From the NCBI GenBank assembly GCA_003136355.1, contig PLED01000034.1:15131-49512 (forward strand): a stretch of 34,382 bases of DNA. Reading direction: 5' to 3'. A program made the position numbers and the translations under genes. The notes beneath the pieces are model-generated. The model did not search any database and had not been told where the DNA came from. It was given only the letters and a program-made list of their open reading frames with translations. How positions within the stretch are numbered: position 1 is the first letter of the stretch; each line of letters begins with the position of its first letter. The stretch is from Vulcanimicrobiota bacterium. Its GTDB lineage: Bacteria; Vulcanimicrobiota; Vulcanimicrobiia; Vulcanimicrobiales; Vulcanimicrobiaceae. This document shows, one piece after another, positions 1 to 34,382 of the stretch.

Positions 1-1
1 A

Positions 2-76
2 TGGTGGGCACGGTTGGGATTGAACCAACGACCCCCCGCGTGTGAAGCGGATGCTCTCCCACTGAGCTACGCGCCC
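2..76 (-). tRNA. tRNA-Val (anticodon CAC)
   Basis: Read on the minus strand this folds into a full cloverleaf. The 7-bp acceptor stem is GGGCGCG with CGTGCCC and contains one G-U pair. The D-arm is GCTC/GAGC, the anticodon stem is TCCGC/GCGGG with loop TTCACAC, and the T-arm is GTTGG-TTCAATC-CCAAC. Loop positions 34-36 read CAC, which decodes GUG valine. A discriminator A at position 5 is followed by a genome-encoded CCA at positions 4-2. The gene lies at the window edge, so only its first bases at the 3' end are near unseen sequence. Confidence 0.95.
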
Positions 77-154
77 ATGCGTTTGCGAACCGGCATATCG
101 TATCCTAGTCGCGCCGCCGCTGTCTACCGAGCGCCTGCGGGTATACGGCACAGG

Positions 155-325
155 ATGGACCTGCTGACCCTCGGCCACGGAGCCCTCGCGCAAGCCCCCC
201 TCGCGGGTCTGATTGAAGGCGCGCGGATCAACCGGATCGCGAACGGCGCGCTGCAGAAGCCCCCGCCGACCGCCGGCGTACTACGCGAAGGCGATCTCTT
301 ACTCTACGATGGCGAAGCCGCATGA
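155..325 (+). pseudogene. DUF488 protein remnant with internal deletion
   Basis: This 56-codon reading frame starts with LLTLGHG, which matches the N-terminal TIGHG-type start of DUF488 proteins. It ends with LREGDLLLYDG, which looks like the C-terminal VxGxLVYDG ending of the same family. About 110 middle residues, including the family's conserved Arg/Cys segment, are absent, so the frame looks like an internal deletion. Its stop overlaps the topoisomerase start as ATGA, so it may survive as a translated leader that couples into topoisomerase translation. The family call rests on two short matches and is moderately uncertain; a genuine short gene of unknown function is the alternative. Confidence 0.5.
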
Positions 326-1413
326 ACGCAATGGAAAGCGCGAAGGCCGCTCATCTGCGTTACGTGAGCGACGAAATGCCCGGAATTCGCCGGGAAAAGC
401 ACGGAGAACATTTCGCGTATTACGCGCCCGACGGAGCGAAGATCGACGACGAAAAAGAATTGACGCGCATAAAAGCGCTGGCCGTTCCCCCGGCCTACAG
501 CGAAGTGTGGATCTGCCCGATCGCCAATGGCCATATTCAGGCCACGGCACGCGACGCTCGCGGGCGCAAGCAATACCGCTACCATAAGCGCTGGCGCGAG
601 ACGCGGGATGAAAATAAATACGAGCGCATGATCGCGTTCGCGCAGAGCTTGCCGAAGGTTCGCAAGCGGATTGAAGCCGATCTGGCGCTGTCCGGCCTTC
701 CGCGCGAAAAAGTGCTCGCGACAATCGTACAGCTGTTGGAAACGACGGCAATTCGAGTTGGGAACGATGAATATGCCAAAGATAATAACTCCTTCGGCTT
801 GACGACGCTGCGCAACAAGCACGCGAAGATCGAAGGTTCGAAGGTGCGTTTCTCGTTTCGCGGAAAAAGCGGCGTGCGTCACGCGCTCGATCTGCGAGAT
901 CGCCGCTTGGCGAGGATCATCCGGCAGTGTCAAGATTTACCCGGCCAGCAACTATTCGAATACCTTGAAGATGATGGAACGCCGCGCGCGATCGACTCGA
1001 GCGATGTCAACGAGTACATCCGTGAAATATCCGGCGATGACTTTAGCGCCAAAGATTTTCGGACATGGGTTGGCACCGTGACGTGCGCGAACTTGCTCGC
1101 GCAAGATGGTGCCGAAGAAACACAAAGCGATCGGAAACAGCGCGTAGCCGGTGTCATCAAGGATGTCGCGAAACGGCTTGGAAACACGCCTGCGATTTGC
1201 CGCAAGTGTTACGTGCACCCGGCGATCGTCGACGCGTTCCTCGAACAGGGCCGGCTTGCGCCGTCCCGCGCTCCTCGCAACCGCGACGGTTTGGAATCTG
1301 AAGAATCGTTTGTGCTCGCTTTGCTGCAGGAGCGCTCGAATGAAAGCGATTCCGAGCGAACCATGCGTGGTTTGCAGCAAACGCTAAGAAAACGCAAGAA
1401 ACAAGCGGCGTGA
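322..1413 (+). CDS. DNA topoisomerase IB (bacterial, poxvirus-like)
   Basis: A 363-residue type IB topoisomerase, which relaxes DNA supercoils through a 3'-phosphotyrosine intermediate in the cytoplasm. All five active-site residues can be seen: Arg145 in IRVGNDEY, Lys182 in GKSG, Arg247 in DFRTW, Asn288 in LGNTPA and Tyr297 in KCYVHP. Each is exactly eight residues beyond the residues I recall for Deinococcus radiodurans TopIB (R137, K174, R239, N280, Y289), so spacing is fully conserved and the enzyme should be active. Asn replaces the poxvirus His, as in Deinococcus. The ATG at 322 overlaps the upstream stop (ATGA); a second ATG at 331 is possible. The gene converges on the TPR-CHAT operon with an 11-nt gap and no visible terminator. 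Confidence 0.95.
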   Translation: MNAMESAKAAHLRYVSDEMPGIRREKHGEHFAYYAPDGAKIDDEKELTRIKALAVPPAYSEVWICPIANGHIQATARDARGRKQYRYHKRWRETRDENKYERMIAFAQSLPKVRKRIEADLALSGLPREKVLATIVQLLETTAIRVGNDEYAKDNNSFGLTTLRNKHAKIEGSKVRFSFRGKSGVRHALDLRDRRLARIIRQCQDLPGQQLFEYLEDDGTPRAIDSSDVNEYIREISGDDFSAKDFRTWVGTVTCANLLAQDGAEETQSDRKQRVAGVIKDVAKRLGNTPAICRKCYVHPAIVDAFLEQGRLAPSRAPRNRDGLESEESFVLALLQERSNESDSERTMRGLQQTLRKRKKQAA

Positions 1414-1424
1414 TCGCGCCGAGA

Positions 1425-4313
1425 TTACGTTCGGAAGGCGCCGTCGCCGAACAACACCGTGCCCGCCCAAAAGAATGGATGCGTTAGGGCGGGATTCGAC
1501 CCGCGTATCATCTGTATTTTCGCACTTTGAAGTGCGCTCGCCGGCGGTGCCGGTGATGCACCGCTGAGCGCGTGGAAAAACGACGGTATGAACGTTTTCT
1601 GCACGTCATCCAGGACAGTCCAGTCCGTTACTGCGACGGCGGGCGCGCCGGCATACATGAATGCCTGCGTTAAACCTTGCACTCCCTCGCCGGAATTTTC
1701 GGTGCCGCCTCCGCTTTGGCACGCCGAGAGTACGACAAGATCGCTCTGTAAAGAAAGTCCATAGACATCGGACATCGTTAAGTAGCCGTTCCGCTCCGGG
1801 TGCGCCAGCACGAGTGCGGGCTGGTCGAGCTGGCGTATCGTTCCTGGCAAGACCGCATGCGTCGCGAAAAGTACATAGCGGAATTTTGTTAGGTCCAATT
1901 TCAGCAATTCGTCGCGCGTCGCGGACTCGCCGGTGTACACCGCGCCCGGTTCCGCGCCGAGCTCGGTCGCCACAGTGTTTGCTTCTTCTTCCGCGCCGCC
2001 AAGCGGAGGAAATCCACCGTTTGCGCCGCGCGATGTCAAGTGAGAAACAACCGCTGCGCTTTGCGCGTCCCGTGGTGCGGCCGAGGAAAATGCGGGATTA
2101 GCGAAGGCCAGCAGCGGCACGCGCTGTTCCGGGCGGCGCTTTTCGAGCCCGGTTCGCAGTGCGCTAAGGGCCGATGTTGAGGAAAGATACGACACGGCGT
2201 GATCTTCGATGAAGTATCGCTGCGGCGAAACGCCCGTTACGAGTGCCTCGAACGGCACGTGGTAGAGCGAGCCCGACGGAATGATGAACACCGTTGATGC
2301 GCCGCGCAACATCGCGTCGGTAACCGGCGGAAAGAGCGCGCGATACAAATCGTTCGAAGCCACTGCAAACTCCGGAAGATTTGCGACAGCAGCATCGTCC
2401 ACATAGCGCAGGCTTTTGCCTTCGTCGACATCGCGCTCTATCTGTAGCGGACCGTCGAGCATCGCCGCGACTTTTGCATCGAGCGCTTTTGCGCGCAACG
2501 GTAGATGCACCAAATGGAACGCGCTCGGGGTCACGATCCAGAGATCGGTCGTGCCGCGAAGCGTCGCGAACACGGCTACCGCTTCGTTTTGTCCCAGAAG
2601 CGCCTGCAGCGCGCCGACCTCCACCGGCTGCGGATGCTGCAGCGCATAGTACGCCTTATAATGCGATTTAATGTAAGCATCCAATTGCTGTTGCGCCTGC
2701 TGCGCCTTTAACACGGCCGCGTCCGCGGCCCTCGTGTCCGTGTGCTGTTGCGAAGCGCTCGACAATGCGGCCTGGGCATCATCGGTCTGCTTCGCGAGCA
2801 ACGCTTCTGTGTCGATGATTTGCTGCGGAACGCCGGAAAAGGAATGCGTTCCGCTCTGCGAGATCTGCTCGAGCGTTATCCGGCCCTGGCGGCGTTCGAA
2901 AACGCGAAACGCCTTGCGATCCCACCCTTGCCCGGGCAACGCCTTGTCGAGCAAGTCCAGGTAAGAGAGGTAATCGTCGTATACATACAGCGCGCCGCTG
3001 AAAAACGATTGCCTTGCCGATTTGTCGGAAAGCTCGCTGCGGACGTGCTCGATGTCGTCTAACGCGGCGTCATAGTTTTTAACCGCGCCGCTGATGTCGT
3101 TCAGGCTCGCGCTCGTAGCCGCAACGATGCTATACGATTTCCACATCGCCATCTTATATTTTTGATGCAGCGCCAGACCTTCGCGGCCCGTCTGCAGCGA
3201 CGCGCGATATGCGCCGGCGTGGTATTGCGCAATCGCGAGATTATCGAGCGCTATCCCAAGATCCATTTGATCGTAGGCTTTCCGCAAATACGCGATGGCC
3301 TTCTGATAAGACGTAATGGCCTCGCCCACGCGACCCATATCGTCCAAAAGGTTTCCCAGCGACGAATTGATCGCGGCGCCCAAGCGATCGTCGTGCGTAC
3401 TCTTCGCCAATGCGGCGGCTTCTTTATACGAGGCGAGCGCGGCCTGGCGTTGATTCAGATAATCCTGTGCGGTGCCCAGATTATGGAGGTCAGCGATAAT
3501 CGCATCCTTCTGTTTGAGTTGGCGGTCAATCTTCAGGGCGTCCCGATAAAACTGCACTGCCTGTCCCAGGTCATTGAGGTCTTCGCTTACGTCACCGAGA
3601 TGTCTGAGTGCCTGCGCTCCCGACGCAAGCGCGTGGTGATTCGCATCGATCTTCAGCGCTTGCGCGAACGCAAGCTGCGCATCTTCGTAGCCGCCGTGCT
3701 GCTCGGCGACTTGTCCCATCTCTTGAAGGTCGCCGTCTTGCGATTGCCAGTCGCCCGCTCGCGCGCGCAAGTCAACCGCCCGCGCGAAAAGGTCCAGCGC
3801 AGAGGAATACTCCCTGACGCGCACGGCCAAGCGCGCGTACATCTCGAGATCCTCCGCTTGCGCGCGAGTGTCATTGTTTGCCTTGTCGACAATATATGCG
3901 CGTTTGATGTCCGCGAATTCGCTCGGAATGTGCTGGATGGCCTCATCCGTGTACAGCAGATGTAAGGCGTTGCTTTGAAGATGCGGTGCGCGCGCGTCGC
4001 CGGCTAGCGCAGCAGCCCGCTTTGCGTTCGCGATGGCGGCGAGTGGATGCTGGGTCGCATTCTCAGATCGCGCAAGCAGTACGTAGAAGCGTGCCTCATC
4101 GTAGCGGTCTCCCAGATCGTGCGCGCGTTTGATTGCCCTGCCCGCGATTCGCGCCGCTACAGTCGCGCTACCTTTGGAAAGCGCGCGGTCCGCGCTTTGA
4201 TACGTTCGCGCAAGGTCGGCGCGAGGTGCCGGATCGGCCAACGTGCGAACGCCGCCGCTCCCGCAAGCTGCGGCCACAGTCAACGCGACAATGAACGTTC
4301 GGCGTATGCGCAT
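1425..4313 (-). CDS. Exported TPR-CHAT domain protein (caspase-like peptidase)
   Basis: A 962-residue protein with an N-terminal export signal (MRIRRTFIVALTVAAAC) that may be a lipobox with Cys17. Tetratricopeptide repeats lie at roughly residues 60-430, a helical Gln/Ala-rich linker at about 495-555, and a CHAT domain at about 570-955. The CHAT caspase-like dyad is intact: His819 in FATHAV and Cys865 in LSACQSGGG. CHAT proteins belong to the caspase/separase clan and usually cleave a partner protein; TPRs usually bind that partner. The ATG at 4313 overlaps the upstream stop as TGATG, which favours it over an in-frame ATG 42 codons earlier inside the neighbour. It is the last gene of a four-gene operon with a CHASE2 protein. 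Export of a CHAT protein is unusual. Substrate unknown. Confidence 0.9.
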   Translation of the reverse strand: MRIRRTFIVALTVAAACGSGGVRTLADPAPRADLARTYQSADRALSKGSATVAARIAGRAIKRAHDLGDRYDEARFYVLLARSENATQHPLAAIANAKRAAALAGDARAPHLQSNALHLLYTDEAIQHIPSEFADIKRAYIVDKANNDTRAQAEDLEMYARLAVRVREYSSALDLFARAVDLRARAGDWQSQDGDLQEMGQVAEQHGGYEDAQLAFAQALKIDANHHALASGAQALRHLGDVSEDLNDLGQAVQFYRDALKIDRQLKQKDAIIADLHNLGTAQDYLNQRQAALASYKEAAALAKSTHDDRLGAAINSSLGNLLDDMGRVGEAITSYQKAIAYLRKAYDQMDLGIALDNLAIAQYHAGAYRASLQTGREGLALHQKYKMAMWKSYSIVAATSASLNDISGAVKNYDAALDDIEHVRSELSDKSARQSFFSGALYVYDDYLSYLDLLDKALPGQGWDRKAFRVFERRQGRITLEQISQSGTHSFSGVPQQIIDTEALLAKQTDDAQAALSSASQQHTDTRAADAAVLKAQQAQQQLDAYIKSHYKAYYALQHPQPVEVGALQALLGQNEAVAVFATLRGTTDLWIVTPSAFHLVHLPLRAKALDAKVAAMLDGPLQIERDVDEGKSLRYVDDAAVANLPEFAVASNDLYRALFPPVTDAMLRGASTVFIIPSGSLYHVPFEALVTGVSPQRYFIEDHAVSYLSSTSALSALRTGLEKRRPEQRVPLLAFANPAFSSAAPRDAQSAAVVSHLTSRGANGGFPPLGGAEEEANTVATELGAEPGAVYTGESATRDELLKLDLTKFRYVLFATHAVLPGTIRQLDQPALVLAHPERNGYLTMSDVYGLSLQSDLVVLSACQSGGGTENSGEGVQGLTQAFMYAGAPAVAVTDWTVLDDVQKTFIPSFFHALSGASPAPPASALQSAKIQMIRGSNPALTHPFFWAGTVLFGDGAFRT

Positions 4314-5236
4314 CAGCCTTCCGTTAGAAGGTAACGCAGCTGTGGCACTTGTTCGGTATCGTCGGGAAGCGGCGCGAGCTCTTGGTACGCCGCAAGCCGC
4401 CACTGGTTGCCTTGGCTCTTGAGCAGCGATGCGCGCCAAACCGCTCGAACGTGCGCGGGAATCTGCGGGTCGTCAAGCGCTTGGAGCACTTGCGGCGTCA
4501 GCTTGGGCAGCGAGGTACTGCTGATCACGCGAAACGTTAGCGGTGCGGTCGCCGCTCCGGTTGCATCGGCCACTTGCACCCGGTAAGAGCCGGGATTGAC
4601 ATGCAGATTCACAAACCGCGCTTCGCTCGCGCCGGTCACCGGATCGGTTTTTACCTGCACCGCCGTCGCGATTTGCGCGCCCTGCGCATTCTCCAGTGTC
4701 GCTTTGAACGGAGCGGTACCGTTGAGCCACGGAACCGAAAGCGCGCCGTTCGTTACCGGCGTGAGCTGTTCGACGTTTTCCAGTATCGCAAGCGCGGGCT
4801 TTCTTGCGCCCATTGAAATGTTCGATTCAGTTTCTGCGCTGTAATAGTGATCTTGCGCGGTGCGCAGCACCGATGAGACGGAGTTGAGAATGCTGCGCAC
4901 AACCGCCGGGATTCCGCCGCCGTCCGCCGCGGCGCGCGAGCCGCAGCGGCCCTCCGCCGATCCGACGCAATACGGCGAATGCGCGGCGTCGACCACAACA
5001 CTTTTCCCCGCAACGTACAGCGTGATCGTTAATTGGCGGCCCTTGTCGGCGGCTTTCAGAATGCTCACGCGATCGCCGTTCTCAAGCGCGTGCGCCGCTC
5101 CCACGCCGGGAACGCCGTTGATCGCATATGCCGAAGGCGGCCCGTTGATGTCGACAACCCAGCCGATTACCGGTGTCGCGGCCCGCGCGACGCCAAACCC
5201 GGCAGCTAACAGCAGAACTGCGGTTGCAAATCGCAT
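4313..5236 (-). CDS. Exported protein of unknown function, possible FecR-like N-terminal domain
   Basis: A 307-residue protein with a clear signal peptide (MRFATAVLLLAAGFGVARA-A). Residues about 45-80 (ENGDRVSIL followed by beta-rich sequence) resemble the start of FecR-like domains (GDRV followed by short strands), but the match is weak. Residues about 160-240 look like an immunoglobulin-like beta sandwich (LNVNPGSYRVQV-type strand turn). The C-terminal 65 residues are helical with the pattern ALDDPQIPAHVRAVWRASLL. Its TAATG start overlaps the CHASE2 stop and its TGA overlaps the TPR-CHAT start, so production is tied to both. Two cysteines (in YCVGSAEGRC) could form a disulfide outside the cytoplasm. 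I do not recognise a specific family; it could be a periplasmic adaptor or ligand of the CHASE2 and CHAT proteins. Confidence 0.8.
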   Translation of the reverse strand: MRFATAVLLLAAGFGVARAATPVIGWVVDINGPPSAYAINGVPGVGAAHALENGDRVSILKAADKGRQLTITLYVAGKSVVVDAAHSPYCVGSAEGRCGSRAAADGGGIPAVVRSILNSVSSVLRTAQDHYYSAETESNISMGARKPALAILENVEQLTPVTNGALSVPWLNGTAPFKATLENAQGAQIATAVQVKTDPVTGASEARFVNLHVNPGSYRVQVADATGAATAPLTFRVISSTSLPKLTPQVLQALDDPQIPAHVRAVWRASLLKSQGNQWRLAAYQELAPLPDDTEQVPQLRYLLTEG

Positions 5237-6579
5237 TACAGACTCTCCTTCACTCCATGATACGCGCGGTGCGCGATTTCGTGCAAGAAAATACCGGCCA
5301 GCGGAACGATAGAATCGACGAAGATTCCAAGATTAAACGCTGCGAGGCCCAACGTGATGGCGGCGAGCGCGATCAGCGTCGCGGTCAGCGCCAGCGCCCA
5401 TCCGGTTGCCAGTGTCGCAAGCAACGCGGATAAGCATACAACAAGCGCAATTTCCAAGGCGTAGTGCGTTACGGGCGAAGGCTCGCGCAGTGAATCTCCC
5501 GCCAACAATGAGTTCAATTCGTTCATCTGAACCACCACGCCGGGAATCCGGCCGAGCGGCGTGTAGTGGTAATCGTTGCCGAAGGTGCTGCCGATAAACA
5601 CGATTTTGTCCGCAAACAAACCGCGCGCGTTCTCGGCGCGGCCGGCGGCGATGGCTTCGGCGCCGATCTCGGGAACGTCGGCCGCCTCACCATTCCCGCG
5701 CCACCCGATGCGCATGAAGAAACGCCGCTCGAACGCTTCTTCCGTCAATTCCACATGTACCGTCCGTGCATTGAAAGGATCGCGCAAATCAATCGACGTG
5801 CGCGCAAGCGGCGTATCCATCTTCCCCGGCGTCGAGCTGCACGCGCGTGCGAGCGGCGCGATCGCCGAGCGTTCTCGCTGCAGCGCCGTCGCATCGTTTC
5901 CGGCGAGCACCAGTAATGGTGCCGACGGAATTGCCGTTCCCGGGCCGGGCCCGCGGCACGTCGTTTCCCACAGCCGCCAACTGCGTGTCGTTGCGTCGGT
6001 CGAGTCGGTCTCCACCGTGCCGAAGCGAACGTTGCCGTGCAAATTCCACGGATTTTCCGGCGTCGTCGCGATCGCCGGATCTAAAAGCGTCGGCAGCGCT
6101 TGCGAAGCTCTGACGTTTGCGCGGCTGCTCACAAACACGCCGTCGAGCGTGCGAATGGGCCGCGCGAAAATCAGTGGCGCGCAAGCGGGCGCGCATCCTA
6201 CGCCGCGGTTATAGGCGCCCACGAAACGCACGAGTTCGGAATCGCCGCTCCCCGGCGAACGCTCGCGCAGATCGATGTCGACGACGATAGCCTTCGGCCG
6301 GTTCGCCGCCGCGTACGCGATCAGCCGAGCGAGTTTATCGCGCGGCGTAATCTCTTGAGCCCGCCATGCCTGCGCCGCTTGACGATCGATGTCGATTAGG
6401 ATCAGCGGCGACGCCGGACGGGCGGCCGCCAGGCGCGCCATCTGCCAATTGACGATCGCGTCGCGCGCATGAACCACGAGCGAATTCTGTTGAACCACGG
6501 GCGCCTGCATCACGAAGACCAGGATGACGCCGATGACAAGGTTCGTCGCAAATCTGATCCGCTTTTCGCGAGCGGTCAC
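5236..6579 (-). CDS. CHASE2 domain membrane protein without output domain
   Basis: A 447-residue membrane protein. A first membrane helix lies at about residues 10-28, then an extracytoplasmic CHASE2 sensor domain at about 35-345, with the family signatures LILIDIDRQ, KAIVVDID and KIVFIGSTFGND...TPLGRIPGVVVQMN. Three membrane helices follow at about 365-435, and a very short cytoplasmic tail. CHASE2 proteins normally carry a cyclase, kinase or other output domain after these helices; here nothing follows. The start is GTG at 6579, overlapping the upstream stop as GTGA; an ATG 74 codons earlier would lie entirely inside the neighbouring gene and encodes non-hydrophobic, Arg/His-rich sequence. 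The TAA overlaps the next start. The signal is probably passed to the operon partners instead of a fused domain. Confidence 0.88.
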   Translation of the reverse strand: MTAREKRIRFATNLVIGVILVFVMQAPVVQQNSLVVHARDAIVNWQMARLAAARPASPLILIDIDRQAAQAWRAQEITPRDKLARLIAYAAANRPKAIVVDIDLRERSPGSGDSELVRFVGAYNRGVGCAPACAPLIFARPIRTLDGVFVSSRANVRASQALPTLLDPAIATTPENPWNLHGNVRFGTVETDSTDATTRSWRLWETTCRGPGPGTAIPSAPLLVLAGNDATALQRERSAIAPLARACSSTPGKMDTPLARTSIDLRDPFNARTVHVELTEEAFERRFFMRIGWRGNGEAADVPEIGAEAIAAGRAENARGLFADKIVFIGSTFGNDYHYTPLGRIPGVVVQMNELNSLLAGDSLREPSPVTHYALEIALVVCLSALLATLATGWALALTATLIALAAITLGLAAFNLGIFVDSIVPLAGIFLHEIAHRAYHGVKESL

Positions 6580-7475
6580 CCTTTCGGGCCGCTCGGTTGC
6601 GCGTTCTGGCACAAGGCCGACGTCGCCGCAAAGAGCGTGCCGATAGCTGCGACTTGGCCCTGCGTCGACGTGTTCGTGCCCCAGTGCTTTCCGAAGGCCA
6701 CCGAACTGGCGCTCGCGAGCGCGCCGATGAATCCGCCGTAACGGCAGAAAAACCGGTTTGTGTTTGGCGGATAGGTGAGTCCGCTTACGATGGCCGCGCA
6801 CGAAGCAAGCCGGCCGGAAAGATCGTCGTACAGATCGTAGTTGGTGTACGCAAACTGCGTCAACATCGCGGAAAGGTCCGCGGGCGAAGCGCTTACCGTC
6901 TGCTGTACCAGTTTGTCAACGGCGCCCGTCAGTTTGACGCCCTGATCGGACTCATACGCGAATGAGTTGCACGCCGTCCGCCACGAATAATCGAACGACG
7001 CCTGATGCTCCTTCTGGCGAGTATTCCATGCGTAGACCGAGAGGAGAAAGTCGCACATGCGCAAGCGGTAGACTTGCGCGCGAATGTCGCGGTACGTCTG
7101 CCGGATCTCGTTCGCAATCGCGTCGGGCGATTTAACGCCGCGCACTTCGCTCAATCGCGCGCTCAAACTGTTCTGACCCGGCGCGGCTGCGCAAATCGGA
7201 ACGTATGTCGGCACGTCGCCCAGCAGTTGACTGCAGCGCACGCCGTTGAGCCCCAGGAAAAACATGAGGTTCGGAAACGATATGTCTGAGTGCCCCGATA
7301 GTACGGAGTAGTCGCGGGGCTGCGCGTAGATCGGCGCTTGATCGACGGCGTCGGATTTTGCTCCGCATGCCGTGGTCGCCGGCGTTGCCGGCTGCGCGTT
7401 TTGCTGTGCCGTGGCGATGCCGCACGGCAATAGAGCGACACAAGCGATAAGTAGCAAACATGCGCTGCGCGTCAT
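6576..7475 (-). CDS. Exported Cys-rich protein, first gene of CHASE2/CHAT operon
   Basis: A 299-residue protein with a strong signal peptide (MTRSACLLLIACVALLPCGIATAQ). The mature part holds about eight cysteines (for example GVRCSQ, RMCDFLL, RTACNSFAY, SCAAIV, RFFCRYGG, LCQN), consistent with disulfides in the periplasm. It is mostly helical, with a glycine/alanine/serine-rich helix near residues 250-290 that might contact the membrane. No family is recognised. The ATG at 7475 is chosen because the frame upstream runs through the antisense of a tRNA gene. Its TGA overlaps the CHASE2 GTG start, placing it at the head of the operon. Promoter elements are not obvious in the 134 nt before it, which contain a hairpin at 7565-7590. 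Confidence 0.82.
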   Translation of the reverse strand: MTRSACLLLIACVALLPCGIATAQQNAQPATPATTACGAKSDAVDQAPIYAQPRDYSVLSGHSDISFPNLMFFLGLNGVRCSQLLGDVPTYVPICAAAPGQNSLSARLSEVRGVKSPDAIANEIRQTYRDIRAQVYRLRMCDFLLSVYAWNTRQKEHQASFDYSWRTACNSFAYESDQGVKLTGAVDKLVQQTVSASPADLSAMLTQFAYTNYDLYDDLSGRLASCAAIVSGLTYPPNTNRFFCRYGGFIGALASASSVAFGKHWGTNTSTQGQVAAIGTLFAATSALCQNAQPSGPKG

Positions 7476-7564
7476 AAAACGGAATACAACCCCCGTCGGA
7501 AGGCTCGCATCGGGCTTCTCCGGTCTCGCGTGACCGCCCTGTGGATCAAAGGATGGAAATGCGG

Positions 7565-7590
7565 CGAGCCCCAGAAATATCGGGGGCTCG
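7565..7590. other. Inverted repeat (8-bp perfect hairpin)
   Basis: CGAGCCCC at 7565-7572 pairs perfectly with GGGGCTCG at 7583-7590 around a 10-nt loop. On the plus strand it is followed by TTTCTTG, weakly terminator-like, and it stands 19 nt before tRNA-Val(GAC). On the minus strand it lies in the leader of the CHASE2/CHAT operon, about 90 nt before its first ATG. It could be a terminator for unseen plus-strand transcription or a leader structure. Confidence 0.45.
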
Positions 7591-7609
7591 TTTCTTGTCG
7601 CGGAAACGT

Positions 7610-7684
7610 GGGCGGTTAGCTCAGTGGGAGAGCACTTCCCTGACACGGAAGGGGTCATTGGTTCAATCCCAATACCGCCCACCA
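7610..7684 (+). tRNA. tRNA-Val (anticodon GAC)
   Basis: A complete cloverleaf. Acceptor stem GGGCGGT pairs with ACCGCCC, the D-arm is GCTC/GAGC, and the anticodon stem CTTCC/GGAAG carries loop CTGACAC with anticodon GAC for GUC (and GUU) valine. The T-arm is ATTGG-TTCAATC-CCAAT. Discriminator A at 7681 is followed by an encoded CCA at 7682-7684. It is the second valine tRNA of the window, on the opposite strand from the CAC one. Confidence 0.96.
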
Positions 7685-7785
7685 TTTCAATCTAAAATTA
7701 TCGTCAACGCGCCTTTTCGGATTTCGAGTCGAGCACCGGCCGCCGCGTGTCACCCGCGCAAGATTGTAGATCGATCCTAAAATAC

Positions 7786-7813
7786 GTCATTGGTTCAATC
7801 CCAATACCACCAT
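7786..7813 (+). repeat. Displaced copy of the tRNA-Val(GAC) 3' end
   Basis: Positions 7786-7808 repeat 23 nt of the tRNA-Val(GAC) T-arm region (7654-7676) without a mismatch. After a 4-nt deletion (GCCC of the acceptor strand) the copy continues with ACCAT, the discriminator and CCA end. The acceptor and anticodon halves are absent, so it is not a tRNA. Duplicated tRNA 3' ends are typical scars of site-specific integration or of recombination at tRNA genes. Only about 100 nt separate it from the real tRNA and no integrase is present. Confidence 0.8.
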
Positions 7814-7814
7814 G

Positions 7815-8987
7815 TTACGACGGGCAGTCGCCCGAAGCCGGCACCCCTTTCAACCGATCCGCGATCCATGCGCTGGTATGATCGTAGCTGAGTGCCATCG
7901 CCGAGTCATGCGTGCCGCCCTTCACGGCGTCGAGTTCGGGATGCGAGCCGTTGCCGCACAGACTCAACCGCAACGAAGCCGAACCTTCATAGGGAACCAT
8001 CGTATCGCTTGTTCCTTGTTCGATAAGCAGCGGCGCCTGCACGCGCAAGTGCGATGGCTCGTTCGCGAAAAAGTCTTGCATCAACGTGCTGGATCGCGCA
8101 TTGGGCGCAAAAATGTCGGCCGGCGGGATGGTCGTCCATGACGACGACTTCATCAGCGCGCCGACGCAGTCGCTTTGAAGCACCGGCAGTAATGCCAGGC
8201 CTTTCGGCGATAGCACGTCTTTGAGGTCAACCCGTGGATCGGTCGACGCGATCCCTTCGATCATCATGCCCAGAAGAGGCAGCTCGGCTGTCGGCTCTCT
8301 GCTCACCGTCATCTGTCCGAAGAAATCGGGAATGTCCGAAGCGGGCGCGTACGCGACCGCGCCCAAAAGATGCAGCTCCGGCGCCCACGAGTTCGCCGTC
8401 GCCGCCACAAACAACACGACACTTCCACCTTCCGAATGACCCATCGCGATCCAGCGATCGCTCAGCGCGGGATTCAGATGCTTCGCCGCGCGTACGATGT
8501 CGATCACGTCGTGCGCCCCGGAAACGCCGGCGAAATACGGATGTAAACCCGGCGTTCCCTCTCCCTCGTAGTCGGTTTGCACGACGGCGAATCCATCGGA
8601 AACCCAGCGTTCTAAAAAACGCTGTTCGATGTTTGGCTGCGAGAATTTGGAAGGCGCGCACTGTGGCGCGTTGCCCGTCGTGCCGTGCGCCCAGCTAATC
8701 ACCGGCCAACCACCGGCCGGCGCAGTCCCCTTCGGGATCGCAATGGTGCCCGAAACGGCAACGTCGCGTCCACCCGCCGAGACGCTGTGATACAGCACGA
8801 GCGTATTCGACGCGGCGGTCCTGAGCAGTGCGGCGCCGGTAAACGGTCGCGACCAAATGACGCTGCCCGGCGCGCCGCTCGGTAGCGGCGACGGAACATC
8901 GTAAAAATCCGCACGGGTCGCCGCCAAACAGAAAACAGCAACCAGCATCGCGCTTGCAGCCGTCAGTTTCAGTCGAATGTTACGCAC
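7815..8987 (-). CDS. Secreted alpha/beta-hydrolase (secretory lipase-like)
   Basis: A 390-residue exported hydrolase with a signal peptide at residues 1-25. The catalytic triad can be placed as Ser185 in GHSEGG, Asp328 in GTSDTMVP and His360 in GGTHDSAM, in the canonical order and spacing of alpha/beta-hydrolases. The long insertion between nucleophile and acid (a lid), and the ISWAHGTTG oxyanion strand near residue 100, resemble the LIP/secretory lipase family (PF03583). It should cleave esters or lipids in the periplasm or outside the cell. The start is GTG at 8987, 6 nt after the stop of the preceding hydrolase, so the two form an operon. The stop lies directly beside the displaced tRNA fragment. 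Confidence 0.88.
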   Translation of the reverse strand: MRNIRLKLTAASAMLVAVFCLAATRADFYDVPSPLPSGAPGSVIWSRPFTGAALLRTAASNTLVLYHSVSAGGRDVAVSGTIAIPKGTAPAGGWPVISWAHGTTGNAPQCAPSKFSQPNIEQRFLERWVSDGFAVVQTDYEGEGTPGLHPYFAGVSGAHDVIDIVRAAKHLNPALSDRWIAMGHSEGGSVVLFVAATANSWAPELHLLGAVAYAPASDIPDFFGQMTVSREPTAELPLLGMMIEGIASTDPRVDLKDVLSPKGLALLPVLQSDCVGALMKSSSWTTIPPADIFAPNARSSTLMQDFFANEPSHLRVQAPLLIEQGTSDTMVPYEGSASLRLSLCGNGSHPELDAVKGGTHDSAMALSYDHTSAWIADRLKGVPASGDCPS

Positions 8988-8993
8988 GAACGC

Positions 8994-9881
8994 TTATCGC
9001 TTCGCGAGCGCGTCCAGCGCGGTCGTCTGCAAGAATAGCGAGTACCAAGAATACTTCTGAAGCAGATCGTCGTGCGCAACGCTCGTGAGCACGAATGTCG
9101 GCGCGCGCGTTTGCAGTTGGTCCAACGTCATCGAATCCGCTAACCGTACGTAGAGATTCGGTGTAGGCTCTTGAACCTTGCCCATGAGCGCCGCGTTGCC
9201 CGTACTCGTATCGCCCGTAAAAAGGCTCAGCAAATGATGCTGCGGCGCCCTCGCCCAATCTGCGAACGCATCGAAGTAACCGTACGCCGCGTCAAATAAA
9301 ATAACGTCGGTGATCGAGTCGTTCATGCCGCCGCGCGTCAGCACGCCGCCCGCGCCGCCGTAGCCCCCGCTGTGCGCGGTTAGCACGATCCGTCCAACGC
9401 GATCCGTGCCGGAAAGCTGCAGCTGCTCCAGCCGCGCCGCTACATCCGTTATAAACCGTTGAAATCCGCTCGCATCCAACTCGAGCTTTCCGTCTCCGGA
9501 ATCGGGCGCGTTCGTCGGCCCTTCGGGCACAACGAGAATCGCGTTGCGGCGGCTCGCCACCACTTGCTCGCGCAAACGGTACGTGGAAAATGTCGCCGCG
9601 ATGTCGTGATTCCAGCCATAGAAATGCACGATGAAATCCACCGCGCCGTTGCGCGGCTGCCAGCCGTCGGGAATGAAGATCCCTACATCGGAGTTGCTGT
9701 AATGCGTCGCCGCATCGTAAAGGCGCCCCTGATACGTGTGGCCTTGCGCACGGCTAGCGTGCGGATACGGCGCCGACGCAAATGGTAGAATCAGCGTCCG
9801 CCCGCCGCTCACCGCCGGCAAGCCCGCGGCCGCGATTGTCGCCGCGCCCGCTTGCAAGAACTCCGACCGCGTTAGGTTCAT
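8994..9881 (-). CDS. Exported alpha/beta-hydrolase-like protein
   Basis: A 295-residue protein. Its N-terminus (LTRSEFLQAGAATIAAAG) resembles a Tat signal but has one Arg in place of the twin Arg, so the route is unclear. Ser171 in the elbow TAHSGGYGG is the probable nucleophile; FDAAYG (Asp196) and SVAHDD (His270) are candidates for the rest of the triad. IVHFYGWNHD near residue 85 fits an oxyanion strand. The elbow and the following GGAGG glycine run are distinctive, but I do not recognise a named family. The gene lies 49 nt downstream of the beta-lactamase-fold gene and 6 nt upstream of the lipase-like gene, so these exported hydrolases are probably co-expressed. Confidence 0.82.
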   Translation of the reverse strand: MNLTRSEFLQAGAATIAAAGLPAVSGGRTLILPFASAPYPHASRAQGHTYQGRLYDAATHYSNSDVGIFIPDGWQPRNGAVDFIVHFYGWNHDIAATFSTYRLREQVVASRRNAILVVPEGPTNAPDSGDGKLELDASGFQRFITDVAARLEQLQLSGTDRVGRIVLTAHSGGYGGAGGVLTRGGMNDSITDVILFDAAYGYFDAFADWARAPQHHLLSLFTGDTSTGNAALMGKVQEPTPNLYVRLADSMTLDQLQTRAPTFVLTSVAHDDLLQKYSWYSLFLQTTALDALAKR

Positions 9882-9910
9882 GGCTCAACCATTCGAGCTG
9901 CGCCTTACGG

Positions 9911-9930
9911 TGTCATGGTGAGGCGGGCGA
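9911..9930. repeat. Degenerate copy of the TGTCATGGTGAGC repeat
   Basis: TGTCATGGTGAGGCGGGCGA lies directly beyond the stop of the beta-lactamase-fold gene (minus strand). It matches the 21-mer at 12688, 31599 and 34360 over its first 12 bases, then differs by an inserted G and a diverged end. Confidence 0.6.
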
Positions 9931-11346
9931 TCATGTTATCGAAAATGCCGCGACCTTTCCGGGCTTATCGATCACGATGCTCAGCGCAACCGTGCGGTGA
10001 GTGAATACGGCGCGGTAGACGTAATAGAGCCCGGCTTGAACATAGACTTTCGACACGAACTGCAAGCGTTCAAAACGGCCCAAAGGCGCAAACTGTTTAA
10101 CCATGGCTTCATCCGTGGGCAGCTGGATGCTTATCAGCGGCTCGAATTGAGAGCGATCCAGATGACCCGATGATGCCCCCGCGAGCAGAGCGGCCGCGCG
10201 GCTTGTCACGGCCGGTGCGGGATCGTAGTCGAATTGCGGCCCCAGGTTGCGTTCGCGCGAATAGCTCGGAACGTAGGCCTTGAGCGCCGCGCGAACGATC
10301 GGCGTCGTGTCGTACGAACCATTTCCTAAAACGACGACGGCAAAGTCTTTCGCCGGTACCATTTCGTTGTCGGCGCGAAATCCGGCCATGCCGCCATGGT
10401 GCGAAACGATGCGAAGCTGGCGGCCCTCGGCAACGAATACGCCTTGCCCGTCTCGCAACCCCGGCGCCAAAGTTGCATAAGGAACGGTTTGCTGCATCTC
10501 TTCAAAGAACGCGCGCGGTAGCACTTTGCCCGCCATCAGTGCGATATCGAAGCGCGCCAGATCCGCGACATTTGAAAAAATGTCGCCGTCGGCATAGTAC
10601 CAGCTCCAATTACCCGGGTCACCTTTGAATGCTTGCGCGGGTGCATTTCCGGCCACGGGAGCGGCCGAGGTGCGCGACATCCCGAGTGGCGCGAAAATAT
10701 TGCGCTTCTCGTATTCGGCGAGAGCTAACCCGCTGATTCGCTCGACGATTTGCCCCAGCAAGACGTAGCCCGTATTGCTGTAGTTCCAGTCCGTCCCGGG
10801 TTGAAAATCGAGCGGCCGCGCGGCGATGCTTGCCAGAATCGCGGACGGCGTCGTCGTTGCGGCGTTCTTGCCAAGTGCGACGGCTTCGTCAAGGTAATTC
10901 GGAATGCCGCTGGTATGATTCATGAGTTGCCGGATCGTCATCGAAGCGAAGTTCGTATACTCCGGAACATATTTCGAAACAGGATCGCTTAACGACAACT
11001 GCCCTCGCGAAGCAAGTTGCATGATGCTGACGGCCGTAAACATCTTGGTAATCGAGCCTATCGCAAACGTGGTGCCGGTGCCGGCATTTCCGAAAGCGCG
11101 AGCATAGACGAGCCGGCCGTTTACGACCACACCGACTGCTACGGCTGCAGTATGCTTGCTTTCGAGCTGTGCCTTGAGCGCATCCGGTATCGCCGGGTCG
11201 AATGTTTGCGCGATTGCGATACCGGCCGCCGCAACGCAGAGCGCCGCCGTCGCACCCAACCCGGCCCCGCGCCCGAATCGGCTACGGCGCCGCGGGTAAC
11301 TGCAGTCCGCTGATTTTTCCGTCTTTGTCGAGGACAAAGATTTCAT
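9931..11346 (-). CDS. Beta-lactamase-fold serine hydrolase with extra C-terminal domain
   Basis: A member of the class C beta-lactamase / penicillin-binding family (PF00144), exported. With the ATG at 11346 it has 471 residues: Ser98 and Lys101 of SxxK in GSITK, Tyr189-Ser-Asn191 in WNYSNTGY, and HHGGMAG as the third motif. Such proteins are often D-Ala-D-Ala peptidases or esterases, not resistance enzymes. The last about 85 residues form a separate domain homologous to the whole mature part of the neighbouring 11282-11704 product. The start is uncertain: the ATG at 11346 overlaps that neighbour by 65 nt but supplies an Arg-rich n-region (RRRSRFGRG); a TTG at 11259 would avoid overlap but leaves an uncharged signal. 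Its stop is followed at once by a repeat copy. Confidence 0.85.
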   Translation of the reverse strand: MKSLSSTKTEKSADCSYPRRRSRFGRGAGLGATAALCVAAAGIAIAQTFDPAIPDALKAQLESKHTAAVAVGVVVNGRLVYARAFGNAGTGTTFAIGSITKMFTAVSIMQLASRGQLSLSDPVSKYVPEYTNFASMTIRQLMNHTSGIPNYLDEAVALGKNAATTTPSAILASIAARPLDFQPGTDWNYSNTGYVLLGQIVERISGLALAEYEKRNIFAPLGMSRTSAAPVAGNAPAQAFKGDPGNWSWYYADGDIFSNVADLARFDIALMAGKVLPRAFFEEMQQTVPYATLAPGLRDGQGVFVAEGRQLRIVSHHGGMAGFRADNEMVPAKDFAVVVLGNGSYDTTPIVRAALKAYVPSYSRERNLGPQFDYDPAPAVTSRAAALLAGASSGHLDRSQFEPLISIQLPTDEAMVKQFAPLGRFERLQFVSKVYVQAGLYYVYRAVFTHRTVALSIVIDKPGKVAAFSIT

Positions 11347-11704
11347 TGCAGGCATTCGCCTTAAACACCACGTGAAAAACGTAGGCGGTGTTATCTCCCA
11401 GTATCGTTTGTTTTCCGACGTAGGTGAAAGCGACCGGATCGCCCCAAGGCCCAAATGTGCTCGAGATTTGCTTTGTCATAGTGGGAGTAAGCAGCGAGTC
11501 CATTTTCGAGTCGAGTTGTGTCCGGTCGATATCTCCGGTCTGAATCCGGTGCAGCCACTCTTTAGCGCGCGCCGTGATCGCGGGATCCGCCGAGGGCGCG
11601 GGCGCCGGCGCGGGGCTCGCAAGTTTTGTCTGAGCTAGCACTTCACTCGGCAAGACCACGCAAAACGCGGCCGCGATCATGAAGATGGCGTCTCTAAAAT
11701 TCAT
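11282..11704 (-). CDS. Small exported protein, stand-alone copy of the neighbour's C-terminal domain
   Basis: A 140-residue protein with a signal peptide (ending VLAQ) and a Pro/Ala linker. The mature domain (about residues 45-138) parallels the last 85 residues of the adjacent beta-lactamase-fold protein: TGDIDRTQL versus SGHLDRSQF, YVFHVVF versus YVYRAVF, and FVLDKDGKISG versus IVIDKPGKVAA. It may be a NTF2-like or SnoaL-like small fold, but no named family is recognised. The ATG at 11704 is preceded by AGAGG at good spacing, so it is preferred to a GTG two codons earlier. Its end overlaps or lies just before the lactamase start, and the pair is probably co-translated. Confidence 0.8.
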   Translation of the reverse strand: MNFRDAIFMIAAAFCVVLPSEVLAQTKLASPAPAPAPSADPAITARAKEWLHRIQTGDIDRTQLDSKMDSLLTPTMTKQISSTFGPWGDPVAFTYVGKQTILGDNTAYVFHVVFKANACNEIFVLDKDGKISGLQLPAAP

Positions 11705-11772
11705 ATACACCTCTTTTAAACGACTTTATCCGGCGCTCGGAGTGCTCCTGCGCAACCACTCGTTGGCGTACA

Positions 11773-12531
11773 TTAGCGCACGCCGTCCTTGGGCCAAAAT
11801 CCATACACGGCGCGACCCGGCTCGAGATCCCAAAAGCGCGTCAGGTTGTCACCGACGCCGTACACCACGGCAAAAGGAACGTCGCGTGAGAGAATCGCCC
11901 GCACCAAACGCGCAAAGTCGCGTTTCGACATCCAGGTAGCCGCGTAGCGCACGTACGCATCTTCGGGTTTGAGCTTCGGAAGAAACGGCGGCGTCTTGAG
12001 CGATGGATCCGTTGGCGAATCGACCTCGATGATCGATCCGATGCGCACGCACGCCACGCGCAACCCGAACGCGTCGCTATAATACCGGCCGAGCGCCTCA
12101 CCGAAAGCCTTGGAGACTCCGTACAAACTGTCGGGGCGAAACGGATCGTCCGCTCGCACCACAAGACCCGCGCCCGGATCGTACAGCGCGCGGCCGCCCT
12201 GCATCTCGTGCATGCCCACGGCATGATTAGAACTCGCGAAAATGACGTGCTTCACGCCAGCCCGGCGCGCCGCCTCAAACGCGTTATATGTTCCCGCTAT
12301 GTTGACATCTCTGACGTTTTCCCATGATGCAAGCACATCCGAATAGCCCGCCAAATGCACGACGGCCCGGCTACCCGCAAAGGCTGTAGTCAGCGCTTCT
12401 AGGTTGCGCACGTCGGCGATCATCGGCGCATCCTTCACATCGATGGCAACGACCTCATAGTCGCTTGCCAGATCTTTACAAAGCGCGCGTCCGATGACAC
12501 CCGCCGAACCTGTCACCGCAATTTTTGACAC
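11773..12531 (-). CDS. SDR-family NAD-dependent epimerase/uronate dehydrogenase-like
   Basis: A 252-residue extended short-chain dehydrogenase. The Rossmann nucleotide loop TGSAGVIG lies at residues 7-14, and Asp31 at the end of the second strand suggests NAD. The catalytic Tyr137 and Lys141 are in YGVSK, with Ser100-Ser101 in ASSNHAVG. The SSNHAVG motif, and a C-terminal YGVGDNLTRFWDLEPGR segment, resemble uronate dehydrogenases and related sugar oxidoreductases more than nucleotide-sugar epimerases. It is probably cytoplasmic. The start is GTG at 12531. It is 68 nt upstream of the exported 140-residue protein and on the same strand; the pathway link to the hydrolases is not evident. Confidence 0.85.
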   Translation of the reverse strand: MSKIAVTGSAGVIGRALCKDLASDYEVVAIDVKDAPMIADVRNLEALTTAFAGSRAVVHLAGYSDVLASWENVRDVNIAGTYNAFEAARRAGVKHVIFASSNHAVGMHEMQGGRALYDPGAGLVVRADDPFRPDSLYGVSKAFGEALGRYYSDAFGLRVACVRIGSIIEVDSPTDPSLKTPPFLPKLKPEDAYVRYAATWMSKRDFARLVRAILSRDVPFAVVYGVGDNLTRFWDLEPGRAVYGFWPKDGVR

Positions 12532-12666
12532 CTGCCGATTCTACCACAGCGGCCACACGGTGTCCGCCTCTATGCTAATTGTAATCGATGCGTTCAACGA
12601 GAGGCAGATCGCCTACGTGCATGCCACTAGCGGCTCTAAACGCGACCGTGAATGATGAGCATGAAG

Positions 12667-12708
12667 TGTCACGGTGAGGGCCTACAATGTCATGGTGAGC
12701 GGGCGCCA
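12667..12708. repeat. Interspersed repeat: two tandem TGTCAYGGTGAG units
   Basis: TGTCACGGTGAGGGCC at 12667-12682 is followed by a perfect copy of the 21-mer (TGTCATGGTGAGC then GGGCGCCA) at 12688-12708. Identical 21-mers occur at 31599-31619 and 34360-34380. The copy ends 5 nt before the stop of the GNAT gene. The remaining 12532-12666 sequence upstream of it shows no gene. Confidence 0.85.
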
Positions 12709-12712
12709 TTAG

Positions 12713-13267
12713 CTACAAGACAAGCTCATAAACGTACTCGTCGCTATCGACGCCTTGTTGCCTGTCAACGGCATGGCGCTCCTTAACGCGTTTGAAGCCG
12801 AGCGATTCGACTAGGCGAAATGACGCCTCGTTCCTCACATCCATCTCGGCGTAAATTCGACGGCTGAGTAAATTCTTGTCGAGGTGATGGAGCACAGCCG
12901 CCACCGCTTCCCGCGCATACCCTTGCCGCTGGTAAGCTACAAAAATGCCATACGCGATATAGGAAATAGCGCGCGCCGGAAACGTCGTCGCCTGCATCGT
13001 GCCGACCATCTGGCGATGCTCCCGCTCGCGACACGCCCAGTTCTCTCGCACCTCGCTCTTCGCGTGATACGGATTCTCCCAACGCGTATACAGCGTGCGC
13101 AATTCTTCGAGCGACTTCGGGCGCAGCTTCGGGAAAAACGTCCACATACGCGGGTCATCCAGATGCGGCCAGGCCTCGGCCGCATGCCCCACGGTTATGG
13201 GTTCGAGGTCAAGGCGTGCAGTCTTGAGTGCCGGCACTCGCACGCATTTCAGGGCCAAGGCTAACAT
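12713..13267 (-). CDS. GNAT-family N-acetyltransferase (RimJ/RimL-like)
   Basis: A 184-residue acetyltransferase. The start, LKTARLDLEPITVGHAAEAW, is typical of RimJ/RimL-type GNAT proteins. The acetyl-CoA binding loop is YQRQGYAREAVAAVL, matching the (R/Q)xxGx(G/A) motif A. It is followed by VRNEASFRLVESLGF, the conserved asparagine/serine segment and C-terminal strand. The substrate cannot be told; small molecules or protein N-termini are both possible. The ATG at 13267 has GGCGGA directly before it; GTG codons a few residues later are alternatives. It is divergent from the sigma-factor gene with only 21 nt between starts, leaving no room for independent promoters unless they overlap coding sequence. 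Confidence 0.88.
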   Translation of the reverse strand: MLALALKCVRVPALKTARLDLEPITVGHAAEAWPHLDDPRMWTFFPKLRPKSLEELRTLYTRWENPYHAKSEVRENWACREREHRQMVGTMQATTFPARAISYIAYGIFVAYQRQGYAREAVAAVLHHLDKNLLSRRIYAEMDVRNEASFRLVESLGFKRVKERHAVDRQQGVDSDEYVYELVL

Positions 13268-13288
13268 TCCGCCGCGTCCGCGCGTCTT

Positions 13289-13786
13289 ATGGGTGTGAAG
13301 TCCACGGCGGAGCTTGTCGACTCTTGTTGGCCCGAGGCGTACCGCATTGCGTTTTCGATCTTGCGGAACCACGCCGACGCCGAGGATGCGGCGCAAGAAG
13401 CATGCGCGCAGCTCCATTTCACGCTACCCACCTTGCGCGACGAGCGCGCTTTCAAATGCTGGTTTTACCGGGTCGTCGTTGGGAAGGCTTACGATATCTC
13501 GCGCCGCGCGCGCCGGCGGGCGGATTCGGAGCCGGACGAAAATACGCAGCCTGAAGACCATGTCGACGAATCGCTCGACCTTGCACGCGCATTGAACAGA
13601 CTCGGTCCGAACCAGCGCATTACAATAATTTTGAAATACTACTACGGCTTTTCCGATGCGGAGACCGCACGGATCCTCGGCACGACTCATGCCGCGATCC
13701 GAGTTCGGCTCTTTGCTGCACGCAAATCGCTTCGGCGTCTTCTGGAGCCCGAGGCGCCAGCTGAAGGGAGCGTCTGTCATGAGTAA
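13289..13786 (+). CDS. ECF-type RNA polymerase sigma factor
   Basis: A 165-residue extracytoplasmic-function sigma factor. Region 2 spans about residues 10-75, with ILRNHADAEDAAQEACAQL and FKCWFYRVVVGKAYDISRR, the -10 recognition helix. A short acidic linker (SEPDENTQPEDHVDES) leads to region 4 at about residues 95-155, with the helix-turn-helix YYGFSDAETARILGTTHAAIRVRLFAARKSLRRLL. It directs polymerase to envelope-response promoters. The stop overlaps the start of the membrane anti-sigma-like gene by 8 nt (ATGAGTAA), a coupling typical of sigma/anti-sigma pairs. A GTG at 13295 is a possible alternative start. Confidence 0.93.
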   Translation: MGVKSTAELVDSCWPEAYRIAFSILRNHADAEDAAQEACAQLHFTLPTLRDERAFKCWFYRVVVGKAYDISRRARRRADSEPDENTQPEDHVDESLDLARALNRLGPNQRITIILKYYYGFSDAETARILGTTHAAIRVRLFAARKSLRRLLEPEAPAEGSVCHE

Positions 13787-14480
13787 CAGCGAGCGTATCG
13801 AACATCTGCTTTCAAAGGCGGCCACCCTGAACATCGAGTCCATAAATATTCCACCCGCGGATCATGCGGCGATCGCACGGCGCGCAGAGCGCCCCAACGC
13901 ACGCGCGCTGGTGGGCAAATGGCTGGCAATCGGAGCGGCTGCTGCCGCCCTAATACTCTTGCTCTTTCTGCCTCCCGTGAAGAACGCTATCGCGCGAGCG
14001 GCGCGCACGTTTCTGACGATGACCTACTTCCCGTCGTCCCACAAAAACCAAGCGCCCGTCCTGGGCAAGACAGTTACACTCGAACAAGTCCGCACCATTG
14101 CAGCGTTTCGTTTTGTCGAACCGCGCGGATTGCCCGCCGGATACCATCTGATCGCTGTCGTGAAAGCGCCGCTCGGCGCAATGCGAGAAGCGGTAACACT
14201 GCGATACGTTTCGTCTTCCAACCCTATCGGGTTGGCCATGATGGAATCTGCCGGAAAGACGAGCCAAAAGCCGGCGGGATGTAAGGTGCTGCGTTGGAAC
14301 CATCGGGGTCACGGCCCTCGGGCTTTCCCGGGCAAATATCGCGGGCCTATCCCACCGGCCGGTTTTAGGTCGATACCATGTAACGCTTGGAATGCTGCTG
14401 GAACGCTGATACAACTCGTCGATATGACGGGTGTCCTCACTCCCGTTCAGATAAGGCGCATCATTGACTCTTCGCGCTAA
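13779..14480 (+). CDS. Anti-sigma-like single-pass membrane protein (DUF4367-like ectodomain)
   Basis: A 233-residue protein with a short cytoplasmic N-terminus (about 47 residues), one membrane helix at about 48-67 and an exported domain. The pattern VTLEQVRTIAAFRFVEPRGLPAGYHLIAV...VTLRYVSSSN is the style of DUF4367 domains, often found outside the membrane in anti-sigma proteins. The zinc anti-sigma motif (HxxxCxxC) is absent. The ectodomain has two cysteines (GCKVLRW and IPCNAW) that could form a disulfide. Position directly after an ECF sigma gene, with an 8-nt overlap, supports an anti-sigma role; this role is inferred from context. Its end overlaps the receptor-like gene by 17 nt. Confidence 0.82.
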   Translation: MSNSERIEHLLSKAATLNIESINIPPADHAAIARRAERPNARALVGKWLAIGAAAAALILLLFLPPVKNAIARAARTFLTMTYFPSSHKNQAPVLGKTVTLEQVRTIAAFRFVEPRGLPAGYHLIAVVKAPLGAMREAVTLRYVSSSNPIGLAMMESAGKTSQKPAGCKVLRWNHRGHGPRAFPGKYRGPIPPAGFRSIPCNAWNAAGTLIQLVDMTGVLTPVQIRRIIDSSR

Positions 14481-17400
14481 CCGCTCGCGTTTCGCTGCGA
14501 TAGCACTTACGCTTGCGATAGCAGTGGTGCTCGCGGCGAATGCTCGCGCAGATACCGCGGGCAGCGTCGATATCACCGTGCTCGACGCCTCCACCGGCAA
14601 ACCGGTTCCCCTTGCGCGTGTGGTTTTCTACGATTGCGCGAGCATCACAGGATATACCGATGAGCGAGGCGTTGCACGTTTTGATTCCATCCCCGCGGGC
14701 GAGTGTCGCGTGCAGGTGATCAAGCGCAACTACAAGCCCGCTGTTTCGGCGGCGTTCGCCATCGATCCGGTGCGCGTAACTTTTGCCACCGTGCGCCTTG
14801 CCGGAAATACGTTGAAAACAATTAGCAGCGTCACCGTTACATCGTCATCGCGACTGTCGCCAACCGACCTCGACGCAACCAGCCCGCAAGCATTACTGCA
14901 CACATCGCTCGGCGATGCATTGGGCGATCTGGCCGACGTCTTGCCGTCGGATGCCGGCCTCTCGATCGACGGCCGCGACGTAACGCAAACAGGCGTTACC
15001 GTCGATGGCGTTCCCGTCTCAGGCTCTAACGGACTGAGTGGCGTCAACGCCGATCTATTCGGCGGAGCCTCCGTCAGCGGATCGCCGTCCAACGGTAACC
15101 TCGGCGGCAGCATCGGTTTGTACAGCCTGGTCCCGACGCTCGCTTTCGAAAGCGATCTGAAACTCGCGTACGCGACCGGTGACAGCTCGTCATTGCGATT
15201 CGCGGAAAGAGGTTCTGCGGGCGTAATGGGCCTTGTCTACGCTCACGCTGCACGCGGCGTCAACGCGCCGATCAACGGCCTCGTGTTTCCCGATGCAAGC
15301 GGCTTAACGTATGCGCACTCCGCCCAAAGCTATTCCAATGGCGACCTTCTAAAAATACGCCTGCCATTTTCACTCGGCCACTCGCTCACAGCCACATTCT
15401 TCACGAACAACAGTGTGAGCGATGCCTATTGCGCGCGCATCTCCGGACCGCTCGCATGTGGCTTCGGTCCGGGCAACAGTTCAGCGAGCCGCAGCTCCCA
15501 GGCTGTTCTAGCGTACGCCAATCATTTCGGTGCGGTGAATTTCCAGCTGAGCGGATTCAGCGGCACATCCTACTTTGGTTCCGACTTCTCTCATCGCTTG
15601 GTGAACGGCATTCTCTCACCAAGCGCATCGGCGAGCCAGTCGCGGGTAACGGGCTTTACGTTCTTCGCCGATGCGCCGGCAGGCGAACGGCACGATGCGA
15701 CCCTGTTCGTGCAGCAGCTCGCCTTTCACGACACCAGTTCGCAGAACAATCCGCTCTTTCCGGCAGGCATTTCTGCAACGAGTTCATCCACGTTTACTAG
15801 CCTGCGCTTAGCCGATTCCTACCATGCCGATTCGCGCACGACAATCGCCATCGGCTTCGGATCGCAGCGCTCGTCGGGCGCGCCGGCAAATATCGCAGCC
15901 GACCTCGGCGTTATCTGGCGCGCCAACGCAAACGATACGTTTCGCGCCGGCTACTCTACTGGAGCACAAGGCGCGAACTTTTACGCTCAACAGTTTTTCA
16001 GCGATCCGCAATCGCTCAGCTACAACTGCGGCGCGCAAGCCGTTGTGGGAAGCGGCCCTGGCGACGCGCAAGGCCCGCAGGACACTAGTTCCGCGAACGT
16101 TTCCTGGGAACACCGTCTGCGTAACGGACGCGCCTTCGCCAGCGCCTATCGCGAAGTGCAGCACGGTGCGCTGGCGCAAACCATCGTCAACGCTACCTCG
16201 CTCGTGAGCCAATTTCCAAGTGGCTATCTGACACAAATAGCAGCATTCGCACAGACCCCGGCCGGGTGCGGCCCAAACTCTGCACTCATATTTCCGGCCG
16301 ATCTCTATCTGCGAACGTCTGTAAGCGGCCTCGACCGCACGTACGAAGGCGGCACGATCGGCATCGCCCTTGCCAACAATCACGGCATCCAAATTGCGCC
16401 GTATCTTGCTTTCGAGCGCGCCACGCTGGGCGCCACGGCCGACCCGCGCATCTCAAATCCAGCTTCAATCTATCGCGCGGGACAACAGCTTCCGAACGTT
16501 CCCTTTTCGCGCTGGGGTTTCGTCGCGGATTACAAACCGCCGCGCGCGGCCTGGGAAGCGCTGTTCGACGTGCAGCACGTCTCGAGCAATAACCCGAGCA
16601 ACTTGCCGGCATACACCACACTCGCCGCCGGCGTGTCGGTCTCGACGCCCGTGGGCAGCTTCTCACTCGTCGGCACGAATCTTACCAACCAGTTTTCCGG
16701 AAATTTTGCGTCGCCGGCCAACGCGGTTGCATTACCAACGGTCGGAGGCGGCAGTTTCCCGACCATCGCGCAACCGCTTGCGCCGCGCAGTTTTGCATTG
16801 CTCTACTCTTCGCGTATTGGTCGACTCGGCGCCGGCAACCACGGCGCCGAAAGCACCGCCATCTCCCAGCAAACCAGTGTCTCCTTCAGCGTCAAAACGT
16901 CACTTTTTCCAAAAACGCCGCCCGCGTCACCATTTGAAATTCAAGCCTCGAATCCGTCGTGCACCGCCGAAGTGGCGCGCCAGATGCAGCAAGACTTTTC
17001 GGGACTGGCCGCGTTTGTTTCCGATCTCGAAAAACGGAAATCGAACGGGTTGTATCCGGCCACCGCCGTGCCGCCGGTCGTACCCGACATGCTGGTGAAA
17101 TACGTTCGGGTCGGAACATCGTATGCGCTCGAACTGCTGCCGCGCGGACGCGTCGGCGTGGTCGGCCTACTCACGTGCGCCGACATTCATGCCGGCACCG
17201 CGGCGGAACTGGCCGCTCTTCATCTCTACGAGCCTGTACAGCTCGGACCTGACCAGCCAATCCCGATGCTCTTCCAGCCGCGCGCGGGACTGTACGCGTA
17301 CATCGCGCCGCAATTTATGTTGGACTTCGGCACGCCCAAACCGCTTCCCAAGATGCCGCCGGCGAACCCCTTTGCGATTACCTCGACCTGTACGTCGGCA

Positions 17401-17721
17401 GACAAACCGCTCGCAACTGCAGTTGTCGATGACGTGCGCGGTTATCTTGCAGCGAATCCGAAACCGCAGAAATCGACCGCCTATGATTGGGGCGCCATCA
17501 TTCCGCACCAGACTGCGCGGGGTTGGTATCTGGAGCTCGCCCTCGACGATGTTTTCGCATCGAACGGACTGCACCGGTGCCTTTCGATCTTCCGTGCAAA
17601 TGACGGCGAGCTGCTGGCAGCCGGGGGCGCCGGAACGCCATTACCAGCGGTGAACTATGATCCGCGCTTCGGCTTCTACATCTACACGCAGAGCGTTATT
17701 AAGTTCAAACAGCCTCAATAG
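14464..17721 (+). CDS. TonB-receptor-like outer-membrane barrel with tandem C-terminal extension
   Basis: A 1085-residue exported protein. In order: signal peptide (1-29), a carboxypeptidase-regulatory-like beta domain (about 32-115: DASTGKPVPLARV...TDERGVARFDSIPAGECRV), a plug-like segment (about 140-220, DVTQTGVTVDGVPVSG), and a long barrel rich in Ser/Asn/aromatic strands. RSFALLYSSRIG at about 775-786 looks like the last barrel strand. Nearly 300 residues follow, forming two related repeats (about 819-964 and 965-1085), each beginning PPAxPFxI and containing a cysteine pair. The start is TTG at 14464, supported by AAGG 7-8 nt before it and by the signal peptide. It is the third gene of the sigma/anti-sigma operon, so it is presumably regulated by that sigma. 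The substrate is unknown. Confidence 0.88.
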   Translation: MTLRANRSRFAAIALTLAIAVVLAANARADTAGSVDITVLDASTGKPVPLARVVFYDCASITGYTDERGVARFDSIPAGECRVQVIKRNYKPAVSAAFAIDPVRVTFATVRLAGNTLKTISSVTVTSSSRLSPTDLDATSPQALLHTSLGDALGDLADVLPSDAGLSIDGRDVTQTGVTVDGVPVSGSNGLSGVNADLFGGASVSGSPSNGNLGGSIGLYSLVPTLAFESDLKLAYATGDSSSLRFAERGSAGVMGLVYAHAARGVNAPINGLVFPDASGLTYAHSAQSYSNGDLLKIRLPFSLGHSLTATFFTNNSVSDAYCARISGPLACGFGPGNSSASRSSQAVLAYANHFGAVNFQLSGFSGTSYFGSDFSHRLVNGILSPSASASQSRVTGFTFFADAPAGERHDATLFVQQLAFHDTSSQNNPLFPAGISATSSSTFTSLRLADSYHADSRTTIAIGFGSQRSSGAPANIAADLGVIWRANANDTFRAGYSTGAQGANFYAQQFFSDPQSLSYNCGAQAVVGSGPGDAQGPQDTSSANVSWEHRLRNGRAFASAYREVQHGALAQTIVNATSLVSQFPSGYLTQIAAFAQTPAGCGPNSALIFPADLYLRTSVSGLDRTYEGGTIGIALANNHGIQIAPYLAFERATLGATADPRISNPASIYRAGQQLPNVPFSRWGFVADYKPPRAAWEALFDVQHVSSNNPSNLPAYTTLAAGVSVSTPVGSFSLVGTNLTNQFSGNFASPANAVALPTVGGGSFPTIAQPLAPRSFALLYSSRIGRLGAGNHGAESTAISQQTSVSFSVKTSLFPKTPPASPFEIQASNPSCTAEVARQMQQDFSGLAAFVSDLEKRKSNGLYPATAVPPVVPDMLVKYVRVGTSYALELLPRGRVGVVGLLTCADIHAGTAAELAALHLYEPVQLGPDQPIPMLFQPRAGLYAYIAPQFMLDFGTPKPLPKMPPANPFAITSTCTSADKPLATAVVDDVRGYLAANPKPQKSTAYDWGAIIPHQTARGWYLELALDDVFASNGLHRCLSIFRANDGELLAAGGAGTPLPAVNYDPRFGFYIYTQSVIKFKQPQ

Positions 17722-17738
17722 ACAGAAGCCCTTCGCAT

Positions 17739-17852
17739 TCATCGCGCTTTCCAGAGCAAGCGAAGCTCTGCTGCGGCTTGGCGCAGCCTTTTATCGCGCG
17801 TCATGAGCGGCAACGACCGTCGCACGGCCAGCTCCAAATAAGCCGCAAAAAG
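17739..17852 (-). pseudogene. VapC (PIN toxin) C-terminal fragment
   Basis: The last 37 codons of this frame read LFAAYLELAVRRSLPLMTRDKRLRQAAAE, which matches the C-terminal part of PIN-domain VapC toxins (YDAAYLELALRxGLPLxTLDxRL). The Asp of the usual DAAY motif is replaced by Phe here; the later Asp of TxD is kept. The N-terminal three quarters of the toxin and any VapB antitoxin are missing. It ends 14 nt past the receptor-like gene's stop, in a convergent orientation. Recognised by motif only. Confidence 0.6.
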
Positions 17853-17926
17853 CCGCACCGCGAAGTCGGCGGCGGCTTTCGTTACGCGGCACGCCAGCAG
17901 CTCGCGCATATCTGATCTAATTCCTG

Positions 17927-18007
17927 AAACCTCCGCAACTCGTCTTCCGGAATGCGCGCCGGAACCGTCGGCCCCGCGATCTTGTAACCGTTGAGATGAA
18001 GGATTGG
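17927..18007 (-). pseudogene. Phosphoketolase fragment
   Basis: A 27-codon stretch reads PILHLNGYKIAGPTVPARI followed by PEDELRRF. This matches the highly conserved LPILHLNGYKIANPTVLAR segment of the thiamine-diphosphate enzyme phosphoketolase (Xfp), which splits xylulose 5-phosphate or fructose 6-phosphate. Nothing recognisable as phosphoketolase lies on either side, so about 95% of the roughly 800-residue enzyme is gone. It cannot be functional. Confidence 0.7.
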
Positions 18008-18105
18008 ACGTTTCCGAACTGGTTGGTAAAGTAACAGAAGGCTGGTCGACTGGCAGCCACAACGCAAAGACTGCAACGATTGCCGGCCCAAGTTAGATCA
18101 ACCTT

Positions 18106-18369
18106 ATGACACTCCTACAACACCCCGAAATGGAATTCGACGCCCAGAAGATGCTCGATCGCTTCTTGTCTGAAGCGCCGTTTATGCGGGAATTGCCGTT
18201 CACGCGCATCTCCTTCCTCACGCCGTTCTGTGACGTCTACGAGAAAGACGGAAAGTATTTCGTCGAACTCTCGCTCCGAGCTGCATTGGAACGAAAAGAG
18301 AGGGGCGGGAAACCGCCCCTCTCTTACGTCATGGTGCGCCTGCAGTTATTGCACTATTTTTACGATTAA
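18106..18369 (+). pseudogene. Truncated Hsp20 (small heat-shock protein) gene
   Basis: The first about 57 residues match the N-terminal arm and first strand of Hsp20/alpha-crystallin proteins: LPFTRISFLTPFCDVYEKDGKYFVELSL corresponds to the usual P-x-CDVYEKDGKYxVEmaLPG. The reading frame then leaves the family at about position 18276 and runs through the neighbouring terminator hairpin to a stop at 18369. The alpha-crystallin core and the C-terminal IxI tail are missing, so it is almost certainly non-functional. The sequence 17722-18105 upstream holds only the two fragments listed separately and no intact gene. Confidence 0.75.
18294..18323 (-). terminator. Rho-independent terminator of the cupredoxin operon
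   Basis: GAGAGGGGCGG (18298-18308) pairs perfectly over 11 bp with 18313-18323 around a 4-nt loop. Read on the minus strand the stem is followed by TTTT (complement of 18294-18297). It stands 22 nt after the stop of the last cupredoxin gene, the expected place for its terminator. Confidence 0.88.
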
Positions 18370-18702
18370 CGTCATCTGCGCGTGCCCCTGGCCGCACGGC
18401 ATCGTGCAGTGCAGCACGTATGTACCCGGCTTGTGCGGAGTGAATGTGACCGCCGTCGCATTGGGCATGGCGAACGTATTGGCGATCCCTAGCGCAGCCG
18501 ACGCTATTCCGTGCACGCCTTCCTTTGAGATGAAGTGCAGTGTCGTTACCTGATTCACGTGCACGGTAATCGTTCCGGGCGTAAATTTCCAGTTGGAAGC
18601 CGTGATGTTAATGCTTGCCGGCCGTGCAGGACCGGCGGAAGCCGGGACCGCGAAAGCGCCCGAGAGCAGCAACATCGCCAGCACGTAAGCGGCGTTTCTC
18701 AT
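18346..18702 (-). CDS. Exported CuA-type cupredoxin (paralog 1)
   Basis: A 118-residue exported cupredoxin with a signal peptide to about residue 23. NWKFTPGTITV, GVHGI and the ending GTYVLHCTMPCGQGHAQM form a cytochrome-oxidase-subunit-II-type soluble domain. The ligand set of a binuclear CuA centre is complete: His64, Cys99, Cys103, His107 and Met110 (CxxxCGxxHxxM). There is no membrane anchor and no oxidase subunit nearby. CuA proteins carry electrons in the periplasm; a role as electron carrier or copper donor is inferred. ATG at 18702 overlaps the cytochrome stop (ATGA), which sets the start and couples the two. A terminator follows 22 nt after the stop. Confidence 0.9.
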   Translation of the reverse strand: MRNAAYVLAMLLLSGAFAVPASAGPARPASINITASNWKFTPGTITVHVNQVTTLHFISKEGVHGIASAALGIANTFAMPNATAVTFTPHKPGTYVLHCTMPCGQGHAQMTLIVKIVQ

Positions 18703-19886
18703 TGCGCGATCGGGGTGGTCCACCAGAGCAGCCAGCGCCACGTCGGCCCGCCGCTTTGCGTCGTGGAGTTCGCGCCTAAGCCTGCTTCAAGGTACGCGTG
18801 CAGATAGGGCATGCGTGGCACGTTGAATCCTAAATCGATGTTTTGAAAGTGCATGCGGTTTCCGAGCCCGTCGTTGGTGTACTCGTCCCGGAACGCAAGG
18901 ATCGCATTGTGGTCAAACAGCGGCTCGTAGACTTCCGCGGTCAAGGCGCTGCTGCGTGCGCTCGGCAGCATATTGCCATCTCCGTCGAAGCCGGGCTTGC
19001 TGTCGTTTCCGATTTGATAGATCCCAAGAACGCCTGGTATGCCGCTGGACTGTGGATCGCGTTGCAAATACCCCGCAAATGAACTATAGCGATCGGCTTC
19101 GCCGCTCGAGATGATGTAGCTTCCCATGCTGCCGAACGCGCCCACCTCCAGCGGTTGATCGGGATGCGCGCTGGCAACTTTCCATTGGAACGTCTTGTCG
19201 GTGCCCGGCACCGTATCGAAGTCTTGGCTCGAAACGAAACCGTTGCCGCTCAGTAGCCACGCCGCTTCGGCGTCGAGCGCGCCATGGACGTACGCGATTT
19301 TGGTGCCCCACCGGTTGCCGTCGATTTGATATGCGTGCTCGCCGACGGTAATCGCAGGCGTGGCGAAGCTTGAGATATCCGACCATTGACTGAACGGCGA
19401 CGGACCCGGCGCCTCGATCTTTCCGATGAAGAGATGTCCGTCTTTGTGGAAAAGATTATTGTAGGTTACCCACGCTGTGTCGAGCGATCCGCCGCCGGAG
19501 TCGTTTTGCAACAGCCATTGTTGAACGTGAAACGTCCAATCGGGCGCAAAATATCCGGCGGAATGCAGCGCCAGGTTCCCAAAAGAGCTCGTGTGCGTGG
19601 GCGTAATATCGCTCACGCCGCCGGTGCTGTCACCGTTGACCTGCTCGCCAATCCAGATCGGCGAAACGGTCTTCAGAACATCGCGATTCAGCGAAGCGTA
19701 GCCGGTGCGTTGCACGTACCGGCCGTACGCGTTGAGTGCGGGAACCATCGTATGACACGTGCTGCACTGCACTCCGTATGCCTTAGCGAAAATCGGCATC
19801 GCTTGCGCGGTCATTCCGGTACCCGCGACCAACGCAGCGGCAAGAAAGACCGAGGAGAAGACACGGAATGCAGTGCGCGCAATCAT
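18699..19886 (-). CDS. Monoheme c-type cytochrome with porin-like barrel
   Basis: A 395-residue exported protein. After a signal peptide (about 1-29) comes AYGVQCSTCHTMVPALNAYGRY, with one covalent heme site (Cys41, Cys44, His45). The remaining about 340 residues are amphipathic strands with Gly, Asn, Trp and Tyr (SAGYFAPDWTFHVQQWLL, SSFAGYLQRD, LHAYLEAGLGA), in the manner of an outer-membrane barrel, although no porin family is recognised. One heme in front of a barrel suggests electron delivery to or through the outer membrane, not an enzyme. ATG at 19886 overlaps the upstream cupredoxin stop (ATGA), and its own stop overlaps the next cupredoxin. An in-frame ATG 16 codons earlier lies inside the neighbour and is rejected. 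Confidence 0.85.
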   Translation of the reverse strand: MIARTAFRVFSSVFLAAALVAGTGMTAQAMPIFAKAYGVQCSTCHTMVPALNAYGRYVQRTGYASLNRDVLKTVSPIWIGEQVNGDSTGGVSDITPTHTSSFGNLALHSAGYFAPDWTFHVQQWLLQNDSGGGSLDTAWVTYNNLFHKDGHLFIGKIEAPGPSPFSQWSDISSFATPAITVGEHAYQIDGNRWGTKIAYVHGALDAEAAWLLSGNGFVSSQDFDTVPGTDKTFQWKVASAHPDQPLEVGAFGSMGSYIISSGEADRYSSFAGYLQRDPQSSGIPGVLGIYQIGNDSKPGFDGDGNMLPSARSSALTAEVYEPLFDHNAILAFRDEYTNDGLGNRMHFQNIDLGFNVPRMPYLHAYLEAGLGANSTTQSGGPTWRWLLWWTTPIAQ

Positions 19887-20242
19887 TTTTGAACCTTGAT
19901 GGTCAGCATCATATTTGGATGACCGGCGCCACAAATGATCGTGCAGTGAACGATATACGTACCGGCTTTACCCGGCGTAAACGTCACAGTGACAAACTTG
20001 TTCGGCATGATAATCGTATCGCGAATGCCCAGCTCGTCGGACTTAAATCCGTGCACGCCCTCGCTCGAAGTTAATCGCAGCGTGGTGGGTTCTCCCGGCG
20101 GCACTGTAATGGTATTCGGCGTAAATTTCCAATTTGAAGCGACGATGTCGATGCTAGGATGCGCTGCGCTCGGCAGCCACGCGGCGCCGAGGGCTCCGCA
20201 AAATACTGCGGCGGAAAATATGGCGAATGTGAACATTTTCAT
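19883..20242 (-). CDS. Exported CuA-type cupredoxin (paralog 2)
   Basis: A 119-residue exported cupredoxin, first gene of a three-gene operon. After the signal peptide (about 1-27) it shows SNWKFTPNTITVPPGE, EGVHGF and GTYIVHCTIICGAGHPNM. The CuA ligand set is complete: His64, Cys100, Cys104, His108, Met111. It is a clear paralog of the third gene, sharing SNWKFTP, TITV, EGVHG, LGI and GTYxxHC, so the operon carries a gene duplication on either side of a cytochrome. It is likely an electron carrier in the periplasm. The stop overlaps the cytochrome start by ATGA. GGTGAT upstream of ATG 20242 is a weak ribosome site. Confidence 0.9.
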   Translation of the reverse strand: MKMFTFAIFSAAVFCGALGAAWLPSAAHPSIDIVASNWKFTPNTITVPPGEPTTLRLTSSEGVHGFKSDELGIRDTIIMPNKFVTVTFTPGKAGTYIVHCTIICGAGHPNMMLTIKVQK

Positions 20243-20320
20243 AGCATCACCATAACGCCTGGATGCGAGCCTGCCGCGAATGGCTGGAGAAGAAAAAAAG
20301 AAGATTTGCCTGCTGCGACT

Positions 20321-20857
20321 TTAGTCTATGATGATCTCGATCTTGCCGCCGGGCGGCTTGCGCCGGACTGCTTCCCACAGCGCGTCGCGGAATTCTCGCG
20401 CGAGCGTCTGCGGGTCGCCTTCGATAATGTGCACGTTTTTTGAGTCGGCGGCGCCCCGCACGGCGCCGACCTGGGCCGCCAGCAGCTCGGTGATATCGAT
20501 CCTTTGCGGCGGTTTTGCAATCTCGGGATCGGCGAGCGGTGCCGCCTTCAAGTCCACCAGGAGCGCGCCCGCAGTACGCAGCGAATCCCGGATATCGCGC
20601 AGCCGCGCGGGAGTGATCTCCAGTACGCCGTCCACCATCGCTTCCAGATTGGCCTGCGCGATCGAGAGCACGTTACCCAATTCGTGGCGACCGGTCTTCT
20701 GCGCGCGCTCGCGTCCGGTCTGATTCTCTTGCAACTGCGTAATCAGCAGAGCGAGCCGCTCCGCGATCGATCCTTCAGCGTGCTCGAGCGCACTCTTAGC
20801 GCCCTGCAAATCGCCGAGCGCACAAAGATCGAGCGCATGAATAATGGCGTCGTCCAT
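20321..20857 (-). CDS. Truncated histidine-kinase-like protein lacking the ATP site
   Basis: A 178-residue protein without membrane segments. RHELGNVLSIAQANLEAMVDG resembles the phospho-acceptor helix of HisKA domains (HELxNxLS). The next part (IDITELLAAQVGAV...SKNVHI...) resembles the start of a HATPase domain, ending with FRDALWEAVRRKPPGGKIEIIID. The N-box asparagine, DxGxG and later glycine boxes are all missing, so it should not bind ATP. The histidine phospho-acceptor may remain as a phosphotransfer or phosphatase partner. The ATG overlaps the stop of the OmpR regulator (TGATG), tying the two. It is either a degraded kinase or a genuine short phosphotransfer protein; I cannot tell which. 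Confidence 0.78.
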   Translation of the reverse strand: MDDAIIHALDLCALGDLQGAKSALEHAEGSIAERLALLITQLQENQTGRERAQKTGRHELGNVLSIAQANLEAMVDGVLEITPARLRDIRDSLRTAGALLVDLKAAPLADPEIAKPPQRIDITELLAAQVGAVRGAADSKNVHIIEGDPQTLAREFRDALWEAVRRKPPGGKIEIIID

Positions 20858-21540
20858 CAGTCTTTGCGCAATTTGTAGCCGACGCCGTACACCGTCACGA
20901 TGTATGCCGGATCATCCGGATTAGGCTCAACCTTATGCCGTAAGTTGTTTATATGGCGATCCAGTGTACGTTCGAAGATCGTGCCGTCGTCGTGCACCAA
21001 ATCCAGCAGTTGGCCTCGCGTGAGCACTTGACCGGCATTTTGCGCCAGCACGGCGAGGATACGAAACTCCGCCGGCGTCACCGGAATCGCGCGTCCCGAC
21101 AGCCGAACTTCGTGAGCGCCGGGATCGATCTGCAGATCTTTGATTTGGATCGTCGGTTCGCCATTCTGAATGCCCGGCTGCTTTGTCGACCGCCGCAAGA
21201 CCGCGCGCACTCGCGCGACCACTTCGCGCGGCGAGAACGGCTTTACGATATAGTCGTCGGCGCCCAGCTCCAGGCCGACCACCCGGTCCACTTCATCGCT
21301 GCGCGCCGTTAACATGATCGTCGGAATGCGCTGCTGTTTGTTCGCCTGTTTGAGGATGTCGAGGCCGCTCCCGTCGGGGAGCGTGATATCCAGAATCATG
21401 ATGTCCGGCCGCTGTTTCTCCAAACTGGCCAGCGCCGAAGCCACGTCTAAGCATACCGTGGTCTCAAAAGATTCGCGCTGTAGATAGGCGCTAAGGACTT
21501 CTCCGATCTGCGGCTCATCGTCGACGATGAGCACTACCAC
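20857..21540 (-). CDS. OmpR-family response regulator
   Basis: A 227-residue DNA-binding regulator. The receiver domain (1-115) has the acidic pair Asp7/Asp8, phospho-acceptor Asp51 in LDITLPDGSG, Thr78 and Lys100 in YIVKPF. The C-terminal winged helix (about 128-225) has the family motifs LTPAEFRILAVLAQNAGQVLTR and IFERTLDRHINNLRHKVEP, ending with VYGVGYKL. It binds target promoters as a phospho-dimer. The start is GTG at 21540; a second GTG two codons later is possible. It overlaps the truncated kinase by one base. Its immediate upstream region is the interspersed hairpin repeat, so its promoter must lie within or beyond that repeat. Confidence 0.94.
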   Translation of the reverse strand: MVVLIVDDEPQIGEVLSAYLQRESFETTVCLDVASALASLEKQRPDIMILDITLPDGSGLDILKQANKQQRIPTIMLTARSDEVDRVVGLELGADDYIVKPFSPREVVARVRAVLRRSTKQPGIQNGEPTIQIKDLQIDPGAHEVRLSGRAIPVTPAEFRILAVLAQNAGQVLTRGQLLDLVHDDGTIFERTLDRHINNLRHKVEPNPDDPAYIVTVYGVGYKLRKD

Positions 21541-21550
21541 AAGCTTGTCA

Positions 21551-21626
21551 TCCTGCGCCCAACATTGTCATCCTGAGCCTGTCGAAGGACCCCGAGTAGC
21601 GTGCGGAAGCACGCGTATCGAGGGGC
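21551..21626. repeat. Interspersed hairpin repeat, copy 1
   Basis: ATTGTCATCCTGAGCC begins at 21564 and continues TGTCGAAGGACCCCGAG to 21596. A hairpin GCGTGC-GGAA-GCACGC at 21599-21614 and ATCGAGGGGC then follow. A copy with identical 33-nt lead-in lies at 28156. A partial TTGTCATCCTG is repeated just before, at about 21545. The rest of 21541-21751 up to the next gene shows no gene. Confidence 0.85.
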
Positions 21627-21751
21627 GCATTGCCACAGATCGACCATTCCCACAGGTTAGCGAGCCCCTCTGAAGAGCCTGGGAGCGTGCCTTCTCCACT
21701 CCTTCCTAATGTGGTCCTTGCCGCTTCTCGGCCATCGGCGAGAATCGAACG

Positions 21752-22234
21752 ATGGCAACGACAATTCACGAACACTACCTCATCAATTGCCCGTACGCTC
21801 GCGCACGACAGTATTTGCAAGAGTCGATAGAAGGCTCAATGCGCAAGGGAAGCGCCACGGCGCTGCCGCTGAAGGCATCTCTACCGCTCCTCAAGGGCTC
21901 GATCGAAAAAAACGTACTCGTGAGCTACGGCCGCGGCCAAGATCCGCTCAAATTCGACGAACCTTGGCTCGTGCATTGGACGCCTGAAGACGGCGGCCCC
22001 TACCCGGACTTTGACGGTGCGCTAACGGTGCGCGCCGACGAAAGTTACCGGCGCGCGATCCTCGAGCTTCGCGGCGAATACCGGCCGCCGCTCGGCACAT
22101 TCGGTCAAGCCTTTGATTTGGTCCTGGGCGCCAGGATCGCGGCGGGAACTGCACGCGGCCTGCTCAATGAAATCGGCGCAGTTATGGAAGACCAGTTTCA
22201 AGCGGAAGAAAGATTCAAGGAGCGCGCCGTATGA
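21752..22234 (+). CDS. Conserved-type protein of unknown function (paralog A)
   Basis: A 160-residue soluble protein without a signal. HEHYLINCPYARARQYLQESIE at the start, then a strand-rich middle (ENVLVSYG, WTPEDGGPYPDFDGALTVRADE) and a C-terminal helix GQAFDLVLGARIAAGTARGLLNEIGAVMEDQF. The layout of helix, strands and long final helix resembles SRPBCC/START-like folds, but this is only a shape resemblance. The next gene encodes a paralog with the same P-Y/T-YPDFxGxLTVR signature. ATG 21752 follows a short GAG ribosome-site-like motif. The TGA overlaps the next start (ATGA), so the pair is co-translated. Confidence 0.8.
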   Translation: MATTIHEHYLINCPYARARQYLQESIEGSMRKGSATALPLKASLPLLKGSIEKNVLVSYGRGQDPLKFDEPWLVHWTPEDGGPYPDFDGALTVRADESYRRAILELRGEYRPPLGTFGQAFDLVLGARIAAGTARGLLNEIGAVMEDQFQAEERFKERAV

Positions 22235-22680
22235 GCGAAGTCCGCGTCACCAGCTATTGCGAATGCCCCTTCTCAACCGCGATAGAATACGCGCAGCGTT
22301 CCCTGAAAGAACGTGGCAGCATGCAGGTGTCGCCGGTCGCGTCCGTTACGGAAACTGTTTCACACGCAACCAAAGTCGTCGACGACAGCACTGATGGCGC
22401 ACGCTTGCACGACGCGCTCTTGCTCGTGTGGAAACCGGGCCACAAAACCACGTACCCGGATTTCCGCGGCGTCCTTACGGTCCGCCCGCAAAATCGTGGC
22501 GTGTCAATGCGCCTACAGGGCCATTACGATCCGCCGTTCGGCTTGGCGGGAAAGATCTTCGACGCCGTCGCCGGCAATCGCATCGCCTCGGTGACGATGC
22601 AGCGTTTGCTGGATTGCCTTATCGTCGACGTCGAAGCGAAATGGAACGTCGCCCACCGCAGTGGCGTTAACCAAACCTAG
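22231..22680 (+). CDS. Conserved-type protein of unknown function (paralog B)
   Basis: A 149-residue soluble protein, a tandem paralog of the preceding one: [14 protein letters not shown] versus [40 protein letters not shown] versus LRGEYRPPLGTFGQAFDLVLGARIAA, then the same final helix. The start [18 protein letters not shown] aligns with the first helix of the paralog. Likely the same fold and a heterodimer or sub-functionalised copy; function unknown. Its last codons overlap an opposite-strand cytochrome fragment (22667-22867). Confidence 0.8.
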
Positions 22681-22867
22681 TGCGGCACGATCCAAATGTA
22701 TGGCGTTTTCCTCCATCCGATTCGCGCCAGCCCGGCGTGTGACAATCGTTGCAGCTGCCGAACGCCACCAGATACTTCCCTCGCTCGACGAGTGGATCGA
22801 CCGACGCCGCGATGGGTTGAACAAATGCACCCAGCGCCAAAAGCAATACAAATGCCAAGATCTTCAT
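22667..22867 (-). pseudogene. N-terminal fragment of a c-type cytochrome
   Basis: From an ATG at 22867 the frame encodes a signal peptide ([22 protein letters not shown]), then [20 protein letters not shown] with a heme site Cys39-Asn-Asp-Cys42-His43. This is the standard N-terminus of small diheme-family and related cytochromes c of about 130-160 residues. After about residue 50 family likeness is lost, and the frame ends inside the convergent paralog B gene. No Met ligand helix follows. It looks like a cytochrome cut off by recombination at the end of paralog B. Confidence 0.72.
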
Positions 22868-22885
22868 AGTACGATCATATCACCA

Positions 22886-24028
<1,143 letters not shown>

Positions 24029-24424
24029 ATGCCGGCGCGCATTCTCGTCATTGACGATAATCGCACCAATCTCGACCTCATGACGTATTTGTTGAAGGCG
24101 TTCGGACATGACCCCGTAGGCATCACCGACGCGACCGCGGCGCTCGAACAGGCACGCTCGAAAACCTTCGACGCCATCGTTTCCGACATTCTCATGCCCG
24201 GAATCGACGGCTTCTCGCTCGCCCGTTCGTTCAAGGCAGATCCGCAATTGCAGAGCACGCCGCTTATCGCGGTCACGGCCCTGGCGATGGCGGGCGATCG
24301 CGAACGCATTCTCGCCAGTGGTTTCAACGGATATATTTCCAAGCCGATCGACCCGGAGCGATTCGTCTCTCAAGTCGACGCATTCTTGCCGGAGGACCTG
24401 CGTGGCAAGAATCCTGATCGTTGA
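24029..24424 (+). CDS. Single-domain response regulator (receiver only, first)
   Basis: A 131-residue stand-alone receiver. Asp9/Asp10 (VIDDN), phospho-acceptor Asp53 in SDILMPGIDG, the Thr of AVTALAM and the Lys of YISKPID are all present. No output domain follows, so it may shuttle phosphate or act on a partner protein. It begins on the base after the kinase stop (TAGATG). Its end overlaps the start of the second receiver by 23 nt. The kinase and two receivers suggest a branched or competitive phosphate flow. Confidence 0.92.
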   Translation: MPARILVIDDNRTNLDLMTYLLKAFGHDPVGITDATAALEQARSKTFDAIVSDILMPGIDGFSLARSFKADPQLQSTPLIAVTALAMAGDRERILASGFNGYISKPIDPERFVSQVDAFLPEDLRGKNPDR

Positions 24425-24779
24425 TGACGAGCCGGTAAACCGGCTTTTAGTTAAGACCGTTTTGGAACATGCCGGTCACGAAGTCATCGAAGCGGCTGAC
24501 GCCTCCGCGTGCTTGCGCGAAGCGCAGAGTCATCTTCCCGACCTCGCGATTGTCGATCTCTATTTGCCAGACACAAGCGGTGTCGAGCTGATACAGAAGC
24601 TTCGCCGCGATCCCAAAACGAACGGGATGAGAATCGCGCTCTATACCGGATCGAATTTCGACGCGCCGGTGCGCGACTTTATGGCGCTCAACCGCATCAC
24701 CCACGTTATTCCCAAACCCTGCGAACCCCAGGAACTGATCGGAGCGGTCGCGGCGGCGCTCAAAGCAATGTCACCCTGA
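24402..24779 (+). CDS. Single-domain response regulator (receiver only, second)
   Basis: A 125-residue receiver. Asp8/Asp9 (IVDDE), Asp52 in VDLYLPDTSG and Lys in HVIPKPCEP are present. The start is GTG at 24402, fixed by an excellent ribosome site GGAGGA (24391-24396) and by VARILIVDDE being the usual receiver start; the frame could be read from an earlier ATG but that part is the out-of-frame shadow of the first receiver. The last codons and stop (ATG-TCA-CCC-TGA) lie in an interspersed repeat, so the C-terminus is probably set by the repeat. It ends convergent to the UspA gene. Confidence 0.9.
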   Translation: MARILIVDDEPVNRLLVKTVLEHAGHEVIEAADASACLREAQSHLPDLAIVDLYLPDTSGVELIQKLRRDPKTNGMRIALYTGSNFDAPVRDFMALNRITHVIPKPCEPQELIGAVAAALKAMSP

Positions 24780-24822
24780 GTAGCGTTCGCCCTTGGCGAA
24801 CGCGTAGTCGAAGGACGAGGGC
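24769..24822. repeat. Interspersed hairpin repeat, variant copy
   Basis: TGTCACCCTGAGTA begins at 24769 inside the receiver gene's last codons. A perfect 9-bp hairpin GCGTTCGCC-CTT-GGCGAACGC (24783-24803) follows, then GTAGTCGAAGGACGAGGGCC. It shares lead-in, stem design and tail (TCGAAGGAC, GAGGGSC) with copies at 21564 and 28156, with the order rearranged. It lies between convergent genes and may act as a bidirectional transcription barrier, although it has no U-tract. Confidence 0.8.
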
Positions 24823-24828
24823 CGCACG

Positions 24829-25290
24829 CTACGCGGCTTTCACAGCTTTGTGCTCTTGTCCGCGAACCATGAGCACCGGGATCGGCGAGCTGCGCAACAC
24901 GGACTCCGCCACGCTGCCTAAGAACAAGCGCCGCAAACCCGAACGCCCGTGGCTGCCCATGACGATAAGATCGCCGTGGTTGCGCTTTGCGACCTCCATA
25001 ATAAGGTCGGGCGGAAAACCCTTGGCTACTTCGCCGTTCGCCTGGGCGCCGGCAAGGCGCATCCGGCTGACCGCTGCATCCACGGCAATGTGCGCTTGCT
25101 CTTCGAGCGTCTCGAGCCACGCATTTACGAGATCCGGGGTGGCGGCGGCCAGCGCCGCTGCTGGAATGATGTCGATGACAGTCAACGCGGTGCACGTCGC
25201 ACGCTGCTCCTTCGCAAGCGACGCTGCCAAATCGACCGCCTGCAGAGAAAAGTCGGAACCGTCAATCGGAACGATGATATGTTTGAACAT
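24829..25290 (-). CDS. Universal stress protein (UspA family)
   Basis: A 153-residue single-domain universal stress protein. MFKHIIVPIDGSDFS is the usual start with the ADP/ATP-contacting Asp. The nucleotide motif G-x2-G-x9-G-S is complete in GSHGRSGLRRLFLGSVAESV (Gly112, Gly115, Gly125, Ser126), followed by SPIPVLMVR. It is therefore of the ATP-binding type. It is transcribed alone, convergent to the receiver gene, and preceded (upstream on its own strand) by a composite of interspersed repeats at 25358-25434. Confidence 0.95.
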   Translation of the reverse strand: MFKHIIVPIDGSDFSLQAVDLAASLAKEQRATCTALTVIDIIPAAALAAATPDLVNAWLETLEEQAHIAVDAAVSRMRLAGAQANGEVAKGFPPDLIMEVAKRNHGDLIVMGSHGRSGLRRLFLGSVAESVLRSSPIPVLMVRGQEHKAVKAA

Positions 25291-25357
25291 GGATCAAACG
25301 TACCGCGTTTGCGAGAAGGACCTGCGAAGCACCTCGGAACTTCCCACACCGCTTTCT

Positions 25358-25434
25358 GTCACGCTGAGCAGCCCTTACGGTGTCATGGTGCCCAGTCGAA
25401 CCACGCCCGAGCGAGCGAAGCGAGTCGAGGGCCG
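25358..25434. repeat. Composite interspersed repeat
   Basis: TGTCACGCTGAGCAGCCC begins at 25358. A second TGTCATGGTG unit at 25381 then continues CCCAGTCGAACCACGCCC and GAGCGAGCGAAGCGAGTCGAGGGCC. It combines the lead-ins of both repeat families of the window. It sits between the stop of a small acidic protein gene and the start of UspA, where a promoter for UspA would be expected. Confidence 0.7.
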
Positions 25435-25436
25435 CT

Positions 25437-25601
25437 TTAGCCGGCGCCTTCGGAATCCTCGTCGGCACTCAAAGGAATCGCCGCTTCTTCCGCGTTGATC
25501 TCTTGCTGTTGCGCGACCATTCCGGTGTCGTCCGCCGCTCGCACTTCCTCGTCGAGATCGTCGTTTGCAAACGGTCCGCGCGGCTTCTGCTCTTCGTTCA
25601 T
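25437..25601 (-). CDS. Small acidic protein of unknown function
   Basis: A 54-residue, strongly acidic protein: MNEEQKPRGPFANDDLDEEVRAADDTG then QQQEINAEEAAIPLSADEDSEG. No Cys, no hydrophobic segment, so it is probably unstructured and cytoplasmic. A well-placed ribosome site GAGGTG precedes ATG 25601, and the gene starts 7 nt after the methyltransferase stop, so it is the second gene of that operon. The composition could suit a DNA mimic or a chaperone-like or stress role, but nothing identifies it. Its stop abuts the repeat cluster. Confidence 0.7.
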   Translation of the reverse strand: MNEEQKPRGPFANDDLDEEVRAADDTGMVAQQQEINAEEAAIPLSADEDSEGAG

Positions 25602-25608
25602 AAGCACC

Positions 25609-26406
25609 TCATTCTTTAGTAAAAGATTTCTTACCCGAAACAGCCGTAACGTACCATACGCGGTGCGGCACAAGCAGTGGCTGTGCTGGAAATTTGTCGC
25701 CCAAGAGCCGCGCGAGCGCGTTGTCAAAGGCCAGCACTTCGGCAACGCCGAGGCTGCCTCCGACACCGCCGTGCGCTCTCGCTCGTCCCCGCCATCCTTC
25801 ATGCGTGTAGGTAACATCCACATCGAACGAGGCCGTCTCGATTTCCGTAAAGCCTGCGATTCCAAGGTCCCTTAGGCTTTCCGGATGCAGTCCGGATCCC
25901 GCCAGGAGACGTTTTGGGTTATGCTGCCCCATCAGATCCTCGGTTGCCTCGACGATATTGCCGGGCAAAGAAATCCAGTCGAAATGCGCAATGATGATGC
26001 GGCCACGCGCTCGCAACACGCGATATGCCTCAGCTGCAGCTTTTGTTCTGTCAAACCAATGCCAACACTGGCCCGCCGTAACGACGTCAAACGACCGATC
26101 GCCAAACGGAATTGCCTCCGCTCGCCCTTCAATGTATGTTATCGAATCGATCTCGGCTTCTCGATCCAATCGTTCGGCCTGCTCCAACAGCGGACGCGAA
26201 GGATCGAGTGCGGCAACGGTGCAGCCTCGCTTCGCAAAGCCGCGCGCGACCGTTCCCGTCCCCGTTCCCAGGTCGAGTACCCGGTCGCCCGAGTGAACGA
26301 AGCCAGCCGAAAATACACGCTCGAAAAACTCATCTGGGAATCCCGCACGGTACCGGCCGTAATCCTCGGCCGTTTTGCCGAAATCAATTTTTGCAGCGCG
26401 CGTCAC
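25609..26406 (-). CDS. Class I SAM-dependent methyltransferase
   Basis: A 265-residue methyltransferase. FGKTAEDYGRYRAGFPDEFF is the typical start of the Methyltransf_11/UbiE-like group. Motif I is VLDLGTGTGTVA (residues 43-54), motif II ALDPS with Asp68, and FDVVTAGQCWHWFD with YRVLRARGRIII is the usual post-motif. The substrate cannot be told. The start is GTG at 26406 (VTRAAK...). It is divergent from gamma-glutamyltransferase: only 6 nt separate its start from the ATG of that gene and 42 nt from its alternative GTG. It is followed after 7 nt by a small acidic protein gene. Confidence 0.9.
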   Translation of the reverse strand: MTRAAKIDFGKTAEDYGRYRAGFPDEFFERVFSAGFVHSGDRVLDLGTGTGTVARGFAKRGCTVAALDPSRPLLEQAERLDREAEIDSITYIEGRAEAIPFGDRSFDVVTAGQCWHWFDRTKAAAEAYRVLRARGRIIIAHFDWISLPGNIVEATEDLMGQHNPKRLLAGSGLHPESLRDLGIAGFTEIETASFDVDVTYTHEGWRGRARAHGGVGGSLGVAEVLAFDNALARLLGDKFPAQPLLVPHRVWYVTAVSGKKSFTKE

Positions 26407-26412
26407 TTCTAA

Positions 26413-28095
26413 ATGTATTTTCCTTGCGCCGTCGCACTCCCTAGAGTCGTGGGTAAATATGCGCCCCTCGTCGCCGCCCTACTGCTCGCGGCCGCGCCCG
26501 CAGCCACTTGGCACGCCGCTCCGGCGCGCGCGCCGCATGCGATGGTCGTCACCGAACAGCATTATGCCACGCAGGTTGGCGTCGAGGTTTTGCGCCGTGG
26601 CGGCAATGCGATCGACGCAGCTGTCGCGGTCGGATATGCACTCGCGGTGGTCGATCCGTGTTGCGGAAATATCGGCGGAGGCGGTTTCATGCTCGTGCGC
26701 ATGCACGACGGCCGCGAGCGCTTCATCGATTTCCGCGAACGCGCGCCCTTTCGCGCGACGCCCTCGCTCTACCAAGACAAAAGCGGGAACATCATCCCCG
26801 GCCTCAGCACCAAAGGCTACCTCGCCGTCGGCGTTCCCGGCACGGTGATGGGCTTAGAACGCGCGCGAACCGAATTCGGCACGCGCTCACGCGCCGCTTT
26901 GATGTCGCCGGCGATCGCGCTTGCGAAGAGCGGCTACCTCATAGGAGCCGATGACGCGCGCGTCTACAAAAGCATGCCCGGCGACACCGTCAGTGCCGGC
27001 GACATACGCAAACAACCGGATCTTGCGGAAACACTCGCACTGATCGCGCGCGACGGCCCGAACGCCTTCTATCGCGGACCAATCGCGCAGACCATCGTCG
27101 CAGCGAGCACCGCGCACGGTGGTATTCTTTCGATGAAAGATTTTGCGTCGTACTACGTCAATGAACTCGCGCCGATTCATTGCTCGTACCGCGGCTACGA
27201 GCTCATCTCTGCGCCTCCGCCCAGCTCCGGCGGCGTCACGCTCTGCGAAATACTGAACGTCGTTTCGCCATATAACTTCACGCGCTGGGGCTGGAACTCG
27301 ACGCAGAGCGCGCATTACGCCGTCGAAGCCGAGCGCCGCGCATATGCCGACCGCAATACTTATCTGGGCGATCCGTCGTTCGTAAAGAACCCAGTCGCCC
27401 AACTGCTCAACCCGCGCTACGCGGCCACGCTGCGCGCTTCGATTTCAGCCGATCGCGCCACGCCTTCGAGCCAAGTCCACCCCGGCCTCGGCGCCATCGC
27501 GCACGAAAACGCGCAAACCACGCACTTCTCGATCGTCGACAGCGCCGGAAATGCTGTCGCAGTGACTTACACGATCAACGACTCATTCGGTGCCGGCGTC
27601 ATCGCGGGCAATACCGGGTTTTTCTTAAACGACGAGATGGACGACTTCACCAGCAAACCCGGAGTCCCGAATATGTTCGGACTGGTCCAAGGCACGCGCA
27701 ACGATATCCGCGGCGGAAAACGCCCGCTTTCCTCCATGACGCCCACGATCGTCACGCATAACGGTACGCTCTTCATGGTAACGGGCAGTCCCGGCGGCGG
27801 CCGCATCATTACGATCGTGCTCGCGACGCTGCAAAACGTGATCGACTACGGGATGAACGTGCAGGACGCCGTCAACGCGCCGCGCGTGCACATGCAGTGG
27901 CTGCCCGATGCCGTCGAATACGAACCCGGGGCGTTTTCACCACAGACGATGCAGAATCTCGAAGCGATGGGATATACATTGAAGGAAGTTTCGTCGTGGG
28001 GATCCGCGCAAGCCATCGTCATCGATCCGAAAACAGGCATGCGTTTAGGCGGCACCGATCGCCGCCGCCCCGAGGGCCTTGCCACCGGCTTCTAG
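26413..28095 (+). CDS. ggt: Gamma-glutamyltransferase (exported, autoprocessed)
   Basis: A 560-residue periplasmic gamma-glutamyltransferase that cleaves or transfers the gamma-glutamyl group of glutathione and related compounds. It is a Ntn-hydrolase: cleavage before Thr369 in NAQ-TTHFSIVD yields the small subunit. Conserved parts are present: DFRERAP (Arg108), the Gly-rich GNIGGGGFM, NTGFFLNDEMDDFTSKPGVPN, KRPLSSMTPT and GSPGGGRI. All match the known active-site residues, so it should be active. The N-terminus is a signal peptide (AALLLAAAPAA). A GTG at 26449 gives a compact signal and more room for the divergent promoter; ATG 26413 is kept but uncertain. The stop is inside a 19-nt tandem repeat. 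Confidence 0.93.
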   Translation: MYFPCAVALPRVVGKYAPLVAALLLAAAPAATWHAAPARAPHAMVVTEQHYATQVGVEVLRRGGNAIDAAVAVGYALAVVDPCCGNIGGGGFMLVRMHDGRERFIDFRERAPFRATPSLYQDKSGNIIPGLSTKGYLAVGVPGTVMGLERARTEFGTRSRAALMSPAIALAKSGYLIGADDARVYKSMPGDTVSAGDIRKQPDLAETLALIARDGPNAFYRGPIAQTIVAASTAHGGILSMKDFASYYVNELAPIHCSYRGYELISAPPPSSGGVTLCEILNVVSPYNFTRWGWNSTQSAHYAVEAERRAYADRNTYLGDPSFVKNPVAQLLNPRYAATLRASISADRATPSSQVHPGLGAIAHENAQTTHFSIVDSAGNAVAVTYTINDSFGAGVIAGNTGFFLNDEMDDFTSKPGVPNMFGLVQGTRNDIRGGKRPLSSMTPTIVTHNGTLFMVTGSPGGGRIITIVLATLQNVIDYGMNVQDAVNAPRVHMQWLPDAVEYEPGAFSPQTMQNLEAMGYTLKEVSSWGSAQAIVIDPKTGMRLGGTDRRRPEGLATGF

Positions 28096-28142
28096 TTGTT
28101 GTGACGGCTTCTAGTTGTTGTCCCGGCTTCTAGTTGTTGTCA
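28086..28142 (+). repeat. Threefold 19-nt tandem repeat spanning the ggt stop codon
   Basis: Three identical copies of CGGCTTCTAGTTGTTGT start at 28086, 28105 and 28124, each followed by a variable dinucleotide (GA, CC, CA). The first copy contains the ggt stop (TTC-TAG), so the gene's end has been copied twice downstream. Together with the repeat at 28156 it fills the space to the convergent gene at 28237. Confidence 0.92.
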
Positions 28143-28155
28143 CGGCGAGCCAACG

Positions 28156-28219
28156 ATTGTCATCCTGAGCCTGTCGAAGGACCCCGAGCAGCGCACGTAA
28201 GTGCGCGAGTCGAGGGGCG
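28156..28219. repeat. Interspersed hairpin repeat, copy 2
   Basis: The 33-nt lead-in (28156-28188) is identical to that at 21564-21596. It is followed by CA and a hairpin GCGCAC-GTAA-GTGCGC (28191-28206), then GAGTCGAGGGGC. The stem is fully paired although both arms differ from the copy at 21599-21614. It separates convergent genes. Confidence 0.9.
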
Positions 28220-28236
28220 AGCGAGCGTGAGCTAAG

Positions 28237-29934
28237 CTACGGCAAGTTCGTTAAGTCGATGAAGCTGTAATACGTGTGCGGCTCGGCCGCGGACGCATAA
28301 ACCGTCACTACCGCTTGCCACGGCCGGCCTTTCGCGCTAATAGTAAACGTGCGCGATCCGACGTGCGCGTTAACCGAACCGACCCCCGCCTTCCACCCCG
28401 CCGCAACGAACTGCGAACTGAAAGAATCCAGCAGCTGTGCGAGCGAACTCGCGCCTTGAAACTTTGCACCGCTCACGCCGCCGATAACGCCGGGTTCACC
28501 CGGCGCCATCGACACGCCATGCGGCGGATGGATCGGCGGCATCGGACCGAATCGATCCTCGAATTGTGCAATCGCCGCCTGCCCGACTCCCGATCCGCAT
28601 GCATCCGAAACGTTGATGTTAACGTCGTTCGGATTCGTGTCCGGTCGCGGCTGAACCATCACCGCAGGCGAACCGGCCTTGCAAAACGAGATGATGCCGC
28701 CTTCTTGCGGACCGTAAAAACCGCTGCCCTTACTCTCTGGCATGGTGTACGGCCACCATCCGCGCGATTTGAGACGCGCATAGTACGCCCGCAATTCCTT
28801 TTCGCTCAGCTCATAATATAAAGTATCTCCGGGGTTCACTACCATGGGCTGGTCCAACCCCTTAACTGCGACGCTTCCAATTGGAGAGCGATCCGGAAGC
28901 GGAACAACTTTATTGATGCCAGGCGGCGCGCGGCCGACGTACACCGTCTGCGGCATTCCCGAAGCGTATTCGGAAAACAGGCGGTGCATCAGCCGAATCA
29001 AATTCGGCTCTTGCGACTTGCGCAAAGGCTCGGCAACCTGCGGCATTTGAAATGTCTGTACAGATGCCGCTTGCGAAGGACTTAACAAACCGCCGCTAGC
29101 GCTCACTTGCGCAACCAGCGAGTGCGGCTTCGTGGCCGGAAATAGCACGAGCAGCCCATGCCAAGCGTCCGCACCTGCGCCAAATGTCAGTTCCGCCGAC
29201 GCAGCGTCACCCTGGTAGATAACGTTACCGACTTGCCAGCCCGCCGACAGCAGCTGCGACTGCAGCGATCCAAAAGCACCGTTGAGTGAGGTGACATTCG
29301 TTATGATGGCGCTGCTGTTTGCCATTTCGGGAACTCGCGAAAATAACTCCGCGGAAAAGCTATTCCCTACCGGTTCGAATTGCGTGCCGGGAGGCGGGGC
29401 AAACAATGGCAGCGGGCTGACGCGTTGCGGCGGCGCGGGCCGCGCAGCCCCGCACACCTGCGTCATGTTCGGCTGCGGCGGAGCAACTGCTATCCGCAAA
29501 TCCCCGGGTATCTCGCGGGGCCCCATTACCGTTACCGAATAGCCGCCTTTGCAATACTCACTCGACGCGGGAATGCCCGCCGATTCCGGCGGGGCGAAGC
29601 CGCGAAGCGGCGCCTGGACTCGTAGCGCGCTAAAACCGTTCTTTTGCAACGCGGCAATGTAGGCTGCGTAGGTTGCGCGAAAGTTCGGGGCTTGATAATA
29701 GAGCGTCGTATAACCGTTGCTTGGAATCGAAACGGTTCCCAGCAGCGTTGCAGAGCTCGGCGTAGGGACGGCCGACGTCCACCCTGCCGGCAACGACCCT
29801 ACCGTAATCGTCGCCCCGTAACCGGTATCTGCAATTCGCTGTGCCAGCGTAATCGCCGTTTGCCCCATATCTTGCGCCGCAGCATGCTGAACACAAAAAG
29901 CCGCAAGAGCGGACATCAGGACAATCGCTTTCAT
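28237..29934 (-). CDS. Exported protein with two duplicated modules
   Basis: A 565-residue exported protein of unknown function. After the signal peptide (MKAIVLMSALAAFCVQHAAAQ) it consists of two related halves. Each half has an A part (LPAGWTSAVPTPSSATLLGTV versus APPGINKVVPLPDRSPIGSV; then TLYYQAPNFRATYAAYIAALQKNGF versus TLYYELSEKELRAYYARLKSRGWW) and a B part (LLSAGWQVGNV... versus FVAAGWKAGVGS...). A cysteine pair is conserved in both A parts (Cys128/Cys161 and Cys418/Cys446), suggesting a disulfide. The ATG at 29934 is preferred because it follows the 56-residue ORF's stop by 22 nt and encodes a compact signal; an in-frame ATG 14 codons earlier overlaps that ORF. It is the third gene after the second lactamase-fold gene. 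Confidence 0.83.
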   Translation of the reverse strand: MKAIVLMSALAAFCVQHAAAQDMGQTAITLAQRIADTGYGATITVGSLPAGWTSAVPTPSSATLLGTVSIPSNGYTTLYYQAPNFRATYAAYIAALQKNGFSALRVQAPLRGFAPPESAGIPASSEYCKGGYSVTVMGPREIPGDLRIAVAPPQPNMTQVCGAARPAPPQRVSPLPLFAPPPGTQFEPVGNSFSAELFSRVPEMANSSAIITNVTSLNGAFGSLQSQLLSAGWQVGNVIYQGDAASAELTFGAGADAWHGLLVLFPATKPHSLVAQVSASGGLLSPSQAASVQTFQMPQVAEPLRKSQEPNLIRLMHRLFSEYASGMPQTVYVGRAPPGINKVVPLPDRSPIGSVAVKGLDQPMVVNPGDTLYYELSEKELRAYYARLKSRGWWPYTMPESKGSGFYGPQEGGIISFCKAGSPAVMVQPRPDTNPNDVNINVSDACGSGVGQAAIAQFEDRFGPMPPIHPPHGVSMAPGEPGVIGGVSGAKFQGASSLAQLLDSFSSQFVAAGWKAGVGSVNAHVGSRTFTISAKGRPWQAVVTVYASAAEPHTYYSFIDLTNLP

Positions 29935-29956
29935 CGTGTCAGGCACGGCATTTTCG

Positions 29957-30127
29957 CTAATAGCGTCGGCCTTCATTAATAAGCTCGTGAACGGTAGTTT
30001 TCCCGAGCTCTATTTTGCCCGAGAGTATGCGCTTCATCGCGTCTTTGGATTTATTCCCGCCCCGACCGGGGTTTTTCGCGTCGACTTTGGCAACGGTCTC
30101 TTCGTCGAATATTTCGTCCTTTTTCAT
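29957..30127 (-). CDS. Small charged protein (56 residues), unknown
   Basis: From ATG 30127 to TAG 29957 this reads MKKDEIFDEETVAKVDAKN, PGRGGNKSKDAMKRILSGKI, ELGKTTVHELINEGRRY. It is Lys/Glu/Asp-rich with a predicted helix in DAMKRILSGKIELGKTTVHELI. It has no Cys or hydrophobic segment. Its third-codon positions are mostly G or C like the neighbouring genes, and it fits into the 235-nt gap between the second lactamase-fold gene (41 nt upstream) and the duplicated-module gene (22 nt downstream), so it is probably in the same operon. It lacks a convincing ribosome site. Antitoxin-like helix or a nucleic-acid binder is possible but not shown. Confidence 0.5.
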   Translation of the reverse strand: MKKDEIFDEETVAKVDAKNPGRGGNKSKDAMKRILSGKIELGKTTVHELINEGRRY

Positions 30128-30168
30128 ACGCCGATAATAGCGCAGTTAGAGCCCGTTGCCTAGCCCGA

Positions 30169-31569
30169 CTACTGTATTTTTCGAGCCGGCTGATCGACAC
30201 CATTTTGGTGGAGTACAAGCCCTGTGACATTGCCGGCGGCATCCAACTGAAAGATAATCTGCGCGTCAACCACTCGCAAGAAAAACGCCGAGGGAGACGA
30301 TGGGTAGAGGCGTAGCGCCGGTTGGCCCGTAGCTTGCGCGTAAAGATCGCCGCCTCGCATCGAGATTGCGATCTGGAAGGTCGGCGTCATTTGATAGACG
30401 CCGGTATATCGCTGTAGCGTAGCGCGCGGTACGGCTAGAGCCGGCGGCAACGGTTTTGGAGCGGCTACCGCTCGCGGGGCGAGTAAATGGATGGCGACGT
30501 TGTCGACGTTCATGTCCGCGACATTGGACAATACGACGACACCGAAACCTTTGGCGCGGTTGAAGCCGATAAATGCATGGTAGCCGCCGGTCTCGCCATT
30601 ATGCCATGTGATCCCGGATGCCGTGTTAGTCTGCCATACCAATCCAATCTGCATAACGCCATTTAGGCCGGTCGGATAGCGCGGCTTCTGCGCGAATGCC
30701 ATGGCCTTTTCCAGTCGAGTCGAGGCCGTCTGTGCCATGTTCGCCCTCAGATAGATCAACATATCGCGCATCGTTGAGTCGATCGCGCCGGCGGCGAAGA
30801 GTTCACCGAACGTCCAGGGTCCCTGCGCAGTCCCGTCAACGGTCTGTCCGGGGGCCAACAACGCGCGCATTTGCCGGCTTAGTGAAAGCGCTGTGTGCCG
30901 CATTCCAAGCGGTTTGAGAATGCGTTGCAGCACGAGTTGCGCGTACGGTTCGTTCGCCCGGTTCGCCAAAAGATCGCCGAGCAAACCGACGCCGAGATTC
31001 GAATACTCATACTGACCGCCCGGCGCGCGCGTAAGTGAATAGCGTGAAAGAAAGTCGTCGAGCATAGGCGTCGAGTAGGAAGCGTACGGATCAGCCCGGT
31101 TGGATAGGTCGAGATTACTCGGCAGTCGTGGCAAACCCGAGTTTTGCTCGGCAAGATTAAACAGTGTGATGGGAGTTCCGGCGAACGACGGTGCGCGAAT
31201 TCCGGCTGGCAGGTACCGCTGAATCGGATCGTTCACCCGCACTTCACCCTGCATCGCCATCAACGCAAGCAGCGTTGCCGTGAACGTCTTGGTCACCGAC
31301 CCAATCTGGAACACCGTATCTTCATTTAGCGCCGGTCCGCTCGCGCCAAGATCGCCCGCCTTATATACAGAGATCGTTTTCCCGTTTACAACGCCCGCGA
31401 TGATGCCCACACCGGGTTTGCCACTGACGAACGCGTTCAGTGCCGCCTGGGTGTCACGTGGATCTGCCGGACCAGAGAAATCCGCAGCGCACGCCGGAAG
31501 CTGCGCGATCAATCCGACGCTCACAGCGACCGCTATGATAAATCTCTTGAACAAACTCGAGTTCTTCAT
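30169..31569 (-). CDS. Beta-lactamase-fold serine hydrolase (second)
   Basis: A 466-residue exported member of the class C beta-lactamase / D-Ala-D-Ala peptidase family. A signal peptide of about 28 residues (MKNSSLFKRFIIAVAVSVGLIAQLPACA) precedes the domain. Ser91 and Lys94 of SxxK (GSVTK), Tyr189-Ser190-Asn191 (YSN) and HNGETGG are present, with QRYTGVYQMTP and a beta-strand-rich C-terminal domain typical of DUF3471. This C-terminal domain differs from that of the other lactamase-fold gene. Function could be peptidoglycan or ester cleavage. ATG 31569 is chosen; the frame beyond it is a translation of interspersed repeats (SFDKLRMT-type peptide) and is not real. Confidence 0.9.
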   Translation of the reverse strand: MKNSSLFKRFIIAVAVSVGLIAQLPACAADFSGPADPRDTQAALNAFVSGKPGVGIIAGVVNGKTISVYKAGDLGASGPALNEDTVFQIGSVTKTFTATLLALMAMQGEVRVNDPIQRYLPAGIRAPSFAGTPITLFNLAEQNSGLPRLPSNLDLSNRADPYASYSTPMLDDFLSRYSLTRAPGGQYEYSNLGVGLLGDLLANRANEPYAQLVLQRILKPLGMRHTALSLSRQMRALLAPGQTVDGTAQGPWTFGELFAAGAIDSTMRDMLIYLRANMAQTASTRLEKAMAFAQKPRYPTGLNGVMQIGLVWQTNTASGITWHNGETGGYHAFIGFNRAKGFGVVVLSNVADMNVDNVAIHLLAPRAVAAPKPLPPALAVPRATLQRYTGVYQMTPTFQIAISMRGGDLYAQATGQPALRLYPSSPSAFFLRVVDAQIIFQLDAAGNVTGLVLHQNGVDQPARKIQ

Positions 31570-31598
31570 GACCCGGGATTTCGGCAATCGAACAATGG

Positions 31599-31619
31599 TG
31601 TCATGGTGAGCGGGCGCCA
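31599..31619. repeat. 21-nt interspersed repeat, perfect copy
   Basis: The sequence TGTCATGGTGAGC followed by GGGCGCCA is identical to 12688-12708 and 34360-34380. It lies 30 nt before the ATG of the lactamase-fold gene on its upstream side. Confidence 0.85.
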
Positions 31620-31635
31620 CTAGGCCCGGTCGGGA

Positions 31636-31685
31636 TGTCATCCTGAGCTTGTCGAAGGACACGGGCGAGCGTTGTCGAGGCCCGC
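31636..31685. repeat. Interspersed TGTCATCCTGAG repeat, partial copy
   Basis: TGTCATCCTGAGCTTGTCGA at 31636, then AGGACACGGGCGAGC and GTTGTCGAGGCCCG. It resembles the lead-in and tail of the copies at 21564 and 28156 but has no perfect internal hairpin. It lies in the divergent gap between the lactamase-fold gene and the CPBP gene. Confidence 0.75.
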
Positions 31686-31714
31686 GTGGCTGGGTCGCGA
31701 ACGAACCGCCTTGA

Positions 31715-32542
31715 ATGAAAAACTTCCTGGCATTCCCGCTGACGCGCCTCATCCTGATCGTCGTGCTGTTCAGCGCGGCCGCCTACGCACTGACGCCGCT
31801 GGCGCTGCGCATGCACTCGCTCATCCTCGGCGAAGCGATGCTGCTGGCGATTCTGCTCGCCGCCACGCTCGTCGTCGAATACTTCTGCGCGCAACAAACG
31901 CTAGCCGACGTCGGCTTCCCCTCAACCGGCGCGATTGGTGGACTCTTCGGCGGCCTGCTCGTAGGCGCGGTCCTCTTCTCCGTCGTCATCGCCGTGCTCA
32001 CACTGACGCACTGCTACACCGCGAGCTTCCAGTCGTGGAACCCGCTGCTCCCGGCACTCGCGGTCTTTCTATTCGTTGCGCTCTTCGAAGAGCTGCTGTT
32101 TCGCGGCGTGCTCTTCCGTTTAATAGAGAAAATGACCGGAACGTGGATCGCGCTCGTGCTCTCCGCCGTGCTCTTCGGCGCAATTCACATCCGCAATCCA
32201 CACGCCAGCATCTTCTCCAGCCTGGCGATCGCGCTGGAAGCCGGCGTGTTACTCGCGCTTGCCTATGTGCTCACCCGCTCGCTGTGGTTCGCAATCGGCA
32301 TACACTGGGGCTGGAATCTTTTTGAAGGCTCGATCTTCGGCACACAAGTCTCGGGCGGCGAATTCACCGCTACCGTCTTTCATTCGAAGATGGATGGCCC
32401 AACCTGGTTGACCGGCGGAAGTTTCGGTCCTGAAGCAGGCGTCGTCGCGCTCATCGTTTGCGTGGCCGCCGCACTCATCGTCGGCGCGCTCGTAATCCGA
32501 CGCCGTCGCATCATCTCACCAATGTGGCTGAAATCTACTTGA
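31715..32542 (+). CDS. CPBP-family intramembrane metalloprotease
   Basis: A 275-residue membrane protein with about seven or eight hydrophobic segments. The CPBP (Rce1/abortive-infection-like) motifs are in order: Glu125-Glu126 and Arg130 in FEELLFRG, His158 in LFGAIHI, and His197 plus Asn201 in IHWGWN. These residues bind the catalytic metal or water in this family, so it is likely active as an inner-membrane protease or a related prenyl-protein peptidase. It is divergent from the second lactamase-fold gene, with the repeat cluster between them. Its end overlaps the GTG start of the next gene by 19 nt. Confidence 0.9.
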   Translation: MKNFLAFPLTRLILIVVLFSAAAYALTPLALRMHSLILGEAMLLAILLAATLVVEYFCAQQTLADVGFPSTGAIGGLFGGLLVGAVLFSVVIAVLTLTHCYTASFQSWNPLLPALAVFLFVALFEELLFRGVLFRLIEKMTGTWIALVLSAVLFGAIHIRNPHASIFSSLAIALEAGVLLALAYVLTRSLWFAIGIHWGWNLFEGSIFGTQVSGGEFTATVFHSKMDGPTWLTGGSFGPEAGVVALIVCVAAALIVGALVIRRRRIISPMWLKST

Positions 32543-33096
32543 GCGCCGAATACCTCAGCGCGTTCGCCGCCATCGGCTCGTTCATCGTGATCGCGATCAC
32601 GGCGCTGGCCGCACTGATTCAGTTGCGCCACATCCGCGGCGCCAATCAGCTCACCGGCTTGCTGCACCTTACCGAAGCGTGGCGCGGCGAAGATATCCAG
32701 TTCGCCAATCGCTTCATTCACACCGAACTGCCGGCTCGGCTAAAAGACCCCGCGTATCGCGCCGAACTGATGTCGCCGGATCCCGATCGGCGCGCGCACA
32801 AAGAACTGCTCGTCGCCGACATGCTCGAACAGACCGGCTCCTACATTAAGTACGGCATGATCGACGGCCAACAATTCATCGATATTACCGGCGGCTATAT
32901 CAGGCACATGTGGGACTGCCTCAAACCCGTCGTGGCACTGCGCCGCGTCGCCACGAACGGTTCCGCCGTGTATGAAAACTTCGAATACCTAGCCGTACTC
33001 GAACAAGATTTCAATGCTAAGCACAAGGGCGACAATTATCCGCGCGGTGTGCGCCGTTTAATGGATGAAAAGGAGTGGCGCGAGCTCGGAAGCTAG
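32524..33096 (+). CDS. Single-pass membrane protein, DUF4760-like
   Basis: A 190-residue protein with one N-terminal membrane helix (about residues 12-30: FAAIGSFIVIAITALAALIQL), then a soluble helical domain. LVADMLEQTGSYIKYGMID...IRHMWDCLKPVVALRR...YENFEYLAVLEQD is the pattern of the DUF4760 family (a helical ligand or membrane-surface protein of unknown role). The start is GTG at 32524, which is 16 nt before the CPBP stop; no clear ribosome site precedes it, consistent with translational coupling. A TTG at 32539 is an alternative. It is convergent with a receiver gene, whose end at 33093 overlaps it by 4 nt. Confidence 0.78.
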   Translation: MAEIYLSAEYLSAFAAIGSFIVIAITALAALIQLRHIRGANQLTGLLHLTEAWRGEDIQFANRFIHTELPARLKDPAYRAELMSPDPDRRAHKELLVADMLEQTGSYIKYGMIDGQQFIDITGGYIRHMWDCLKPVVALRRVATNGSAVYENFEYLAVLEQDFNAKHKGDNYPRGVRRLMDEKEWRELGS

Positions 33097-33530
33097 GCTT
33101 GAATCAGGGCGGCGTCTGGTTTGATCTGCAGCAAGTAGGCGTAGTCGCCGACGCTGCGCGCGATTTCGTTCATCGCATCTTCCGCCAGCGGCTTGCGCAG
33201 GCACGCATTGGCGCCGGCGCGATATCCCGCGGCGACTAAATCGTTTTGATCTTCGGCCCCCAGCATGACGACCGGGACGCTCGCGAGTTGCCGGTCTTTG
33301 CGCAGCCAGCGCAGCGTCGCTTCGGCATGACTTCCGCTTGCATCCAAATCAACGAGCACGACATGTGGCTGCGGAAATGCACGCGATTGAACCGAAGGCA
33401 AGCTCGTCGCACCGGTGCCCGCGAGGAATAGACAAACGCCTCGCCCAGCGCGAATAAACGCCCTTCTTAAGCGCGCGCCGTAGAGCGGGTCGTCCGTCAC
33501 AAGAACGACCGTGAATGACGCAGCCGTCAC
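33093..33530 (-). CDS. Receiver-like response regulator partner of MEDS sensor
   Basis: A 145-residue receiver-fold protein. VVLVTDDPLYGARLRRAFIRAG is the first strand with an acidic pair, VVLVDLDASG holds the phospho-acceptor candidate (Asp61, or Asp63), and CLRKPLAED supplies Lys113. The usual Thr/Ser in strand 4 is Gly91 (VVMLGAED), an oddity that may weaken phosphorylation or signalling. The start is a GTG at 33530, overlapping the MEDS stop as GTGA; an in-frame GTG four codons earlier is inside the neighbour. It is expected to act with the MEDS sensor. Confidence 0.8.
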   Translation of the reverse strand: MTAASFTVVLVTDDPLYGARLRRAFIRAGRGVCLFLAGTGATSLPSVQSRAFPQPHVVLVDLDASGSHAEATLRWLRKDRQLASVPVVMLGAEDQNDLVAAGYRAGANACLRKPLAEDAMNEIARSVGDYAYLLQIKPDAALIQA

Positions 33531-34315
33531 GCCGGTTCCCACGTCGGTTCTTGTGAGATCGCGTCGTAGTGTTCGCGCGCGCGACCGATAACTTGCTCGG
33601 CAAGGTCCGGCAAATTATTGCGCAGCCACAGAATGACGCTCTCCGGCTTCGGCACCACGCCCCACGCCGGCCGGTAGTTCGCTTTGATGAGCGAGCGCAA
33701 ACTTTCGACGCGCTCGCCCAGCACTTCATCCATCGCCGAATTGAGCGCCTGATCGAGCGCGCGATCCAATCCGCCGGGAAACAGATGCGTATGCGTGCAG
33801 AGCACCGGATCGATGCGCGACAATTCGAAGTCTTCACCGAACACGTCGATCGCATAGCTGCAGAACAGCGAGAACGTCATCTTCGTTTGAAGCTCGTTCC
33901 ACATTTGTTCGAGCAAAATCGCTTCGGCGCGCCGGTCATCGCTCCAGAGTTTCCCGACCATCTCGCCGTAGGCGCGAATACGTTCGGCCGGCACGTTCTC
34001 GAGCGCGCCCCCCACGACCGTTTCGAAACGGTTCCGGTTGGGTTGCCCGGCAACGCAGATCTGCTCGAGCGTCTTATCGCGGTCATATAACTGAAAGCGG
34101 CCGTCCGCCATCGCGGCTTCCGGGTCGCCGCCCAAGCGCGCGACCTCGCGAATGAACGCATCGCGGCGTTCGGGCGTCGCTATCACGACCAGCCCCTCGC
34201 CCGTCTCCAGCCCTTCGAACAAAAACCGTCCCACATTTCCAATGAGAAAGCGTTCGTCCGCACCGCTGAACTGTACAAAATGGCCCCGAGGCTCAGGAGT
34301 GACGAGCATGCGCAT
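33527..34315 (-). CDS. MEDS-domain sensor protein (DcmR-like sensory domain)
   Basis: A 262-residue cytoplasmic protein. The N-terminal about 180 residues match the MEDS domain (PF14417) that senses small organic or carbon compounds in DcmR-type regulators: FLFEGLETGEGLVVIATPERRDAF, then DGRFQLYDRDKTLEQ, then RIRAYGEMVGKLWSDDRRAEAILLEQMWNELQ and FSLFCSYAIDVF. The rest (about 185-262) is a helical extension of unknown family, with no kinase or DNA-binding domain. Start ATG 34315; a second ATG at 34309 is possible. It is translationally coupled to a receiver protein by GTGA. Together they look like a sensor/receiver pair lacking a kinase. Confidence 0.85.
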   Translation of the reverse strand: MRMLVTPEPRGHFVQFSGADERFLIGNVGRFLFEGLETGEGLVVIATPERRDAFIREVARLGGDPEAAMADGRFQLYDRDKTLEQICVAGQPNRNRFETVVGGALENVPAERIRAYGEMVGKLWSDDRRAEAILLEQMWNELQTKMTFSLFCSYAIDVFGEDFELSRIDPVLCTHTHLFPGGLDRALDQALNSAMDEVLGERVESLRSLIKANYRPAWGVVPKPESVILWLRNNLPDLAEQVIGRAREHYDAISQEPTWEPA

Positions 34316-34359
34316 TGGAGGCAGTATACCCCAAATCCGCGCCGCCTTTCAGTAACTAT

Positions 34360-34380
34360 TGTCATGGTGAGCGGGCGCCA
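34360..34380. repeat. 21-nt interspersed repeat, perfect copy at the window edge
   Basis: TGTCATGGTGAGC followed by GGGCGCCA, identical to 12688-12708 and 31599-31619. It lies 45 nt before the MEDS start on its upstream side and may continue into unseen sequence. Confidence 0.85.
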
Positions 34381-34382
34381 TA

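Follow-up and report, generated by a model that had tools for sequence, protein, structure and literature searches.

Two CuA-type cupredoxins and the Cyc2-like monoheme cytochrome between them, found in a metagenome-assembled genome of Candidatus Eremiobacterota (2.52 Mb, 111 contigs, 96.6% complete), are on balance probably what remains of an electron-uptake system, in which electrons would pass from an external donor through the Cyc2-like heme and a CuA cupredoxin to a ba3-type oxidase. Coordinates are those of the window, the whole stretch of 34,382 nucleotides that was analyzed.

Gene order of the cluster

The cluster is encoded on the minus strand in the order response regulator, 178-aa protein, P0003, P0001, and P0002. 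Cupredoxin 1 (P0003, 19883..20242, 119 aa) begins with a signal peptide or anchor and lies immediately 5' of the Cyc2-like cytochrome P0001 (18699..19886), a probable outer-membrane porin fusion of 395 aa when its start is placed at the ATG that yields a signal peptide, and cupredoxin 2 (P0002, 18346..18702, 118 aa) follows. The original prediction that both cupredoxin genes overlap the cytochrome gene was borne out by the ORF coordinates, with 4-base ATGA overlaps at 19883-19886 (P0003/P0001) and 18699-18702 (P0001/P0002), and translational coupling of the three genes is supported at this level. On the 5' side, the 178-aa protein (20321..20857, minus strand), which has no Pfam match, overlaps an OmpR-type response regulator (20857..21540, minus strand; Response_reg 7e-28, Trans_reg_C 1.5e-23); the regulator is syntenic in the sister genome G006, where the 178-aa protein also holds the same position (synteny with locus L051). 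Elsewhere in the window are a TPR-CHAT protein with a CHASE2-domain protein and two Pfam-less proteins as its neighbors (1425-7685, minus strand), together with two serine β-lactamase-family proteins of ∼510-530 aa (9931-11454 and 30169-31752).

The heme domain of P0001 and its kinship with Cyc2

P0001 contains a single CXXCH motif, CSTCH, in agreement with the one heme originally proposed, followed by TMVPAL; its N-terminal part reads AMPIFAKAYGVQCSTCHTMVPALNAYGR. The protein belongs to no family in Pfam or NCBIfam, and its profile gave no match in the PDB up to E = 1. Cyc2 has been defined by the sequence AXPXFAR[Q/K][T/Y] before a single CXXCH and PXL after it (PMC8406198). The single CXXCH, the downstream PXL, and a length above the 365-aa minimum are all found in P0001, and the stretch before the heme, AMPIFAKAY, agrees at A, P, F, A, and Y and departs at two positions (R to K and Q/K to A), which in the core family are occupied by K, Q, or E and then by A or S. 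As these two residues of the strict motif differ, P0001 is Cyc2-like and not Cyc2 by definition. Comparison with a reference of six plasmid homologues of Cyc2 (Caballeronia, Methylocystis, Paraburkholderia, Ideonella, A. ferrooxidans, and Polymorphobacter) revealed that the heme domains are homologous (hhalign 98.3%, E 2.3e-14, 36% identity over 44 columns), and beyond the heme domain the profile comparison (0.5%) gave no sign that the sequence is related to the Cyc2 barrel.

P0001 is likely to be an outer-membrane β-barrel, an assignment made from the kinship of its heme domain with Cyc2, whose definition includes a barrel of 16 strands (PMC8406198). An AF2 model built from seven sequences had a pLDDT of 34 with ∼18 low-confidence strands, too poor a model to count as evidence. 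The family average gave 20 amphipathic strands compared with 15.1 ± 2.0 in shuffled sequences, a weak excess, the single-sequence form of this test missing barrel controls as well. A porin family was absent from a Pfam scan of 31 relatives, and two canonical Cyc2 proteins were likewise without a Pfam match. Mean-field couplings from 86 sequences (Neff 51) were discarded, being dominated by gapped columns. A third Cyc2-like subfamily, of 376 aa, is encoded in the same genome two genes 3' of an SCO1 gene (L048, contig C74, 6273-8384).

The cupredoxins carry the CuA ligand set

The ligands of the CuA site are found in P0003 as His64, Cys100, Cys104, His108, and Met111, and the equivalent five residues are found in P0002, so that the full set claimed for both proteins was recovered on alignment with the Thermus ba3 CuA domain. 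Both match Cupredoxin_1, with COX2 scores above or slightly under the cut-off; for P0003 the values are 5e-13 (Cupredoxin_1) and 1e-6 (COX2). The best solved relatives of P0003 by E-value are CuA domains of Thermus ba3 oxidases (E ∼1e-11 to 1e-13), with which all of its ligands align. Among the surveyed loci described below, the N-terminal His is invariant in 68 of 68 cupredoxins that had been picked by the Cys-Cys-His-Met motif, a selection in which this His played no part. A profile built from these 68 matched 102 ORFs in the loci, only two of which lack the motif, and the two ligand Cys residues are present in all aligned copies.

The AF2 model of P0003 (pLDDT 84, core >90) superposes on CuA domains with an r.m.s. 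deviation of 1.3-1.6 Å. Nitrosocyanin and other cupredoxins fit the model about equally well, and the fold alone consequently leaves a dinuclear copper site unproven. By predicted fold together with the His, Cys-x3-Cys, His, and Met ligands, P0003 and P0002 are assigned as CuA-type cupredoxins, which would bind copper as such. Two other assignments were rejected. P0003 was not taken as an oxidase subunit II, having 119 aa, one N-terminal hydrophobic segment, and no COX1 in the window, and a rusticyanin-like, mononuclear blue cupredoxin was set aside on the ligand residues, which include two Cys rather than one. In the sister genome, CoxB is a protein in its own right, 155 aa long. Two genes for SCO1, an assembly factor for CuA, are present in the host genome.

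A linked ba3-type oxidase and two probable deletions

The original prediction noted the lack of an oxidase or N2O reductase nearby, which is true of the window, where no COX1 gene is found, and appears to reflect a lineage-specific deletion, as a ba3-type oxidase occupies this place in the sister genome. The gene order in G006, whose cytochrome is 86% identical to P0001, is CoxB, CoxA, response regulator, 178-aa protein, CuA, cytochrome, CuA, cytochrome, and the linked CoxB resembles that of Thermus ba3 (3.5e-40). When the DNA of the window is aligned with that of G006, the two run collinear through the cluster region apart from two gaps. At the first (21561..21645), 2.4 kb with CoxB and CoxA of G006 are absent, window positions 21628/21645 corresponding to 4011/1605 of L051. 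A dispersed intergenic repeat (starting TTGTCATCCTGAGCCTGTCGAAGGACCCCGAGTAGCG), found at 21561-21628 and 28137-28222 of the window and with 41 matches in the genome, has one copy that coincides with this junction. At the second (about 18283..18352), the missing DNA amounts to ∼3.6 kb and in G006 carries cytochrome 2, two further genes, and the C-terminal end of Hsp20. Residues 2-56 of the truncated Hsp20 (18106..18369, plus strand) match the Hsp20 of G006 with 84% identity (tblastn), the truncated ORF running on into the end of the cupredoxin 2 gene; the intact homologue has an HSP20 Pfam match. Comparison with the sister genome also located a hairpin in this junction, AGAGGGGCGGGAAACCGCCCCTC, identical to one 3' of its Hsp20, which was not among the candidates listed by an intrinsic-terminator scan.

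Because CoxB and CoxA also precede the response regulator in a further genome, G003, which has two units of CuA and cytochrome as well, the simpler reading of both gaps is deletion in the window's lineage, and misassembly of the contig may be an alternative source of them. P0002 shares 66% identity with CuA2 of L041/L051, the second cupredoxin of G006, and 45% with P0003; this identity and the synteny make it the orthologue of the cupredoxin encoded ahead of cytochrome 2 in G006. The flanking cupredoxins would thus be the remains of two CuA-cytochrome units, a tandem array that lost its second cytochrome, and the earlier suggestion that duplication around the cytochrome points to two distinct partners is not upheld.

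The linkage to oxidases extends to other relatives. COX1 lies within the examined stretch at 25 of 62 CuA-linked loci compared with 3 of 23 others, where ∼2.5% would be expected by chance on our own estimate (16-kb stretch, four COX1 genes per genome). Since the linked oxidase was deleted in the window's lineage, electrons would have to go to another oxidase of the genome; none of those in this assembly is a close relative of the lost enzyme (best, 27%). On another contig, C62 (L046), a free-standing CuA cupredoxin (1417-1770) and a small heme-copper oxidase (COX1 5169-6659, COX2 6611-7126) are encoded ∼3.4 kb apart, and the oxidase of C62 is 58% identical to that adjoining a CuA-cytochrome pair in G033.

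Pairing of CuA and cytochrome among relatives

Whether the genes keep company elsewhere was surveyed in 149 genomes of the phylum, taking up to ∼8 kb on each side, which gave 85 core loci, all in the class Eremiobacteria. A CuA cupredoxin adjoins the cytochrome or is fused to it at 62 of these 85. At 55 of 82 testable core loci it lies on the same strand no more than 700 bp upstream, whereas the expectation by chance is ∼0.1% (our own estimate, from seven COX2-family matches in the 2.52-Mb genome).

The two proteins form a single chain at four loci (L054, L055, L056, and L108), with the CuA domain C-terminal and joined through an Ala/Pro-rich linker. Six other loci have a class I cytochrome c fused at the C terminus, recognized by a second heme motif and checked against Pfam for L103. 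Where CuA is lacking, a class I cytochrome c is in most cases fused to the Cyc2-like protein or encoded next to it. A single, fully supported clade consists of all four CuA fusions and two of those with cytochrome c (L103 and L104), and on a quick tree the partner label (CuA, cytochrome c, or neither) changes at least 11 times. Because both kinds of C-terminal fusion occur within one clade, CuA and class I cytochrome c look like interchangeable periplasmic electron acceptors.

Two further loci of the host genome were observed in the survey. At L046 (contig C62, 14413-17600), a Cyc2-like protein of 588 aa ends in a class I cytochrome c, and a multicopper oxidase gene follows directly; the locus is possibly a second electron-route or metal-oxidation cluster. 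L047 (contig C54, 4481-5416) is a relative of the fusions that lacks the whole barrel part; its heme domain spans residues 1-65 and is followed by a linker and a CuA domain out of frame, and then by another, intact CuA cupredoxin.

Proposed electron route and alternatives

In the proposed route, the Cyc2-like heme would sit at the periplasmic mouth of the probable β-barrel and accept single electrons from a soluble external donor, for which we infer Fe(II) as the leading candidate. The cytochrome would hand these electrons to a dedicated small periplasmic CuA cupredoxin, filling the slot that rusticyanin or cytochrome c has in known Cyc2 pathways, and the cupredoxin would in turn feed a ba3-type heme-copper oxidase at its CuA site. 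Gene pairing, translational coupling, ligand set, heme-domain homology, fusions, and oxidase linkage are observed, and the barrel topology, copper loading, donor, and direction of flow are inferred. That these systems form a distinct Eremiobacterota class of outer-membrane electron entry, with CuA, free or C-terminally fused, as the dedicated acceptor and repeatedly swapped with cytochrome c, is a proposition we hold to be evenly poised.

The alternative with the best standing, although still a tentative one, keeps the Cyc2-type uptake and changes the donor to a soluble one-electron reductant other than Fe(II), such as reduced humics, phenolics, or Mn(II); it is a sub-case of the preferred explanation with identical wiring. 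It draws on the two divergent motif residues, on the region after the heme domain, whose sequence shows no recognizable kinship with the Cyc2 barrel, on the unsettled role of distant Cyc2 homologues (PMC8406198), and on the host genome, in which no match to RuBisCO was found. Against this, no other donor is positively supported, and the Cyc2-like gene of an Eremiobacterota MAG from an acid mine has been read as possible Fe(II) oxidation (PMC8357290). The missing RuBisCO match would itself make lithoautotrophic growth on Fe(II) unlikely and an energy supplement more likely.

The direction of flow is not fixed by the sequence, so electrons could also be exported, with the CuA cupredoxin passing respiratory electrons outward through the cytochrome to an external acceptor, a reading with which the lack of a RuBisCO match also agrees. 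We regard such export as improbable: CuA centers in known proteins are high-potential, the linkage to O2-reducing oxidases in many relatives fits uptake better, and the Cyc2 homologues tested so far are Fe(II) oxidizers (PMC8406198).

A little less probable still is that the cluster is a decaying relic that stopped working in this lineage once the oxidase and cytochrome 2 were gone. The two deletions at the locus and the barrel-less paralogue on contig C54 would agree with decay, but all three reading frames are intact, the ATGA couplings are preserved, and dN/dS against the sister genome is 0.075 for P0001, 0.12 for P0003, and 0.21 for P0002. These ratios indicate that purifying selection acts on the three proteins, and the remainder of the cluster is therefore probably still used.

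Copper handling, with a porin for copper entry and cupredoxins as copper carriers in oxidase assembly, is the least probable reading and very unlikely, for although cupredoxins stand beside oxidase genes in many relatives and the host has its SCO1 genes, the full CuA ligand set is maintained, and core relatives keep the heme while the cupredoxin is often replaced by a cytochrome c, even one fused in the same place, which follows the logic of electron transfer. Of the two functions originally offered, the route between outer membrane and periplasm is thus favored by the heme domain, the fusions, and the oxidase linkage, and copper handling gained no positive evidence.

Comparison with known systems

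The uptake system preferred here is closest to Cyc2, the fused outer-membrane cytochrome-porin of A. ferrooxidans and Mariprofundus. P0001 shares with it a signal peptide, a single N-terminal CXXCH within a homologous heme domain, the pattern A-x-P-x-F-A before the heme motif and P-x-L after it, and a length of ∼400 aa. It differs in having FA(K/Q)(A/S)Y where Cyc2 has FAR[Q/K][T/Y] and in a remainder that is not detectably homologous by sequence, and its family differs in the partner, a CuA cupredoxin or a class I cytochrome c.

In A. ferrooxidans, electrons pass from Cyc2 to rusticyanin, then to a cytochrome c and the CuA of the aa3 oxidase (PMC4059628). Like rusticyanin, a small periplasmic copper protein, the CuA cupredoxin would ferry electrons from the outer-membrane cytochrome toward the oxidase; rusticyanin is a mononuclear blue copper protein, whereas the ligands here are those of a dinuclear CuA site (two Cys, two His, and Met), and four relatives carry the CuA domain as a fusion with the cytochrome. 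AcoP of A. ferrooxidans offers another likeness, as an extra single-domain cupredoxin that is oxidase-linked and belongs to an iron-oxidation chain, but its copper site is mononuclear and green, with ligands spaced as C-x6-H-x4-M (PMC4059628), in contrast to the C-x3-C-x3-H-x2-M of the present cupredoxins.

Cyc2-type uptake is already known, as is a Cyc2-like gene in this phylum (PMC8357290). As far as the open-access literature could be consulted, no description was found of a CuA cupredoxin as the partner of a Cyc2-like protein or of a cytochrome-CuA fusion. The recurrent pairing in ∼60 related clusters, some of them fused, suggests an undescribed route from outside the cell to oxygen respiration. 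If correct, Cyc2-type pathways would gain a new kind of periplasmic carrier, and oxidation of Fe(II) or other external donors would become testable in the Eremiobacterota, mostly uncultured bacteria of soils and mine drainage.

Otherwise, CuA is known as an integral component of the reductases for oxygen and N2O. The CuA domains of Thermus thermophilus ba3 subunit II and of N2O reductase share with P0003 the cupredoxin fold and all ligand positions, but P0003 is a free-standing secreted protein of 119 aa. The proposed route would therefore give CuA a new natural setting, coupled, free or fused, to an outer-membrane cytochrome; the fused form would place a heme and a CuA center within one outer-membrane protein, and so provide a single protein in which heme-to-CuA transfer could be measured.
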